This document shows positions 1 through 64,000 of a stretch of DNA of 64,000 nt, piece by piece (the first letter of the stretch is position 1; each line of letters opens with the position of its first letter). The translations under genes and the position numbers were made by a program. The notes below the pieces were generated by a model. It worked only from the letters and a program-made list of their open reading frames with translations. It did no database searches and was not told the DNA's origin. This DNA comes from Alphaproteobacteria bacterium (GTDB lineage Bacteria; Pseudomonadota; Alphaproteobacteria; Elsterales; Elsteraceae): positions 1 through 64,000 of the forward strand of contig RDXE01000043.1 in assembly GCA_004292755.1 (NCBI GenBank), in the 5' to 3' direction.

Positions 1-18
1 GGGCCCCAGACACGCCAA

Positions 19-50
19 CGGCGGGCGCACGGGGTGTGTGCGGCCCGCCG
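19..50. terminator. Hairpin downstream of the FYDLN acid protein gene
   Basis: The arms CGGCGGGCGCAC and GTGC-G-GCCCGCCG pair as a 12-bp stem with one bulged G and a 7-nt loop. It lies 28 nt past the stop codon of the minus-strand gene. No clear T-tract follows in that direction, so termination is inferred only from position and stem strength. Confidence 0.4.
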
Positions 51-77
51 GATTGTGTGGCGTCGTGGGATGGCGCT

Positions 78-452
78 TTAGCGCTCCTCGTCGTCTTCGA
101 GGTGTTCCATCACCTCGGACATGTCGTCGTCATCCTCGCCCAGTTCGGAGGTGTCTTCGATCAGATCATCCTCCTCAGCCGCATCGTCTTCCACGATGTC
201 CTCGGCCACTTCGGCGTCTTCTGCGACTTCGACATCCTCAATGGGGTCGATTTCCAGATCGGCACCCGCGGCCACTTTGGCAGGGGCTTTTTCTTCGGCG
301 GCAGGCGCGCGGCTGCGACGCGATTTCAGAATCGCTTCGGGATCATATTCCGCCCCGCATTTCGGGCAGATGATCGGCGAGCGTCGCATATCGTAGAACG
401 CGGCGCCGCAGCTGTGGCAGACGCGCTTGGCACCCCATTCGGGCTTTACCAT
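78..452 (-). CDS. TIGR02300 family protein (FYDLN acid domain)
   Basis: This small acidic protein of 124 aa belongs to an alphaproteobacterial family of unknown function. The N-terminus MVKPEWGAKRVC, the FYDMRR segment (the FYDLN signature) and two CxxC-type pairs (CHSC near residue 11, CPKC near residue 28) suggest a small zinc ribbon. The C-terminal half is almost entirely Asp/Glu and is predicted to be disordered. An upstream in-frame start at 494 would add 14 residues, but family members begin MxKPEWG, so 452 is chosen. It is divergent from aroA. Confidence 0.85.
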   Translation of the reverse strand: MVKPEWGAKRVCHSCGAAFYDMRRSPIICPKCGAEYDPEAILKSRRSRAPAAEEKAPAKVAAGADLEIDPIEDVEVAEDAEVAEDIVEDDAAEEDDLIEDTSELGEDDDDMSEVMEHLEDDEER

Positions 453-507
453 CGGGCTGATCCCCAGTTCGTCAGGCGGCGGGTCCCATGCCACGCGCTG
501 GACAGGC

Positions 508-531
508 TGTCAAAGAGCAAATTTGTCAAAG
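508..531. promoter_or_regulatory. Direct repeat TGTCAAAG in the divergent gap before aroA
   Basis: Two exact copies of TGTCAAAG (508-515 and 524-531) lie 16 bp apart in the 133-bp gap between the divergent starts at 452 and 586. They could bind a regulator, but they are short and no factor is recognised. Confidence 0.2.
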
Positions 532-585
532 CCGGGGCAACGGCGTTTTTTTGCCTCCCGCCGCTGGTCATGCTATGGCCCGGCG

Positions 586-1929
586 ATGCACAGCCAAGAC
601 CCCTCCACTGCCCTGCCGCTTGCCAGCCGCGTGAGCCCGGCGCTGTCCGGCACCGTCCGGGTGCCGGGCGATAAGTCCATCTCCCACCGCGCCTTGATGT
701 TTGGCGGCCTCGCGGTTGGTGAAACCCGCATCTCTGGCCTGCTGGAGGGGGAGGATGTGCTGCGCACGGCGGCTGCCTTCCAGGCGCTAGGCTGCAGGGT
801 TCAGCGCGATGGTGCGGATTGGCTGGTCCATGGCCGCGGCGTTGGCGGGCTGGTGGAACCTGCCGATGTGCTGGACCTGGGCAATGCGGGCACCGCCACC
901 CGGCTGCTGATGGGCGTGCTGGCGGGCCATCCTTTCACGGCGATTCTCACCGGCGATGCCTCCTTACGCTCCCGCCCGATGCAGCGGGTGCTGGCGCCGC
1001 TGGCCCAGATGGGGGCACGGGCGATTGGCCGCTCCGGCGGGCGCCTGCCGCTGGCCTTCACCGGCACCGAGGATCTGGTGCCGATTGAGTACACGCTGCC
1101 CGTCGCCTCCGCACAGGTGAAGAGTGCGGTGCTGCTGGCGGGTCTGCACGCCCCCGGTGCCACCACGGTGATCGAACCAGAGCCCACCCGCGACCACACG
1201 GAGCGCATGCTGCGCCACTTCGGTGCAACGGTGGTGGTGGAGGATCTGGCGCAGGGTGCCCGCCGCGCCACCGTCACCGGGCAGGGTGAATTGGTCGCAG
1301 CCCCGGTGGTGGTTCCGGCTGACCCATCTTCGGCCGCGTTTCCGCTGGTTGCCGCTGCCATGATTGACGGCTCAACCGTCACCCTCACCGGTGTGTGCTT
1401 GAACCCCGGTCGCGCTGGCCTGATCGACACGCTGGTGGAGATGGGCGCCAGCCTCACCATCGCCAACCGCCGGGTTGAGGGCGGGGAGCCGGTCGGCGAT
1501 CTGGTGATCCAGGGCGGCGGCCTTGTTGGCTGCGATGTGCCGCCAGAGCGGGCGCCGTCAATGATCGATGAGTACCCGATTCTCGCCGTTGCCGCGACCC
1601 AGGCGCGGGGCACCACCCGGATGCGCGGCTTGGGCGAGTTGCGGGTGAAAGAAAGCGACCGGCTGGCGGCGGTGGCGGAGATGCTGGCGGCCGTTGGCGC
1701 CACGGTTGGCGTGGAGGGCGATGACTTGATCGTCACCGGCGGGCGCCCGCTGGAGGGTGGGGTCACCATCGGCACCCGTCTGGACCACCGCATCGCCATG
1801 TCGGCGCTGGTGCTGGGCATGGTCACCGCCCAGCCGGTGGCAGTGGATGACGCCCGGCCGATTGAAACCTCCTTCCCGGGGTTCGTCAGCCTGATGACGG
1901 GTCTGGGGGCGAAGATCGGGCCGGTCTGA
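586..1929 (+). CDS. aroA: 3-phosphoshikimate 1-carboxyvinyltransferase (EPSP synthase)
   Basis: This enzyme condenses shikimate-3-phosphate with PEP in the sixth step of the shikimate pathway, in the cytoplasm. The 447-aa protein carries both family signatures: LDLGNAGTATRLLMG near residue 100 and RVKESDRLAAV near residue 350. Blocks such as ASAQVKSAVLLAGL, TRDHTE, APSMIDEYPILAVAA and LDHRIAMS resemble class II enzymes of the Agrobacterium CP4 type. The residue matching CP4 Ala100 is Gly here. The frame is open upstream to 427, but the ATG at 586 precedes MHSQDPS and gives normal length. The stop overlaps the cmk start by one base, which implies translational coupling. Confidence 0.96.
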   Translation: MHSQDPSTALPLASRVSPALSGTVRVPGDKSISHRALMFGGLAVGETRISGLLEGEDVLRTAAAFQALGCRVQRDGADWLVHGRGVGGLVEPADVLDLGNAGTATRLLMGVLAGHPFTAILTGDASLRSRPMQRVLAPLAQMGARAIGRSGGRLPLAFTGTEDLVPIEYTLPVASAQVKSAVLLAGLHAPGATTVIEPEPTRDHTERMLRHFGATVVVEDLAQGARRATVTGQGELVAAPVVVPADPSSAAFPLVAAAMIDGSTVTLTGVCLNPGRAGLIDTLVEMGASLTIANRRVEGGEPVGDLVIQGGGLVGCDVPPERAPSMIDEYPILAVAATQARGTTRMRGLGELRVKESDRLAAVAEMLAAVGATVGVEGDDLIVTGGRPLEGGVTIGTRLDHRIAMSALVLGMVTAQPVAVDDARPIETSFPGFVSLMTGLGAKIGPV

Positions 1930-2555
1930 TGGCGGTGATTGCAGTCGACGGCCCCGCGGCCTCGGGCAAGGGCACCCTGGCCGTCCGGCTGGCGGAGGCG
2001 TTTGGCCTGCCGCATCTGGACACGGGCCTGCTGTATCGCGCCGTCGGGTATCACTGCCAACCAGATTTGCGCGATGCCGAGGCCGTCGCCCTGCGTTTCG
2101 ATCCGGCGTGGCTCGCCAATCCAGCGCTGCGCGGCGATGACGCGGCTGCCATGGCCTCCAAAGTCGGGGCCGTGCCAGCCGTGCGCATCGCGCTGTTACG
2201 CTTCCAGCAGGCCTTCGCGGCCCAAGCGGATGGTGCCGTGCTGGACGGGCGCGACATCGGCACGGTGATCGCCCCGCACGCCACCGCCAAGCTGTTCATT
2301 GATGCCGATGTTGAGGTGCGCGCGGCCCGTCGCCATGGCGACCTGTTGCGGCGCGGGCAGCAGGTCTCTTACGAGCAGGTGCTGGCCGATCTGATCGACC
2401 GCGACGCCCGCGATCGCGCCCGCACCAGCGCCCCCCTGCGCCCCGCGCCCGACGCCTTCGTGCTGGACACCACCCACTTGGACATCACCCAAGTGTTCGC
2501 CATCGGTTGCGCCTATGTCGCCGCCCGATTGGGCCGGGCCGATTGGGCGCCGTAA
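1929..2555 (+). CDS. cmk: Cytidylate kinase
   Basis: The enzyme phosphorylates CMP and dCMP with ATP in pyrimidine nucleotide synthesis. The 208-aa protein has the P-loop DGPAASGKGTLA near residue 7, the LDTGLLYRAV substrate motif, DGRDIGTVIAP and a C-terminal DRxARDRxR segment. Length is slightly below the usual 210-230 aa. It follows aroA with a TGATG overlap; aroA-cmk adjacency, often followed by rpsA, is common in proteobacteria. Here rpsA is absent and the next gene is convergent. Confidence 0.95.
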   Translation: MAVIAVDGPAASGKGTLAVRLAEAFGLPHLDTGLLYRAVGYHCQPDLRDAEAVALRFDPAWLANPALRGDDAAAMASKVGAVPAVRIALLRFQQAFAAQADGAVLDGRDIGTVIAPHATAKLFIDADVEVRAARRHGDLLRRGQQVSYEQVLADLIDRDARDRARTSAPLRPAPDAFVLDTTHLDITQVFAIGCAYVAARLGRADWAP

Positions 2556-2604
2556 GCGCTCCGCTTAAGCCATGGTTGTTCACCATTTCGATACCATGAG
2601 CTGG

Positions 2605-3720
2605 CTAACAACTGATCAAGCCGCGCCCGCGCTCGGTCATGGTGGCGAGCAGGCAGGCGCCGAAGCGGGTGTTGGTGTCGGCGGCAAACACCGCCATGTG
2701 GTCGCCAGGACCAGTGAGGATGGCGGTGGTGCCAGGACGGTGGGCGAACCAGCGCCGAGCGGTTTCAGCGCGCCAACCGGGCTCGGGATCCCAGGGGTCG
2801 CCCTCGGGTAGGATCAGGGCAAGGCTGGCCTCGCTACGGGCAGCCGCGCGCACCAGGTCCAGGAAGTCATCGCGGGCTGCTGTGCGCCGGGGGGCCCAGT
2901 CATCCATCTGTCCATGGCGGGCGGGCGAGCCCGCGATCACGCCGTCCAGGGCTTGGCCACGGGTCAGCGCCTCAAAGCTGTGCCACGCGCCGTAGGAATG
3001 GCCAGCCGCGATGATTTGGCGGTAACCCATGGCGCGCAGACGGCGGATGGTCTCCTCCAACTGTTGGCGCGTGCGCGCCGGTACGCCATCGGCTGCAGGC
3101 TCGCGATCCAGCCGCCAGATGTCCCATCCATCGATGACAAACCGCTGCAGCCAGGATGGCGCGGCGCGCCCGCGCTGATCGGTCTCGCGCCCGTGATAGC
3201 CATGCAGCCAGACCACCGCTCCTTTCGCGGCTGTGCGGCTGTCGCCCGGCCCGCGCCGCCACAGCAACGGCGCTGGCTGGGTCTGCCAGCCCTGCCCGCC
3301 AAAGGCCGAGACCTGAGCGGGAGGCGGCATCGGCGGCAGCCCCGGAAAGCGGATCGTGTTGTCGACCGCGTAGAGGCGGCAGGCGCCCTGGTTGCGCTCC
3401 TGGCACAGGCGCAGCACCTCGCGCTCCGCCTGCTCGGCCGAGGGGTGACCGCTGACATACACGGAGCCCGTCTCGCCCACGATCGCAAAGGCCCGATGGC
3501 CGTTGCGCAGCAGAAAGTCGCGGTAGGAGAAGCTTAAGGTCCCAAAGCCGCTGCCGGGCAACAGGCTGAGATCGAACAAGGACGGCACAGGTGCGGGCGC
3601 AGGCGCGGCAGCCCCCGCCCCTGACCCCGGACGGGCAGGCGCCTCGCGCTGGGCCAACGCTGGCCCAGCCACGAGACCCGATACCATGGCTGCCACCAGG
3701 ACCCGCGCCCACTGCCGCAT
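2605..3720 (-). CDS. Secreted alpha/beta-hydrolase
   Basis: This 371-aa protein starts with a signal peptide (MRQWARVLVAAMVSGLVAG..ALA) and is probably periplasmic. The C-terminal two thirds contain an alpha/beta-hydrolase pattern: VWLHGYHG (oxyanion strand) and the nucleophile elbow GHSYG. A late GPGDHMAVF probably supplies the catalytic His. The N-terminal ~100 residues (AFAIVGETGSVYVSG, CQERNQGACRLYAVD) form a separate Cys-containing module. The substrate is unknown. GGGGAGGA lies 6 nt upstream of the ATG at 3720, which favours it over the ATG at 3726. It lies 43 nt downstream of htpG on the same strand and may be co-transcribed with it. Confidence 0.7.
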   Translation of the reverse strand: MRQWARVLVAAMVSGLVAGPALAQREAPARPGSGAGAAAPAPAPVPSLFDLSLLPGSGFGTLSFSYRDFLLRNGHRAFAIVGETGSVYVSGHPSAEQAEREVLRLCQERNQGACRLYAVDNTIRFPGLPPMPPPAQVSAFGGQGWQTQPAPLLWRRGPGDSRTAAKGAVVWLHGYHGRETDQRGRAAPSWLQRFVIDGWDIWRLDREPAADGVPARTRQQLEETIRRLRAMGYRQIIAAGHSYGAWHSFEALTRGQALDGVIAGSPARHGQMDDWAPRRTAARDDFLDLVRAAARSEASLALILPEGDPWDPEPGWRAETARRWFAHRPGTTAILTGPGDHMAVFAADTNTRFGACLLATMTERGRGLISC

Positions 3721-3763
3721 TGCCATTCCTCCCCACTCGGCACGGCTTGTGCCGGTGAGAAGG

Positions 3764-5644
3764 CTAAGCCCCCGCAAGCCCGCGTGCGAGGGCGGCGTTG
3801 AGGCGGCGGACGAAGGCGGCTGGGTCGGCGACGGCTTCGCCTTCAACGATCCGCGCTTGGTCCAGCAGCAGGAAGGCTGCGTCTTCCACGTCACCACCTG
3901 CGGCCTGTTGCTTGGACAACGCCAGGATCAACGGGTGGGTTGGGTTCACCTCCAACACCCGCTTGGTCGCCTGATCCATCTGGCGGTGCTGGCGCAGCAG
4001 CTTTTCCAGGCGGATGTCCATGTCGCCAGCATCGGCAACCAGACACACGGCACTGTCGGTCAGGCGGGTGGAGGCGCGCACCGCCTTCACCTGATCGCGC
4101 AGCGCCAGTTGCAGGGCGGCCAACAGCGGGTCCAACGCGGCTTGCGCGGCTTCGTCCACTGCCGGAGTGGTACCCCCTTCGACACCGGAGAGGTCTGCCT
4201 GACCACGGGTGACGGACTGGAAGCTGGTGCCGTCATAGGTACCGACGGTGACCGGCCAGAACTCATCAATCGGGTCGGTCAGCAGCAACACCTCGACACC
4301 CTTGGCGCGGAAGGCTTCCAACTGGGGCGAGGCTTTCAGCTTCTCCGCATCGTCGCCAGAGATGGTGTAGATGGCCGTCTGCCCCGGCTTCATCGCCGCC
4401 TTGTAGTCCGCAAGGCTGACCCAGCCATCGCGGGTGGTGGAGCGGAAGCGGGCAAGCTTCAACAGCACCTCGCGATGCTCAAAGCCCTCGTACAGGCCTT
4501 CCTTCAGCACGGCGCCAAAATTCTCCCAGAACGCCGTGTAACCCTCCTCGGTGCTGCGCTTGTCGATCTCTGCCAACACGCGCTTGGTGATCGCCGTGGC
4601 GATCCGGCCAATCATCGGATTGCCCTGCAGCATCTCCCGGCTGACGGCCAGCGGCAGGTCGGCACTGTCGACCACGCCGCGGACAAAGCGCAGCCAGGAC
4701 GGGATCAACCCCTCGCAGCCATCGGTGATGAACACCCGGCGGACGTACAGCTTCACACCGTGTCGCCGCTCGGGCGAGAACAGGTCAAACGGCTTTGCAC
4801 CGGGCAGGAACAACAGCGCGCTGAACTCCAGCGCCCCTTCGGCGCGGATGTGCAGGTGCCCAAAAGGCTGATCGAACCCCGGCGACAGGTGGCGGTAGAA
4901 CTGGGTCAGCGCCTCGTCGGTCAATTCCGACTTCGGGCGCGTCCACAGGGCGGAGGCGGTGTTGGCAGTCTCCTCCGCCTCGCCTGCGACAATCACAATC
5001 GGAATGGCGATGTGGTCGGAGTATTTGCGGATCACCTGCTCCAGCCGGTCCTTCTCCAGAAACTCGGCGGCATCGGCCTTCAGGTGCAGAGTGATGTCGG
5101 TACCAGCACTCTCCCGCGTGGCGGGTTCGACGGTAAAGCCCGTGCGACCATCAGACACCCAGCGGTGCGCGATCTCACTGCCCGCCCGGCGCGACAGCAC
5201 CTCCACCCGGTCCGCCACCATGAAGGCCGCGTAGAAGCCAACGCCGAACTGACCAATCAAGTTGGTCTCAGCCGGCGCCTCGGCCAATTGGGTGAGGAAG
5301 GTGGCAGTGCCGGAATGGGCGATGGTGCCCAGGTTGCGCGCCAACTCCTCTCCATCCATGCCGATGCCGCCATCGGTGACGGTGAGGGTGCGGGCCGCCG
5401 TGTCTGGCACCAGCCGAATCCGATAGTCCGCGTCAACACCCAGCGCGTGCTCGGTCAAGGCCAGCGTGCGCCGCTTGTCGCACGCGTCGGAGGCGTTGGA
5501 GATCAACTCCCGCAGAAACACCTCCCGATCAGAGTACAGCGCATGGGCGACGATATCGAGAAGGCGGCTGACATCCGCCTGAAACGATTGGGCCGCCTGA
5601 AACGGTTGGGCCAAGCTGCCATCAATGGTTGCGGTCTCGCTCAT
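3764..5644 (-). CDS. htpG: Chaperone protein HtpG (Hsp90)
   Basis: This ATP-dependent cytoplasmic chaperone has 626 aa, the usual bacterial length. The N-terminal GHKL ATPase motifs are clear: ELISNASDACDKRR, TDGGIGMDGEEL, GQFGVGFYAAFMV and TDITLHLK. The middle domain has RVFITDGCEGLIPSWLRFVRGVVDS with SREMLQ, and the C-terminal dimerisation domain is complete. The frame stays open upstream to 6121, but MSETATIDG at 5644 matches normal HtpG starts. No CIRCE element or sigma-32 promoter was recognised in the 121-nt gap before it. Confidence 0.96.
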   Translation of the reverse strand: MSETATIDGSLAQPFQAAQSFQADVSRLLDIVAHALYSDREVFLRELISNASDACDKRRTLALTEHALGVDADYRIRLVPDTAARTLTVTDGGIGMDGEELARNLGTIAHSGTATFLTQLAEAPAETNLIGQFGVGFYAAFMVADRVEVLSRRAGSEIAHRWVSDGRTGFTVEPATRESAGTDITLHLKADAAEFLEKDRLEQVIRKYSDHIAIPIVIVAGEAEETANTASALWTRPKSELTDEALTQFYRHLSPGFDQPFGHLHIRAEGALEFSALLFLPGAKPFDLFSPERRHGVKLYVRRVFITDGCEGLIPSWLRFVRGVVDSADLPLAVSREMLQGNPMIGRIATAITKRVLAEIDKRSTEEGYTAFWENFGAVLKEGLYEGFEHREVLLKLARFRSTTRDGWVSLADYKAAMKPGQTAIYTISGDDAEKLKASPQLEAFRAKGVEVLLLTDPIDEFWPVTVGTYDGTSFQSVTRGQADLSGVEGGTTPAVDEAAQAALDPLLAALQLALRDQVKAVRASTRLTDSAVCLVADAGDMDIRLEKLLRQHRQMDQATKRVLEVNPTHPLILALSKQQAAGGDVEDAAFLLLDQARIVEGEAVADPAAFVRRLNAALARGLAGA

Positions 5645-5765
5645 TGCTCGATGCCATAGTTTTGGTGGAGCCACAGGACGCGTGGTGTCGGCAGGTGAGG
5701 TAGCGGCAGGTGCGGCGCGGTTCAAGGGGGTTGGGGGGTGAGGGCGTGACGCAACCTCATCACCC

Positions 5766-7655
5766 CTACCCCACCGTCTCCCCCTCGCCTTCGGGGATGC
5801 TGGCGAGGACGGGGACGACGAACCAGAAGGTGGCGCCTTTGCCTTCAATCGAATCGACGCCGATGCGGCCGCCAAGGGCGGTGATGACTTCGCGGGCGAT
5901 GGAGAGGCCGAGGCCGGCTTTGGTGTCGGGGTCACCCATGCGGTAGAACTTGTCGAAGATGCGGGCTTGATGCACGGCCGAGATGCCGGGGCCGCGGTCA
6001 ATGACCTCGCAGCGCAGACCGTCGGCGATGGGCTGCGCGCTGATGGTGACGGTACTGTTGGCGGGGGCGTGCTCGATGGCGTTTTCCAGCAGCACGGCCA
6101 GCACATCGCCCATGCGCTCACGATCGATCATCGCCAGGGGCAGGTCAGCCGCCACTTGCGCCTCAATCATCACCTCGGCATCGGCCGCGGCGGTCTCGGC
6201 TGCTTCGACGGCGTCGGCAACCACGCCTGCGAATTCCACCGGTTCCACAGTCAAGGGCGCGCGACCGGATTCCAGGCGGGAGAGGTCGAGCAGATCGTCC
6301 ACCATCTCCTGCAGGCGCTCACACTCGGTGCGGGCGGCGTGTAGCAGGTCGGCCTGCTTTTCAGTCAAAGGGCCTGCCACTTCCTCGATACACAGGTGCA
6401 ACGCCATACGCAGCGAGGTGAGCGGCGTGCGGAACTCGTGGGCGACGGTCGCCATCATGTCGTTCTTCACGTCATCGAACAGGCGCAGACGGGTCACGTC
6501 CTGGAACACGATGGTGGCGCCAACAATGCCAGAGCCCTGCTCATAGACCGGTGCGGCGCGCGGCAGCAGAAACAGCGTGTCGCTTCCCGACTGCACACGC
6601 ATGGCATCCGAGAAGCTTTTCGGCGCCACAGCACCGCGCCCAGCCAGCACATGGGTGGTGAGTTCTTGAATCGCCGCGCGCACCTGCGGATCAAGGTCCA
6701 CCATCGGGTCTCGCCCTGCAAGGTCGGCCGGAAAGCCCAGCATGCGCTCGGCCTGATTGTTAACCGTGGTCACACCCCCATCAATCCCCACCACAACGAT
6801 GGGATCATCCAGACTGTCGATGGTGGCCAGCAACGCCAACTGCGCCTGCAGCAGCTCGCCCAGGGAGGAGCTGCGATAGTTCTTCAGGCGCTTGGCCATC
6901 AAGTTGAGTTCGGCCGCCAGCTCGCCAATCTCATCGCCCGGCGGGGCATTGGCACGCACATCCAAGTCACCCTCGCCAATGCGGCGGGCAACTTGCGCCA
7001 ATTGATCCAAGGGGGTTAGCAGCCGACCGGTCAGCTGGAAGCTGATCCAGCTGCCGGCCGCAAAGGCGATCACGGCTGCCAGGGCCGTCCACACCAGGGT
7101 TCGCCCTGCCGTTCGGGTCAGGGCATCGTTGCGGCGGACGATGGCATCCTGGTTCAAGCCCAACAACGTATCGGCCTGGGTGCGGGCGGCGGCAAAGTGC
7201 GGGGCGAGCACCAGAAGGTAGCGTGCGGCCACCTCCGGCCCGCTGCCCACCAGCACCGAGGGCGCATCCTCCACGAAGCGCTGCCAGCGGGTGAGCAGTT
7301 CCTGGGTTGCGCGCTCCTCCAGCGGGTCGTTGATCTCGCGCCGATGGGCAGCCAGCGCGTCGGCAACCACGGCGCTAGCCTCGTCCACCAGTTGGCGGCC
7401 CTGGTCGGTCTCGCCAATCAACGCAATCAGCACGCCGGTGTTCGCCCGCTCCATCGCCTCGATCAAGCGCTGCAGGGTCAAGACCGAGCGAAAGTCCGCA
7501 TCCAGCAGACCGCGGCTTTGGCGACCGACCACTTCGGCCGACAGCACAGCCAGCATGCCAAACAGGGCCAGCACCGCCCCCAGGGGCGCTTGGGCGAACA
7601 CCACCTTGTGGCGCAGCAGCCGTCCTGGCAGCAGGCGCAACAGCAGCGCGATCAT
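5766..7655 (-). CDS. Membrane sensor histidine kinase (HAMP-PAS-HisKA-HATPase)
   Basis: The 629-aa protein has TM1 (~20-42), a periplasmic helical sensor (~43-185), TM2 (~187-210), HAMP (~211-265), a PAS domain (~280-400), HisKA with H-box AHEFRTPLTSLRMA, and a HATPase with the N-box LLENAIEHA and G-box GLGLSIA. It autophosphorylates and passes phosphate to a response regulator, but none is encoded nearby. It overlaps the upstream KdpD-like gene by 4 nt (ATGA), so the two are translated together. It lacks the GAF and four-helix DUF4118 parts of true KdpD. The closest known style is KinB-like kinases. Confidence 0.88.
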   Translation of the reverse strand: MIALLLRLLPGRLLRHKVVFAQAPLGAVLALFGMLAVLSAEVVGRQSRGLLDADFRSVLTLQRLIEAMERANTGVLIALIGETDQGRQLVDEASAVVADALAAHRREINDPLEERATQELLTRWQRFVEDAPSVLVGSGPEVAARYLLVLAPHFAAARTQADTLLGLNQDAIVRRNDALTRTAGRTLVWTALAAVIAFAAGSWISFQLTGRLLTPLDQLAQVARRIGEGDLDVRANAPPGDEIGELAAELNLMAKRLKNYRSSSLGELLQAQLALLATIDSLDDPIVVVGIDGGVTTVNNQAERMLGFPADLAGRDPMVDLDPQVRAAIQELTTHVLAGRGAVAPKSFSDAMRVQSGSDTLFLLPRAAPVYEQGSGIVGATIVFQDVTRLRLFDDVKNDMMATVAHEFRTPLTSLRMALHLCIEEVAGPLTEKQADLLHAARTECERLQEMVDDLLDLSRLESGRAPLTVEPVEFAGVVADAVEAAETAAADAEVMIEAQVAADLPLAMIDRERMGDVLAVLLENAIEHAPANSTVTISAQPIADGLRCEVIDRGPGISAVHQARIFDKFYRMGDPDTKAGLGLSIAREVITALGGRIGVDSIEGKGATFWFVVPVLASIPEGEGETVG

Positions 7656-8800
7656 GCGTCCTCGAAACTGACGATGTGGAGGTCAAACCCAGCAGCGGCG
7701 CGGACAATGCGATCCATCGTTGAGCGACCGATCAGCCCGGCGAGCGAGGGGGGCGAGCGCCCGATCAGGATGTGGGCAATCCGGTGGGTGCGGGCAAAGT
7801 CCATCAAGCCTGCCACAACATCCTTCGCCTTCACACGCGCCACCTCCGCCCCCAATTCGCCCGCCCGACGGATCGAATCCAGTAGATGGCGCTGCAACTC
7901 ACTGTCGATCTTGTCAATCGCCTCAGAGGGGGTTTCGACATAGACGACAAACCAGTCGGTGGACAGCCTGCCCGCCAGCCGAGATCCGCGGCGCAGCAGG
8001 ATTTTCGCGCGCTTGGGGTCAGTTGGCAGACACACCATCACCCGGCCTGAGGCTTGCGCAGTGGTGCGGGCATCGGCCGCGGCGCGTGTGCGGGTCTCGG
8101 TGCTGCGGTCAATGGACTCCGCCACCTCCCGCAACGCCAGCTCCCGCAAGGTTGCCAAATTCTCCGCCCGGAAAAAGTGTTGCAGCGCCCATTGCACCTT
8201 TTCCTCTGGGTAGATGCGTCCAGAGCGCAAGCGGTCCAGCAGGTCTTCCACCGAAAGGTCGAGATTGACCACCTGGTCGGCCTGGCGGATGAAGCTGTCC
8301 GGCACGGTTTCGCGCACCGTCACCCCTGTCACCCGCTCCACAATGTCGTTCAGGCTTTCCAGATGCTGGACGTTGAACGCACAGATGACGTTGATGCCCG
8401 CATCCAGAATGTCCAACACATCTTGATAGCGGCGGGTGTTGCGGCACAGCGGGACATTGGTGTGCGCCAGTTCATCCACCACACACACCTGGGGACGGCG
8501 AGCGAGAATGGCCTCCAGGTCCATTTCTTCCACAGACACGCCGCGATAGTCATAGCGGCGGCGGGGGACTTGTTCGAGGCCGGGCAGCAAGGCCGCAGTT
8601 TCCGCGCGGGTGTGGGTTTCGATATAGCCCAACACCACATCGACACCGCGCGCGCTGAGCGCGTGGCACTCCTGCAGCATCCGGTAGGTTTTGCCGACCC
8701 CGGCCACCGACCCGACATACACCTTCAAGCGACCGCGCTTCGACCGCTCCACCAGTTCCAGGAAGTCTTCAGCGCGCGGGCGATTGACAGCAAGGGTCAT
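7652..8800 (-). CDS. KdpD-like N-terminal sensor protein (KdpD domain plus Usp domain)
   Basis: The 382-aa protein matches only the cytosolic N-terminal half of KdpD. The KdpD domain has Walker A GSVAGVGKT (~31) and a Walker B-like VCVVDELAHTN (~107). Residues ~245-380 form a universal-stress-protein fold ending in LIGRSPPSLAGLIGRSTMDRIV. In KdpD this region senses ATP, K+ or c-di-AMP. No transmembrane or kinase domain is present; the kinase is the separate downstream gene with a 4-nt overlap. No kdpFABC or kdpE is visible in the window. Confidence 0.9.
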   Translation of the reverse strand: MTLAVNRPRAEDFLELVERSKRGRLKVYVGSVAGVGKTYRMLQECHALSARGVDVVLGYIETHTRAETAALLPGLEQVPRRRYDYRGVSVEEMDLEAILARRPQVCVVDELAHTNVPLCRNTRRYQDVLDILDAGINVICAFNVQHLESLNDIVERVTGVTVRETVPDSFIRQADQVVNLDLSVEDLLDRLRSGRIYPEEKVQWALQHFFRAENLATLRELALREVAESIDRSTETRTRAAADARTTAQASGRVMVCLPTDPKRAKILLRRGSRLAGRLSTDWFVVYVETPSEAIDKIDSELQRHLLDSIRRAGELGAEVARVKAKDVVAGLMDFARTHRIAHILIGRSPPSLAGLIGRSTMDRIVRAAAGFDLHIVSFEDA

Positions 8801-8866
8801 GGGTGAAGGCTAAGCCACTGGCACCCTCGGGGCAATCATCGCAATCCCGTCCCCGCCCTTGACTGG

Positions 8867-9712
8867 CTAAGCCGTGACCTTGTAGCCGCGCTTCAACAGC
8901 AGCCACGCCGCGAGGGCAAGACCAGTGTCAACCACCAGCATCACCACCAACCCTGTCGCCACCGGGGCATCGCCATGGCCGATAAAGCCGTGGCGAAAGC
9001 CATCGATCAGATAAAAGAATGGGTTCAGGTAGGCGATGGTCGCCCACGGCTCCGGCAGGCGCGCAATGGAGTAGAAGGTGCCAGACAGGAACGTGAGCGG
9101 CGTGACCAGAAAATTGGTGACGGCCGCAATATGATCAAACTTCTCACTCCACAGGCCCGCCAGAATACCCAACAGCGACATCATGAGAGAGCCCAAGAGG
9201 CCATGGGCCAACACTAGGTCCGGGCGGGCGGGCAACATCGGCGCAAAGGGCACCATCGCCAGCGTGGTCACCACGCCAACCAGCAGGCCACGGGTGACAC
9301 CCGACGCCGCCATCGCCACGGTAATCTCCCCAGCCGACAAGGGCGGCATCAAAAGATCGACAATGTTGCCCTGCACTTTGGAGATCACCAGGGAGGAGGA
9401 GGTGTTGGCAAAAGCGTTCTGCGCCATCGCCATAATCACCAGCCCAGGTGCCAGAAACATCGCAAATGGCACGCCGCTGACAACCTGCTTGTCCTGACCG
9501 AGTGCTAGCAGAAACACGGCCAGAAACAGCAAGGTGGTCACACAGGGGGCCGCTACCGTTTGCGTTGCCACCACCAGGAACCGGCGCGTCTCCTTGACAT
9601 ACAACGTCCAGGCGCCAGTCCAGTTGACGCCCCGCGGCGGCAGCGGAAAGCTGGTGGCTGTCGGCTGGCGCGACAGAGCGGGCGACGGCTGGGGCAAGGA
9701 CACGAGCAACAC
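8867..9712 (-). CDS. ABC-2 type transporter permease
   Basis: About 281 aa with six hydrophobic segments and the ABC-2 signature pattern (LTPLTFLSGTFYSIARLPEPW, NPFFYLIDGFRHG). It forms the membrane channel of an exporter, but no ATP-binding subunit gene adjoins it. Start choice is uncertain: an AGAGGAG site lies just before GTG 9712, TTG 9709 and GTG 9703. The ATG at 9823 would add an unlikely N-terminus running through the divergent promoter region. It lies 66 nt upstream of the KdpD-like gene on the same strand. Confidence 0.85.
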   Translation of the reverse strand: MLLVSLPQPSPALSRQPTATSFPLPPRGVNWTGAWTLYVKETRRFLVVATQTVAAPCVTTLLFLAVFLLALGQDKQVVSGVPFAMFLAPGLVIMAMAQNAFANTSSSLVISKVQGNIVDLLMPPLSAGEITVAMAASGVTRGLLVGVVTTLAMVPFAPMLPARPDLVLAHGLLGSLMMSLLGILAGLWSEKFDHIAAVTNFLVTPLTFLSGTFYSIARLPEPWATIAYLNPFFYLIDGFRHGFIGHGDAPVATGLVVMLVVDTGLALAAWLLLKRGYKVTA

Positions 9713-9835
9713 ACTCCTCTGTTCGATCCCTCGAAACGATCCGATCGGTCTCGGGTGGGTCAGACACCATTGGTTTCGTGGACTGAGTCCAATGTTGGTT
9801 TGTGGACACAATCCACCGGGCACCGGGGCAATCAG
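9713..9835. promoter_or_regulatory. Divergent regulatory region between ABC permease and recX
   Basis: This 123-bp gap holds two imperfect direct repeats of about 21 bp (9770-9791 and 9795-9815). Both have the form TTGGTTT(c)GTGGAC..TCCA and are spaced 25 bp apart, roughly two helical turns apart. The palindrome TTCGA-N4-TCGAA (9722-9735) and CCGATCGG lie to their left. The GTTC-N7-GTTC LexA box expected in this class was not found. Confidence 0.35.
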
Positions 9836-10438
9836 ATGGATGACACCGAGAACGACGCGACGCTAGGCCGCGCAGGGGCTGAGCGTCCAGCCTCCGGCAA
9901 AGGACGGGCACGCAAGGCTGGCCCGCGTTTAGACGAGCCCTCGTTGCTGCGCTTCGCTCACTGGTACCTGGAGCGTTGGGCTGCCAGCGAGCACACGTTG
10001 CGCCGCGCTCTGGCCCGCCGCGTGGCGCGCGCCGTGCGGGAAGACGGCGCCGATGCCGCAACGGGTGCCAGCTTGATCGACGTTGTTCTGAGCACCGTGA
10101 CGCGCCAGGGCCTTGTGCGCGATGATCTCTACGCCGATGCGCGCGCCGGTCGGCTCGCCCGCCGCGGCACGGCACGCCGCAGGATTGCTGAGGATTTGAG
10201 TAGCCGCGGCATTGCGGGAGACACCATTGCCGAGGCACTGGAGACCCTGCCTGGAGACGACCTCACCGCCGCCCTGGCCTATGCGCGCCGCCGACGGCTC
10301 GGCCCGTTTCGCGTGGGTGGCGACCCCGCCAGCCACCGCCAGCGCGATCTAGCCGCCTTGGCCCGCGCCGGGTTTGATCGCTCCACAGCAGAGGCGGTTC
10401 TGGCCCATGGCATCGTCGAGGACGGGAGCAGCGCCTAG
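9836..10438 (+). CDS. recX: Regulatory protein RecX
   Basis: RecX binds RecA filaments and limits their activity. The 200-aa protein has a basic N-terminal tail and three-helix repeats typical of RecX: LRRALARRVARAV, RRRIAEDLSSRGIAGDTIAEAL and the C-terminal repeat RQRDLAALARAGFDRSTAEAVL. The start at 9836 (MDDTEND) is chosen because the upstream extension reads through the divergent regulatory region. recA is not in the window, so this is an unlinked recX. Confidence 0.85.
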   Translation: MDDTENDATLGRAGAERPASGKGRARKAGPRLDEPSLLRFAHWYLERWAASEHTLRRALARRVARAVREDGADAATGASLIDVVLSTVTRQGLVRDDLYADARAGRLARRGTARRRIAEDLSSRGIAGDTIAEALETLPGDDLTAALAYARRRRLGPFRVGGDPASHRQRDLAALARAGFDRSTAEAVLAHGIVEDGSSA

Positions 10439-10566
10439 CAGGTCAACCGCGGGGCGTCTCTTCAGGGCCGGCGCCACCTGCGACAAACCGACCGACCTTC
10501 GCTGCGAACCTCAAGACCTCAGCCATCCTGCGGTTTACCGCACTTTCCGTGCGACTATTGTCGCGG

Positions 10567-10595
10567 TTGAGACTCCGCGCGAGTGTGGCAATACT
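10567..10595 (+). promoter_or_regulatory. Predicted sigma-70-type promoter of acs
   Basis: TTGAGA (10567-10572) and AATACT (10590-10595) are separated by exactly 17 bp. They lie about 100 nt upstream of the acs ATG, leaving a leader of roughly 90 nt. The remainder of the 255-bp gap shows no other feature I can name. Confidence 0.4.
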
Positions 10596-10693
10596 CCGCG
10601 CCGAACCCTGCCGAAGGCCCGGACGGACAGGGAGTGCCAGAGTGTTGAAACCGCGGCCGGCCCTTCCCGGCCGTTCAGGAGGAAACCGACGTC

Positions 10694-12628
10694 ATGAGCC
10701 AGATCTTTCCGCCGCCGTCGGCGATCGCCGCGTCTGCCCACGTCGACGAAGCGAAGTATAAAGAGATGTATGCCGCTTCGGTCGCCGATCCAGTGGCGTT
10801 CTGGGGCGAGCATGGCAAGCGGCTGGATTGGATCAAGCCCTACACCCAGGTGAAGGACGTTGATTACACCGGCGACGTGCGCATCAACTGGTATGCCGAT
10901 GGCGTGCTGAACGTTGCCGCCAACTGCGTCGACCGTCACCTCGCGACCCGGGGCAGCCAGACCGCGATCATCTGGGAAGGCGACGACCCGAACGAGTCCA
11001 AGCACATCACCTACGCCGAGCTGTACGCCGAAGTGGTGAAGATGGCCAACGTGCTGAAGGCACGGGGCGTCAAGAAGGGCGACCGGGTCACCATCTACCT
11101 GCCGATGATCCCGGAAGCCGCCTACGCCATGCTAGCCTGCGCGCGCATCGGGGCGATCCACTCCATCGTGTTCGGCGGCTTCTCGCCGGATAGCTTGGTC
11201 AACCGCATCCAGGACTGCGACTCGACCGTGGTCATCACGGCCGACTATGGCCTGCGCGGTGGCAAGAAAGTGCCGCTGAAGGCCAATGCCGATGAAGCAC
11301 TGAAGCATTGCCCGAGTGTCGGCACGGTGCTGGTGGTCAAGCGCACTGGCGGCCAGATTGACTGGGTCGACGGTCGCGATGTGTGGTGGCACGAGGCTGG
11401 CGCCACGGTCTCCGACGTGTGCGAGCCAGAGCCCGTCAACGCCGAAGACCCGCTGTTTATCCTGTACACCTCTGGCTCGACGGGTAAGCCCAAGGGCGTG
11501 CTGCACACCAGCGGTGGCTACTTGGTTTATGCGGCGATGACCCACCAGTACGTCTTCGACTATCAAGAGGGCGACATTTACTGGTGCACGGCTGACGTCG
11601 GTTGGGTGACCGGCCACAGCTACATCATCTATGGGCCGTTGGCCAACGGCGCCACCACCTTGATGTTCGAAGGCGTGCCGTCCTATCCGGATGCCTCGCG
11701 CTTCTGGCAAGTGGTCGACAAGCACAAGGTCAACATCTTCTACACTGCCCCAACGGCGATCCGCGCGCTGATGCGCGACGGCGAAGGCCCAGTGAAGAAG
11801 ACCAGCCGCGCCAGCCTGCGTGTGCTGGGCTCGGTGGGTGAGCCGATCAATCCAGAAGCATGGCTGTGGTACCACAGCGTGGTTGGCGACAGCCGCTGCC
11901 CGATCGTTGACACGTGGTGGCAAACGGAAACCGGCGGCATCTTGATCACTCCGCTGCCCGGCGCCATTGCGGCGAAGCCCGGCTCCGCCACGCTGCCATT
12001 CTTCGGCGTCCGCCCGATCCTGGTGGACAATGAAGGCGTGGAGCTGGACGGCCCGACCGAGGGCAACCTGTGCATCGCCGACAGCTGGCCGGGCCAGGCC
12101 CGCACTGTCTATGGCGACCACAAGCGCTTCGTTGAGACCTATTTCTCCACCTTCAAGGGCCGCTACTTCACCGGCGATGGCTGCCGCCGGGACGAGGATG
12201 GCTATCACTGGATCACGGGTCGAGTGGACGACGTGATCAACGTCTCCGGTCACCGCCTCGGCACAGCCGAGATCGAAAGTGCCCTGGTCGCCCACCCGAA
12301 GGTGGCCGAGGCTGCAGTGGTTGGCTATCCGCACGATCTGAAGGGCCAAGGCATCTACGCCTATGTCACCCTCAACGCGGGCGAAACCCCAAGTGAAGAG
12401 CTGCGTAAGGAGCTGGTCACCTGGGTCCGCAAGGAGATCGGCCCGATTGCGACGCCAGACTTGATCCAGTGGGCCCCCGGCCTGCCGAAGACCCGGTCCG
12501 GTAAGATTATGCGCCGCATCCTGCGCAAGATCGCCGCCAACGAGTACGAGGCCCTGGGCGACACCTCCACCCTCGCCGATCCAGGCGTGGTGGGTGAGTT
12601 GATCGACAACCGGATGAACCGCGTCTAA
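10694..12628 (+). CDS. acs: Acetyl-CoA synthetase
   Basis: The enzyme activates acetate to acetyl-CoA through acetyl-AMP in the cytoplasm. The 644-aa length is typical. The P-loop-like motif [12 protein letters not shown] lies at ~257-268, with WWQTETGG and [25 protein letters not shown] at later adenylation-core positions (split here only by domain hinge). [13 protein letters not shown] near residue 600 contains the lysine that protein acetyltransferases modify in this family. AGGAGG lies 12 nt before the ATG. A strong terminator follows. With malate synthase in the same window it points to acetate assimilation. Confidence 0.97.
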
Positions 12629-12654
12629 CCAGCGCAGCCGCTCCGGCTCCGACG

Positions 12655-12690
12655 AAACCCTCTCCCCCACCAGCGGGGAGGGGGTTTTTC
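12655..12690 (+). terminator. Rho-independent terminator of acs
   Basis: The arms AAACCCTCTCCCC and GGGGAGGGGGTTT form a 13-bp stem with one G-U wobble, a short loop (accagc), and TTTTTCGTTTT after the stem. It begins 27 nt past the acs stop codon. Confidence 0.85.
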
Positions 12691-12729
12691 GTTTTGGGAC
12701 GAGCCACACGGCTCACCGGTGCTTGGCAT

Positions 12730-12758
12730 TTGGATTGCCATAAGCCGATAGTTACAAT
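12730..12758 (+). promoter_or_regulatory. Predicted promoter of the unknown/HEPN pair
   Basis: TTGGAT (12730-12735) and TACAAT (12753-12758) are 17 bp apart. The ATG at 12770 is only 11 bases after the -10 box and has no Shine-Dalgarno sequence, so the transcript is probably leaderless or nearly so. The region is clearly AT-richer than its surroundings. Confidence 0.45.
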
Positions 12759-12769
12759 AGACTCAAACT

Positions 12770-13054
12770 ATGCCCAACTTAGCTGCCATCAAAGCCGCAA
12801 TCAAAAGATCAGCCAAGTCGATCTTCGCTCCCGTCCGGATCGTGGACGTGGACGTTCGGGAAGATATGTTTGAGCCAGAATATATACATGTGACAGTTGT
12901 CTATGATGATGGTCCGAACGGTGAAAACAAGGATGCGAACGTTGATCATATGATTGCCGTTTCCGGCAATGCGCGTGAAATACTAGATGGTTTAAACGAA
13001 AAATGCTTTCCAGTAATGTATTATACTCCAAAATCTGAGGCCCTTTCTGAATGA
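12770..13054 (+). CDS. Small protein of unknown function paired with a HEPN gene
   Basis: This 94-aa protein is not recognised. It reads as an N-terminal amphipathic helix (AAIKAAIKRSAKSIF) and a strand-rich part (VRIVDVDVREDM, YIHVTVVYDD), followed by a helix. The strands resemble a worn nucleotidyltransferase sheet, but the GSxxxG motif of MNT antitoxins is absent. Its stop overlaps the start of the HEPN gene as ATGA, so the two are translated as a unit, as in toxin-antitoxin pairs. Codon use is AT-richer than the neighbours, suggesting acquisition by transfer. An antitoxin role is inference. Confidence 0.6.
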   Translation: MPNLAAIKAAIKRSAKSIFAPVRIVDVDVREDMFEPEYIHVTVVYDDGPNGENKDANVDHMIAVSGNAREILDGLNEKCFPVMYYTPKSEALSE

Positions 13055-13521
13055 TTTCGCCAGAAGATTTATTGGATGTGGCGCGCCATTTACTACGCAC
13101 AGCGCCGGGGCGCCCGAATAACGTTTATCTGCGGCGGGCTCAAAGTACGATATACTATGCATTATTCCATTGTCTCTGTGCGGCGGGCGCGAATGTTTTG
13201 GTCGGATCATCAAAGCAAACGTCGGAATCTTGGTCACGGGTATACCGGGCGCTAGAGCATGGGACGGCTCACAACGCCATGTTAAACCAGCAGACGATCA
13301 AGCGGTTTCCAAAGTTCGGGAATTTCTGCACTGCCTTTGTTGATTTTCAAAAGAAACGTCACGACGCAGACTATGATCCGCGGCCCGCGCGCGCTCTCCG
13401 CGTCCAGGATATACGGAACGATTGAGCGACAGCTGACAAAGTGATCCGTGATTTTAGTGCTCAACCGCTTGATGATCAGCGCAACTTCATCATCCACCTG
13501 CTGTTCAAAGCGCGCAGCTAG
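13051..13521 (+). pseudogene. HEPN-domain protein interrupted by an in-frame TGA
   Basis: The first part (13051-13425, 124 aa) carries the helical HEPN pattern RRAQSTIYYALFHCL and DADYDPRPAR. Translation then meets TGA at 13423-13425. The same frame continues for 31 codons to TAG at 13519 and encodes VIRDFSAQPLDDQRNF.IHLLFKAR, which is the normal C-terminal end of this family. Full length would be about 156 aa. The parsimonious reading is a nonsense mutation in a HEPN ribonuclease-type toxin. A truncated but functional 124-aa product or stop readthrough cannot be excluded. The extended reading overlaps the convergent cobK tail by 17 nt. Confidence 0.65.
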
Positions 13522-14299
13522 ACGGATCACCGTCAACCACTTGGCTGAGCCATGCGAGCGCCTCGTCGACGGTGAGGGCAAGATGGCCGGGCTCAGGCGG
13601 CGGGCGGCGGATCATGACCACCGGCAGGTCGAGCGTGCGCGCCGCGTCCAGTTTGGCTTTGGTCGCACTGCCGCCGGAGTGTTTGGCAACCAGCGCATCG
13701 ATCCGATAGTGGCGGAGCAGCGCCAATTCCTCCGCCAAGGCAAAGGGGCCGCGGCCAAGCACCACGTGATGCTGGGCCAGCGGCGGCGGTGTCCGCGGCG
13801 GGTCGATGGAGCGGATCAGGAAGAATGTGGTGGTAAGCGCAGCGAAGCAGTCAAGCTCGCTGCGCCCCAGGGTCAGCAGCACCCGCCGTCCCACCTGCGG
13901 CAGCACCGCAGCGGCACCTGCGGCATCGGCCACCTCCACCCAGCGGTCGCGGGGGTCGCGCGGCCAACCGGGGCGCCAGAGTTGCAGGCGCGGGCGATTG
14001 GCCAGGGCAGCCGCTATCCGTGCATGGCGCGACATTTGCGCCGCGAACGGGTGGGTTGCATCCACCACTACATCGATCGCTTGGGTTTGAAGATAGGCCA
14101 CCAGCCCCTCCACTCCCCCAAACCCGCCGATGCGAACCTCGCCCGGCAAGGGCCCCGGTCGCTCGGTTCGCCCGGCGAGCGAGCTGATCACGGTCACGCG
14201 GTGGCCATGGGTCGCCACGACTGCGCGGGCGATGGCGGCAGCTTCGGTTGTCCCACCCAGAATCAGCAGGCGGATGGCGGGCGCGTCAGGGTCCTGCAC
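13505..14299 (-). CDS. cobK: Precorrin-6A / cobalt-precorrin-6A reductase
   Basis: The enzyme reduces the corrin macrocycle precursor with NADPH in cobalamin synthesis. The 264-aa protein has the N-terminal dinucleotide motif LLILGGTTEAAAIA, VVVDATHPFAAQMS in the middle, and VAKHSGGSATKAKLDAA near the C-terminus, all characteristic of CobK/CbiJ. It overlaps cbiD by 14 nt on the same strand, so the two are co-translated. Confidence 0.92.
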   Translation of the reverse strand: MQDPDAPAIRLLILGGTTEAAAIARAVVATHGHRVTVISSLAGRTERPGPLPGEVRIGGFGGVEGLVAYLQTQAIDVVVDATHPFAAQMSRHARIAAALANRPRLQLWRPGWPRDPRDRWVEVADAAGAAAVLPQVGRRVLLTLGRSELDCFAALTTTFFLIRSIDPPRTPPPLAQHHVVLGRGPFALAEELALLRHYRIDALVAKHSGGSATKAKLDAARTLDLPVVMIRRPPPEPGHLALTVDEALAWLSQVVDGDPSSCAL

Positions 14300-15344
14300 G
14301 ACCGATCAATCCGCCAGAGCGATCCACGACAATGACATCCACGGCCACCTCACCCGCCAACACGGCAAGGGCGACTTGCCGCGCTGTCGCTGCGATCTGG
14401 GTTGCGAGCACACCCGCCAGTGGTCCGGCCGCCACCAGCAACTGCCCAACGCTGTTGGCATCACCGGGGTCGCCTCCGGCAGCACGCAACCACAGGCGCA
14501 GACGGTCGAGGTCGGCCTCACCCGCGCCGGAGTGAAGGTCCATCCGCCCTTCGGCCAACTTCGCCAGTTTGGCTGGACCACCCGCGATGGTCAGGCGCGG
14601 CACGGGGCAGCGCCGGAGATACTTCAACAGCCCCCCGGCCAAATCGCCCATGTCAATCAATGCTACATCGGGCAACTGATAAAGGGCCTGCACCGCCCGC
14701 TCTGAGGTTGAGCCCGTAGCACCCGCCAGATGGGTCAAACCACTGGCCCGCGCGACATCGATGCCGCGATGAATCGAATGCACCCAAGCCGCGCATGAAT
14801 ACGGCACCACCACCCCAGTGGTTCCCAGAATCGATAGCCCACCAACGATCCCCAATCGACCGTTCAAGGTTTTCTCCGCCAAGCGCTGACCATCTGGGAT
14901 CGACACGGTGACACAGAGATCGGGATCGCTCGCCACATCTGCCAGGGCTGCCGTGATCATCTGGCGCGGACCGGGATTGATGGCCGGCTCCCCCACCGGC
15001 ACGGGCAGGCCAGGCCGCGTGACGGTGCCGACGCCGGGACCTGCTGCGAATCGCACGCCACTGCCGGTCGGCAGCCGCGTCACGGTCACCCGCACCAGTG
15101 CACCATGAGTCACGTCTGGATCGTCGCCTGCATCCTTGACGATGGCGGCTGACGCCCCGCCATCGGTCAACCCCGCCTCGGCCAGGGCGAAGCTGGGCTG
15201 CTCCCCGCGCGGCAGGCGAATGCTGACGGGATTGGGAAAAGACCCCGTGGTCAGGCCCGTGAAGGCGGCCTTGGCAGCCGCTGCGGCACAAGCACCTGTG
15301 GTCCAGCCAGAGCGCAACGGACCGCCGGTGCGACGCGTCGCCAT
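14286..15344 (-). CDS. cbiD: Cobalt-precorrin-5B C(1)-methyltransferase
   Basis: CbiD methylates C-1 during ring contraction in the anaerobic (early cobalt) route. The 352-aa protein begins RSGWTTGACAAAAAKAA, the CbiD N-terminal motif, and has GTTGVVVPYSCAAW and HLAGATGSTSERAVQ. It overlaps cobK by 14 nt and follows the upstream unknown gene by 2 nt, so the three form one operon. Its presence suggests the organism uses an early-cobalt or mixed pathway. Confidence 0.93.
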   Translation of the reverse strand: MATRRTGGPLRSGWTTGACAAAAAKAAFTGLTTGSFPNPVSIRLPRGEQPSFALAEAGLTDGGASAAIVKDAGDDPDVTHGALVRVTVTRLPTGSGVRFAAGPGVGTVTRPGLPVPVGEPAINPGPRQMITAALADVASDPDLCVTVSIPDGQRLAEKTLNGRLGIVGGLSILGTTGVVVPYSCAAWVHSIHRGIDVARASGLTHLAGATGSTSERAVQALYQLPDVALIDMGDLAGGLLKYLRRCPVPRLTIAGGPAKLAKLAEGRMDLHSGAGEADLDRLRLWLRAAGGDPGDANSVGQLLVAAGPLAGVLATQIAATARQVALAVLAGEVAVDVIVVDRSGGLIGRAGP

Positions 15345-15346
15345 GC

Positions 15347-15850
15347 TCAGCCCATCAGCCGGTCAATCTCGCGCTGATCCAGCGTTTGCTCGGAGCCGTG
15401 AATGATCCCGCTGGCGGCTTCAATTGACATCCGCAACGCCTCCACTCCCGCCTTCACCCGATGGCGCAGCCGGTCTGGATCATTGGCGCGGATTTGCATC
15501 TCGGCATGGTCGAGAATCTGGCGCACCAGCATGTCCATGGTCTCAACGGCGCGGTCGAAAGGTCGCCGATAGCGCTGCGGCACGTGGGGCCAGCACTCAA
15601 TGGCCAAATCGCGATCCGCGATGGTGCTATCGCGAAAATGCTCAACATAGGTTTTCGGCTGCCACGCCTGGGCTTCTTCCAGGATCTCTGGCATGTCAGG
15701 AATCAAATCCAGCAGCATCACAATTTCATTAAAATGGTTGAGATAGTCCGTCGCCAACAGCGTAACTGGCGAAATGTTGGACCCTTCAAGTTTTGCCCGA
15801 AGCGGTTCAGGCGCGGCATCCAAGGCCGTGAGGGGGGCATCCACGTTCAT
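15347..15850 (-). CDS. Conserved protein of unknown function upstream of cbiD
   Basis: I do not recognise this 167-aa protein. It is all-helical in appearance, with SPVTLLATDYLNHFNEIVMLLDLIPDM near residue 27, AWQPKTYVEHFRDS in the middle and a C-terminal QREIDRLM tail. That tail superficially resembles the peptide at flagellar and chemotaxis protein termini. MNVDAPL at 15850 is chosen as the start because the upstream frame is low-complexity and lies under cobA. It precedes cbiD by 2 nt, but no cobalamin role is evident. Confidence 0.6.
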   Translation of the reverse strand: MNVDAPLTALDAAPEPLRAKLEGSNISPVTLLATDYLNHFNEIVMLLDLIPDMPEILEEAQAWQPKTYVEHFRDSTIADRDLAIECWPHVPQRYRRPFDRAVETMDMLVRQILDHAEMQIRANDPDRLRHRVKAGVEALRMSIEAASGIIHGSEQTLDQREIDRLMG

Positions 15851-15975
15851 CGCTGACAGAGATATGCCGTATCTGCCGGGCTGTTGACGAGTCCCTTCGC
15901 GCGTCAATCGACAACGCCCCCCAGCGACGCAGGCGCAGTTGCGCCGCTGGGACCTTGGAGTAGAGTTTTCCCAGC

Positions 15976-16818
15976 ATGACTGACAGCGCTGATCCCGTCC
16001 GGTTTGACCCGCAAGTGCCCCGACGGCTGTGGCAGCCGCCGCCGTTCCTGGCGGGCAGCGTCTGGCTGGTTGGCGCTGGTCCTGGGGATGCCGGGCTGTT
16101 GACCCAGTTGGCACTCCACGCCCTCCACCAAGCCGATGTGATCATTTACGACGCTCTGGTCGATCATGACGTGCTGGCCTTCGCAGGTCCGAACGCCCGG
16201 CTCAGCTATGCGGGCAAGCGTGGCGGTCAGCCCTCACCAAAGCAGCCTGCGATCACCGAGGCGTTGATTCGCGAGGCGCGGGCAGGATTGCGGGTGTTAC
16301 GCCTCAAAGGCGGTGATCCCTTCCTGTTCGGTCGTGGGGGGGAGGAGGCGTTGGCCCTCGCTGCGGCGGGCGTGCCGTTCCGCGTGGTTCCTGGCGTGAC
16401 GTCGGGGACAGCTGCCCCGGCCTATGCCGGCATCCCAGTCACCCACCGCGATGTTGGATCGGCTGTGACCTTTGTTGCCGGGCATGCCGCCGACGGCGAT
16501 GTCCCCACCAGCTTGAACTGGCAGGCGCTGGCGCAGGGATCCCCGGTCCTGGTGTTCTACATGGCCCTGAAGCACCTGCCTGAGATTGTTGAGCGACTCA
16601 CTGCCGGTGGGCGCCCGGCGGACGAGCCCGTGGCCGTGATCGCGGACGCCACGACGAAGCGCCAGCGGGTGTTGACCACCACCCTTGCGATGGCGGTTCA
16701 CGACGTTGCGATCTCAGGCATTGCCCCGCCCGCAATCATTGTCGTTGGTGGCGTCGTCCCGCTGCGCGCCAATCTGGACTGGCTGGTCGCCGACAGCCCA
16801 GCGGCAGCCGTCGGCTAA
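15976..16818 (+). CDS. cobA: Uroporphyrinogen-III C-methyltransferase
   Basis: The enzyme methylates C-2 and C-7 of uroporphyrinogen III with SAM to give precorrin-2, the branch point from heme to cobalamin and siroheme. The 280-aa single-domain protein has VWLVGAGPGDAGLLT near residue 30, the glycine-rich LRLKGGDPFLFGRGGEEA, and VVPGVTSGTAAPAYAGIPVTHR. No CysG-type dehydrogenase/ferrochelatase domain is fused. It is divergent from the unknown-cbiD-cobK operon, with 125 bp between starts; no cobalamin riboswitch was recognised there. Confidence 0.94.
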   Translation: MTDSADPVRFDPQVPRRLWQPPPFLAGSVWLVGAGPGDAGLLTQLALHALHQADVIIYDALVDHDVLAFAGPNARLSYAGKRGGQPSPKQPAITEALIREARAGLRVLRLKGGDPFLFGRGGEEALALAAAGVPFRVVPGVTSGTAAPAYAGIPVTHRDVGSAVTFVAGHAADGDVPTSLNWQALAQGSPVLVFYMALKHLPEIVERLTAGGRPADEPVAVIADATTKRQRVLTTTLAMAVHDVAISGIAPPAIIVVGGVVPLRANLDWLVADSPAAAVG

Positions 16819-16821
16819 CCC

Positions 16822-17091
16822 ATGGGCAGGGGGCTGAGCGCGCTGGCTGCACTGGGCCTGGGGATGGTCGGCATCCTTCCCACCGGCGTACCCGCGGTGG
16901 CCCAGACCAATCGGGCGGCCTGCCTTGCCCGAGTGGAGGACCGTTATCGCCATGATCTGGCCACGCTCGGCCCCGCAGCGGCCCAGCGGCGGCAGGCCCT
17001 TGGCGTTGAGAGCTGCGACGACGCGGCGGCGCGCGCTCGCGCGGCGGAACGTCGCAGAGCCGTGGAGCGGCGGGGGGATACCCGTCGCTAG
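16822..17091 (+). CDS. Small exported protein of unknown function
   Basis: This 89-aa reading frame begins 3 nt after cobA. It has a signal peptide (LSALAALGLGMVGILPTG..AVAQ) followed by a charged, Arg/Ala-rich helix containing two cysteines (AACLARVEDRY, VESCDDAAAR) that could form a disulfide in the periplasm. No family is recognised and no clear ribosome-binding site precedes it, so it probably depends on cobA translation. Confidence 0.5.
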   Translation: MGRGLSALAALGLGMVGILPTGVPAVAQTNRAACLARVEDRYRHDLATLGPAAAQRRQALGVESCDDAAARARAAERRRAVERRGDTRR

Positions 17092-17129
17092 GCCTTGCCG
17101 AGGCGGGCGAGGTTTGCAACGTAACCACT

Positions 17130-17756
17130 ATGAGCCGTCGTCCTGTGTTGATCGCCGCCATCGCTGGCGCCTGTGCCGCCGCTGGCATTGCCGGATTTGC
17201 TGTATCGGAGCTGCTGTCCAGCCATCCAACACCGGTGCGGGTGGAGGATCGCGGCGGCAGTGGCGCCGCACTGATTGGGGGAGCGTTCAGCTTGACCAAT
17301 CAGTTTGGCATCCGCATGACCGAAGCAGACCTGCTGGGCCGCTTCAGCCTGATCTATTTCGGCTTTACCCATTGCCCCGATGTCTGCCCGACGGCCTTGC
17401 AGACCATGGCCGAGGCGCTGGACCAACTGGGTCCCGCCGCGGGGGAGGTGACGCCGGTGTTCGTTACCATCGATCCGGAGCGGGACACGGCAGAGCATTT
17501 AGGCCCCTATGTACGCCATTTCCACGAGCGCATGGTGGGCCTGACCGGCAGCGCGGAAGACATTGCCCGCGTCGCCCGTGCCTATCGGGTTTACTACCGG
17601 CGCGTCGAGTCAGGCGGCAGCTATCTGATGGATCACAGTTCGGTGGTGTTTCTGATGGGTCGCGACGGCCGCTTCCTCACCCACTTCACCCACGAAGCCA
17701 CACCCGAGGCGATGGCGGAGCAAATCCGGCGTCGGCTGACACCCGCAGGCAGCTAA
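17130..17756 (+). CDS. SCO1/SenC family copper chaperone
   Basis: This membrane-anchored periplasmic thioredoxin-fold protein delivers copper to the CuA site of cytochrome c oxidase. The 208-aa protein has one N-terminal membrane segment, the copper-binding FTHCPDVCPTAL near residue 85, TIDPERDT, and the conserved His in YLMDHSSVVFL. All three metal ligands (C, C, H) are present. It follows the small exported protein by 38 nt. No oxidase genes are nearby. Confidence 0.93.
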   Translation: MSRRPVLIAAIAGACAAAGIAGFAVSELLSSHPTPVRVEDRGGSGAALIGGAFSLTNQFGIRMTEADLLGRFSLIYFGFTHCPDVCPTALQTMAEALDQLGPAAGEVTPVFVTIDPERDTAEHLGPYVRHFHERMVGLTGSAEDIARVARAYRVYYRRVESGGSYLMDHSSVVFLMGRDGRFLTHFTHEATPEAMAEQIRRRLTPAGS

Positions 17757-18391
17757 ACCGGCCAGCGATGCGCTGCGGCAAGGCCCAAGGCGACAACGCC
17801 AAAAACCACAATCACCAAACCGGACACCCAGTTCAGCCACTGGATATGGCCTGCGTCAAACCACCCGGCCGCTAGCACCGATCCAGCCGTCAGCGATCCC
17901 CACCAGACGCTGACCCCAAGGCAGATGCCAAAGAACAGCACGATCGCATCGCTGGGCTGAAGGTCAGGATTGACGATGCCAAACCCCGCCAACAAGGCCG
18001 TAAAGCCAAAAATTGTGAAGGGGTTGGTGATGGTGAGCGCCAAAGCAGACAAGAACGCGCGCGTTAATCCCCCACTGCCGGGGGCGGCCTCCCGCTCCGG
18101 GGGTTTGCGCCGCATGGTCATGACGCCGGTCACCACCAGCACAAGGCCACCCATCACTTGCAGCGGCTTCATCCACGCCAGCATCAATGAGGCGACTGCC
18201 GCCAAGCCAAAGCAGGCGATGGCGCCAAACACGGCATCGGCAACCACAGCGCCACTGCCCGTCGCAAGCCCATGCAGCCAGCCGCGCGCAATTGAGCGCC
18301 GGATGCACAGCACGGCAACCGGGCCGACCGGGGCCGCCACGGCAATGCCAACGGCGACACCTTTGGCCGCCAACAGCACACTTTCCATCAT
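17753..18391 (-). CDS. LysE family exporter
   Basis: This roughly 212-aa inner-membrane protein has about six hydrophobic segments. The N-terminal motif GIAVAAPVGPVAVLCIRRSIARGW is typical of LysE/RhtB amino-acid exporters, and NPFTIFGF lies in the middle. The substrate is unknown. Candidate starts are ATG 18391, ATG 18388 or GTG 18403, none with a strong ribosome-binding site. Its end overlaps the convergent sco1 stop by 4 nt. Confidence 0.85.
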   Translation of the reverse strand: MMESVLLAAKGVAVGIAVAAPVGPVAVLCIRRSIARGWLHGLATGSGAVVADAVFGAIACFGLAAVASLMLAWMKPLQVMGGLVLVVTGVMTMRRKPPEREAAPGSGGLTRAFLSALALTITNPFTIFGFTALLAGFGIVNPDLQPSDAIVLFFGICLGVSVWWGSLTAGSVLAAGWFDAGHIQWLNWVSGLVIVVFGVVALGLAAAHRWPV

Positions 18392-18465
18392 GACTGGGCG
18401 CACCCGCCCGCGGAGAAAGAGACCAAAGCCGTCGCCATGCTGGGCTGCCTCACGCTGGGGCTTGA

Positions 18466-18483
18466 TGTCACGGGAGTGTCACG
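18466..18483. promoter_or_regulatory. Direct repeat TGTCACG between divergent lysE-type and oxidoreductase genes
   Basis: Two exact TGTCACG copies (18466-18472, 18477-18483) sit 11 bp apart, about one helical turn, in the 213-bp divergent gap. They could form an operator for a dimeric regulator. No other structure is apparent in the gap. Confidence 0.2.
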
Positions 18484-18604
18484 TGGTTAGATGTGCCGCG
18501 GGCCATACACCACCCAGGCGCCGAGGAAAAGCGCTGCCTCGACGCATCCACTGGAGCAACCCCAGCGAATAGGGCAGCATAGAGCGGTGAGGAGTGCTGC
18601 GAGA

Positions 18605-19276
18605 ATGGCAAACGACACCAGTCTGCTGGGCCAAGTGAAGCAGAAGCTGATCGACAGCAAGCGCAAATGGGCCGATGAGGGACGATTGCTCACCGGCAAG
18701 GCTGGCCTCAAGGGGCGCGACCGGCTACCGCCGGGCCAGCATGAGGTGAAGAATTGGCCAGTGCTCGACTTAGGGGTGCAGCCAAAGATCGATCTGTGGG
18801 ATTGGCAGCTGAAGGTTGACGGCCTAGTCGACGCCCCGGCGTCGTTCACCTTCCAGGATCTGCTGGCCCTGCCACAGAGTGAGGATGTCTCTGACATCCA
18901 CTGCGTCACGGCATGGTCGCGCTATGACAACCACTGGGTTGGCGTGCGCACCCGTGACTTGATCGCACGCGTCCGCCCAAAGCCCGACGCGCGATTCGTG
19001 ATGTGCCACGCCTATGACGGCTACACCACGAATCTTCGTTTTGAGCATTTTGCTGCCGAGGATGCGCTGCTCGCCCATTCCTGGGAGGGTAAGCCCATCA
19101 CGCGCGAGCATGGCGGACCCGTGCGGATGGTGATTCCGCGCTGGTACTTCTGGAAATCCGCCAAATGGATCAAGCGAATCGAGTTCACCGCGAAGGATCG
19201 CCCTGGATTCTGGGAGAATCGCGGCTATCACAATCAGGGTGACCCTTGGACGGAGCAACGCTACTCCCGTGATTGA
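18605..19276 (+). CDS. Sulfite-oxidase-like molybdopterin-dependent oxidoreductase
   Basis: The 223-aa protein contains the oxidoreductase molybdopterin-binding fold. DIHCVTAWSRYDNHW near residue 95 supplies the cysteine expected to coordinate molybdenum. GLVDAPASFTFQDLLALP, HGGPVRMVIPRWYFWKSAKW and FTAKDRPGFWENRGYHNQGDPW match the family. No Tat or Sec signal and no dimerisation domain are present, so it is probably cytoplasmic, like YuiH-type proteins. The substrate is unknown. The start at 18605 (MANDTSL) is preferred to the GC-rich upstream extension. It overlaps the next gene. Confidence 0.85.
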   Translation: MANDTSLLGQVKQKLIDSKRKWADEGRLLTGKAGLKGRDRLPPGQHEVKNWPVLDLGVQPKIDLWDWQLKVDGLVDAPASFTFQDLLALPQSEDVSDIHCVTAWSRYDNHWVGVRTRDLIARVRPKPDARFVMCHAYDGYTTNLRFEHFAAEDALLAHSWEGKPITREHGGPVRMVIPRWYFWKSAKWIKRIEFTAKDRPGFWENRGYHNQGDPWTEQRYSRD

Positions 19277-19841
19277 CCCAGCTGACCGCCTGCCACCCCA
19301 ACCCAACGCAGCCTTGAGCCCAGCTCAGCGCGATGCGGCAGTGTTGTTTGAGGCCGAACGCGGCACGCCCGTGTTCGGTCCTTTTCACCCGCTGCTGCGC
19401 GCACCAGACACCATGCTGGCCATGCACCGGCTGGGGCAGCAGGTCCGCTACCACAACAGCCTGGGCCAGCGACTGGCGGAGTTCATCATCCTGATGGTGG
19501 CCCGCCGTCACCGGCAGGCGCTGGAATGGGACATCCACGCGCCGATTGCGCGCGCAGAGGGCGTGGCAGAGGCAACCATCGCTGACCTGGCGCAAGATCG
19601 TCGGCCCACCGCCATGGCCGCCGACGAAGCCCTGGTGTTCGATGCCTTGACGGAGTTGTGGCGTCGCGATGGCCTGTCTGACGCCACTTGGGCTGATTTG
19701 GTTGGTGCCTTTGGGGAAGCCGGGTGCATCAACCTGATCGTCACCGCGGGCTACTACACCACCTTGGCGCACGTGATGAATGCCGCACGCACCCCCTCCC
19801 CATCGGGGGCGGCGGGGATTGGGTGGCGACAGCCGCTGTAG
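19269..19841 (+). CDS. Carboxymuconolactone decarboxylase (CMD) family protein
   Basis: About 190 aa, helical, with a CMD-type core: RLAEFIILMVARRHRQALEWDIHAPIARAEG. The CxxC pair of AhpD-type peroxidases is absent, so this is the decarboxylase-like branch rather than a thiol peroxidase. The actual reaction is unknown. The start is uncertain: GTG 19269, overlapping the upstream stop and with GGAG 13 nt before it, or GTG 19239. Overlap with the molybdopterin oxidoreductase-like gene implies coupled translation. Confidence 0.75.
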   Translation: MIDPADRLPPQPNAALSPAQRDAAVLFEAERGTPVFGPFHPLLRAPDTMLAMHRLGQQVRYHNSLGQRLAEFIILMVARRHRQALEWDIHAPIARAEGVAEATIADLAQDRRPTAMAADEALVFDALTELWRRDGLSDATWADLVGAFGEAGCINLIVTAGYYTTLAHVMNAARTPSPSGAAGIGWRQPL

Positions 19842-21002
19842 CTACCGGACCGGCTTCACCAGCGGGGGCAGCACCGCCAGTAGAATCGCAGCGGCCATCA
19901 CCACACCAGCCACGTCGGTCAGTGCCGCTGCGGCCAAACCCACCACGGCTGCCGCCAAGAACTGCGTTGCCCCCAGCACAGCCGACGCCGTGCCCGCCAT
20001 GGTGGGGAACGGCCCAACGGCCCCCGCCATGGCGTTGGGCAGCACCATGCCAACCGCGATCATGAACAGCGCCATCACCCCGGCGATGGACCACGCCCCC
20101 AGTCCGAGACCGGCACACGCCAGCATCGCCGTCGCCGCGAGCACCGTCCCCCGTGTCCCGATGCGGACCAGCCGCGCGGCACCAAAGCGCACCGTCAGGC
20201 GAACGGACAGGAACGCCCCCGTGGCGTAGCCCGTCACCACTGTCGCGAACATCAAGGCATAAACCGTGGGGCTGGCGCCAAATCCATCGATCATTACGTG
20301 GCTGGACAGGGAGATGAAGCAGAACAGCGCCGAATAGCTGCACGCCACCGCCAGCACGTTGCGCCGATAGCCCTGATGCCGCCACAGCTGAGCCGCATTC
20401 GCCACCATCCGGGTGGGATTGATGGCGCTCGGGTCCCGACGATGGTTGGTCTCCGGCAGCAAGGCAACCCAGCCCCACACCCCGGCGCCAACCACTGCCA
20501 GGGCGACAAAGATCGCCCGCCACCCAGCGATTCCCAACAGCCCAGCGCCAATGATCGGTCCAATCGCAGGCGCCAGCGCCATCACCATCGCCAACAGCGA
20601 CAGCAACTTTGCGGCACTGGCCGGCTCGTGCAGGTCCCGGACAATCGCGCGGCCCAGCACCGGCCCGGCGCAGGCGCCGATGGCCTGAACCACCCGCGCT
20701 GCGATCAGCACCTCGATGCTGGGGGCCAATGCACAGGCGAGGCTGGCAAGGGTGTACAGCGCCAAACCGATCAACGCCGCCGGTCGCCGCCCGAAGCGAT
20801 CTGACAGCGGGCCATACAGCAATTGGCCGACGGCAAACCCCAGCAAGAACGCAGACAGCGTCCATTGCACGCCATCAATGTCGGTGCCGAACTCGCTGCG
20901 CAGAGTGGGCAGCGCAGGCAGATACATGTCGGTGGAGATCGGGCCGAATCCAGTCAACAGCGCCAGCACCAGCACCGGATAGCGGCGCGCAGCGTCAACC
21001 AT
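19842..21002 (-). CDS. Bcr/CflA family drug-resistance MFS transporter
   Basis: This roughly 386-aa, 12-segment inner-membrane proton antiporter has GPISTDMYLPALPTL in TM1, GQLLYGPLSDRFGRRP (MFS motif A) and AIGACAGPVLGRAIVRD in TM4, all typical of Bcr/CflA exporters. The ATG at 21002 (MVDAARRYPV) is preferred; ATG 21023 is possible and would overlap the upstream peptidase gene further. The substrate is not predictable. Confidence 0.9.
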   Translation of the reverse strand: MVDAARRYPVLVLALLTGFGPISTDMYLPALPTLRSEFGTDIDGVQWTLSAFLLGFAVGQLLYGPLSDRFGRRPAALIGLALYTLASLACALAPSIEVLIAARVVQAIGACAGPVLGRAIVRDLHEPASAAKLLSLLAMVMALAPAIGPIIGAGLLGIAGWRAIFVALAVVGAGVWGWVALLPETNHRRDPSAINPTRMVANAAQLWRHQGYRRNVLAVACSYSALFCFISLSSHVMIDGFGASPTVYALMFATVVTGYATGAFLSVRLTVRFGAARLVRIGTRGTVLAATAMLACAGLGLGAWSIAGVMALFMIAVGMVLPNAMAGAVGPFPTMAGTASAVLGATQFLAAAVVGLAAAALTDVAGVVMAAAILLAVLPPLVKPVR

Positions 21003-21741
21003 AGTGGAACAAGGCCGCACCATGCTGCTTCAACCACGCATCATCGGCCGGATAGGTGGGCCACAGCGTGGCCACCACCGCCCAAAAACGGGGCGAGTGG
21101 TTCATCTCCACCAAATGGGCGCACTCATGCGCAACAACGGAGGTGAGCACCGAGGGTGGTGCGAGAATCAGCCGCCAGGAAAAGGTCATCGTGCCGCGGG
21201 AACTGCACGATCCCCAGCGGGAGCGCGGATCGGCAATGCGAATGCGATCCACCGGGCGGTTCAAACGGTCCGCGAAGGCGTTGCGCTGGGGCAGGATGGT
21301 GTCAGCCGCCTGAGCCATCAACCAGCGCGTCACTTTGCGGGACATCAGACCGGGATCACCGGACACGATCAGCTGTGCACCATCGCGGACAATCGCGCGC
21401 CCTCGCAGGCCGCCCTGCACCAGGCTCACAGGCTCGCCGCCGACGGGAATCACCTGACCCGCAACAAACGGCACCCGCGCAGGCAGCGCGGCCAGCCGCC
21501 CCTGCAACCACTCCGCCTGGGAGATAACAAAGGCTGCGACACGGTCACGTTTCAGGCCGGGCGGCACCACCACGACAGGGCCCGACCCATCGCGCGCGAC
21601 GCGCAACAGCAAGCGGCGCGCGCGATCCGAGACCCGCACCACGACGTCAACTGCGCCACCTGCAGTTGGCACGGAAATCCGCTCCCCCGTCGCGAGAGGA
21701 GGAGGCTGACTAGATTTTGCGGGTAGCCGCCGTGCAAACAT
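20995..21741 (-). CDS. YgjP/WSS1-like zinc metallopeptidase (DUF45)
   Basis: The 248-aa cytoplasmic protein has the M48-like zinc site VVAHECAHLVEMNHSPRFW near residue 205 (HExxH with a downstream His) and the family signature RIADPRSRWGSCSSRGTMTFSWRL just before it. Proteins of this group are predicted minimal proteases; their substrates are unknown. It overlaps the downstream efflux gene by 8 nt. Confidence 0.9.
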   Translation of the reverse strand: MFARRLPAKSSQPPPLATGERISVPTAGGAVDVVVRVSDRARRLLLRVARDGSGPVVVVPPGLKRDRVAAFVISQAEWLQGRLAALPARVPFVAGQVIPVGGEPVSLVQGGLRGRAIVRDGAQLIVSGDPGLMSRKVTRWLMAQAADTILPQRNAFADRLNRPVDRIRIADPRSRWGSCSSRGTMTFSWRLILAPPSVLTSVVAHECAHLVEMNHSPRFWAVVATLWPTYPADDAWLKQHGAALFHYG

Positions 21742-21894
21742 CCAGCTGTGGATAGCACGCCAAGCCGGGGCCTGTCGCCCGCATCTTCACCAGTCACACA
21801 TTACGGGACGGGGTGAGAGGCCCGGCCCGTGACGCGCTGACGGGGAAATTGCGTTTGTCAGCCCAACCCAAACAGCGGATCCAGCTGACCCCGG

Positions 21895-22647
21895 TCAGAA
21901 CGGAAAGGTCAAGGTCGCCAGCGCCGTCGCGGTGCAGATATCCTGACCGCCAACGCACTGGCCGCGCTTGATGTTCGTGTCTACATAAGCGAGCGACAAG
22001 GTAACCGGACCCATCGGGCGCGATATACCCAGGCTCCAGGTGGTAAAGTCGGGTGTTCCGAAGCGGGCATTGCGCTGAATGCTCTGATGGCCAAGGCGAC
22101 CATCGAGAGTAAAGTCTAGCGGTAATGCAACCTGTACACCCCCTTCAACATACCAAGCACTACCACTCTTGGCTTGGAACTGGGGGGAGTAGAACACCGA
22201 GGCCAGCAGAGTCACCGGCTCGAAGCTATAGCTGGCCTTCGCTGCCAGTTCGTAGTAGGTGAGGTTCAGGGTCTTGTTTGCTTCGGGGTAGGTATACAGA
22301 ATCCCACCGAGGTCGATTTTGAACGCGCCAAACTCCCCACGCCAGCCCGCAGCATAGTCAACCTCCTGCCGGGCGTTGGTGTTCTGGAATGCAACATTCG
22401 AGGCAAAGGCGCTGACGTAAACGCCAACGTCGTGAGAGACCTCCACCGTACCTTGCAGGGTCATGTTGCGCTTGGTTTGGCTAATGCCACGGAAACGATA
22501 GTCCGACGCGGTGGTCAAATTGCCGGTCAGCGACAAGCCACCACCAAGGTCCAGCGCCTGGGCTGGAGTGAGCGCAGTTGCGCCAAGCAGCAAGCCCGCG
22601 AGCGGGGCAGCCAATGCAAGCGTAGCCAAACCAGAAGTGCGTGCCAT
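21895..22647 (-). CDS. TorF family putative porin (Gcw_chp)
   Basis: This 250-aa outer-membrane beta-barrel protein has a cleavable signal (LATLALAAPLAGLLLG..PAQA). The start of the barrel, SLTGNLTTASDYRFRGISQT, is the family signature. Alternating amphipathic strands continue to the terminal LATLTFPF, which ends in Phe as barrel proteins do. GAGG lies 8 nt before the ATG at 22647. The 153-bp stretch downstream (21742-21894) shows nothing recognisable. Confidence 0.85.
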   Translation of the reverse strand: MARTSGLATLALAAPLAGLLLGATALTPAQALDLGGGLSLTGNLTTASDYRFRGISQTKRNMTLQGTVEVSHDVGVYVSAFASNVAFQNTNARQEVDYAAGWRGEFGAFKIDLGGILYTYPEANKTLNLTYYELAAKASYSFEPVTLLASVFYSPQFQAKSGSAWYVEGGVQVALPLDFTLDGRLGHQSIQRNARFGTPDFTTWSLGISRPMGPVTLSLAYVDTNIKRGQCVGGQDICTATALATLTFPF

Positions 22648-22808
22648 GTCATGCCTCACAAGAATGGCGCGCCGCATGCGGTCCGGCGAGCCTGTCGTCA
22701 AGTCAGTGTCAGACGTGTGGAAGCAAGAGCCATGCCGCAATGCACCATGCGGTAAGCCTTTGCTTTTCCTTGGCAAATTGACTCTTTGTCGCATGCTCAA
22801 GCGACGCG

Positions 22809-22830
22809 AAAATCAGCACCTGCTGAAAAA
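22809..22830 (-). terminator. Candidate terminator of the tadA-hit / maoC-gnat operon
   Basis: On the minus strand a short TCAGC..GCTGA stem is flanked by T-runs on both sides (seven before, four after). It begins 22 nt past the stop of the MaoC-GNAT gene. The stem is only 5-6 bp, so it is weak. Confidence 0.35.
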
Positions 22831-22847
22831 AACGGCGGGAAATGTGG

Positions 22848-23792
22848 TTATTCAGTGTCCAGCAACTTCGCCATATGGATGCGGTCGTAGCCACGGTCGA
22901 TCTGGCGATGGGTCTCCACAAAGCCACGGCGCCGATACAGCGCGGCTGCCTCCTCCATGCGCGCATGGGTATAGAGGCGCACGGTACCGAAGCCCAGGCG
23001 GATGGCTTCAGCCTCAGCAAACTTCAGCATCAAGCTGCCGACCCCGCGACCGTGGAGCAAGGGCAGCACTGCCAGAACATCGAGTTGCAGATGGGATTCG
23101 GCAGGCAACAACACGCTGTAGCCGCCGATCATCCCCTGCACCTCGGCAACCCAGCCATGGCCGCTGTCCACCACGCTGGCATGATCGCTCAACAGCGGCT
23201 GTGGCCTTAAGCCGATGCGTTCGATGTAGGGCTCGAATGCTGCGCGCAGCAGGGTTTCGATCGCGGGCAGGTCGGCTGGTGTTGCCCGTCGAATCACCGT
23301 GTCCTGACTGCGCGGGCGACGCAGCACAATCTGTGTGGCAAGGAAGCTTTGCGCGATTTCCCCGCGTTGGTTGGTCGTGGTGTAGCGCATCGCCAGCACG
23401 CCGCGATCAGGCTTGCTGGAGGAAGCGCGCGCCGACACCACTTCGGCATGCACGGTCAGCGTGTCACCAGGAAGAGTGGCAACGGGCCAGCGGAGGTCTG
23501 TCACCTCCACGCCAACCATGCCGGGACCCGCAAACACGCCGGACTGCACCATCAACCGCATGGTGATGGCAGCCGTATGCCAACCGCTGGCCACCAACCG
23601 CCCGAACACCGAGTCGCCAGCGGCGGTCGGGTCGGTGTGGAAGGGTTGTGGGTCCCACTGACGGGCAAAGCCAATGATATCGGCCTCAGTCACCGTGAGG
23701 GAGGGGCCATCGAACCGGTCGCCCACTCGAAAATCGTCAAACCACCGCCCCGTGCTCGGGCCCGGTACAGCCCCAGAGACCGGTTCGCTCAC
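22848..23792 (-). CDS. Fusion of MaoC-like hydratase and GNAT acetyltransferase
   Basis: One uninterrupted 314-aa frame joins two folds. Residues ~15-155 are a MaoC/R-hydratase hot-dog domain (FDDFRVGDRFDGPSLTVTEADI, the catalytic-type WDPQPFHTDP, SGWHTAAITMRL). Residues ~163-314 are a GNAT acyltransferase (IRRATPADLPAIETLL, the CoA loop LPLLHGRGVGSLMLKFAE, and ALYRRRGFVETHR). The start is GTG at 23792, overlapping the upstream stop as GTGA, so it is co-translated with the TadA-HIT gene. The joint function is unknown; both halves handle acyl-CoA or acyl groups in other proteins. Confidence 0.8.
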   Translation of the reverse strand: MSEPVSGAVPGPSTGRWFDDFRVGDRFDGPSLTVTEADIIGFARQWDPQPFHTDPTAAGDSVFGRLVASGWHTAAITMRLMVQSGVFAGPGMVGVEVTDLRWPVATLPGDTLTVHAEVVSARASSSKPDRGVLAMRYTTTNQRGEIAQSFLATQIVLRRPRSQDTVIRRATPADLPAIETLLRAAFEPYIERIGLRPQPLLSDHASVVDSGHGWVAEVQGMIGGYSVLLPAESHLQLDVLAVLPLLHGRGVGSLMLKFAEAEAIRLGFGTVRLYTHARMEEAAALYRRRGFVETHRQIDRGYDRIHMAKLLDTE

Positions 23793-24733
23793 GGGACCAG
23801 CCGTGCGCCCATCGCGGCGCCAGCCAGAATGTGAACATGATAGTGTGGCACACTTTGCAACGCGTCCCGCCCGTGGTTGCTCACCAGCCGATAGCCCGGC
23901 TCCACCACACCCAACAGCGCAGCTGTCTCAGCCACGGTGCGCCAGAAGCCTGCAATCTCCTCAGCCGAGGCTGAGGCGGCAAAATCCTGCGATGAGACAT
24001 AGGCCCCTTTCGGGATCACCAACACATGCACGGGCGCCTGCGGGGCAATGTCGTGAAACGCGAGGGCGTGCGCCGTTTCGTGAACCCGCTTGCAGGGAAT
24101 CTCGCCGCGTAAGAGTCGCGCGAAAATGTTGGTTGTGTCGTACACCGTCGGTGTCTCCTGACCTGTCTTTGGCGAGGGTGGCCCTCGCTCCTCAGGGTAC
24201 TCGGTTTGCCCCCCGGCCTCCAAGCTGTGCAATCGGGCGTGGCCACCGCTCTCGGCGCGGCGATCGTGGAAAAAGCGCCGCAGCAGCAGGGCTCCCTCCT
24301 GCTCGCGCACGCCGCTGATCACCTCTGGCCGGTGCAGGCAGGTCGGCTGGCTGAACCAGCGTGGCCCGTGGTCGACTGCCCCGCCCTTCGGGTCATAGGC
24401 ACCGTACACAAGCCGCAGCAGCCGGAACTGCGAGATGGCAGCGGCACACAAGGCGCACGGCTCCAGGGTGACATAGAGGGTGGCGTCGCTCAGCCACTTG
24501 GTGCCGCGTTGGCGGGCCGCGCGCTGCAGGGCAAGCAGCTCGGCATGGGCCGTTGGGTCCTGGCGGGCCTCCACTTCATTGCCGGCGCGGGCAATCACCT
24601 GCCCCGTGGCCGAGACCACCACTGCTCCCACCGGCACCTCCGCCCGCGCAGCAGCAGCCTCTGCCTCGGCCAGGGCGAGGCTCATGTGCGGAAACAGCAG
24701 GGACGGCCCGCCTGCGGGTCTCTTGTCGCTCAT
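23789..24733 (-). CDS. tadA: Fused tRNA adenosine deaminase TadA and HIT-family protein
   Basis: The 314-aa frame starts with a TadA deaminase (residues ~17-170): the zinc ligands HAE in TAHAELLAL and PCALC in LEPCALCAAA. TadA makes inosine at the wobble position of tRNA-Arg. After a ~37-residue Pro/Gly/Glu-rich linker comes a HIT domain (~197-314) with HYHVHILAG. The linker reads like untranslated spacer. The HIT part has its own GTG at 24145 (VYDTTNIF) with AGGAG 9 nt upstream, so a separate HIT protein of 118 aa is probably also made. Start ATG 24733; ATG 24685 is an alternative. Confidence 0.82.
   Translation of the reverse strand: MSDKRPAGGPSLLFPHMSLALAEAEAAAARAEVPVGAVVVSATGQVIARAGNEVEARQDPTAHAELLALQRAARQRGTKWLSDATLYVTLEPCALCAAAISQFRLLRLVYGAYDPKGGAVDHGPRWFSQPTCLHRPEVISGVREQEGALLLRRFFHDRRAESGGHARLHSLEAGGQTEYPEERGPPSPKTGQETPTVYDTTNIFARLLRGEIPCKRVHETAHALAFHDIAPQAPVHVLVIPKGAYVSSQDFAASASAEEIAGFWRTVAETAALLGVVEPGYRLVSNHGRDALQSVPHYHVHILAGAAMGARLVP
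24145..24159 (-). promoter_or_regulatory. Internal ribosome-binding site and GTG start for the HIT domain
   Basis: AGGAG (24155-24159 on the minus strand) precedes GTG 24143-24145 by 9 nt inside the TadA-HIT frame. The codon starts exactly where free-standing HIT proteins of this class begin. This supports internal initiation in addition to, or instead of, the fused product. Confidence 0.5.
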
Positions 24734-24758
24734 GGGGTGGCATTCTATCGTCGCCCTC

Positions 24759-25469
24759 ATGGCTCGTCCCCTGATTGGCGTTTCGCTTGATTCCGAACCA
24801 GCTGGCGGCTGGTCCCCGATGCCCTGGTATGCCCTGCGCCAGAACTACGCCGCGGCGGTGGAGGCTGCGGGCGGCTTGCCCGTGATGCTGCCCCATCTAG
24901 CGGCCTGTGCGGAGGCTTACCTGGACCGTCTGGATGGTCTGGTGATCACTGGCGGTGCCTTCGACATCGATCCAGCCCTGTGGGGGGCTGACAGTCGCCA
25001 CGCCACGGTGTCGACCAAAGACGCGCGCACGGCCTTTGAGCTGGCAGCCCTGACCAGTGCGCTGCGGCGCAACCTGCCGCTGCTTGGCATTTGTGGCGGC
25101 GAGCAGCTGCTGGCCGTCGCCCTGGGTGGCACGCTGATCCAGCACATTCCCGATGAGGTGGCGAACCCCCTGGTTCACGAGCAACCGCAACCGCGCATGG
25201 AGCCGCAACACACCGTCATGGTGACCCCAGGCACCGTGCTGCACCGGGTGACAGGGCTGGATCGGCTGGAGGTCAACTCCACCCACCATCAAGCCGTGAA
25301 GACGCCGGGCACCGTGCTGCAGGTCAATGCCGTTGCCAGTGATGGTGTGATTGAAGGTGTGGAGGATCCCAGTCGGCGCTTCTGCGTCGGTGTGCAGTGG
25401 CACCCGGAGTACCATGTTGGACCCGGCGACCGCGCGCTGTTTGACGCACTTGTGGCGGCCTGCCAATGA
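24759..25469 (+). CDS. Gamma-glutamyl-gamma-aminobutyrate hydrolase family protein (peptidase C26)
   Basis: The 236-aa protein is a class-I glutamine-amidotransferase-like hydrolase, as in PuuD. The nucleophile elbow GICGGEQLLAVALGG (Cys near residue 112) and the His-Glu pair in VGVQWHPEYH are present. DGLVITGGAFDIDPALWG is typical for C26 peptidases. The substrate may be a gamma-glutamyl compound, but no putrescine genes are nearby. Its start is only 25 bp from the divergent tadA start, and its end overlaps rluB as ATGA. Confidence 0.87.
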   Translation: MARPLIGVSLDSEPAGGWSPMPWYALRQNYAAAVEAAGGLPVMLPHLAACAEAYLDRLDGLVITGGAFDIDPALWGADSRHATVSTKDARTAFELAALTSALRRNLPLLGICGGEQLLAVALGGTLIQHIPDEVANPLVHEQPQPRMEPQHTVMVTPGTVLHRVTGLDRLEVNSTHHQAVKTPGTVLQVNAVASDGVIEGVEDPSRRFCVGVQWHPEYHVGPGDRALFDALVAACQ

Positions 25470-26527
25470 CCCAGCGCGCGTCCACCCCAGCCCCCGCTGC
25501 TGCTGACGAGGGCGAGCGGATCGCCAAACGAATCGCCCGTGCGGGCGTGTGTTCGCGCCGGGATGCTGAAAAGCTGATCGCCGATGGGCGGGTGAAGGTG
25601 GATGGCGTCGTCCTGACCTCGCCAGCGCTCGACGTCAAGCCGCATCAAGTGGTGTTGATCGATGACCAGCCGCTGCCCGCCACTGAACCCACCCGACTGT
25701 GGCGCTACCACAAGCCAGCCGGACTGGTGACCACCCATCGCGACCCGGAGGGTCGGCCAACGGTCTTCCAGCATCTGCCGCCGGAGTTGCCGCGTGTGCT
25801 CTCGGTTGGTCGGCTGGACCTAACCTCAGAGGGGCTGCTGCTGCTGACCAATGATGGCGAACTGGCCCGGCGGCTGGAGTTACCAAAGACCGGCTGGGTG
25901 CGGCGCTACAAGGTTCGCATCCACGGGTTGGTCAACCAAGCCATGCTGGATCGACTGGCGGAGGGGGTGACCATCGATGGGATCAGCTATGGCTCAATCA
26001 TTGCTGAGCTGGAACAGGTCAAGGGCACCAACGCCTGGGCAACCTTTGCCCTGAAGGAGGGCAAGAACCGCGAGATCCGGCGGGTGGTGGAGTATCTGGG
26101 CTGCCGGGTCACCCGTCTGTTGCGGCTAGCCTATGGTCCTTTCCAGCTGGGCCTGTTGGCGCGCGGCGCTGTGGAGGAAGTCCCCGCCAAAGTGCTGCGC
26201 GACCAGTTGGGCAAAAGCTTTACCTTTGCCGAGCCGCCCGCAGAACCCGTTCGTCCCGTCGCGAAACCTGGGGGGAAACCCCCTGGCAAAGCGGGCGGGC
26301 GACCAAATGCCAAGATGGCGAACCCGTCACTCACTCCCCCGAGCGGGCCGCGACCGGCCCGCTCTGCTGCCACGCCGCAGTCCGCGCCCAAAGCCACGGG
26401 GCGGAGCAGAGCGACGACCAGTGCCACGCCTGGGCCTGTTGGTCCGTCCAGCCCCAGCCCGCGCTCCCAGCGTCCCAGCAGCGGCCCCGGTGGTGGCGGA
26501 GCGAAGCGTCGCCCGCCGCGGTCATGA
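25466..26527 (+). CDS. rluB: 23S rRNA pseudouridine synthase RluB-like (RsuA family)
   Basis: The 353-aa protein has an N-terminal S4 RNA-binding domain (ERIAKRIARAGVCSRRDAEKLIADGRVKVDG). The pseudouridine synthase domain follows, with the catalytic Asp in SVGRLDLTSEGLLLLTNDGELA and GKNREIRRVVEYLG. The C-terminal ~90 residues are a Pro/Gly/Lys-rich disordered tail, common in alphaproteobacterial members. Assignment to RluB rather than RluE or RsuA is by the S4 domain and length. Confidence 0.88.
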   Translation: MTQRASTPAPAAADEGERIAKRIARAGVCSRRDAEKLIADGRVKVDGVVLTSPALDVKPHQVVLIDDQPLPATEPTRLWRYHKPAGLVTTHRDPEGRPTVFQHLPPELPRVLSVGRLDLTSEGLLLLTNDGELARRLELPKTGWVRRYKVRIHGLVNQAMLDRLAEGVTIDGISYGSIIAELEQVKGTNAWATFALKEGKNREIRRVVEYLGCRVTRLLRLAYGPFQLGLLARGAVEEVPAKVLRDQLGKSFTFAEPPAEPVRPVAKPGGKPPGKAGGRPNAKMANPSLTPPSGPRPARSAATPQSAPKATGRSRATTSATPGPVGPSSPSPRSQRPSSGPGGGGAKRRPPRS

Positions 26528-26537
26528 GGGTGGTGAC

Positions 26538-27095
26538 ATGAGAATCGTCGGCGGTGCGCGACGCGGGCGATTGCTGAGCGCACCGCCCGGTCGTACCGTT
26601 CGACCCACCAGCGACCGCACACGCGAAGCGCTGTTTAACATCCTCGCGCACTCCCCCGATGTCGGGCGGCGGCTTGATGGTTGCCGCTTTCTCGATGCCT
26701 TTGCTGGAACCGGTGCTGTCGCGATTGAGGCGCTGTCTCGCGGCGCTGAGGCCGCCATATTGATCGAGCAAGATAAGATCGCTCTCGATACAATCCGCAA
26801 GAACCTTGCTGCTTGCCAGATGGAGACCCAAGCCCGCGTCATCGCCGGTGATGCCACCAAGCCACCCAAGGCCGAAGCGCCCTGCGGCGTAGGCTATCTG
26901 GACCCGCCCTATGCCAGTGAGGCGTTGGTCCCAGCGCTCTTGGCCTTGACGGCGGCGGGCTGGTTTACCCCTGAGGCTGTGGTGGGACTGGAGCTTGCAC
27001 GCGCTGCCACACTCACGCCACCGGCAGGGTGGCGGATGGCGGTGGATCGGCACTATGGCGCAGCGCGATTGGTGCTGCTGGAGCGGCAGGCATGA
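26538..27095 (+). CDS. rsmD: 16S rRNA (guanine966-N2)-methyltransferase
   Basis: RsmD methylates G966 of 16S rRNA in the small subunit. The 185-aa protein begins MRIVGGARRGRLL, has the RPTSDRTREALFNIL segment, the SAM motif FLDAFAGTGAVAIEALSRG and the catalytic motif GYLDPPY, where DPPY replaces NPPY as in RsmD. It follows rluB by 10 nt and overlaps the next gene as ATGA. Confidence 0.93.
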   Translation: MRIVGGARRGRLLSAPPGRTVRPTSDRTREALFNILAHSPDVGRRLDGCRFLDAFAGTGAVAIEALSRGAEAAILIEQDKIALDTIRKNLAACQMETQARVIAGDATKPPKAEAPCGVGYLDPPYASEALVPALLALTAAGWFTPEAVVGLELARAATLTPPAGWRMAVDRHYGAARLVLLERQA

Positions 27096-28525
27096 TCGAC
27101 CGACGGACGCTGATTGCCAGTTTCGGGGCGCTTGGGGCTTGGCCCGCGGCAGCGCAACAACGGCCAGCCCAACCGCGACCACGCGCGCAAGCCACTTTGG
27201 ACCAAGCCCTGACGGAGTCTGGCCTGCCGCCCGATCGCTTGGGCTTGTTCGTCGTCGACCTTGCCGCCAATGCCGTTGTGGCAAGTTCGCTGGCCGACCG
27301 CGCGATCATCCCGGCCTCCACCATGAAGCTGCCTGCGATGGTTGCCGCCCTGCATGTTCTGGGCGCGGAGTGGCGGCCTGTCACAACGGTTTGGCGCTCC
27401 GGTCCGCCGAGCGCGTCGGTGCTCACCCTGGTTGGTGGCGGGGACCCGCTGTTGGCGGGGGAGCACTTGGCCGATCTGGTCCGTCTGATCGCCCAGGCGG
27501 GGTTCACGCAGGCCGCCCGCTTTCAGTTCGACCCCGGAACAATCCCTGAGCTGTCAGCAATTGATCAGACCCAGCCGCTGGCTGCGACCTATAACCCAGC
27601 AGTCTCTGGTCTGTCGTCGAACTTCAACCGCATCCATCTGCGTTGGCGTCGCGAGGACGGCGCGGTGCGCGGTGACTTCACTGCCGTCGCGACCCGTCAG
27701 CGCGTTCCGATGGAGGGATTCTCTCTGGTTGCGGGAGCAGCAGGACAATCGGAGCCGTTCCGCTGGCGCGCGACCGAGACTGGCGAGCAATGGAGCCTTG
27801 GCCCCCGCCAGCCCGATCGCGGCGAGATCTTTCTGCCGATTCGCCGACCCTCCATTGCGACGGCACGACTGGTGCGGCGGCTGGCGGCCGACGCGGGCGT
27901 GACGCTGCCACCACCCCAGCCAGGCCGACCCCCGGCCGACGCCCGCGAGGTCGCGCGCGTGGAGGGGCAAGCCCTGATCACCATCGTGCCGCAGGTGCTG
28001 CGATGGTCGAACAATCTTGCAGCCGAACTGTGCGGATTGGCGGCCGCCCCAGGTGCGAGCGACATCGCCGCGGCTGCGGCCCGTCATCAACAGTGGATTC
28101 AGCAGGCAGCCCCTGGGATTGACTGGAGCGGCTTTCGGCTCGCCACCCATTCCGGCCTTGGCAGCGCCAGCCGCGCCACTCCGCGCCAATTGGCCGCAAC
28201 CGCCTTATTGGCACAGGCCGAGGGCTGGGCGGCCTTGCTGCCCCCTTATCGCCCGCGCGACGGTGGCGCACCTGTGGAGGGTGTGTTCGCGAAATCGGGC
28301 ACCATGGCTTTTGCCAAGTCCCAGGCTGGTCTGTTGACGATGGCGGACGGTCGGGTGTGCGCCTTCGGTCTTGTTCTCACCGACCCGGAGCGCCGCGCAG
28401 CCTACGATCGCGCCCTCGACACCTTCGACCGCGGCATGCCCAGCGATGCGCGCGCCTGGCTGGAGCGCGCGCAGATTGCCGAAGCCAAGATCATCGAAGC
28501 CTTGGTCGCCGGACGGATTGGATGA
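27092..28525 (+). CDS. dacB: D-alanyl-D-alanine carboxypeptidase/endopeptidase (PBP4, peptidase S13)
   Basis: This periplasmic cell-wall enzyme cleaves terminal D-Ala and muropeptide cross-links. The 477-aa protein has a signal peptide (RRTLIASFGALGAW..AAA) and the three penicillin-binding motifs: STMK with Ser76/Lys79, SNN at Ser306, and KSGT at Lys401. The large insert between motifs 1 and 2 is typical for S13 enzymes. It overlaps rsmD by 4 nt, making a four-gene plus-strand unit from 24759. Confidence 0.92.
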   Translation: MIDRRTLIASFGALGAWPAAAQQRPAQPRPRAQATLDQALTESGLPPDRLGLFVVDLAANAVVASSLADRAIIPASTMKLPAMVAALHVLGAEWRPVTTVWRSGPPSASVLTLVGGGDPLLAGEHLADLVRLIAQAGFTQAARFQFDPGTIPELSAIDQTQPLAATYNPAVSGLSSNFNRIHLRWRREDGAVRGDFTAVATRQRVPMEGFSLVAGAAGQSEPFRWRATETGEQWSLGPRQPDRGEIFLPIRRPSIATARLVRRLAADAGVTLPPPQPGRPPADAREVARVEGQALITIVPQVLRWSNNLAAELCGLAAAPGASDIAAAAARHQQWIQQAAPGIDWSGFRLATHSGLGSASRATPRQLAATALLAQAEGWAALLPPYRPRDGGAPVEGVFAKSGTMAFAKSQAGLLTMADGRVCAFGLVLTDPERRAAYDRALDTFDRGMPSDARAWLERAQIAEAKIIEALVAGRIG

Positions 28526-28537
28526 AGCAGCAGTCGG

Positions 28538-29401
28538 TCACACGAACAGCCGGGCTATCGCGCTGACGTTGCGGTCGCCATCGCCCGCGGCCTGGACCGA
28601 CTGAAAGCCCACTCGCGCGCAGTTGGCCATCGGCAGCGTGGCATTAACCTCCGCCGCTGCGGCCAGTGCGTATCCGAGGTCTTTCTCGATCAGGTCAACG
28701 GTGAACAGCGGCGTGTGGTCACCCATCGCCATCAACCGCGCCGCGCCGACCAAAGGCGGAGCAACGATGGGGACGTGGCTCAACAGAGCTGCTGCCGTGG
28801 CACTGTTCAGTCCACTGCGACTCAGAAAGCCCAAACCCTCGGCTAAGCTATGCAGCTGCGCGGCGAAGAGGCTGTTGACCATCAGCTTGAGCACAGCACC
28901 CTGACCGCGCGGACCAACCGACAGAACCGTTGATGCCATCGGTTGCAACACGGGACGAACACGCTCAACTGCCTGCGAGGGGCCGCCGACGAGGAAGATT
29001 ACCTGCCCAGCCTCCGCCTGGGGTAAGGAGCCGACAAGAGGGGCGTCGAGAACGTCGACCCCCGCGTGATCCCCCGCTGCACCGAGGCGGGCGATCCAGC
29101 GGGGTGACGTGGTGGATGATTCAACAGCGACCGCCCCAGGCCGCATTCCCGCCATCGCGCCAGTCGTGTTGTCAAACCACACCGCCTCTGCCGCGGCATC
29201 GTCCGTCAGGATCGACAGGACGATGTCTGCACCGGCTGCAGCCATGCGAGGTGTCGGCGCAACCGCAGCGCCCAAGGCGCGCAGCGGTTCGGCCCGGTCC
29301 GGAGTTCGGTTCCACACGGTCACCGATTGACCCGCTGCAAGAAGGACCCGCGTCAAGCGTGATCCCATTGCGCCCAGTTCCAAGATCGCGACATGCGTCA
29401 T
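28538..29401 (-). CDS. NAD(P)-dependent beta-hydroxyacid dehydrogenase family oxidoreductase
   Basis: The 287-aa protein resembles 3-hydroxyisobutyrate dehydrogenases and imine reductases: an N-terminal Rossmann fold and a helical domain with the conserved Lys in GAVLKLMVNSL. The usual GxGxMG motif reads ELGAMG, so the first glycine is Glu. VWNRTPDRAEPL is consistent with NADP binding. It is divergent from a LysR regulator with 121 bp between the starts, so that regulator probably controls it. The substrate is unknown. Confidence 0.82.
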   Translation of the reverse strand: MTHVAILELGAMGSRLTRVLLAAGQSVTVWNRTPDRAEPLRALGAAVAPTPRMAAAGADIVLSILTDDAAAEAVWFDNTTGAMAGMRPGAVAVESSTTSPRWIARLGAAGDHAGVDVLDAPLVGSLPQAEAGQVIFLVGGPSQAVERVRPVLQPMASTVLSVGPRGQGAVLKLMVNSLFAAQLHSLAEGLGFLSRSGLNSATAAALLSHVPIVAPPLVGAARLMAMGDHTPLFTVDLIEKDLGYALAAAAEVNATLPMANCARVGFQSVQAAGDGDRNVSAIARLFV

Positions 29402-29522
29402 TGTGTGATCCTCATACTGTGACGGAACCAGCGCCAAGCCGCCGGTCGAGCCCAGGTTCGCTCACGCGCATGGCGCAGAAAAACCTGCCTGCCCTCCCGA
29501 CACTCATGTACTTATCGCAGGA

Positions 29523-30440
29523 ATGAAGGCGCGGAACCTAAACCTCCGGCAGGTCGAACTGTTCGTAGCCGTGGCGCAGCGGCTGTCGTTCGCTGCCGTC
29601 GCCAAGGACTTGGGGCTTGATCCGTCGTCGGTATCGCGCGCGATTGCCGAACTTGAAGCGGACCTTGGCCTCCGCCTGTTCCAGCGAACCACCCGAGCCA
29701 TGCGACTAACGGAGGCTGGGGTGATCTACCTGGACAAAGTCGCCCCTCTGCTGGACGAAATGGCGGGTGCCCGCGACCTAGCGGCCCAGGTAAGCAGCAC
29801 TCCGACTGGCACGATCCGCCTGACTGCATCCGTTACCTTCGGACAGACCTGCCTCGTCCCGATCTTGCCCGCGTTCCGCTCGGCCTATCCGTCACTGGCG
29901 TTGGAGTGCCTGTTCACAGACGCAGTTTTGGACTTGGTCGCAGATCGGATTGATCTGGCCGTCCGTCTTGCACCAGCGATCACTGGAGATGTTGTGGCTG
30001 CGAAGTTGAGGGATACCCGATACAAAGTTGTCGCGAGCCCACTCTATCTGGCAAACCATCCGCCCTTGTTAGAACCGGCTGATCTCTTTGAGCATCGTGT
30101 TATCCGCTTCACGCTCCCTGCTTTTCGCAGTGCCTGGATCTTCCGATCGCCATCGCGGCCAGACCAAACGATCCATGTTGATGGCGATCTCAGCCTCGCC
30201 CCAGCCGGGGCGATCCTGGAGGCTGCCATCGCTGGGTTGGGGCCAGCGTTGCTGCCTGACTGGTTGGTGAACCCTGCGATTGCGCAAGGGACGTTGACCC
30301 ACGTCCTCGCCAGTTACGCAGTAACCGCCACGAGCTTCGATACGGCAGCCTGGCTGGTCTACCCCCATCGCAGCTATTTGCCACGCAAGGTGCGCGTGAT
30401 GACGGAGTTTCTGCGCCAGCATCTGTCCAGACCAGGGTAG
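29523..30440 (+). CDS. LysR-type transcriptional regulator
   Basis: The 305-aa protein has an N-terminal winged helix (LRQVELFVAVAQRLSFAAVAKDLGLDPSSVSRAIAELE) and a C-terminal periplasmic-binding-protein-like effector domain. AGGA lies immediately upstream of the ATG. Its start faces the dehydrogenase gene across a 121-bp gap, the usual layout for a LysR regulator and its target. The effector is unknown. Confidence 0.92.
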   Translation: MKARNLNLRQVELFVAVAQRLSFAAVAKDLGLDPSSVSRAIAELEADLGLRLFQRTTRAMRLTEAGVIYLDKVAPLLDEMAGARDLAAQVSSTPTGTIRLTASVTFGQTCLVPILPAFRSAYPSLALECLFTDAVLDLVADRIDLAVRLAPAITGDVVAAKLRDTRYKVVASPLYLANHPPLLEPADLFEHRVIRFTLPAFRSAWIFRSPSRPDQTIHVDGDLSLAPAGAILEAAIAGLGPALLPDWLVNPAIAQGTLTHVLASYAVTATSFDTAAWLVYPHRSYLPRKVRVMTEFLRQHLSRPG

Positions 30441-30520
30441 CCGTGTGGCACGTTCCAGAGTGCGCTTGGTCTCAGTCGGAGCCCGCACCCTCTGTCGACC
30501 CCGCCGATGTTGTACCGAAC

Positions 30521-30545
30521 GGCAGGTGCAGCACCCTGCCTTTCG
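30521..30545 (+). terminator. Candidate terminator after the LysR gene
   Basis: GGCAGG (30521-30526) pairs with CCTGCC (30535-30540) around an 8-nt loop and is followed by TTTC. It lies in the 111-bp convergent gap between the LysR gene and pepN. Confidence 0.4.
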
Positions 30546-30551
30546 ATCCAC

Positions 30552-33158
30552 TCACCCCTCCAAGCTTTTTGCCACGATCTCGTACACATCGGGGGACAGG
30601 CCTGGGCGCGCTGCGATGCGTTGCAGTTCGGTGCGCATCAGCGCGGCGCGGCCTGCGTCAAAGCGGCGGAACCGGCCGAGGGGTGGCACTAGGCGGGCGG
30701 CGACCTTGGGGTTGATTGGGTCCAGCGCAATCACTTCATCGGCCAAGAAGCGATACCCCGCGCCATCGGCGCGGTGGAACTGCGCCTGGTTGCCAGCGAA
30801 GGCACGCACCAAGCTGTAGATCTTGTTCGGGTTGCGCGGATCATAGCTTGGATGGCGGGTCAGGCTTTTCACCCGGTCCAGCGTGTCGGGGCGCGGCGCC
30901 AGCGCTTGGAGGGAGAACCACTTATCCATCACCAGGGCTTCGGTGTGCCAGCGCTCCGCAAAGGCAGCCAGGCCTTGCGCGATCTCCTGATCCCCCACCC
31001 CCGCAGGCAGGTTGACCAGCGAGGTGAGGGCGGACAGCGCATCGGTCATGTTGTTGGCGTGTTGGGCCTGATCGGCAATTGCAGCGACCGCCTCGACTGT
31101 GCCGGTTTGACCCAGATAGGCGAGTGCCAATCCTTTCAGGGAGCGCCGACCAACATCCGCCGCGGCATAGCGATAGGGGGCGCCATCGGCGCGCGCGCGG
31201 TACACCCGCCACCAGTCCTCCACCAGTGCCGCCGCCAGTCCGCGCCGGAAGGCTTGGCGTACCTGATGAATGCGATCGACGGCGACGATGGTCATCAACT
31301 CGCCAAGATAGCCTTCGGAGGGCAACGCCAGCACTTCGGCCACGAAAGCATCATCCTGGCCCGCACCGGCCAGGGTTTGGCGACATGCGGCGATCAGATC
31401 GGGACTGACAGTTGGGGCAGCGTCGCGCCCAATTGCCGCCAGCATGTCTTCGATCATCAGGGTTTGCCCAGCTTCCCATCGGGCAAACGGATCACTGTCA
31501 TGGGCCAGCAGAAACGCCAGCTCGCCGGGGCGGCGGCGAATGTCCAGCTTGATGGGAGCCGAGAAGCCCCGCAGCAAGGAGGGCACCGGTTCCGTCGCCA
31601 ACCCGTCGAAGCGAATGGTCTGTTCTGGCTCCGTCAGGTCAATCACTTGGGTCCCGATCAAGTCACGCCCCTCGGCGTCCAGCAGCCCCAGCGCGAGTGG
31701 AATGTGGAAGGGCAGTTTCTCAGGCTGACCACGCGTCGGCGGGCAGGATTGGCGCAGCGTCAGGGTTAGGGTGCCGTCGGCAAAGCTGCGTTCCACGGTC
31801 ACTGACGGTGTGCCCGCTTGAGCATACCAGCGCCGGAATTGCGTGAGATCGCGCCCCGACGCAGCCTCCATACAGGCAACGAAGTCGTCGCAGGTAACGG
31901 CCTGACCATCATGGCGCTCAAAGTACAGGTCCATCGCCTTGCGCCACAGTGTTGGCCCCAGCAGCGTGTGCTGCATGCGGACCACCTCTGCACCCTTCTG
32001 ATAAACCGTGGCGGTGTAGAAGTTATTGATTTCAATATAACTGTCAGGCCGCACCGGGTGCGCCATCGGCGAGGCGTCTTCGGGAAACTGCCCCGCGCGC
32101 AAGCCCCGCACATCGCTGATCCGCTTGACCGCAGCCGACCCCATGTCGGAGGAGAACTGCTGATCGCGAAACACGGTCAACCCCTCCTTCAACGAGAGTT
32201 GAAACCAATCCCGGCAGGTGATGCGGTTGCCTGTCCAGTTGTGGAAGTATTCATGGGCGATCACCGCCTCGACCCCGGCATAGTCATAGTCCGTTGCCGT
32301 ATCGGGCCGGGCCAACACGTACTTCGTGTTGAACACATTCAGGCCCTTATTCTCCATCGCGCCCATGTTGAAATCACCAATGGCAACGATATGGTAGATA
32401 TCCAGATCATATTCCCGCCCATAAACCTGCTCATCCCAGGTCATGGAGCGCTTGAGGGCATCCATCGCGAAGCCGCACTTATCGATGTCTTGCTCAGCCG
32501 CCCAAATCGCCAGCCGCACGGCGCGACCGGAGGCCGTGACGAACTCATCCTCCAGCGCCGTGAGAGTGCCCGCCACCAGGGCAAACAAATACGCGGGCTT
32601 TGGGAACGGGTCCTCGAATCGGGCGAAGTGGGTGCCATCGCCCAGATCGGCCTCGGCCAAGCAATTACCGTTGGATAGCAGCACCGGCACGCTGGTGGGA
32701 GCGATGATGGTGGTGGTGAAGCGCGCCAGTACATCGGGGCGGTCGGGGAACCACGTTATCCGCCGAAATCCTTCTGCCTCGCACTGGGTGCAATAAACAC
32801 CGCTGGAGAGGTACAGCCCCTCCAGATCGGTGTTGGAGCGCGGGCTGATCACCACCTCGCTCTCCAGCACAAACCGCTCGGGGAGGTCGCGCAGCGTCAG
32901 GCTTGTGTTGGTCAGGGTGTAGTCGGCTGGCTGGTCGTTGACGACCACGCTCTCTGTCGTCAAACCGCGCCCATCGAGGGTCCAGGTGCCAGTCCAGGCC
33001 CCTGCTGCCGGGTTGGCCTTGCAGGCAAGCCGGGCCTTCACGCGGGTGTGGTCGGGGTCGAGCCGCAGGGTCAGGTCGCACCGGTCCACCAGCACGGGTG
33101 GCGGGGTGTAGTTCTTCAAAAACACCGGCTGCGGCACAGACATCGACGCGTCGATCAT
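30552..33158 (-). CDS. pepN: Aminopeptidase N
   Basis: This cytoplasmic zinc M1 aminopeptidase removes N-terminal residues from peptides. The 868-aa length matches the family. GDFNMGAMENKGLNVFN contains the exopeptidase GAMEN motif, and VIAHEYFHNWTGNRITCRDW with a downstream LKEG provides HExxH plus the third zinc ligand. The ATG at 33158 (MIDASMSVPQ) is chosen; ATG 33143 is possible. It lies 76 nt downstream of the cyclase gene on the same strand. Confidence 0.95.
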   Translation of the reverse strand: MIDASMSVPQPVFLKNYTPPPVLVDRCDLTLRLDPDHTRVKARLACKANPAAGAWTGTWTLDGRGLTTESVVVNDQPADYTLTNTSLTLRDLPERFVLESEVVISPRSNTDLEGLYLSSGVYCTQCEAEGFRRITWFPDRPDVLARFTTTIIAPTSVPVLLSNGNCLAEADLGDGTHFARFEDPFPKPAYLFALVAGTLTALEDEFVTASGRAVRLAIWAAEQDIDKCGFAMDALKRSMTWDEQVYGREYDLDIYHIVAIGDFNMGAMENKGLNVFNTKYVLARPDTATDYDYAGVEAVIAHEYFHNWTGNRITCRDWFQLSLKEGLTVFRDQQFSSDMGSAAVKRISDVRGLRAGQFPEDASPMAHPVRPDSYIEINNFYTATVYQKGAEVVRMQHTLLGPTLWRKAMDLYFERHDGQAVTCDDFVACMEAASGRDLTQFRRWYAQAGTPSVTVERSFADGTLTLTLRQSCPPTRGQPEKLPFHIPLALGLLDAEGRDLIGTQVIDLTEPEQTIRFDGLATEPVPSLLRGFSAPIKLDIRRRPGELAFLLAHDSDPFARWEAGQTLMIEDMLAAIGRDAAPTVSPDLIAACRQTLAGAGQDDAFVAEVLALPSEGYLGELMTIVAVDRIHQVRQAFRRGLAAALVEDWWRVYRARADGAPYRYAAADVGRRSLKGLALAYLGQTGTVEAVAAIADQAQHANNMTDALSALTSLVNLPAGVGDQEIAQGLAAFAERWHTEALVMDKWFSLQALAPRPDTLDRVKSLTRHPSYDPRNPNKIYSLVRAFAGNQAQFHRADGAGYRFLADEVIALDPINPKVAARLVPPLGRFRRFDAGRAALMRTELQRIAARPGLSPDVYEIVAKSLEG

Positions 33159-33234
33159 CGCAAAAGCCCTTGACCAAGATCGGTTTCGGTAAAATGGCCT
33201 GGGCACAGCCTGCCGCCAAGAGCCATGGAGCGCA

Positions 33235-34950
33235 TCACGCCTTGAGCGTGCGGGCGTCAACCACCTTGGCGACCCGCAGGCTCGTCTGCCGTCCACGGAT
33301 CACGACCTCTTCCTGGGCAAACTGGTCGAGGTCAAGCCCGGCAAACCGAGCCACATCTTCAGAAAACACCAGCTGCGCGCCCAAGTCTTTGGTTAGGCTT
33401 TCCAAGCGGCTCGCGGTGTTGACCATGTCACCGATGGCCGTGAGGGATACGGCGCGGCCCCAGCCCATCTCCCCCACAATTGCGTGGCCCGCGTGCAGGC
33501 CGATGCCGATCTTCAGCGGCGCATCAAGCGTCGCCGCCAGTTCGGTGTTCAGCCGTTCCAATCGATCAGCCATCGCAGCTGCGGCAGTCAGCGCGGACTT
33601 TGCGCCAGCCTCCGGCCCGTCATCGACACCGAACAGCGCCATGATGCCGTCGCCGATAAACTTGTCGATCCGCCCACCCGCTGTCTCGATCGCTTGACCC
33701 ATCTCTGCGAAATAGCGGTTGAGCAAAAACACGAGGTCATAGGGCAGCTTATGTTCCGACAAGCTGGTGAAACCCCGCAGGTCAGCGAACATCACGACAA
33801 TGTCCAGATCCCGCCCCTGGGCGTAGTCCTTCACCTTGCGGATGTCGGCCGCCTGGATGTCGGGAGGCAGAATTGGCACCACCTCAAGGTCGTGGGTTGG
33901 CCGCAATTGACAGGCGAGGCGAACATTGGGACCGGCGGCAACCCGCTGCAGCACCTTGGCCTCGTCGGCAGTGGGCGGCGGCGCGTGGTGATAGCCGGCA
34001 CCCAGGCGGATGCGGCAAGTGGAGCATCGGCCACGCCCGCCACAGACACTGGCATGGGGAATGCCCGCGGACCGGCTGGCCTCCAACACCGTCATCCCCG
34101 GCACAACACGCACGCGGGTGGTCGGATACACCACCTGCACCCGCGCCTTGCGCGCCTCCAACGCCGCACGCCCCTGCCGCGCGGCAAGGGTGAAGGCCAA
34201 CAAGCCAGCCAGGGAGAGAAAGGTGTAATCGCGGATCGCAGCCAGCCGCGCCGCCAGCTCAGGTGTCGGCGGTGCGACAGCCTGACGCGCGCGCTCCACA
34301 AACGCTGGATCGAGCGCAAGGGCGGAGACTTCCTGGCTGGCAGCAATGAACCCTGCCAGCGCCAACCCCGGCAGCAACACCGCAAACGCGAACAAGTAGC
34401 GCGTGATCGGTCGATACCACTCCCGCAAGCGCAGCCAATAGTGCAGACCGATACAGCCATGGATCCAAGCGATCAGCAGCAACAGCTTCTGCAGGTTATG
34501 GCGCAGCACCGACTGGTCGAGGTGGAAAATGACCACGCGATAGGTGCCATCGGCGCCGTAAAGGTCATAAGCAATCTTGGTTTCGATGACGTGGGCCGTC
34601 ACCAGCGGCGGGATCAACAGGCCAAAGCCCAGTTGTGCTGCCTCCCACGGTGACATCACGAGGGAGCGGCGGCGATAAATCGACCAAAGCGCCAGCGAGA
34701 CATGCACCGCCGCTGCTGACGCCAGCACGAAAGCACTGGTGTCCCGCCACCACAGCCAGCCGAACAGGGCTTGGCCCCACTCCATCGCCGCGAGGCCCAA
34801 AATGCCGAGGGTGTGGTTCAAGAGGTGAGTGAACACAAAGGTGAAGAGCACCAAGCCACTGGCGAGGCGCAGCGAGCGGACCACCGCACGCGGGTCCAAC
34901 GCCGCTACCCGGCGGGCACTGGGCTCAGGCAGGGCGCTGGCATCAGTCAT
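33235..34950 (-). CDS. Membrane class III nucleotide cyclase with [2Fe-2S] ferredoxin domain
   Basis: The 571-aa protein has three parts. Residues ~20-275 hold about six membrane helices with many His residues (FTHLLNHTLG, HVSLALW, IHGCIGLHYWL), resembling succinate-dehydrogenase-type heme anchors. Residues ~283-365 form a plant-type ferredoxin with CGGRGRCSTC near 301-310 and a fourth Cys in LACQL. Residues ~378-571 are a class III cyclase with the metal sites FADLRGFTS and GDGIMALFG and the NTASRLE motif. It probably makes cAMP in response to the quinone or redox state. Comparable hexahelical heme cyclases are known in rhizobia. Confidence 0.9.
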   Translation of the reverse strand: MTDASALPEPSARRVAALDPRAVVRSLRLASGLVLFTFVFTHLLNHTLGILGLAAMEWGQALFGWLWWRDTSAFVLASAAAVHVSLALWSIYRRRSLVMSPWEAAQLGFGLLIPPLVTAHVIETKIAYDLYGADGTYRVVIFHLDQSVLRHNLQKLLLLIAWIHGCIGLHYWLRLREWYRPITRYLFAFAVLLPGLALAGFIAASQEVSALALDPAFVERARQAVAPPTPELAARLAAIRDYTFLSLAGLLAFTLAARQGRAALEARKARVQVVYPTTRVRVVPGMTVLEASRSAGIPHASVCGGRGRCSTCRIRLGAGYHHAPPPTADEAKVLQRVAAGPNVRLACQLRPTHDLEVVPILPPDIQAADIRKVKDYAQGRDLDIVVMFADLRGFTSLSEHKLPYDLVFLLNRYFAEMGQAIETAGGRIDKFIGDGIMALFGVDDGPEAGAKSALTAAAAMADRLERLNTELAATLDAPLKIGIGLHAGHAIVGEMGWGRAVSLTAIGDMVNTASRLESLTKDLGAQLVFSEDVARFAGLDLDQFAQEEVVIRGRQTSLRVAKVVDARTLKA

Positions 34951-35159
34951 GGTGAACCATTGCAGGCACAGACCCCCTCCATCACCAGGAAAGTGATAGC
35001 GCTGTCTGCCTCCGAACGTCGAGTCAGGGTTTTGCGTCAGTCCGGAGGGCCTGCCGATGCGCAAACTGACTTGAGTGTTTGGCAAGTTCTGTTAGCGGTG
35101 TCGGGCGGTCAAAACCTGCTAGGCTGAGGGCCTCCGCGTTTGCTGCCCGAGGCCTCACC

Positions 35160-36125
35160 ATGTCCACGCCCTCCTCTGCAACCTTCCGCAACCGCATTTA
35201 TGACTCGATCCTGGACACCATTGGGGCCACCCCGCTGGTGCGGGTGTCGCGCCTCGCCGAGCGGCACGGTGCGCGCGCAGAGGTGTTGGCGAAGCTGGAG
35301 TTCTTCAATCCACTTGCCTCGGTCAAGGACCGCATCGGTCTTGCGATGATCGAGGCCGCTGAGCGGGACGGGCGTTTGGGTCCGGGTGCCACCCTGGTGG
35401 AGCCAACCTCCGGCAACACCGGCATCGCACTGGCCTTTGTGGCGGCTGCCAAGGGGTACCCGTTGATCCTGACCATGCCCGAGAGCATGTCGGTGGAGCG
35501 GCGCAAGATGCTGCGGCTGCTGGGCGCGCGGTTGGAACTCACCCCTGCAGGCCAGGGCATGAAGGGGGCTATTGCCCGTGCGCAGGAACTGGTCGACAGC
35601 ACCCCTGGCGCGGTGATGCTGCAGCAGTTTGAGAACCCAGCCAATCCGCAGATCCATCGTGTCACCACGGCCGAGGAGATCTGGGCGGACACCAACGGCC
35701 AGCTGGACTGGATTGTTGGCGGCGTTGGCACCGGTGGCACCATCACGGGCATTGGCGAAGTGCTGAAGGCGCGCCTGCCGGAGCTGAAGGTCGCAGTGGT
35801 TGAGCCGCAGGACAGCCCAGTGCTGTCAGGCGGCACCCCTGGCCCGCATAAAATCCAGGGCATCGGAGCCGGCTTTGTTCCAGGCATCCTGAACACCAGC
35901 ATCTATGACGAGATCGTCAAGGTCAGCAACGATCAAGCCTTCGCGATGGCGCGCGAGGCAGCGGCCCTGGAAGGGTTGCCAATCGGCATCAGCTCAGGGG
36001 CTGCCCTGTCAGCCGCGTTCGCCATTGCCTCCCGCCCTGAGGCAGAGGGCAAGCGGGTGGTGGTGATCATCCCGAGCTTTGCTGAGCGCTACCTGTCGAC
36101 TGCCCTGTTCGACGGTCTCGACTAA
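35160..36125 (+). CDS. cysK: Cysteine synthase A (O-acetylserine sulfhydrylase)
   Basis: This PLP enzyme makes cysteine from O-acetylserine and sulfide in the cytoplasm. The 321-aa protein has the PLP lysine in FFNPLASVKDRIG, the substrate loop PTSGNTGIALAFVAAAKGY, and the phosphate-binding GGVGTGGTITGIG. It is divergent from the cyclase gene (209-bp gap). No clear strong promoter was picked out in that gap. Confidence 0.95.
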   Translation: MSTPSSATFRNRIYDSILDTIGATPLVRVSRLAERHGARAEVLAKLEFFNPLASVKDRIGLAMIEAAERDGRLGPGATLVEPTSGNTGIALAFVAAAKGYPLILTMPESMSVERRKMLRLLGARLELTPAGQGMKGAIARAQELVDSTPGAVMLQQFENPANPQIHRVTTAEEIWADTNGQLDWIVGGVGTGGTITGIGEVLKARLPELKVAVVEPQDSPVLSGGTPGPHKIQGIGAGFVPGILNTSIYDEIVKVSNDQAFAMAREAAALEGLPIGISSGAALSAAFAIASRPEAEGKRVVVIIPSFAERYLSTALFDGLD

Positions 36126-36173
36126 CCATCCCAACGCTTGACGGCGGGCAGCAGTCATTCCACAGAGGCCGGG

Positions 36174-37061
36174 ATGACTGCACTCACCTTGCTCGCCACC
36201 GATGGGTTTGAGGATTACCGCCTGATCGACAGCGGCGGGGGCCGCAAGCTGGAACGCTATGGCGCGATCCTGATTGATCGCCCGGAACCCCAGGCGATGT
36301 GGCGCCCGTCCCACCCCAATCGCTGGGCCAGCGCCCATGCCCGCTTTCAAGCCGCGGGTGAGGGTGAGGATGGCGGGCGCTGGCAGCAGATGAAACCAGT
36401 GCCCGAGGCATGGCCGCTGCGCTATCGCGGTTTGACGGTGTTCGCCCGCCTCACGCCGTTCCGCCACATCGGGCTGTTTCCCGATCAGGTTGGTCACTGG
36501 GACTGGATGGCCGATGCGCTGAGCACCGCAGGCATACCACAACCACGGGTGTTGAACCTGTTTGCCTATACAGGTGTCGCCTCGCTGGTCGCAGCAGCCG
36601 CGGGGGCTGAGGTGACCCATGTCGACGCGTCCCGCAAGGCGATCGATTGGGCGAAGGAGAATCAATCCGCCTCCGGGCTTGATCCCACCAGCATTCGCTG
36701 GATCCTCGATGACTGCTTGAAGTTTGTGGAGCGGGAGGTGCGGCGCGGGCGGCGCTATCACGGTATTCTTCTGGACCCACCGAAGTATGGTCGCGGTGCC
36801 AAAGGCGAGGTGTGGGACTTGTTCGAGCACCTGCCAGCCCTGTTGGCTGGCTGTGCGGCGCTGTTGGCGGACGATGCGCTGTTCTTGATCTGCACCGCCT
36901 ACGCCATGCGCGCCTCCGCCATTGCGATTGACCAAACCGTGCGCGAAGCCCTGGCGGATCGAGCTGGCTCCTGGACCACCGGGGAATTGGCAGTGCGCGA
37001 GCAGGGTGGACAGCGCTGTGTGCCAACCTCCCTCTTCGTGCGGTGGGCGCGCGATGCGTGA
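36174..37061 (+). CDS. RlmI-like class I SAM-dependent methyltransferase
   Basis: The 295-aa protein has a short N-terminal part (ATDGFEDYRLIDSGGGRKLERYG), a SAM-binding fold (LNLFAYTGVASLVAAAAGAEVTHVDASRKAIDWAKEN) and the motif GILLDPPKYGRG. These match the 23S rRNA m5C1962-type methyltransferases, although the PUA domain of RlmI is missing. It overlaps the next RNA methyltransferase gene by 8 nt, supporting a role in RNA modification. Confidence 0.83.
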   Translation: MTALTLLATDGFEDYRLIDSGGGRKLERYGAILIDRPEPQAMWRPSHPNRWASAHARFQAAGEGEDGGRWQQMKPVPEAWPLRYRGLTVFARLTPFRHIGLFPDQVGHWDWMADALSTAGIPQPRVLNLFAYTGVASLVAAAAGAEVTHVDASRKAIDWAKENQSASGLDPTSIRWILDDCLKFVEREVRRGRRYHGILLDPPKYGRGAKGEVWDLFEHLPALLAGCAALLADDALFLICTAYAMRASAIAIDQTVREALADRAGSWTTGELAVREQGGQRCVPTSLFVRWARDA

Positions 37062-37848
37062 GATTACCAGCGCCCAGAACCCGCTGATCAAGCTGGTCAA
37101 ATCCCTTGATGATCGCAAGCGTCGGCGCGAGCACGGGCTGTTCACAGCCGAGGGGGCAAAGGTGGTTGCCAGCGCGCGCGACCAGGGCTGGCGCCCCCAT
37201 GCCCTGTTGATCGACGCCGACGCCATCGACCGCCCGATCCTAGCGAGCCTCGCCCGCTGGGCCACGGCGGCGGAGGCGGAAGTGGTGGCGGTGCCGAGCC
37301 AGTTGATGGCGCGGTTGGTGGCGAAGGAAAACCCGCAAGCCGTGTTGGGCGTGTTCCATCAGCAGCTGAGCCCCGTCGAGCGGGTCCAGCCGGACGCTGG
37401 AGCGCTCTGGGTGGTGCTGGAGCAGGTGCGCGATCCCGGCAACCTCGGCACCATCATTCGCACGGTCGATGCCGCGGGGGCCAGTGGTGTGATTCTGGTT
37501 GGCACCACCTGCGATCCGTTCTCGGTCGAAGCGGTGCGGGCAACCATGGGCTCCCTGTTCGCTGTGCCGCTGGTGCGGATGGAGGAGGATCAGCTATTGG
37601 CTACCCTCGCCCGCTGGCCGGGTCTGGTGGTGGGCAGCCACTTGAAAGCCTCAATTGACTTCCGCACCCCCGACTATCGCCAACCGACCCTGCTGGTGAT
37701 GGGCAGCGAGGGGCCTGGCCTCAGCGACACCCTAGCCGCCGCCTGCCACCAGCGCGTGCGCATCCCGATGACCGGCGGCGCCGACAGCCTCAACCTCGCC
37801 ATCGCGACGGCGCTGCTGGTCTATGAGGCGCGGCGGGGACTGTTGTAG
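37054..37848 (+). CDS. TrmH family (SPOUT) RNA 2'-O-methyltransferase
   Basis: The 264-aa protein has an N-terminal substrate-binding domain (LIKLVKSLDDRKRRREHGLFTAEG) and a SPOUT domain with the three TrmH motifs: DPGNLGTIIRTVDAAG, MGSEGPGLS and IPMTGGADSLNLAIATALL. The knot motifs support SAM binding. Target is a ribose in rRNA or tRNA, not further resolved. Confidence 0.9.
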   Translation: MREITSAQNPLIKLVKSLDDRKRRREHGLFTAEGAKVVASARDQGWRPHALLIDADAIDRPILASLARWATAAEAEVVAVPSQLMARLVAKENPQAVLGVFHQQLSPVERVQPDAGALWVVLEQVRDPGNLGTIIRTVDAAGASGVILVGTTCDPFSVEAVRATMGSLFAVPLVRMEEDQLLATLARWPGLVVGSHLKASIDFRTPDYRQPTLLVMGSEGPGLSDTLAAACHQRVRIPMTGGADSLNLAIATALLVYEARRGLL

Positions 37849-37925
37849 AGGGCTGGTCGGGCCTCGCCATTGCGCTACCATCGCGGCGGTGCCGGGTGGT
37901 CGATCCGGGATGCGGAGGTTCCTTG

Positions 37926-38779
37926 ATGCCAACCACAGCCAGCCCCACACCGTTTGACCGCCGGGCCGTCCGGCGCCATCGCGACCGAGCGGCGGCTGAT
38001 TTTGATCGGTTCAGTTTCCTCTTCCAGGAAGTGGCCGAGCGGCTGGTGGACCGGTTGGACGACGTCCGCGGAACATTTCCCTTGGCACTGGACCTCGGCG
38101 GTCGCACCGGCACGCTCGCCCGGTTGCTGCCTGGCCATGGTGGGGTGGAAACCGTGATCGGGTGCGACCTCTCGCCCGCCATGGCGGCGCGCGCGCCGCG
38201 GCCCCAGGTGGTGGCAGATGAGGAGGCCTTGCCCTTTGGCGACAGTCGCTTTGACCTAATTGTCTCCAGTGGCGCGCTCAACTGGGTGAATGACCTGCCC
38301 GGTGCCTTGGTGCAAATCCGCCGGGCGCTGAAGCCCGACGGCTTGTTTCTTGCCGCCTTCGCTGGGGGTGAAACTCTGGCGCAACTGCGTCAGGTGCTGA
38401 TCGATGCCGAACTGGCCGAGGCAGGCGGCGCCTCACCCCGTGTCTCACCGGTGGTCGATACCCGCGACGCAGGCATGCTGCTGCACTGCGCGTCAGCTAT
38501 GCCAACCCTTTGAATCTGATGCGGGACCTGCGCGGCATGGGTGACACCAATGCCAACACCGACCGCAGCCGCCATCTCTCCCGCCGCGGTGTGCTGCTGG
38601 ACGCTGCCCGCCGCCTGATGGATCAACAGGCCCACCCCGAGGGTCGGGTGGAAATGGTGATCCAAGTCTTGTTCCTCACCGCCTGGGCACCCGCCCCCAG
38701 CCAACCCAAACCGCTCCGCCCCGGCTCCGCCACCCACCGGCTCGCCGATGCCTTGGGGGTGGAGGAGGGTGGTAAGTAG
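37926..38779 (+). pseudogene. Broken methyltransferase (BioC/NDUFAF5-like) with internal deletion and frameshift
   Basis: Residues from 37926 encode an intact SAM domain (LDLGGRTGTLARLL, IVSSGALNWVNDLPGAL) up to RDAGMLL near 38482. That frame then runs into TGA at 38511. The normal C-terminus (LRVSYANPLNLMRDLRGMG, LFLTAWAPAPSQ.KPL, ATHRLADALG) resumes in another frame from about 38486 to 38779. In relatives about 14-16 residues lie between these blocks. The simplest reading is a deletion of about 40-50 nt that also shifted the frame. The N-terminal 195-aa product may still be made. Confidence 0.75.
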
Positions 38780-38858
38780 CAGACTTTTACTGACGCAATA
38801 CTATTTTGAGCTGAGTATCTGTGCAACCCTCCGCCGTGTAGGGACTTGGAGGGGAATC

Positions 38859-40544
38859 ATGGCCCATTTGAAACACGCAGCCGTGGCGGGGGCGTTGTTG
38901 CTTCTTGCCGCCGGTGCCAATGCCCAAGCGATCAACACGACCACCCCGGAGTATCTGGCCAATGGCTGGACTGCCGAGATGCGTCAATGGATGTACCAAT
39001 TCGACCAGGGTGCGCGGATCGTGCCGCTGCTGTGGTATCAGGCCTTGGAGCGGCCTGGGTCGACCGAGGGGTTTGGTGCGGATGGCTTGGCGCGCTTCCG
39101 CTACCTGCCGCAGGCTGCTTCCAGCGGCAATCCCCGGGGGCTGCCAGTTGGCTTCACAATTGGCAAGAACGGGTCGACCGACTGGCTGGGCATGAACTGC
39201 AACGCCTGTCACACCGGTCGCATTGAAGTCGGTCAGCGGGTGCTGCAGATCGACGGCATGCCTGGCATGGGCGATCTGTTCGGCTTCATCTCCGAGTTGA
39301 GCCAAGCCCTGGATGCCACCTTGGCTGACCCGGCCCGGTTCCAGCGGTTCCAACGCAAGGTCGGCGGCTCGCCCGCTACCCTGCGGCGGGATGTGCAGCG
39401 CTTTGCCGATAGTTTTCGGCTGTTCGTGCAGCAGAGCACGCCAACGGTTGCCCATTGGGGACCGGGCCGGACCGATGCCTTCAACATGATCTTCAACCGC
39501 GTCGGCGCCATCGATCTGGCGACGCCAGCCAACGCAGTCACACCCAACGCACCGGTCAGCTATCCGTTCGTGTGGTCGACCAACGTGCAGGAAGTGGTGC
39601 AGTGGCCGGGCATTGCGCCGAACGTGCTGGGGGTGGAGCGCCTAGCCCGCAATGTTGGCCAAACCCTGGGCGTGTTCGGCCAGGTGCCGGGTATGGCCTC
39701 GAAAGCGGCGTTCCAGCGGCTGGATTACACCAGCACGGTTCAGCTGGTGAACCTGATCGCGGCCGATGGCCTGATCGGCAAGCTGCAACCGCCGAAATGG
39801 CCGCTGGAGCTGGATCGTGACGCCGTGACCCGCGGCGCTGCGGTGTGGACCAGTGCAGGCTGCGGCAGCTGCCACACCAACTGGAATGGCAGCAATCTGC
39901 AGCCGCTGAAAGTGGCAATCACGCCCGTGGGTGAGGTTGGCACGGACCCGCTGAATGCCACCCAGCCAGCGCAACGCACCCTTGCCACGGCAGCACTGCA
40001 AGGGTCGCCCGTGTTTCCGATCTACCCATTCAAAACCTATGGCGCATCGGCGTCCGCGGTAGAGCTGACGGCGGCAACGGCGGCGCACATCATTGTGAAG
40101 CAATTGACCAGTGGGCGCGCCCTGACACCCGCTGAGCGGCAATTGCTGTCTTGGTCCATCGGTACCGATGATGTGATCGAGCAACTGATCCGCGATGCCC
40201 GCTATGTCGCTGCCCGCGTCTTCTCCCGCCGCGACGACCCCCCAGCGGCGCCCGGCTACAAGGCGGGACCCTTGAATGGCATCTGGGCGACAGGCCCGTA
40301 TCTGCACAATGGCTCGGTGCCGACGCTGTGGCAGTTGCTCACCCCCAGCCAACGCCCGGCTGTGTTCTGGACTGGCAGCCGCGAGCTTGACCCCGTCGGC
40401 GTTGGTCTGCGCCATGACCAGCAACCCGGCACCTTCCGCTTCGATACCTCCTTGGCTGGCAATCGGAACACGGGTCATACCTATGGCTCGGATTTGAGCG
40501 ATGCTCAAAAGCGGGACCTGATTGAATACATGAAGTCACTCTAA
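38859..40544 (+). CDS. Exported di-heme cytochrome c, RoxA / cytochrome c peroxidase-like
   Basis: The 561-aa periplasmic protein has a signal peptide (HAAVAGALLLLAAGANAQA), a first heme site CNACH at ~114-118 and a second CGSCH at ~335-339. The late block GIWATGPYLHNGSVPTLWQLL matches the large di-heme group that contains rubber oxygenase RoxA and cytochrome c peroxidase-like proteins. GGAGGGG precedes the ATG. The function is not established: peroxidase, dioxygenase or electron transfer are all possible. Confidence 0.8.
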   Translation: MAHLKHAAVAGALLLLAAGANAQAINTTTPEYLANGWTAEMRQWMYQFDQGARIVPLLWYQALERPGSTEGFGADGLARFRYLPQAASSGNPRGLPVGFTIGKNGSTDWLGMNCNACHTGRIEVGQRVLQIDGMPGMGDLFGFISELSQALDATLADPARFQRFQRKVGGSPATLRRDVQRFADSFRLFVQQSTPTVAHWGPGRTDAFNMIFNRVGAIDLATPANAVTPNAPVSYPFVWSTNVQEVVQWPGIAPNVLGVERLARNVGQTLGVFGQVPGMASKAAFQRLDYTSTVQLVNLIAADGLIGKLQPPKWPLELDRDAVTRGAAVWTSAGCGSCHTNWNGSNLQPLKVAITPVGEVGTDPLNATQPAQRTLATAALQGSPVFPIYPFKTYGASASAVELTAATAAHIIVKQLTSGRALTPAERQLLSWSIGTDDVIEQLIRDARYVAARVFSRRDDPPAAPGYKAGPLNGIWATGPYLHNGSVPTLWQLLTPSQRPAVFWTGSRELDPVGVGLRHDQQPGTFRFDTSLAGNRNTGHTYGSDLSDAQKRDLIEYMKSL

Positions 40545-40554
40545 CCCACGCCGA

Positions 40555-40588
40555 CCCTGCCGCCCGTACCCCTTGGCGGGCGGCAGGG
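40555..40588 (+). terminator. Perfect 12-bp hairpin after the cytochrome gene
   Basis: CCCTGCCGCCCG (40555-40566) and CGGGCGGCAGGG (40577-40588) pair perfectly around a 10-nt loop, 10 nt past the stop codon. No T-tract follows, so it could act with Rho or as an mRNA 3'-end stabiliser. Confidence 0.5.
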
Positions 40589-40687
40589 ATGGGCTGGCAC
40601 CATGCGCCAACTGGGCTTGCGGGGTGCGAGCGAGAGTGGTTTCGTTGCCGCTCACCACCGAAAAAACACCGAGGGGGACGCTCCATC

Positions 40688-42175
40688 ATGGACGGTCAGG
40701 ATTTGCCGCGAACCAAGCTCGCGCTCAAAGACCCAAGCTTGCTGCGCCAGCAATGCTTTATTGACGGCCAATGGGTTGATGCCGACAGCGGCGCCACCAT
40801 CACTGTCACCAACCCCGCCACCGGCGAGATCGTTGCAACGGTGCCCAAGATGGGCGCCGCTGAGACCCGCCGGGCGATTGAGGCGGCGAATCGTGCCTTT
40901 CCTGCTTGGGCCGCCAAGCTGGCGAAGGATCGCGGGCTTATTCTGAAGCGCTGGGCGGATCTGATCCTGGCGAACCTGGATGACCTTGCGATCATCATGA
41001 CGGCCGAACAGGGCAAGCCAGTGGCGGAAGCCAAGGGCGAGATCAGCTCCGGCGCCGGGTTCCTGGAGTGGTTTGCCGAAGAGGGCCGCCGTGTGTACGG
41101 CGACACCATTCCAACCCATCAACCAGACAAGCGCCTGATGGTGCTGAAGCAGCCGATCGGGGTGTGTGCCGCGATCACACCCTGGAACTTCCCGTCATCC
41201 ATGATCACCCGCAAGCTGGGGCCAGCGCTCGCGGTCGGCTGCACCATGGTGCAAAAACCCGCCTCCCAGACGCCGCTGTCCGCCCTCGCCCTCGCTGCCT
41301 TGGCGGAACGGGCAGGCGTACCCGCAGGCGTGTTCTCCATCGTGACTGGTGCTGCCGGTGCGATTGGAGACGAGATGTGCAGCAACCCAATCGTCCGCAA
41401 GCTGACGTTCACCGGCTCGACCGAGATTGGCAAGATGCTGGCCGCCAAGTGCGCGGTCACCATGAAGAAAATCTCGATGGAGTTGGGCGGCAATGCCCCG
41501 TTCATCGTGTTCGATGACGCCGACCTGGATGCGGCTGTTGAGGGGGCGATGCTCTCGAAGTACCGCAACACGGGGCAAACCTGTGTGTGCGCCAATCGAA
41601 TCTATGTCCAAGCCGGTGTCTATGAGGCGTTTGCGGAAAAACTCGCAGCCAAGGCGCGGGCACTCGTCGTCGGCGATGGTCTGAAGGGTCCAACCACCCA
41701 GGGCCCAATGATCGACATGAGTGCTGTGGAGAAGGTGGAAGAACACATCGCCGATGCCGTTGCCAAGGGCGCTACAGTGGTGACCGGCGGCAAGCGCCAC
41801 GCCCTGGGCGGCAGCTTCTTCGAGCCGACAGTGCTGACCGGCGTGACCCAAGCGATGAAGGTGGCAAAGGAGGAAACCTTTGGCCCGCTGGCTCCGCTGT
41901 TCCGCTTCGAGACCGAAGCCGACGCGATCGCGATGGCCAACGATACCGAGTACGGCCTCGCCGCCTACTTCTACAGTCGCGATATCGGGCGCATCTTCCG
42001 AGTGGCCGAGGCGATTGAGTACGGCATGGTTGGCATCAACACTGGCCTGATTGCCACTGAAGTAGCGCCCTTCGGCGGCGTAAAGGAAAGCGGCCTTGGC
42101 CGTGAAGGCTCCAAGTACGGGCTGGATGACTATCTGGAGATCAAGTACCTGCAGATCGGCGGGATTGATCGCTAG
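40688..42175 (+). CDS. gabD: NAD(P)-dependent succinate-semialdehyde dehydrogenase family protein
   Basis: The 495-aa aldehyde dehydrogenase has the catalytic Cys299 in RNTGQTCVCANRIYV, the general base Glu in SMELGGNAPFIVFDDADLD, and the Asn in TPWNFPSSMITRK. Sequence style (MTAEQGKPVAEAKGEI, KESGLGREGSKYGLDDYLE) fits the GabD group, which oxidises succinate semialdehyde to succinate. No GABA transaminase lies nearby, so the physiological substrate is inferred. Confidence 0.88.
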   Translation: MDGQDLPRTKLALKDPSLLRQQCFIDGQWVDADSGATITVTNPATGEIVATVPKMGAAETRRAIEAANRAFPAWAAKLAKDRGLILKRWADLILANLDDLAIIMTAEQGKPVAEAKGEISSGAGFLEWFAEEGRRVYGDTIPTHQPDKRLMVLKQPIGVCAAITPWNFPSSMITRKLGPALAVGCTMVQKPASQTPLSALALAALAERAGVPAGVFSIVTGAAGAIGDEMCSNPIVRKLTFTGSTEIGKMLAAKCAVTMKKISMELGGNAPFIVFDDADLDAAVEGAMLSKYRNTGQTCVCANRIYVQAGVYEAFAEKLAAKARALVVGDGLKGPTTQGPMIDMSAVEKVEEHIADAVAKGATVVTGGKRHALGGSFFEPTVLTGVTQAMKVAKEETFGPLAPLFRFETEADAIAMANDTEYGLAAYFYSRDIGRIFRVAEAIEYGMVGINTGLIATEVAPFGGVKESGLGREGSKYGLDDYLEIKYLQIGGIDR

Positions 42176-42185
42176 TGATCGGGTC

Positions 42186-42210
42186 GAGGCGCTTGGGATC
42201 CAAGCGCCTC
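42186..42210 (+). terminator. Hairpin just after gabD
   Basis: GAGGCGCTTGG and CCAAGCGCCTC form a perfect 11-bp stem with a 3-nt loop, starting 10 nt past the gabD stop. No T-run follows. Confidence 0.5.
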
Positions 42211-42243
42211 GTACTCACGCAATGGGATGATGGCCGTCGGGAC

Positions 42244-42288
42244 CCGGACAAGAAACGGGCCCGGCGGGTGGGAGGTCCGCCGGGCCCG
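42244..42288 (-). terminator. Terminator of the DUF1127 gene
   Basis: CGGGCCCGGCGG (42256-42267) pairs perfectly with CCGCCGGGCCCG (42277-42288) around a 9-nt loop. In the minus direction it is followed by TTTCTTGTCC. It begins 37 nt past the DUF1127 stop, so it is read as that gene's terminator. Confidence 0.6.
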
Positions 42289-42325
42289 GCTTAAGACGCC
42301 AGAGCTGTTTGGGAGTGCTGGGAGG

Positions 42326-42538
42326 CTAGCTCAGGCGCCAGAACGGCTTGGACAGTTCACGCTCCACATCGGCGCGGCTGATGCCCATGTCGCGCAGCAT
42401 ACGATCATCCAGATCAGCCAAGTTGGTGCGCTGCATCCAGCGATCATACAAGGCGCCAACAATGGCTAGGACGTCCGGAACCTGGAAGCCAAACACCCGA
42501 TCAGCAACGGGAAGGCTGTTCATCAGCGGCTTGTTCAT
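42326..42538 (-). CDS. DUF1127 (YjiS-like) small protein
   Basis: The 70-aa protein ends with the DUF1127 helix: YDRWMQRTNLADLDDRMLRDMGISRADVERELSKPFWR. Members bind RNA or modulate phosphate and carbon metabolism in some alphaproteobacteria; the role here is unknown. AGAGGAG lies 6-7 nt before ATG 42538. It faces a GcvA-like regulator across 212 bp of repeat-rich DNA. Confidence 0.88.
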   Translation of the reverse strand: MNKPLMNSLPVADRVFGFQVPDVLAIVGALYDRWMQRTNLADLDDRMLRDMGISRADVERELSKPFWRLS

Positions 42539-42607
42539 GGCGGACTCCTCTGGTTTCTTTTCTGCTACGCAATGGACCAATGGGGTCTTGGTCTGCTTTA
42601 TGCGTGG

Positions 42608-42687
42608 GGTGCATCGGTGCACCGCGTGATTTGGAGTGTGCCTCCGCTTTCTTGAATTCTCAAACGATGATATGTCAGTCAAACGAT
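42608..42687. promoter_or_regulatory. Repeats in the DUF1127 / GcvA-like divergent region
   Basis: A palindrome GGTGCA-N4-TGCACC (42608-42623) lies beside two exact 9-bp direct repeats TCAAACGAT at 42660-42668 and 42679-42687. The repeats are 19 bp apart and so sit on nearly the same helix face. The placement between a LysR-type gene and its divergent neighbour suggests regulator binding sites. Confidence 0.4.
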
Positions 42688-42750
42688 TAGTTTTTCTCAT
42701 CCGGTGTGCGCTGCGGCACAGGCCATTGCGCGCTGGAGGAAGGAGCCACT

Positions 42751-43674
42751 GTGGCCCGTCGCCTGCCCCCGCTGAACGCATTGAGAGCGTTCGAGGCTGC
42801 TGCCCGGCACGGCAGCTTCACGCGCGCAGCCGATGAATTGAACGTCACTCAGGCGGCCATCAGCCACCAGGTGAAGGGGTTGGAGGAGCGGCTGGGCGTG
42901 CTGTTGTTCCGCCGCTTGAACCGCGCCCTGATTCTCACCGACGCGGGTGAGCGCTACCTGCCAGCGCTGCGAGAGGCGTTTGACCTGATTGCCAGCGCGA
43001 CCGACAGCTTGACCAAGGGCGAACAGGCCCGGCGGCTCACGGTCTCGGTGATGCCGTCTTTCGCCAACAAATGGCTGATGCCGCGGCTGGTGCGCTTCCA
43101 GGACTTGCAGCCTGAGATTGAAGTTACTGTCCACGCGTCAGAGAAGCTGGTGGATTTCGGCAGCGACGGCGTGGATGTTGCCATCCGCTATGGCACGGGC
43201 GGCTGGCCGGGGCTTCGGGCAATCCCCTTTCTAAGTGAGGACGTCTTCCCGGTCTGTGCACCCGGCTTGGCAGAGCGGACGGGGCGACCGCTGTTTCTTC
43301 CAGAGGACCTGCGTCATCACACGCTGCTGCATGACGATATCAGCCAGGACTGGGCGATGTGGCTGCGTCTGACCGGTGTGACGGGAGTGAGCGCGACCCG
43401 CGGGCTGGTGTTCAACCATTCCAACATGGTGGTCGACGCTGCGGTTGCGGGCATGGGGGTGGCACTCGCCCGCTCCGCACTGGTGCATGATGACTTAAAG
43501 GCGGGTCGCTTGATTCGACCCTTTCGCCTCGCGATTCCCGCTCAGAATTCCTATTGGATCGTGTGCCCAGAGGACACGGCCGACCTGCCCAAGCTGCAGG
43601 TGTTTCAGACCTGGTTGACCGACGAAGCGAGCCGCGCCCGCCGTGAGGCGGAGACCTTGGCACCATCCTTGTAA
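42751..43674 (+). CDS. GcvA-like LysR-type transcriptional regulator
   Basis: The 307-aa protein starts VARRLPPLNALRAFEAAARHGSFTRAADELNVTQAAISHQ, the DNA-binding domain typical of GcvA-group regulators, followed by an effector domain. GTG 42751 is chosen because GGAGGAAGGAG lies a few bases upstream; the frame is open to 42706. It is divergent from DUF1127 and convergent to aceB. The target is unknown. Confidence 0.9.
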   Translation: MARRLPPLNALRAFEAAARHGSFTRAADELNVTQAAISHQVKGLEERLGVLLFRRLNRALILTDAGERYLPALREAFDLIASATDSLTKGEQARRLTVSVMPSFANKWLMPRLVRFQDLQPEIEVTVHASEKLVDFGSDGVDVAIRYGTGGWPGLRAIPFLSEDVFPVCAPGLAERTGRPLFLPEDLRHHTLLHDDISQDWAMWLRLTGVTGVSATRGLVFNHSNMVVDAAVAGMGVALARSALVHDDLKAGRLIRPFRLAIPAQNSYWIVCPEDTADLPKLQVFQTWLTDEASRARREAETLAPSL

Positions 43675-43688
43675 CGCTGGGCCGCGGT

Positions 43689-43723
43689 CACTCCCCCGCC
43701 AGCCCCTGACGGGCGGGGGAGTG
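43689..43723. terminator. Bidirectional hairpin between the GcvA-like gene and aceB
   Basis: CACTCCCCCGCC (43689-43700) and GGCGGGGGAGTG (43712-43723) form a perfect 12-bp stem in the 58-bp convergent gap, so it can serve both genes. T-tracts are lacking. Confidence 0.55.
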
Positions 43724-43732
43724 GTGAGCGTG

Positions 43733-45352
43733 CTAAGCGGCCAAGGCCGGGTCTTTGATCACCATGTCGTAGGCAGGCAGGGTGAGGAACTCAACGAACC
43801 GGTCGGCTTCCACCAGGGTACGGAACAGCTCAGCTGCCTCGCGGTACTTCCCGGCGCCATAGGCGTTGTCACCCACACTGGCTTTCAGCTTGTCCAGCTC
43901 TTCGGTGACGATGGTTTGCACCAATGCGGCATCGATCGTCCGACCATCCTCCAGCTTGGACTTGTGGTGAACCCACTGCCAGACCTGGGTGCGGGAGATT
44001 TCAGCCGTCGCTGCGTCTTCCATCAAATTGTACAGGGGGACGCAGCCCTGCCCGCGCAGCCAAGCCTCAATGTAGCCGATGCCGACATTGCAGTTCTGGC
44101 GCAAGCCCGCCTCGGTGATCGGACCGGTTGGCACCTGCAACAGGTCGGCCGCCGTGATGCTGACATCGTCCCGCTTCACGTGGATCTGGTTCGGCGTCGG
44201 CATCATGCGATCAAACACTTCCATCGCAACCGGCACCAAGCCTGGGTGAGCAACCCAGGTACCGTCATGACCGTCACCCGCTTCGCGTTCCTTGTCTGCC
44301 TTCACCTTGGCGAAGGCAGCATCATTGGCGGCCGGATCGTTCTTGATCGGAATCTGAGCGGCCATGCCGCCCATCGCATGCACATTGCGACGGTGGCATG
44401 TCTTGATCACCAACTGGCTGTAGCTGCGCAGAAAGTGGCTGGTCATGGTGACCAGACCGCGGTCGGGCATCACGGCGTTCGGGTCACGGCAGAACTTCTT
44501 GATGAAGCTGAAGATGTAATCCCAACGACCGCAGTTCAACCCAGCGGAGTGCTGGCGCAGTTCCCACAAAATCTCATCCATCTCGAAGGTGGCGAGAATG
44601 GTTTCGATCAGCACCGTGGCCTTGATGCTGCCCTGCGGTACACCCAGCTGCGCCTGTGCCAGCACAAACACAGTATTCCACAGCCGTGCTTCTTGATGGC
44701 TTTCCATCTTCGGCAGATAGAAGTACGGGCCAGTGCCACGCGCCAGCAACGCCTTGGCATTGTGGAAAAAGTAGAGGCCGAAGTCGAAGATACCGCCAGC
44801 CATCGGCTCGCCATCAACCAGGACATGCTTCTCCATCAGGTGCCACCCGCGCGGGCGCACCAGCAGAGTCGCGGTTTTTTCTCCCAGCTGATAGCTCTTG
44901 CCCGAGGAGGGATCCGTGTAAGTGATGGTGCGCAGGGCGGCGTCGCGCAGATTGATCTGGCCCTCGATCATATTCGACCAGGTTGGCGTCGAGCTGTCTT
45001 CGCAATCGGCCATGAACATCTTGGCGCCGGAGTTCAGCGCGTTGATGATCATTTTGCGATCCACGGGGCCGGTGATCTCCACCCGGCGATCCATCAAGTC
45101 AGCTGGCAGCGGTGCCACAGTCCAGTCACTGTCACGGATGAGCTTGGTTTCCGGCAGGAAGTCTGGCTTCTCACCGCGGTCTAACCGGGCTTGACGCTCC
45201 TCACGCAGTGCCATCAGGCGCTTGCGTTCCGCGCGGGTGGCGCGCTCCAGACCTGCGACGAAGGCCACAGCCTCCTGGGTCAGGATGTCCTCGAAGCCCG
45301 GTCGCAGTGATCCCAGAATCTCCACACCTGGCACGGAGGGCGCTTGGCTCAT
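43733..45352 (-). CDS. aceB: Malate synthase A
   Basis: The enzyme joins glyoxylate and acetyl-CoA to malate in the glyoxylate shunt. The 539-aa length fits form A (about 530 aa) rather than form G. MFMADCEDSSTPTW, RPRGWHLMEKHVLVDGEP, MESHQEARLWN and KATVLIETILATFEMDEILWEL are clear family blocks; the Arg and Glu/Asp of the active site are in the last two. ATG 45352 has GGAG 7 nt upstream. It lies 139 nt downstream of the asparaginase gene. Isocitrate lyase is not in the window. Confidence 0.96.
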   Translation of the reverse strand: MSQAPSVPGVEILGSLRPGFEDILTQEAVAFVAGLERATRAERKRLMALREERQARLDRGEKPDFLPETKLIRDSDWTVAPLPADLMDRRVEITGPVDRKMIINALNSGAKMFMADCEDSSTPTWSNMIEGQINLRDAALRTITYTDPSSGKSYQLGEKTATLLVRPRGWHLMEKHVLVDGEPMAGGIFDFGLYFFHNAKALLARGTGPYFYLPKMESHQEARLWNTVFVLAQAQLGVPQGSIKATVLIETILATFEMDEILWELRQHSAGLNCGRWDYIFSFIKKFCRDPNAVMPDRGLVTMTSHFLRSYSQLVIKTCHRRNVHAMGGMAAQIPIKNDPAANDAAFAKVKADKEREAGDGHDGTWVAHPGLVPVAMEVFDRMMPTPNQIHVKRDDVSITAADLLQVPTGPITEAGLRQNCNVGIGYIEAWLRGQGCVPLYNLMEDAATAEISRTQVWQWVHHKSKLEDGRTIDAALVQTIVTEELDKLKASVGDNAYGAGKYREAAELFRTLVEADRFVEFLTLPAYDMVIKDPALAA

Positions 45353-45491
45353 CATCGTCTCCCAGAATTTATAAGGTTTCCAAGCCCCTGGCGGGTTGGC
45401 TGCGCAGAAGCAGCGGTTTGTCCCCGATCCGTCGGGTCTTGTCCAGGGCGATGGTGCTGGGTGAGACCAATGCACTAACCCTGACGCGTTT

Positions 45492-46508
45492 TCAGAACGC
45501 TGGTGGGGTCTCGACTACAATGCGGCCCACCAGGGTACCACCGCGGTTGGTGAGAGTCGGGTGGAGTTGCGCCTCCAACGCTGCAGTGGCTGCAGCATCA
45601 AACACACCCAGCCGATCCAGCAAGGTGAGCATGGCCAGGGCCGCGCCGCGCTCGTTGCCATCCTCGGCCTTGACGGCGATACCCAGACCCCGACCGCGCA
45701 CTGTTGCGGCATAAACCCCTTCCGCACCCGTCTTCAACACAGTGCGGGCGCCTGCAGCTTCCATCGTGACGGTGGTGGTCTGCCCCGTGCCGGAAACGAA
45801 GAACGGCTCGGCGGCCATTGCCTCGGTGATGCGGGCACCAGCCTTCGCCCGGGCCACGGGCTGGCCGATCGGATCATCCAAGCGGGCCATGCCGACAGCC
45901 AAGGCCGTCAAGGGGGCGGCCACTGTGGGAATGCCGCAGCCATCGATGCCATAGGGCAGCGTGGTATAGGGGGCGCCCGTCACCTCCGCCAGCGTGGCAA
46001 GGATACGCTGCTGAACCGGATGGTCATAGGCGAGATACCCCTGCAGAGGATCACCGCAATGCACCGCTGTGGTCAGGAAGCCCGTGTGCTTGCCAGAGCA
46101 GTTGTTATGGAGTTGGGAGGCGGCATGGCCTGCGCGGACCAACCCATAGGCTGCTTCCACGTTCAACGGATCATGGGCACCACAGGCAAGGTGCTCTTCG
46201 GTCAAGCCGATGCGCGCCAGCCACTCGGCAACCAAGGCGACATGACGCGGCTCCCCCATGTGGGAAGCGCAGGCAATGGCGATGTGCTGCAGCGTCAGGG
46301 CGAAACGGTCGGCCGCCCCGGTTTCCAGCAGGGGAAGGGCTTGGAGGGGCTTGATGGCCGAGCGGGCAAAGACCGGGCGGCTGAGATCACCCCATCCTTC
46401 GCGCACACTGCCATTGGCATCGGCGATCACGGCGAGCACGCTGTGGCGGCTTTCGACAAGTGTGCCGCGGGTGACTGCGATGTCCAGTGGTGTGTCCCGA
46501 AGCGTCAT
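45492..46508 (-). CDS. Asparaginase (Rhizobium etli type, AnsA family)
   Basis: The 338-aa protein belongs to the PF06089 asparaginases, unrelated to the bacterial type I/II enzymes. The catalytic Ser-x-x-Lys lies in PVFARSAIKPLQ. HNNCSGKHTGFL, YGIDGCGIPT and the late KTGAEGVYAA complete the family pattern, including conserved Cys residues. It deamidates asparagine to aspartate in the cytoplasm. GGGGGAG precedes ATG 46508. The 134-bp stretch upstream shows no clear element. Confidence 0.88.
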   Translation of the reverse strand: MTLRDTPLDIAVTRGTLVESRHSVLAVIADANGSVREGWGDLSRPVFARSAIKPLQALPLLETGAADRFALTLQHIAIACASHMGEPRHVALVAEWLARIGLTEEHLACGAHDPLNVEAAYGLVRAGHAASQLHNNCSGKHTGFLTTAVHCGDPLQGYLAYDHPVQQRILATLAEVTGAPYTTLPYGIDGCGIPTVAAPLTALAVGMARLDDPIGQPVARAKAGARITEAMAAEPFFVSGTGQTTTVTMEAAGARTVLKTGAEGVYAATVRGRGLGIAVKAEDGNERGAALAMLTLLDRLGVFDAAATAALEAQLHPTLTNRGGTLVGRIVVETPPAF

Positions 46509-46642
46509 TCCCGCTCCCCCAGTTGGCCGTCCAAACCCTGCGCCGTCAGGCGTGACGGAATGTTGACGCCAGCGCAAGAGGTTGGGGCCAAACGCAACAC
46601 CGGTATTCCCACGGGAAGAGTGGTTACGCGGGTGCCGCGAGG

Positions 46643-47110
46643 TTAGGTCTGGTCGTCTGATCCTTGGCCACCGAGCACGGGATAGCGCGCTCGCAGTGGG
46701 GATTGCGCAACATTGTGAGCGCGGAAATCAACTGGGTCCCACACAGTGGAATGTGTGTGCCACCAGTCGGAAAAGATCGCGAGAGTGCGGGTGGAGACGG
46801 GTCGACCACGCCGGACGTCCAGCCGCATATCTTGCGCAAATGCCAGCATCTGGCTGTGCTCGCGCGCGTGGCAGCGCGCGTGATCCCCATCGGACGCACC
46901 AGCTGTGAGGGCGCGATCCTCGGCCGCAAATCGCACTGTCATCAGCGCTACCAGCAGATCCCATTCGAAAACTGTAACAGTCTCGGCGATCAAGGTTCGC
47001 AGCAGGCTGTTGATCGCTTCAGCCGAGGTAACACAGATGCTGCCGAAGCTGGCGCCTGCGCCAGTCGTGGTGTCAGGGATGGAAAGCGATTGTGGAGCGC
47101 CCGATTCCAT
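46643..47110 (-). CDS. Hemerythrin-like protein with incomplete iron ligands
   Basis: The 155-aa helical protein shows a hemerythrin-like order: RFAAEDRAL (where relatives have HFxxEExLM), CHAREHSQML (HxxxH) and DWWHTHSTVWD (HxxxxD). The first His of the canonical seven-ligand set and the His before the FxxEE motif are not found (Arg replaces the latter). It may bind iron poorly or have another role. The assignment is by pattern only. It is on the same strand as the TPR-SGNH gene 110 nt upstream. Confidence 0.45.
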   Translation of the reverse strand: MESGAPQSLSIPDTTTGAGASFGSICVTSAEAINSLLRTLIAETVTVFEWDLLVALMTVRFAAEDRALTAGASDGDHARCHAREHSQMLAFAQDMRLDVRRGRPVSTRTLAIFSDWWHTHSTVWDPVDFRAHNVAQSPLRARYPVLGGQGSDDQT

Positions 47111-47220
47111 GTCGTTTCCATAGCACAGATTTCAGCAATGTCACCAAAAATTCGCTCGCGGAGATGTCATTTCCGACGGGATTGCTACGATGATTAGACA
47201 AAACACCATAGCGGACCGCA

Positions 47221-48462
47221 CTACTCCGGAGTGACCCCAAATCGCTTCCGGAACACCGTTTGGATCACCGGGAGACTCCACAGCCCTAGATGCAATCCAT
47301 CGCAGAGCAGCCGGAGGTCACTCTTATTTTCTTCATCGACCATCTCATCAAAGATCGCCAACACCGGCATGCCCAGTGGCTCTGCTAACTCGCGCATTCG
47401 TTCGACAAAAATCCGTGTGTACTCATTGCGTAGAATCATATCACCATTTGGATCAGGCATTGAGTTACCAAAATCCATTGGTTTACCGGCACCAATAGGC
47501 GCCCAAAACATTACCTTAAAGCCTTTGTCCAATAAATCACAGCCGACTGTAATCAGTGATGAGACGATTTGATCGATAACTTGGAACTTGGAAACCTGCT
47601 GGCGCTCAATCTGCTCCCTAACATGCACACGAATATCGATTTCGCCAGCTGACAACATGATTCTGCTTCCTGGCGGAATAATCTTTTCCGTGATTAGCCA
47701 GTTCAGCCGTTCATATCCGCGTGTTCGGCGATCGGCCTTTCCAAATCCCCAGGCAAGGATTGGTCCGATGTGAATCGGTGCGAACCAAGGCAACAACCGC
47801 GGCATGGGTTCAAGAAGTTGTGGTAACTGAACCAGAGTGCCGCTAAATATTTGTACATGACTATCGCCGATGACGAATATTGGCAGTGTCTCTTGCAGCT
47901 CGTTACAGCTATCAAAGATTTGTTGCCACCGCCAAAGCACAGTCGATAGAAAATGCTTTGGTATCATGGCATCTTTTGTAAATTGTATTTCCTCATTGAG
48001 CATAAGCTTTGCACTAATTTCAAGCTCGTTTGAGTATTTTTTTGCCATTATACTGTCAGGGAAAGCCTCTCGAATTTGTTGTATGACACGAAGTGCTTCC
48101 TCTGGTTTCTGATCCGCCAGAAAGTAAGCAGCCAGCGCAAACCCCGCTCCTACTTCCGGTCTAACGCTCGCAAGCGTCTTCTCGAGGATTGGGATGGCAT
48201 GCTGAAAATCGCCAAGCCTAAGCGAGCACATTGCCGCTTCAACCAAGTTCTCTAGTGGAATCTCAGTATCCGCAGTAAACTGTGCGAGCAATCCCTTTGC
48301 TTTGTCGTGTTGAAATAACCCAGTGTATGCCGACGCTAAATAAATCTGAGCGGTCGGAAACCAATATTTGAGCGTCTCAAGCGTGGTAATAGCTTCCTCA
48401 TAGCGGCTAAGGTTTAACAGATCGATGGCCTTGTTCACGATAACAACGGGATCATCACTCAT
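47221..48462 (-). CDS. TPR protein with SGNH/GDSL-hydrolase-like domain
   Basis: The 413-aa cytoplasmic protein (no signal peptide) has an N-terminal TPR-like array (~1-170) and a C-terminal SGNH-like domain (~195-410). PIFVIGDSHVQIF is the block I Ser motif. LSAGEIDIRVHV stands where block III is expected, and LLCDGLHLG resembles the final DxxH. Similar domains occur in polysaccharide and capsule loci, but no such genes adjoin. The gene is notably AT-richer than its neighbours, suggesting horizontal transfer. Start ATG 48462 (MSDDPVVIV). Confidence 0.65.
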   Translation of the reverse strand: MSDDPVVIVNKAIDLLNLSRYEEAITTLETLKYWFPTAQIYLASAYTGLFQHDKAKGLLAQFTADTEIPLENLVEAAMCSLRLGDFQHAIPILEKTLASVRPEVGAGFALAAYFLADQKPEEALRVIQQIREAFPDSIMAKKYSNELEISAKLMLNEEIQFTKDAMIPKHFLSTVLWRWQQIFDSCNELQETLPIFVIGDSHVQIFSGTLVQLPQLLEPMPRLLPWFAPIHIGPILAWGFGKADRRTRGYERLNWLITEKIIPPGSRIMLSAGEIDIRVHVREQIERQQVSKFQVIDQIVSSLITVGCDLLDKGFKVMFWAPIGAGKPMDFGNSMPDPNGDMILRNEYTRIFVERMRELAEPLGMPVLAIFDEMVDEENKSDLRLLCDGLHLGLWSLPVIQTVFRKRFGVTPE

Positions 48463-48519
48463 CGCTCGGCGCGCAAGGCCCCCCTCTCGCATGCGGCAGC
48501 AGCGGGTGTTCAACCGCCG

Positions 48520-48548
48520 TTGACAGCGCAGACTTGCGGTTAGATACC
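48520..48548 (+). promoter_or_regulatory. Predicted promoter of the cyclophilin pair
   Basis: A perfect -35 TTGACA (48520-48525) is followed after 17 bp by GATACC (48543-48548), a poor -10. It lies about 50 nt upstream of the first cyclophilin ATG. Confidence 0.35.
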
Positions 48549-48598
48549 ACCGGTGCAGCCCGCCGTCATCCCTGCGGCGGTCACCGGGAGACCCCAGC

Positions 48599-49090
48599 AT
48601 GGCCGATACGCCTGATCTTGAAAACCGCCTTTATCTGGAGCTTGACCACGGCCGTGTGGTGATTGACCTCCGCCCGGACCTCGCCCCAAACCATGTGGCG
48701 CGGATCAAGGAATTGGCGCGCGAAGGATACTATGACGGAATTGTGTTCCACCGCGTGATCGCTGATTTCATGGCCCAGACTGGCTGCCCGAAGGGCAATG
48801 GCACCGGCGGGTCTGGCAAGAAGCTGAAGGCCGAATTCTCAGACGCGCCGCACATCCGTGGCACCTGCTCCATGGCGCGCACTGCCGATCCAAACAGCGC
48901 CGACAGCCAGTGGTTCATCTGCTTTGGCACCACCCCACACTTGAATGGTCAGTACACAGTGTGGGGCCAGGTGGTGGACGGGATGGAGGCTGTGGACAAG
49001 ATCAAGAAGGGCAGCGGCGGCAATGGTGCTGTCAACGATCCCGATCGCATCCTGTCGCTCAGCGTGGCTGCGGATAAGGAGGCTGCGTGA
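48599..49090 (+). CDS. Cytoplasmic peptidyl-prolyl cis-trans isomerase (cyclophilin)
   Basis: The 163-aa cyclophilin has FHRVIADFMAQTGCPKGNGTGG with the catalytic Arg, CSMARTADPNSADSQWFICF, and VWGQVVDGMEAVDKI. No signal peptide is present, so it works in the cytoplasm as a folding helper. Its stop overlaps the start of a second, exported cyclophilin (TGATG). Confidence 0.94.
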   Translation: MADTPDLENRLYLELDHGRVVIDLRPDLAPNHVARIKELAREGYYDGIVFHRVIADFMAQTGCPKGNGTGGSGKKLKAEFSDAPHIRGTCSMARTADPNSADSQWFICFGTTPHLNGQYTVWGQVVDGMEAVDKIKKGSGGNGAVNDPDRILSLSVAADKEAA

Positions 49091-49659
49091 TGGTTGCCCG
49101 TCGTCTGATTTTGGCTGCTGCTGCCTGCCTCGCGCTGATCAGTCCAGCCGCCGCACAGTCGCCACAGATCCGGGACCCTGAGAATACCCTCATCCTCGAT
49201 TTGTCGAGTGGCGGGCCAGTGGTGATTGCCATGCGGCCGGATATTGCTCCGGCCCATGTCACCCAGATCAAAACGCTGGTCCGGCAGGGCTTCTATAACG
49301 GGGTCGTGTTCCACCGGGTGATCGAAGGCTTCATGGCGCAGACCGGTGACCCGACCGGGACCGGGACCGGTCGATCCCCGCTGCCAAACATCCGGGCGGA
49401 GTTCAGCCGGGAGCCACACACCCGGGGTGCCGTGTCGATGGCGCGATCGAGCGATCCGAACAGTGCGAACAGCCAGTTCTTTATCATGTTCGCCAGCAAT
49501 CCTGGCCTGGACGGCCAGTACAGCGTGTGGGGCCGGGTGATCTCTGGTATGGAGTTCGTTGACCGCATCGCCCGCGGTAACCCGGCCCAGAATGGTGTGG
49601 TGGCCCTGGACCGGCGCGACCGCATTGTCTCCGCCCGTGTGGCAGCCGATGCCCGCTGA
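49090..49659 (+). CDS. Exported peptidyl-prolyl cis-trans isomerase (cyclophilin)
   Basis: The 189-aa protein repeats the cyclophilin blocks (FHRVIEGFMAQTGDPTGTGTG, SMARSSDPNSANSQFFIMF) after a clear signal peptide (RRLILAAAACLALISPAAAQ). It therefore isomerises prolines in the periplasm. ATG 49090 overlaps the stop of the cytoplasmic paralogue; the pair probably arose by tandem duplication. It overlaps the following methyltransferase by 11 nt. Confidence 0.94.
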   Translation: MVARRLILAAAACLALISPAAAQSPQIRDPENTLILDLSSGGPVVIAMRPDIAPAHVTQIKTLVRQGFYNGVVFHRVIEGFMAQTGDPTGTGTGRSPLPNIRAEFSREPHTRGAVSMARSSDPNSANSQFFIMFASNPGLDGQYSVWGRVISGMEFVDRIARGNPAQNGVVALDRRDRIVSARVAADAR

Positions 49660-50296
49660 ACCACCCGTCGATTGGGCGGCGTTCTGGGATCAGCGCTACA
49701 ACCGACCGGACTATGCGTTCGGTCAGGAGGCAAACACCCACCTGCGCTCGCAAGCCTGGCGTCTGGCGCCAGACTCAACGGTGCTGGTGCCAGCCGATGG
49801 CGAGGGGCGCAATGGCGTGTTTCTCGCCACAGCAGGTCATCGGGTGACCAGCGTCGACATCTCACCCCTCGGCTGCGCCAAGGCGCAGCGCTTGGCTGAG
49901 CAGCGCGGCGTGCAGGTCACTGTGGTGCAAGCGGACCTGGAGCAGTGGAGCTGGCCCGTTGCTGCAGCCGGTACCGGCGTCGGCGCTGTGGTCAGCATCT
50001 TCTTCCACCTGCCTCCAGATCTGCGCCGCGCCCTGCACCGCCGGATGGCGGAGGCGCTTGCCCCCGGTGGCCTGATCATCCTGGAGGGCTACCACCCGGA
50101 CCAAATCCCCCTGAAGCAGCAATATGGCTCCGGCGGCCCTGGAGACGCCCGGTTGCTGTACACGCCTGAGATGTTGGCGGAGGACTTCCACGATCTCTCC
50201 ATCGTGGAGTTGACCAGCGGGCGGGTCACGCTGGCAGAAGGGCCCTTGCACTCTGGCCCTGCAGCCGTGACCCGCGGCATCTGGCGGCGGGACTAG
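49649..50296 (+). CDS. TehB-like SAM-dependent methyltransferase
   Basis: The 215-aa protein begins DWAAFWDQRYNRPDYAFGQEANTHL, as in TehB/thiopurine methyltransferase-like proteins. It has the SAM-binding block VLVPADGEGRNGVFLATAGHRVTSVDISPLG and the post-motif SIFFHLPPDLRR. The substrate is unknown; relatives methylate tellurite, thiols or selenium compounds. It overlaps the exported cyclophilin by 11 nt and ends before a strong hairpin. Confidence 0.82.
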   Translation: MPAEPPVDWAAFWDQRYNRPDYAFGQEANTHLRSQAWRLAPDSTVLVPADGEGRNGVFLATAGHRVTSVDISPLGCAKAQRLAEQRGVQVTVVQADLEQWSWPVAAAGTGVGAVVSIFFHLPPDLRRALHRRMAEALAPGGLIILEGYHPDQIPLKQQYGSGGPGDARLLYTPEMLAEDFHDLSIVELTSGRVTLAEGPLHSGPAAVTRGIWRRD

Positions 50297-50319
50297 CGCG
50301 GTTCCGACACGCATTGGTG

Positions 50320-50347
50320 CGCCATCAGGTGAGGCCACCTGATGGCG
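50320..50347. terminator. Bidirectional hairpin between the methyltransferase gene and parB
   Basis: CGCCATCAGGTG (50320-50331) and CACCTGATGGCG (50336-50347) form a perfect 12-bp stem with the 4-nt loop AGGC in a 58-bp convergent gap. Confidence 0.6.
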
Positions 50348-50354
50348 GCGTGTG

Positions 50355-51224
50355 CTAGCGCTGATTCAAGCGCGCAATCACATCATCCAATTGCTCAAGT
50401 GATCCATAGTGGATCACCACGCGGCCCCGGCCCTTGGGGTCGTGATCAATCACCACCTGCAGACCCAGCAGAGTGGAAATGTCTTGCTGCAGGGCTGCGA
50501 TGTCCGCGTCCCACGCAGCCGCTGGCGTGGGCGGAGGAGGGGTGCCCGGTTCCGCCCGCCGCCCCTTACGGCCTTGGGCCAACCGCTCGGCTTCGCGCAC
50601 CGACAGCCCCTTGGTCACCACCTGCTGCGCCAATGCCTCTGCATCGGGCAGGCCAACCAGGGCCCGGGCGTGGCCAGCACTCAAGCGTCCTTCCCGGATC
50701 ATCGACTGAATGCTGTTGGGCAGGGTAAGCAACCGGAGCAAGTTGGCAATGTGAGCGCGGCTCTTGCCGATGGTTTGGGCGATGCGGTCCTGGGTGTACT
50801 GGAAGTCAGAAATCAGTTGCTGATAGCCTGCTGCTTCTTCAATCGCGCTCAAATCCGTTCGCTGCACATTCTCGATCAGACCGATCTCAAGGGCTTCGAC
50901 GTCGGACAGTTCGCGGATCACCACCGGCACTTCATGCAGCTTGGCTGCTTGGGCGGCACGCCACCGCCGCTCCCCTGCGATGATTTCCCAGCGCGACTCC
51001 GCGATGGGGCGGACCAGCAAGGGCTGGATCACGCCTTGTTCCCGGATGGATTGGACCAGCTGGTCCATCGCCTCGGCATCGAAATGCCGCCGCGGCTGAT
51101 AGCGACCGGGTTGAAGCTGCTCGATCGGGAGGCGGCGGGTTGCCTCCATTGACGGCGCATCGGCTGGGTCGTCTCCGCCAAGAAGTGCTGCGATACCTTT
51201 TCCCAGACCGCGCTTTGCGCTCAT
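50355..51224 (-). CDS. parB: Chromosome partitioning protein ParB
   Basis: ParB binds parS sites, spreads as a CTP-dependent clamp and works with ParA to segregate origins. The 289-aa protein has the N-terminal KRGLGKGIAALLG, the CTP-binding region with GERRWRAAQ, and the helix-turn-helix DRIAQTIGKSRAHIANLLRLL. A Pro-rich linker leads to the dimerisation domain. It overlaps parA by 4 nt (ATGA). Two parS sites lie 1.4 and 3.4 kb upstream. Confidence 0.97.
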   Translation of the reverse strand: MSAKRGLGKGIAALLGGDDPADAPSMEATRRLPIEQLQPGRYQPRRHFDAEAMDQLVQSIREQGVIQPLLVRPIAESRWEIIAGERRWRAAQAAKLHEVPVVIRELSDVEALEIGLIENVQRTDLSAIEEAAGYQQLISDFQYTQDRIAQTIGKSRAHIANLLRLLTLPNSIQSMIREGRLSAGHARALVGLPDAEALAQQVVTKGLSVREAERLAQGRKGRRAEPGTPPPPTPAAAWDADIAALQQDISTLLGLQVVIDHDPKGRGRVVIHYGSLEQLDDVIARLNQR

Positions 51225-52033
51225 GGCCGCACCTCAACGCCTTGGCGCTTCAACAACTCAGACGCGAGGTGGGCATAGGCCAAGGCACCGGGCGAGCGGT
51301 GGTCGTACAGCATGACTGGTTTGCCATGGCTGGGAGCTTCGGAGATGCGGACGTTGCGCGGAATCACGGTCTCAAACACTTGGGTACCGAAGTGGCTGCG
51401 GACGTCAGCTGCCACCTGCTCCGACAAGTTGTTGCGTCGGTCAAACATGGTCAACACAACCCCTGCCAAAGTCAGGGAGCGGTTGAGCGACCGCCGGATG
51501 CGGTCGATGGTCCGCATCAGGTGGGACAGACCCTCCAGCGCGTAGTACTCCGTCTGCAGCGGTACCAGCACCTGATCGGCTGCGACCAGGGCATTGACGG
51601 TCAAGAGCCCAAGCGACGGCGGGCAATCAATCAGGATGGTATCCACCCCGGTGGCGCGGGATTGAATCGCGTCGCGCAAGCGGAACTCACGTCCCTCCTG
51701 ACCCACCAGTTCAACCTCGGCACCCGATAGGTCCACTGTCGCGGTGACGAGGCTGAGACCGGGAATGCCGGTTGGGATCATCACGTCCGCAATGGGACGT
51801 CCATCCAGGAGTGCCTGGTAGCTGCCATTGTCGCGCAGCTTCGGTGGGATGCCCAAGCCGGTGGTGGCATTGCCCTGAGGGTCAAGATCGATCAGGCAAA
51901 CAGTCCGCCCGACAGCCACGAGACCGGTGGCAAGGTTGATTGCAGTGGTGGTCTTGCCGACACCACCTTTTTGATTGGCAACGGCGATCACCTGGGACGG
52001 GCGATGGCCGACAGTATCCGATGGGTTAGACAC
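51221..52033 (-). CDS. parA: Chromosome partitioning ATPase ParA (Soj)
   Basis: The 270-aa Walker-type ATPase has the deviant Walker A VANQKGGVGKTTTAINLA, the A' motif LIDLDPQGNATTGLG and Walker B ILIDCPPSLGLLTVNAL. It drives separation of ParB-parS complexes. It overlaps rsmG upstream by 8 nt and parB downstream by 4 nt, so rsmG-parA-parB are translationally coupled. Confidence 0.97.
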   Translation of the reverse strand: MSNPSDTVGHRPSQVIAVANQKGGVGKTTTAINLATGLVAVGRTVCLIDLDPQGNATTGLGIPPKLRDNGSYQALLDGRPIADVMIPTGIPGLSLVTATVDLSGAEVELVGQEGREFRLRDAIQSRATGVDTILIDCPPSLGLLTVNALVAADQVLVPLQTEYYALEGLSHLMRTIDRIRRSLNRSLTLAGVVLTMFDRRNNLSEQVAADVRSHFGTQVFETVIPRNVRISEAPSHGKPVMLYDHRSPGALAYAHLASELLKRQGVEVRP

Positions 52034-52670
52034 GGGATAGGGACTCCAGAACTAGCACCACGCCGGTCGGGTCGACCAGACTGGGCCGGGTTGTGTGGGT
52101 GAATCGCCAATGACGCTGCGCTGCAGCCACTTCATCGGCCCAGCGCTCCCCCTTCAACAACACCGCGCGTCCCCCCGGCGCGAGATGTCGATGGACCAAG
52201 GCCAGCAGATCCGGCAACGGTGCCAAAGCGCGGGCGGTGACACAATCAGCCGCCAACGGTGGGACAGCTTCTGCGCGGCGCGCTTCCACCGACACCACCA
52301 ACCCCATTACCCGCGCGGCATCCCGCAGGAAAGTTGCCTTGCGTTGATCAGAGTCGATGAGATGAACGTCGCTCAGCCCGCAGGCCGCTAACACCAAGCC
52401 GGGGAAGCCAGCGCCAGAGCCGAGATCGCACAGACGGCGACAGCCGATCAAGTTGGGCCACAGCTGCACACTATCCAGCATATGGCGCTGCCACAGCACA
52501 GGAACAGTTGCCGGACCAACCAAGTTGATTCGGGTTTGCCAGAGCCGAAGCGTCTCGGCATAGCGCTCCAACCGGTCGAGCGTTTCACGTGAAACATGCC
52601 CAGCGACGATGTCCGGACCATCCGGCACCACAGTCCCTGAGCCGTCCGTTGTAGCAGCGTCAGGCGGCAT
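52026..52670 (-). CDS. rsmG: 16S rRNA (guanine527-N7)-methyltransferase
   Basis: RsmG (GidB) methylates G527 of 16S rRNA. The 214-aa protein has [13 protein letters not shown], the SAM motif [16 protein letters not shown] and [13 protein letters not shown]. The ATG at 52670 overlaps the mnmG stop by 11 nt; TTG 52685 is an alternative. A parS sequence is embedded in the coding sequence, where it encodes the residues VSRET. Confidence 0.95.
52581..52596. other. parS centromere site inside rsmG
   Basis: CGTTTCACGTGAAACA differs from the consensus 16-bp palindrome TGTTTCACGTGAAACA only in the first base. ParB is encoded 1.4 kb away. Placement inside rsmG is common in bacteria. Confidence 0.9.
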
Positions 52671-54513
52671 CGGCGCGCCGAACAAATCGCAACAGCGCGA
52701 CCAGGGCCGCTGGCGTCATCCCCGGAATACGACCAGCCGCGCCCAGCGTGGCTGGCCGCGCGGCTGCCAGCTTTTGACGAATCTCGGCGGACAAGCCACC
52801 AATCGCCATCACATCCAAATCCGGCGGCAGCGACAGTGCTTCATCCCGGCGGAAGGCCCGAATGTCAGCCTCCTGTCGATCAAGATAGCCCGCGTATAGA
52901 GCGTCGACGGACAGTTGCTCCCAAATCGGCTCGGCTATCTCCGACACAAAGGGCCAGGCGCTGGCCAACTGTTCGCGCGTCATACCGGGCAGACGCATGA
53001 CATCCAATGCTGTGCGTGGCAGCCCATCTCGATTGACCTCAATACCATGGGTCGCCAACGCCGTGGGCGACAAGGCGGTCGTCTGAATGCGGTGGCGGGC
53101 GTCCGCCAGGGCTTGGCGCTTACCACTGTAGGCATCTGTGCGGGCGGCCCCGACGCACCCGACGCTGATGCCGCGATCGGTCAGACGCTGATCGGCATTG
53201 TCAGCGCGCAAGCTCAAGCGATACTCGGCGCGGCTGGTGAACATGCGATAGGGTTCGGTGGTGCCCCGCGTGATCAGGTCATCAATCATCACGCCGATAT
53301 AGGCCTCAGCCCGGTCGAGCACGAAGGGGGGCGACCCATTGGGCGTCAACACGGCGTTGATCCCAGCCATCAGCCCCTGCGCTGCGGCTTCCTCATACCC
53401 CGTCGTGCCATTGATCTGCCCCGCCAGGAACAATCCAGGCAGCTTCGCCACCTCCAAGCCTGGGGTGAGTTCACGCGGATCCACAAAGTCATATTCAATA
53501 GCATAGCCGGGGCGGAGGATGGTCGCCGCCTCCAACCCAGGAATGCTGGCGATCATCGCCGCCTGCACCTCGGCTGGCAGAGACGTGGAGATGCCATTGG
53601 GATAGACGGTGTGATCGTCCAGACCCTCTGGTTCCAAGAAAATCTGGTGCCGGTCCCGGTCGGCAAACCGCACCACCTTGTCCTCAATCGAGGGGCAATA
53701 GCGCGGTCCCGTGCTGGCAATTTGACCAGAGTACATCGGTGATCGCGACAGGTTCGCGCGGATAATCGCGTGCGTGGTAGGCGTCGTCTCGGTGATGCCA
53801 CAGGCGATCTGGGGTGTGGTGATCGCCGTGGTGAGAAAACTGAAGGGCGGCGGTGGATCATCCCCCGCCTGCATCTCCAGTCGATCCCAGGCGATGGTCC
53901 GGCCATCCAGCCGCGCGGGCGTACCGGTCTTCAGCCGTCCCAGCGCCAGCCCGGCCCCGATCAAGCGGTCTGACAAGCCAAGCGCTGGCGCCTCGCCAAC
54001 GCGTCCTGCTGGGATCCGCTGTTCGCCAATATGGATCAAACCATTGAGGAACGTGCCTGTGGTCAGCACCACGGCATCAGCCATCAGGGCTTCGCCGGTG
54101 CTGCCGATCACGCCGCGACACCGACCGCCCTCTATCTGCAGGTCCGTGACTGCACCTTCAGTGATCTCCAAACCCGGCAGTTCGGCCAACAGCTGTTGGA
54201 TCGCCGCGGCATAGAGCCGCCGGTCGGCCTGCGCCCGAGGGCCGCGCACCGCGGGGCCTTTCGACCGGTTCAGCATTCGGAACTGGATGCCGCCCCGGTC
54301 GATGGCCCGCGCCATGATGCCGTCCAAGGCATCAATCTCGCGAACCAGATGACCCTTGCCCAGACCGCCGATGGCGGGATTGCACGACATCGCGCCAATG
54401 GTGTCCCGTCGGTGGGTCGCCAGCAACACACGGGCACCCATGCGGGCCGCTGCTGCTGCTGCCTCACACCCGGCATGACCGCCGCCAACAACGATGACAT
54501 CCCACCGCTTCAC
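52660..54513 (-). CDS. mnmG: tRNA uridine-5-carboxymethylaminomethyl modification enzyme MnmG
   Basis: MnmG (GidA) and MnmE modify the wobble uridine of several tRNAs. The 617-aa FAD protein has [47 protein letters not shown]-type [16 protein letters not shown] and [20 protein letters not shown]. Length is normal. mnmE lies upstream with a 101-bp gap that contains a perfect parS. Confidence 0.97.
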
Positions 54514-54591
54514 GTTCGTCTCCCATGATCATGCTGCCGGGACCATAGCGATGCATCCCGCCCCCCGGCAAGGCGCATCGGTGTCCACCGC

Positions 54592-54607
54592 TGTTTCACG
54601 TGAAACA
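54592..54607. other. Perfect parS centromere site between mnmG and mnmE
   Basis: TGTTTCACGTGAAACA is an exact match to the universal chromosomal parS palindrome. It sits 7 bp from the end of mnmE and about 7.5-8 kb from the predicted oriC. Confidence 0.95.
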
Positions 54608-54614
54608 CTGTCGG

Positions 54615-55910
54615 TCACTTGCCGATGCAGAACTCCGAAAACACCACGTCCAGCAAGTCCTCCACATCAACTCGCCCGGCAATGCGACCAAGCGCGTGGG
54701 CCGCATGGCGCAGGTCCTCCGCGGCGAGCTCCGGCAAGGCCGCCACGGTGGCTCGGCGCAAGGCCGCCACGGCATCACCCAATGCATAGCGATGCCGCTC
54801 CCGCCCAAAGCTCGGGTCGCTCCCGGTCTCGAGCAACCTCGCGGCGTGATCCTCGATCTCTGCCAGCAACCCTGCCAACCCCGCCCCCGTTGCTGAAGAG
54901 ACCCCCAGCCAGCCAGGAGGGGAGGCGGCGAGATCGATCTTAGTGGCGACATGAATGACAGGTCCCGGCGGCGTGATCACATCTCCAGCTATTGTCGCCG
55001 ACGCATCCCGCAGCAACAACACAAGGTCCGCACTTGCCATGCGCGCAGCGCTACGGCGGACGCCTTCTTGCTCGACTGGGTCGACTGTGTCTCGCAGACC
55101 GGCAGTGTCTGCCAAAGTCACCGGCCAGCCATTGAGGTCCAGATGCACCTCAACCACGTCTCGCGTTGTGCCTGCCACCGGTGAGACGATGGCAACATCA
55201 CGCTCGGCCAGCCGATTGAGCAGGCTGGACTTGCCAACATTGGGCGGACCGACAATCGCCACCTGCAACCCGCGCCGCAGTCGCTCCGCCCGGTGCGACC
55301 GGTCGAGGGCGCGCTCGATGTCGTCTGCTAGCACCGCAGCCTCGGCGAGGGCGGACGCGGCAAGGTCTTCCGGCAAGGGCTCATCAACGAAATCAATCGC
55401 CGCCTCGGCATGTGCCAGCAGGCGGATCACCCGCTGGCGCCAGGCGTCAGCCTGTCGACTGAGGGCACCACTGCCTTGCTGCAGGGCAAGGCGTGCCTGA
55501 TGCGCGGTCTCTGCCGCGATCAGATCGGCCAGGGCCTCAACCTCGGTCAAATCGAGCTTGTGATTGTCAAAGGCACGGCGGGTGAACTCCCCCGGCTCTG
55601 CCAACCGCACACCATCCACCGCGAGCACAGCCTCCAGCACCCCCGCCACCACGGCGCGGCCACCATGACCCTGCAATTCCAAGACATCCTCGCCGGTGAA
55701 ACTCGCAGGGGCTGGGAACCACAGCGCGAGGCCGTGATCCATCAACGCCCCGGTTCCTGGATGGCGGAAGCGTGCCCGGTGGGCCCGTCGGGGCTGTGGC
55801 ACCTGCCCCACAACCGCCGCGGCCACCTGTGCAGCTGCCGGACCAGATACCCGGATGACTGCAACGCCAGCCCGACCGGCACCACTCGCCGGGGCAACAA
55901 TCGTGGTCAC
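54615..55910 (-). CDS. mnmE: tRNA modification GTPase MnmE
   Basis: The 431-aa G protein works with MnmG in wobble-uridine modification. It has an N-terminal tetrahydrofolate-binding domain (TTIVAPASGAGRAGVAVIRVSG), P-loop GPPNVGKSSLLNRL, switch AGTTRDVVEV, LADTAGLRD and the C-terminal CIGK motif. The start is GTG at 55910, overlapping the ferredoxin gene stop as GTGA. Length is slightly below the usual 440-460 aa. Confidence 0.96.
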   Translation of the reverse strand: MTTIVAPASGAGRAGVAVIRVSGPAAAQVAAAVVGQVPQPRRAHRARFRHPGTGALMDHGLALWFPAPASFTGEDVLELQGHGGRAVVAGVLEAVLAVDGVRLAEPGEFTRRAFDNHKLDLTEVEALADLIAAETAHQARLALQQGSGALSRQADAWRQRVIRLLAHAEAAIDFVDEPLPEDLAASALAEAAVLADDIERALDRSHRAERLRRGLQVAIVGPPNVGKSSLLNRLAERDVAIVSPVAGTTRDVVEVHLDLNGWPVTLADTAGLRDTVDPVEQEGVRRSAARMASADLVLLLRDASATIAGDVITPPGPVIHVATKIDLAASPPGWLGVSSATGAGLAGLLAEIEDHAARLLETGSDPSFGRERHRYALGDAVAALRRATVAALPELAAEDLRHAAHALGRIAGRVDVEDLLDVVFSEFCIGK

Positions 55911-56299
55911 GCGCTGGCAGCCCCAGTGCTTGAACCCGCGTAAGCTGCTTCCTGTTCCGGTGTCAGGCGCTTCTGCTTGGTGTCCAACAGCAGGCGCTCC
56001 ACGCGACCGCCCTCCACCAGATGGGTCTGGAGGATTTCATCCACATCGGCGCGGGTCCGATAATGGTACCAGACCCCCTCGGGATAGATCACCATCACGG
56101 GTCCAAGCTCGCAGCGGTCCAGGCATCCCGCCAGATTGATCCGCACGCCCTTCAAGCCTGCCGCTTTGGCCTGGTCTTTCAGATAGCCGCGCAACGCCTC
56201 GGCATCCTTCTCGGCACAGCAGCCACGGACGTGCCCAGCCTCGCGCCGGTTGGTGCAACAGAACACATGGGCCCGATAAAACGCTGCGGGGTCAGACAT
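55907..56299 (-). CDS. Thioredoxin-like [2Fe-2S] ferredoxin
   Basis: The 130-aa protein begins FYRAHVFCCTNRREAGHVRGCC and continues with NLAGCLDRCELGPVMVIYPEGVWY. This is the C-x(~11)-C...C-x3-C ligand pattern of thioredoxin-fold 2Fe-2S ferredoxins (shethna / NuoE-like type). The partner enzyme is unknown. Its stop overlaps the GTG of mnmE, so mnmE translation may depend on it. It is divergent from a dienelactone hydrolase-like gene. Confidence 0.87.
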   Translation of the reverse strand: MSDPAAFYRAHVFCCTNRREAGHVRGCCAEKDAEALRGYLKDQAKAAGLKGVRINLAGCLDRCELGPVMVIYPEGVWYHYRTRADVDEILQTHLVEGGRVERLLLDTKQKRLTPEQEAAYAGSSTGAASA

Positions 56300-56413
56300 C
56301 GCGGGTATCTCCAAAGGATTGTGCGCGGAGGCTAGCGGCAGTTCGGGGAAGCCGTCTAGGCTTGGCGCGCGTGCGACCGGCTGCCGCGTCCCACTCACGT
56401 TAGGAGAGCGTCG

Positions 56414-57112
56414 ATGCCCATGATCCCAATCACCGCTGATGATGGCGGAACCTTTCAAGCGCTGCACGCCGCACCGCCCGGTGGCAGTGGCCCGACTGTC
56501 CTGTTGATCCAAGAAATCTTTGGCATCAATGGTGTGATGCGCGATCTCGCCGCCGACTTTGCGGCCCAGGGTTACCATGTGCTGTGCCCAGATTTGTTTT
56601 GGCGCCAACGCCCTGGGGTCGAGTTGACAGATCAAACCGAAGCTGAGTGGGCCGAGGCCTTTGCTCTCTACAAAGGGTTTGATGAAGCTGCAGGCATCCG
56701 CGATCTGACCGCCACTCTGGCTGTCGCCCGCACCTTGCCCGGTGCGTCCGGTAAGGTTGGATCAGTCGGCTACTGCCTTGGTGGCAAACTCGCCTACCTG
56801 ACGGCGACCCGCACAACAGTGGACTGCGCCGTTGGCTACTACGGTGTTGGCATTGAGGCCGCCCTGGAGGAAGCCGCGGCGATCACCAATCCACTCCTGC
56901 TCCACATTGCAGGCCAGGATGGGTACTGCCCAGCTGCCGCACAGGATGCCATTGTCGGTCGGTTGCGCTCGGTCGGTCCCGCGACCGTCGTGGTGCATGG
57001 TGGCGTTGACCATGCCTTCGCCCGCGTTGGCGGCCAACACTGGAACGCTGCAGCTGCGGCCGTTGCCAACTCGATGACCAAGCAATTCTTTGCCCGCCTG
57101 TTGAAGGAGTAG
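56414..57112 (+). CDS. Dienelactone hydrolase family protein
   Basis: The 232-aa alpha/beta hydrolase has the Cys nucleophile in VGYCLGGKLAYL, Asp in IAGQDGYCP and His in GVDHAFAR, the Cys-Asp-His triad of this family. LIQEIFGINGVMRDLAADFAAQGY is the family N-terminal block. The natural substrate is unknown since no aromatic catabolism genes adjoin. TAGGAGA precedes the ATG. It is followed after 3 nt by a quinone oxidoreductase gene. Confidence 0.9.
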   Translation: MPMIPITADDGGTFQALHAAPPGGSGPTVLLIQEIFGINGVMRDLAADFAAQGYHVLCPDLFWRQRPGVELTDQTEAEWAEAFALYKGFDEAAGIRDLTATLAVARTLPGASGKVGSVGYCLGGKLAYLTATRTTVDCAVGYYGVGIEAALEEAAAITNPLLLHIAGQDGYCPAAAQDAIVGRLRSVGPATVVVHGGVDHAFARVGGQHWNAAAAAVANSMTKQFFARLLKE

Positions 57113-57115
57113 CTG

Positions 57116-58084
57116 ATGTCCCGCGCTGTTCGCATTCATGCCGCCGGCGGCCCCGAGGTATTGACGCTCGACACCGTCGAGGTTGGTGATCCTGGTCCCG
57201 GTCAAATCCGCATGCGCCAGACCGTGTGCGGTGTGAACTTCATTGATATCTACCAGCGCACCGGCCTGTATCCGCTGCCGCTGCCTGCCACCCTTGGTAT
57301 GGAAGGGGTGGGCGTCATCGATGCCATTGGCGAGGGCGTCACTGGCCTGTCGGTCGGCGATCGCGTTGGGTACCCGATGGTGTTGGGCGGCTATGCCGAG
57401 GTGCGCCTGATCGCAGCCGACCGGGTGGTCCGCATCCCCGATGGAATTGAGGACACCACAGCTGCCGGCATTCTGCTGCGTGGCTGTACCGTTCAGTATC
57501 TGATCCGCCGCATTCATCCAGTCCAGCCGGGCGACGTGATCATCAATCACGCCGCTGCGGGTGGTGTTGGCCTGCTCCTGTCCCAATGGGCGAAGCATTT
57601 GGGCGCCACGGTGATTGGTACTGTCTCAACACCCGCCAAAGCAGAGTTGGCACGGGCTCACGGCGCGGACCGCGTGGTGTTGCCAGGAGAGGATCTAGTC
57701 GCCGTCGCGAAGGAGATGACTGGCGGCCAGGGTGTGCCGGTGGTCTATGACTCGATCGGCAAGGACACGCTGATGACCTCGCTCGATTGCCTGCGACCCC
57801 GTGGCATTCTGGTCAGCTTTGGGAACGCCAGCGGTGCCCCGCCTGCCATTGAACCTGGCCTGCTGGGAGCCAAAGGATCCCTGTTCCTCACCCGGCCAAG
57901 CCTCGGCCACTACATCGCTACCCGCGCGGAGCTGGAGGCGACCGCAGCCGATCTGTTTGCCTTCCTGGTGTCCGGTAAGGCAACGGTGCGTGTGGATCAG
58001 CGCTTCCCACTGGCCGACGCTGCAGCCGCACACGAGGCGCTGGCCAGCCGCAAGACCACAGGCTCAACCGTCCTGATGGTTTGA
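57116..58084 (+). CDS. NADPH:quinone oxidoreductase (zeta-crystallin-like)
   Basis: The 322-aa MDR-superfamily enzyme reduces quinones with NADPH and lacks zinc ligands. Clear blocks are FIDIYQRTGLYPLPLPATLGMEGVGV, VIINHAAAGGVGLLLSQWAKHLGATVIGTV, YDSIGKDT and FGNASGAPP. An AAGGAG site inside the end of the upstream hydrolase gene serves the start. The two genes form an operon. The closest named relative is qor. Confidence 0.9.
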   Translation: MSRAVRIHAAGGPEVLTLDTVEVGDPGPGQIRMRQTVCGVNFIDIYQRTGLYPLPLPATLGMEGVGVIDAIGEGVTGLSVGDRVGYPMVLGGYAEVRLIAADRVVRIPDGIEDTTAAGILLRGCTVQYLIRRIHPVQPGDVIINHAAAGGVGLLLSQWAKHLGATVIGTVSTPAKAELARAHGADRVVLPGEDLVAVAKEMTGGQGVPVVYDSIGKDTLMTSLDCLRPRGILVSFGNASGAPPAIEPGLLGAKGSLFLTRPSLGHYIATRAELEATAADLFAFLVSGKATVRVDQRFPLADAAAAHEALASRKTTGSTVLMV

Positions 58085-58096
58085 TCATAACCTCTG

Positions 58097-58140
58097 CGCC
58101 ACCACTGGGCCTGCGGATCAGCTCCGCTCCAGTGGTGGCG
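58097..58140. terminator. Branched bidirectional hairpin between the quinone oxidoreductase gene and rho
   Basis: CGCCACCACTGG (58097-58108) pairs with CCAGTGGTGGCG (58129-58140) as a perfect 12-bp stem. The loop contains a second stem, GCGGA/TCCGC. It fills the 67-bp convergent gap. Confidence 0.6.
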
Positions 58141-58151
58141 TTGACTTGATG

Positions 58152-59408
58152 CTAGGTGTTCATCGCCTCGAAGAAGTCCGCATTGCTCTTGGACTGCTTC
58201 AATTTGTCGAGGAGGAATTCCATCGCGTCGGTTGGCCCCATTGGCATCAACACGCGGCGGAGCACCCACATCTTCGACAAGGTGCCGCGGTCAACCAGCA
58301 ACTCTTCCTTACGGGTGCCGGACTTGGTGATATCGATGGCCGGGAAGGTTCGCTTGTCGGACAGCTTGCGGTCCAGAATGATCTCTGAGTTACCAGTGCC
58401 CTTGAACTCTTCGAAGATCACTTCGTCCATGCGGCTGCCAGTATCAATCAGCGCGGTGGCGATGATGGAGAGGGACCCGCCCTCCTCAATGTTTCGCGCA
58501 GCGCCGAAGAAGCGCTTTGGCCGTTGCAAGGCATTGGCGTCGACACCACCGGTCAACACCTTGCCGGAGGACGGCACCACGGTGTTGTAAGCGCGGGCCA
58601 AACGCGTGATCGAGTCCAGCAGGATGACGACATCGCGCTTGTGCTCCACCAGACGCTTTGCCTTCTCCAGCACCATCTCGGTCACTTGGACGTGGCGCGT
58701 GGCAGGCTCGTCGAAGGTGGAGGCAATGACCTCCCCATTCACTGAGCGGGCCATGTCGGTCACTTCTTCCGGACGCTCGTCAATCAGCAGAACAATCAGA
58801 TAAACCTCTGGATTGTTCTTGGAGATGGCGTGCGCCAAATTCTGCAGCATCACCGTCTTACCGGTGCGCGGCGGCGCCACGATCAGGGCGCGCTGGCCTT
58901 TGCCCAGAGGTGCAATCAGATCGATCACACGGGTGGAGTAATCCTTCCGGGTCGGGTCCTCGATCTCGATCTTCAGCCGCTCATCGGGATAGAGCGGCGT
59001 TAAGTTGTCGAAGTTGATGCGATGGCGCACCCGCTCCACATCTTCGAAGTTCGCCTTCGACACTTTGATCAGAGCGAAATACCGCTCGCCGTCACGCGGC
59101 GCGCGAATCTCCCCTTCCACTGTGTCGCCCGTGCGGAGGCCAAACCGGCGGATTTGCTGCGGACTGATGTAGATGTCATCGGGCCCCGGCAGGTAGTTGG
59201 ACTGCGGCGAGCGCAGAAAACCAAACCCGTCAGGCAGCACCTCCAACACGCCATCGCCAGAGATCGCAACCTCTTTGGCAGCCAGCTGCTGCAAGATCGC
59301 AAACATCATGTCCTGCTTGCGCAGGGTCGAGGCGTTCTCAACCTCCAGCTCCTCAGCGAACGCCAGGAGGTCGGCGGGCGATTTGCGCTTCAGTTCTTCC
59401 AGGTGCAT
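58152..59408 (-). CDS. rho: Transcription termination factor Rho
   Basis: The hexameric RNA helicase terminates transcription. The 418-aa protein has the N-terminal [21 protein letters not shown], the RNA-binding [23 protein letters not shown], Walker [30 protein letters not shown] and the R loop [25 protein letters not shown] 59408 matches normal Rho N-termini, although the frame stays open to 59843. A structured leader lies directly upstream. Confidence 0.97.
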
Positions 59409-59430
59409 GCCGCAACCATCAAAGCATGAG

Positions 59431-59497
59431 CGGGTGTCATCCGCGTCGCAGGACGCGACGGGAAACGGACCGGCGTGGTCCGCAGATCTGACACCCG
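59431..59497 (-). promoter_or_regulatory. Predicted three-way-junction RNA in the rho leader
   Basis: CGGGTGTCA and TGACACCCG (59431-59439, 59489-59497) form a 9-bp closing stem. Inside are two perfect 6-bp hairpins: CGCGTC/GACGCG with a 4-nt loop (59442-59457) and CGGACC/GGTCCG with a 5-nt loop (59466-59482). The element ends 22 nt before the rho ATG; that spacer holds a two-codon ORF (ATG CTT TGA). rho is autoregulated in many bacteria, so a control role is plausible but inferred. The rest of the 194-bp gap shows nothing certain. Confidence 0.45.
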
Positions 59498-59602
59498 TGG
59501 GAGGAGGGATGGCGGGCCCGATGTTCCCCGGCCCCGCAGAAATCGTTATGCCACGGGCACCGTCGTCCCCCAAGCGAAATCGCGTCGTCGTGCCCTGTGA
59601 CG

Positions 59603-60052
59603 TTAAAACGGCTTCAGCACCACCAGAAACACGATGATGAGCATCAACACCGTCGGCCCCTCGTTCAGCACCCGGTAATACCGGTGGCTGCGGGTGTTGG
59701 CGTCGGCCGCGAACTCCTTCCAGCGTCGGACCATCAGGTGATGCAGCCAAGTTAACAGCACCACCAGCGCCAGCTTGGCGTGCAGCCACCCATCGGTCCA
59801 GGCAATCGCACCGGACAACGGAATGGCAAGGCCGAACACCCAAGTGGCAATGGAGGCAGGCGCCATGATGGCGCGCAACAATCGCCGCTCCATCACCTTG
59901 AAGGTTTCAGACTGAACAGACCCAGCCTCCGCGCTGCAATGATAGACGAACAGGCGAGGGAGATAAAGCAGTCCCGCCATCCACGATATTACCGAGACGA
60001 TGTGAAGCGCCTTCAGTGTTGGGTACCACGGCGCCAAGAATTCAAGAGTCAT
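59603..60052 (-). CDS. hemJ: Protoporphyrinogen oxidase HemJ
   Basis: This 149-aa membrane protein catalyses oxidation of protoporphyrinogen IX, the step before ferrochelatase. It has four hydrophobic segments and the HemJ blocks [26 protein letters not shown] (His near residue 17) and [31 protein letters not shown] is the conserved C-terminal part. It overlaps hemH by 4 nt, completing hemE-hemH-hemJ. Confidence 0.93.
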
Positions 60053-61080
60053 GGGATCACCGCGGGGCAACCTGTCCATGATTTGGCACACAAGCGGGTC
60101 CCACCCTGCGGACAGGTGCCGGGATCACGCTGAAGCGCCTCCCGCACCAGTCCGGCCAAGCCGGTGATGAAGTGTGGATCGTCACCCACAGTGTCCACCC
60201 GATGAAAACTCGGTACTCCGGCTTCGTGCGCCAACTCGCGATATTCCTGCTCAATCTCGACCAGGGTCTCGGAATGTTCAGAGACAAACGCAATTGGGCA
60301 CACCACCAGCGGCACACCATCGCGCCCAGCGCGCTGGATTTCATCGTCGGTTGATGGACCAATCCACTTCAACGGCCCAACACGGCTTTGGTAGCAGACC
60401 ACTGAATCGAGGGCAGGGTCGGCCAAAGCAGCAACAACAGCCGCTGCCGATTGTTCCACCTGCCACTGATACGGGTCACCACCGGCGACGATTTTCTCCG
60501 GCAGCCCATGAGCGGAAAACAACACCCGAGGGCGACCATGGGCCGCAGCCCCCGCCACGGCTGCTCGCACCCGCGCTGCGACACCAGCAATAAAACCTGC
60601 CTCAGTTGGATAGCAGCAGACGGCTGACGTCGGTGCGGTGATCCCAGCGGCCGCCGCCAGCTTTGTCCACTCCCCCAGGGAGGATGCACTGGTGGTGGTG
60701 GAAAACTGTGGATAGAGGGGCAGCAACACCACGCGGTCCGGACGAAAAGCAGCAACCTCAGCAACAGCGGCCTCAGCGCGCGGGTGCCAGTAGCGCATCG
60801 CGATCACGGTTTTCACCTCGCCCAGATCGGTCAGCGCAGAGGTGAGGGCCTGGGCTTGAGCCTGTGTGTTCTCCAACAAAGGCGAGCGACCGCCGATGGT
60901 GGCATAAATCTCTCGCGCGATCGGGGCGCGGCGTCGCGAGATCAGATGCGCGAGTGCCCACCGAACAGGACCAGGCGCGCGGATGATCGCCGGATCATTG
61001 AACAGGTTGAACAAGAACGGCTGGACAGCGTCTGGAGAATCAGGCCCACCCAAGTTGAACACCACCACTGCTGTGCGCAT
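60049..61080 (-). CDS. hemH: Ferrochelatase
   Basis: The enzyme inserts Fe2+ into protoporphyrin IX, the last step of heme synthesis. The 343-aa protein has VVVFNLGGPDSPDAVQPFLFNLFND, RYWHP, VLFSAHGLPEKIVAGGDPY with the active-site His, and FVSEHSETLVEIEQEYRELA. ATG 61080 overlaps the hemE stop by one base. The C-terminal Cys cluster (CPQGGTRLCAKSWTGCP) could support an iron-sulfur cluster as in some ferrochelatases. Confidence 0.96.
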   Translation of the reverse strand: MRTAVVVFNLGGPDSPDAVQPFLFNLFNDPAIIRAPGPVRWALAHLISRRRAPIAREIYATIGGRSPLLENTQAQAQALTSALTDLGEVKTVIAMRYWHPRAEAAVAEVAAFRPDRVVLLPLYPQFSTTTSASSLGEWTKLAAAAGITAPTSAVCCYPTEAGFIAGVAARVRAAVAGAAAHGRPRVLFSAHGLPEKIVAGGDPYQWQVEQSAAAVVAALADPALDSVVCYQSRVGPLKWIGPSTDDEIQRAGRDGVPLVVCPIAFVSEHSETLVEIEQEYRELAHEAGVPSFHRVDTVGDDPHFITGLAGLVREALQRDPGTCPQGGTRLCAKSWTGCPAVIP

Positions 61081-62138
61081 CACCACCCCCGGATTTGCTC
61101 CACCAGCTGAGTCACATGCTCAGGGGGAGTTTGCGGCACAATGCCGTGGCCCAGGTTGAAGATGAACGGATAGCCGCGCATCGCCTCCCCAATTCGGTCG
61201 ACCTCGCGCCGCAGCGCATCGCCCCCGGTCACCAGCAGCAGGGGATCGAGATTGCCCTGCAAGCAGCATCCGGCAAGCTCCCCCCGCGCCCAATCGAGCG
61301 GCACAGTCGGGTCAAGTGACAGGCCCGCAGGCTTCACGCGCTGCGCAAACGCGCGGTACTGAACCCCGGCTGCACGCGGGAAGCAAATCACCGGTGTAGC
61401 GGGATGACTGTCCTTAAGGGCCGCGACGATGCGAGCGTTCGGTTCGATCACCCAGCGCTCGAACGCCTCCCCACCAAGGGCGGAGGCCCAACTGTCGAAC
61501 AGCTGGACGGCGTCGGCCCCGGCATCAATCTGACGGCGCAAGTACTGGATGGTAGCGTCGGTTACCCGCTCGATCAGCGCGGCAAAGTCATCAGGAGCAT
61601 GCCACAGCCAGCGCTTAGCAGTCTCAAAGCTCTTGGACGACCCGCCTTCAAACATGTAGGTGGCAATCGTCCACGGCGCTCCCGCAAAGCCTAGGAGAGT
61701 GGTTTGCGCCGGAATCTCAGCCCGCAGTCTGCTGACGATTTGGTAGATCGCAGACAGACGGTCATGAAATCGATCGGTTGACAGGGCGTCGATCTCTGCC
61801 CGCGATCGCAACGCCGTCAGTTTCGGCCCCTCACCTTCGGCAAACCAGACGGCTTGGCCAAGCCCATAGGGAACCATCAAGATGTCTGAAAACAGAATAG
61901 CGGCATCGAACTGATAACGCCGGAGCGGTTGATGGGTCACCTCAACGGCATGATCGACAGAGAGGCAGAGGTCCATGAACCCGCCGGCTGTGGCCCGAGT
62001 TGCGCGATACTCTGGCAGGTACCGACCGGCTTGGCGCATCAGCCAAACCGGTGGCGGCCAGACCGCTGTGCCGGAAAGAGCCTGAAGAAGACGCCGGTCG
62101 CTGTGGTGCCCAGTGTCGGGCGGCGTGGACGGGTGCAT
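61080..62138 (-). CDS. hemE: Uroporphyrinogen decarboxylase
   Basis: HemE converts uroporphyrinogen III to coproporphyrinogen III. The 352-aa protein has the signature WLMRQAGRYLPEYR near the N-terminus, AAILFSDILMVPYGLG and LGFAGAPWTIATYM. It is the first gene left of the predicted origin and reads away from it, as hemE does at the origins of Caulobacter and Rickettsia. Divergent start to the DUF299 gene is 390 bp away. Confidence 0.97.
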   Translation of the reverse strand: MHPSTPPDTGHHSDRRLLQALSGTAVWPPPVWLMRQAGRYLPEYRATRATAGGFMDLCLSVDHAVEVTHQPLRRYQFDAAILFSDILMVPYGLGQAVWFAEGEGPKLTALRSRAEIDALSTDRFHDRLSAIYQIVSRLRAEIPAQTTLLGFAGAPWTIATYMFEGGSSKSFETAKRWLWHAPDDFAALIERVTDATIQYLRRQIDAGADAVQLFDSWASALGGEAFERWVIEPNARIVAALKDSHPATPVICFPRAAGVQYRAFAQRVKPAGLSLDPTVPLDWARGELAGCCLQGNLDPLLLVTGGDALRREVDRIGEAMRGYPFIFNLGHGIVPQTPPEHVTQLVEQIRGW

Positions 62139-62528
62139 GCGGCGACTCTCCCCCAGGGGTCTTGGTTTTAAGGAGATAGGTTGTGATGGATGGTTGGGGC
62201 CTGGAAAGCTGGGGATTGTTTTTCATACCTCGCCTGCCCCCGCAACCATCCCCGCATCACGCAGCTGGGGACAAATCGCCCCCGACACCCGAGGTGAGAC
62301 CAGACATCGTGGCGTTACAAGGGGGCGCGGCCATCGCCCCAGGGTGTGTGGATAGCCGGGACAACTGACTTGTCCCCAAATCACACGGCTACAACCGCCC
62401 GCGTTACCCCGAGGCGGATGGCGGGCTGGACGAACTGGCCCCAGTGGGGATGAATGGAGCGGCGTGGTCGCACCCGGCCAAGCTATCCCCACTGTTCAGC
62501 AGTTATCCACAGGAACCGGCCCCGCGCG
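62139..62528. other. Predicted chromosomal replication origin (oriC)
   Basis: This is the longest gap in the window, between hemE and the DUF299 (RP001-type) gene, the known origin site in alphaproteobacteria. It has a perfect DnaA box TTATCCACA (62503-62511) and a near match CTATCCACA on the minus strand (62347-62355). Five TCCCCA hexamers resemble the weak W-boxes of Caulobacter: 62210-62215 (-), 62266-62271 (-), 62373-62378 (+), 62445-62450 (-) and 62486-62491 (+). A T-rich stretch lies at 62160-62230. Genes on both sides read outward. Confidence 0.8.
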
Positions 62529-63356
62529 ATGACAGAGCCCCGCTTAATCCATCTGCATCTGGTGTCCGACAGCACAGGCGAGACCGTTGATCGCGTCGCC
62601 GATGCCTGCATCGTCCAGTTCGCCAACGTCACACCGAAGAAGCACCTTTATCCACTTGTGCGCACCCAACGGCACATCGAGCGCATTCTGGGTACCATCG
62701 AACGCGATCCGGGGCCCGTGGTGTTCACGCTCGTTGACGCAGTGATCCGGGGTGCCCTGCAGGAAGGCTGTCGGCGGCTGCAAGTCCCCGCGATCCCGGT
62801 GCTCGACCCGGTGATTGGAGCGCTCGGCTCCTTCCTGGGTCAAACCGCGGGGGGGATTGCGGGCAAGCAGCATGAAATGGATGCCGAATACTTTCGCCGC
62901 ATCGATGCCATGACCTATGCCCTTGCCCATGATGACGGGCAAGGAACCTGGAACCTGGATCAAGCGGACATTGTCCTGGTCGGCGTCTCGCGCACCTCCA
63001 AAACCCCAACCTGTCTGTATTTGGCCAACAAGGGCTTCAAAGCGGCGAATGTACCACTGGTTGCAGGCGTCCCGGCGCCGGAGGAACTGTTCCGCCTGAC
63101 CCGTCCCCTGGTGATCGGCTTAACCAATGATCCCAACCGCTTGGTGCAAATCCGCCGAAACCGTCTGGACAGTTTGGCTCAAACCGAGGAGACCGATTAC
63201 ACGGATGTCGAGCAAGTTCGCCAGGAGGTGACGATGGCCCGACGCCTATGCGCAGAGAATAATTGGCCGATGCTCGATGTGTCCCGCCGCTCCATCGAAG
63301 AGACCGCTGCGGCCATCATCGCGCTCTACAGCCAACACCGCGGAGCCAATGCATGA
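62529..63356 (+). CDS. PEP synthase / pyruvate phosphate dikinase regulatory protein (DUF299)
   Basis: The 275-aa bifunctional kinase/phosphorylase controls PEP synthase or pyruvate phosphate dikinase by Thr phosphorylation. It begins LIHLHLVSDSTGETVDRVADA, has the P-loop-like VGVSRTSKTPTCLYLANKG, and YTDVEQVRQEVTMARRLCAENNWPMLDVSRRSIEETAA near the end. This is the gene next to oriC in many alphaproteobacteria. It overlaps maf by 4 nt (ATGA). Confidence 0.95.
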   Translation: MTEPRLIHLHLVSDSTGETVDRVADACIVQFANVTPKKHLYPLVRTQRHIERILGTIERDPGPVVFTLVDAVIRGALQEGCRRLQVPAIPVLDPVIGALGSFLGQTAGGIAGKQHEMDAEYFRRIDAMTYALAHDDGQGTWNLDQADIVLVGVSRTSKTPTCLYLANKGFKAANVPLVAGVPAPEELFRLTRPLVIGLTNDPNRLVQIRRNRLDSLAQTEETDYTDVEQVRQEVTMARRLCAENNWPMLDVSRRSIEETAAAIIALYSQHRGANA

Positions 63357-63973
63357 CAGCGACTTTGCTGCGACCGGGTGCACCGCCACTGGTGCTGGCG
63401 TCGGGCAGCGCCACCCGCCGACAGTTGCTCGAGTCAGCGGGTCTGCCGGTGATCGTCGATCCCGCTGGTGTTGATGAAGGCGAAGTCAAACAAAGCCTCA
63501 AGGCTCAAGGGGCTGACGCCGCCGAGGTTGCCGAGGCGCTGGCCGATTTGAAGGTTCGCCAGACGGCGCGTCGCCATGGCGACGCCATCACCATTGGCGC
63601 GGATCAGATGTTGGACTGCGCCGGGGTCTGGTTCGATAAACCGGCCGATCTCGACCATGCGCGCGCACACCTGCAGGCCCTCGCGGGTCGGACCCATGAG
63701 CTGATCAGCGCGATTGTCGTCTACCGCGGTGGTGTGCGCGTTTGGCACCATGTTGAGCGCGCACGCTTGACCATGCGCTCCCTCGATGCACCCACACTGG
63801 ACGCGTATCTGGCGGCTGCGGGCTCAGCGGTGATCGGTTCCGTCGGTGCCTATCAGGTGGAGGGGTTGGGCATTCATCTGTTCAGCCGGATCGAGGGTGA
63901 TCACAGCACCATCCTTGGTTTGCCTCTGCTGCCCCTGTTGGGATTCTTGCGCCAACATGGCGTCATCCTTTAG
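63353..63973 (+). CDS. maf: Maf family nucleotide pyrophosphatase
   Basis: Maf proteins hydrolyse non-canonical or free nucleoside triphosphates and affect septum formation. The 206-aa protein has VLASGSATRRQLLESAGLP at the N-terminus and the conserved ITIGADQML (where relatives have a similar AD core). GRTHELISAIVVYRGG and GSVGAYQVEGLGIHLFSRIEGDHSTILGLPL follow. The start overlaps the upstream stop. Confidence 0.94.
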   Translation: MTATLLRPGAPPLVLASGSATRRQLLESAGLPVIVDPAGVDEGEVKQSLKAQGADAAEVAEALADLKVRQTARRHGDAITIGADQMLDCAGVWFDKPADLDHARAHLQALAGRTHELISAIVVYRGGVRVWHHVERARLTMRSLDAPTLDAYLAAAGSAVIGSVGAYQVEGLGIHLFSRIEGDHSTILGLPLLPLLGFLRQHGVIL

Positions 63974-63982
63974 GAGCGGGCG

Positions 63983-64000
63983 ATGCTTGCAGGCGTGATT
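63983..64000 (+). CDS. aroE: Start of shikimate dehydrogenase (partial, runs off the window)
   Basis: TAGGAGCGGGCG precedes ATG 63983, followed by codons for MLAGVI, the usual N-terminus of AroE (..LAGVIGxPVxHS). Gene order maf-aroE at the origin is standard in alphaproteobacteria. Only 18 nt are visible, so the call rests on context plus the short match. Confidence 0.6.

Follow-up and report, generated by a model that had tools for sequence, protein, structure and literature searches.

The 390-bp gap between hemE and a DUF299 gene in a 64,000-bp stretch of alphaproteobacterial DNA (the window) was identified as a predicted chromosomal replication origin (oriC), ordinary in kind, with a probability of about 0.94. 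This reading, already proposed in the earlier note, was supported by the position of the gap, a cluster of DnaA boxes, a turn of GC skew, linked parS and parAB, class-wide conservation and the lack of a rival box cluster. The gap and its borders were as follows.

61080–62138, minus strand: hemE, uroporphyrinogen decarboxylase, left border (NCBIfam TIGR01464).
62139–62528, no strand: predicted oriC (hemE/DUF299 synteny in 78 class members, box cluster, GC-skew minimum at 63,389).
62529–63356, plus strand: DUF299/COG1806 gene (PPSR, pyruvate phosphate dikinase regulator family), right border (NCBIfam NF003742, start codon).

The hemE frame started at 62138 and the DUF299 ATG lay at 62529, so the gap was exactly 62139–62528. 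Divergent hemE and COG1806 genes a few hundred bp apart are a mark of alphaproteobacterial origins of this kind; for Caulobacter this location rests on experimental mapping and for Rickettsia on prediction (PMC1914354). The border genes here were the same as those of Caulobacter crescentus Cori (hemE-CC0001) and of Rickettsia prowazekii oriC (hemE-COG1806, a gap of ~400 bp) (PMC1914354). Comparable hemE/DUF299-flanked gaps were found in 78 measurable loci of the class, 13 others being left out as one gene was absent from the fetched stretch, some at contig ends. With these borders and this order kept around the 78 gaps, the usual alphaproteobacterial origin place assigned earlier was supported; the claim that both flanking gene sets read outward held for the immediate neighbours, while the contig as a whole showed only a partial strand bias. 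In two relatives represented by one contig each, the DUF299 gene lies at record positions 326 and 413, which would fit sequences opened at this origin. In two genomes (G005 and G007, loci L006 and L008) of one genus of the same family, the 1.5 kb upstream of the DUF299 gene contained no hemE, which suggests a rearranged origin neighbourhood there.

Seven sites of DnaA-box type were located in the gap.

62210–62218, minus strand: W-type box CAATCCCCA, on the side of hemE; no other W-type site was conserved as well in the family.
62266–62274, minus strand: W-type DnaA box TTGTCCCCA.
62347–62355, minus strand: single-mismatch DnaA box CTATCCACA.
62370–62378, plus strand: W-type DnaA box TTGTCCCCA.
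62445–62453, minus strand: W-type DnaA box TCATCCCCA.
62483–62491, plus strand: W-type DnaA box CTATCCCCA, on the same strand as the perfect box and 20 bp from it, start to start.
62503–62511, plus strand: perfect DnaA box TTATCCACA, with no second copy in the window and 12 in all in the 4.21-Mb genome.

The one consensus and one single-mismatch box reported before were thus found again, at 62503 (+) and 62347 (−), as were all five TCCCCA hexamers on both strands, at 62210 (−), 62266 (−), 62373 (+), 62445 (−) and 62486 (+). Five copies were far above the 0.18 expected from the rate in the window. TCCCCA is also repeated in the Caulobacter origin, and the likeness to Caulobacter W-boxes pointed out earlier is real in sequence (PMC4285127). 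Both Cori and the gap combine few strong boxes with five TCCCCA each (PMC4285127, PMC1914354), the strong box being TTATCCACA here and the G-box TGATCCACA in Caulobacter.

Written out as nine-mers (TTGTCCCCA twice, CTATCCCCA, TCATCCCCA and CAATCCCCA), the five sites resembled TTATCCACA with a C at position 7. Judged by their sequences, the TCCCCA motifs are better read as nine-base DnaA boxes of this kind (TTATCCCCA) than as free-standing words, which is a small advance on the earlier note. When boxes were counted by the rule TT[AG]TCC[AC]CA, allowing at most one mismatch among the first three bases, the gap contained six against 0.15 expected, and none of 3000 simulations reached six. The rest of the 96-kb contig contained 21 such boxes, never more than two per 393 bp; the 9 kb around dnaA contained two, both weak, and the 2 kb around each of the other 11 perfect boxes contained one or two. 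No rival cluster was therefore found near dnaA, around the other 11 perfect boxes or elsewhere on the contig, and among all these places the cluster in the gap was unique.

Across the 78 class gaps, TTATCC (8.7-fold) and TCCACA (7.9-fold) were the most enriched hexamers, and TCCCCA was enriched 3.5-fold (116 seen, 32.8 expected), figures that somewhat overstate significance, as related species are not independent. The bases preceding these 116 TCCCCA sites were T (66%), T (48%) and A (66%), near those preceding TCCACA. Outside the family of the window, TT[AG] within one mismatch preceded 72 of 103 sites (70%, against 25% by chance). Within the family, four TCCCCA sites were present in the same-genus gap and three in that of one other genus. 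Several sites were common to the window and the same-genus species, and the box count here was above that of most relatives. The family alignment was best conserved at the hemE-side site (62210), where TGGGGATT recurred in the same-genus gap and in one further genus; in a third, the sequence was CGGGGATT.

The GC-skew check that the earlier note had called for was run on the 96-kb contig, as the assembly consists of 95 contigs and the whole chromosome is not assembled. At this scale the cumulative skew turned at the locus, its minimum lying at 63,389, 0.9 kb from the gap. The skew was −0.014 on the left, where it was weak and irregular, and +0.044 on the right. A parABS system was also located close by.

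50355–52033, minus strand: parB (50355–51224) and parA (51221–52033); ParB scored over the TIGR00180 cut-off and ParA had ParA-like ATPase matches.
52581–52596, plus strand: parS with one mismatch, from a genome-wide parS search.
54592–54607, plus strand: perfect parS TGTTTCACGTGAAACA, one of the two parS-like sites of the genome.

A search of the whole genome that allowed up to two mismatches gave these two parS-like sites and no others; they adjoined parB, parA, rsmG, mnmG and mnmE. With parS and parAB, the system lay 8–12 kb from the gap; parABS is linked to the origin in Caulobacter as well, and parAB has been proposed as an ori anchor in Alphaproteobacteria (PMC8116508). The skew minimum and the parS/parAB cluster thus both fit an origin at 62.3 kb.

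Several features spoke against an origin: the gap was not AT-rich, an IHF consensus was missing, the DnaA-trio rule failed, and the left skew was weak and irregular. The gap was 63.6% GC against 63.8% for the window, so its A+T was not raised; PMC1914354 uses A+T above the genome average to predict origins, but an origin need not have it to function. The IHF consensus WATCAANNNNTTR, tried in its E. coli form only, had no match in the gap, and TTAA-N7-TTAA (CtrA) sites were absent even with two mismatches, as the earlier note had seen. The gap thus differed from Cori, which has five CtrA sites, in lacking such sites and an IHF consensus match and in not being AT-rich, and from the Rickettsia origin, for which CtrA and IHF sites are reported (PMC4468827, PMC1914354). 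An exact CtrA site was also missing from 72 of the 78 class gaps, where sites with at most one mismatch were no commoner than chance, and lack of CtrA sites is the usual state of alphaproteobacterial origins outside Caulobacter (PMC4468827). The absence alone is therefore no evidence of a control logic different from that of Caulobacter, as the earlier note had suggested it might be.

A candidate unwinding element was found beside hemE.

62158–62207, no strand: 50-bp segment of highest A+T in the gap (48% GC).

This segment fell within the lowest 2.5% of 50-bp windows on the contig. It is the likeliest candidate for the opening site, and possibly a diverged counterpart of a trio-like block conserved in the class. 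In many relatives a block like GTAGTGGATGCC-TGTGGATAA-CGGGGAT lay 50–350 bp from hemE, with a DnaA box aimed at trio-like repeats. The block brought together the repeats, a canonical box and, next to it, a CGGGGAT (ATCCCCG) box, for example at 103–130 of the L010 gap and 99–126 of the L012 gap. The DnaA-trio consensus is 3′-GAT-5′ (PMC8287927, PMC10721633), and the orientation of the box toward the block was taken to be DnaA-trio polarity. Many class relatives thereby resembled the basal unwinding system (BUS) found in Bacillus subtilis and many other bacteria (PMC8287927), with a trio-like GTAGTGG block by the hemE-side box and the box pointing toward it, whereas the copy in the window had diverged. 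A profile of the class element matched thirty gaps at E < 0.001, training members included, but gave no significant match to the window (E 8.7 at the corresponding place, 35–79 of the gap). The published BUS rule asks for a DnaA box with no more than two mismatches and, no farther than 16 bp from it, at least three NAN trios; three consecutive trios so placed were absent from the gap. The rule is blunt, missing some relatives with an evident block and being satisfied by 14–23 of 78 shuffled gaps. Since the profile match was insignificant and the published rule failed, a BUS is not claimed for the gap, and the trio-like element beside hemE appears to be a diverged remnant at most.

By analogy with Caulobacter and with general oriC biology, DnaA would first occupy the consensus box at 62503 and the near-consensus box at 62347, and would then extend over the weaker boxes with C7 (TCCCCA) on either strand. 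It would open the AT-richer segment next to hemE (~62158–62226), helicase would be loaded there, and two forks would leave outward. ParB bound to parS, 8–10 kb to the left, would segregate the duplicated origin.

The gap could instead be an ordinary divergent hemE/DUF299 promoter region with DnaA acting as a transcription factor, the true origin lying elsewhere, for example beside dnaA. The region is indeed divergent and intergenic, and promoters too can be regulated through DnaA boxes; on another contig, a perfect box lies ~79 bp upstream of gcrA. Such a promoter would leave the seven box-type sites in 390 bp, the skew turn, the parS linkage and the class-wide conservation unaccounted for, and the surroundings of dnaA offered just two weak sites in 9 kb. 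We consider this very improbable. Even less probable is an ancestral origin out of use, its position and boxes persisting by gene-order inertia. As might be expected of a disused origin, the trio-like element next to hemE is more decayed in this genus than in the class, and hemE is missing within 1.5 kb in two genomes from a different genus of the family; but boxes here outnumbered those of most relatives, several were shared with the same-genus species, and the local skew turned at this place.

A further alternative accepts the origin and takes the TCCCCA excess as a by-product of local G+C-rich composition instead of DnaA binding. At 63.6% GC, the gap does contain many G/C runs. Simulated sequences matched in dinucleotides gave 0.54 copies against the five observed, none of 300 reaching five, and across the 116 class sites the three bases before TCCCCA followed TTA as in true DnaA boxes. 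A composition effect therefore seems improbable, and an origin with TCCCCA sites acting as weak DnaA boxes is preferred.

The CtrA of the genus was unusual in its protein sequence. CtrA genes were found in both species.

G000:C48:52297–52965 (L131): CtrA locus in the genome of the window.
G001:C2:16929–17597 (L132): CtrA locus in the congener.

Against a Caulobacter CtrA query, most relatives had 66–82% identity, members of the same family 67–69% and both species of the genus 42–43%. The DNA-binding domain kept the CtrA signature (60% identity to Caulobacter), whereas the receiver was only 30% identical, against 60–64% in other family members. D51 and the acidic pair were kept, the lysine of KPF was replaced by arginine (RPF), and the C-terminal tail was missing. 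The best NCBIfam model was CtrA, at 225 bits against a cut-off of 350. Absence of CtrA from the genus, which a best match of 42% might suggest, was ruled out by the clearly CtrA DNA-binding domain. The genes of the two species were under purifying selection (receiver dN 0.135, dS 1.13).

ChpT was present in five of seven other family genomes and was not detected in the genome of the window (99.91% complete) or the congener (88% complete), where weak matches were histidine kinases or kinase-sized frames; the weak match in the genome of the window was rejected as an ordinary histidine kinase. As the family is divergent, ChpT is probably absent from the genus. Some alphaproteobacteria are reported to have degenerate phosphorelays in which CtrA and CckA occur and ChpT does not (PMC2877005); no description of a degenerate CtrA receiver was found in the literature searched. 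With a degenerate receiver and no detectable ChpT, control of the origin by phosphorylated CtrA looks unlikely in the genus, and a control logic different from that of Caulobacter is plausible on these grounds.

GcrA was also present, with a perfect DnaA box (G000:C65:34541–34549, L109) ~79 bp upstream of the likely gcrA start (match from 34628). Control of gcrA by DnaA is known in Caulobacter, and this box would fit such control here. As a tentative model, to which we give slightly less than an even chance, the CckA-ChpT-CtrA layer would have come apart in the genus: CtrA would retain DNA binding through its kept domain while the receiver would probably no longer be phosphorylated via ChpT, ChpT would be gone, and, in an origin free of CtrA sites, the timing of initiation would be left to DnaA and its many weak C7 boxes, perhaps coupled to GcrA through DnaA.

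The gap is almost certainly a further case of an already known type of oriC, and the predicted origin of this alphaproteobacterial genus is now placed. As read from the 78 gaps, TCCCCA sites are a general feature of the origins of the class in the form of nine-base DnaA boxes, and so the W-box probably did not originate in Caulobacter. With its degenerate CtrA, the genus is a natural case for asking to what extent the CtrA circuit can be dispensed with in an alphaproteobacterium.
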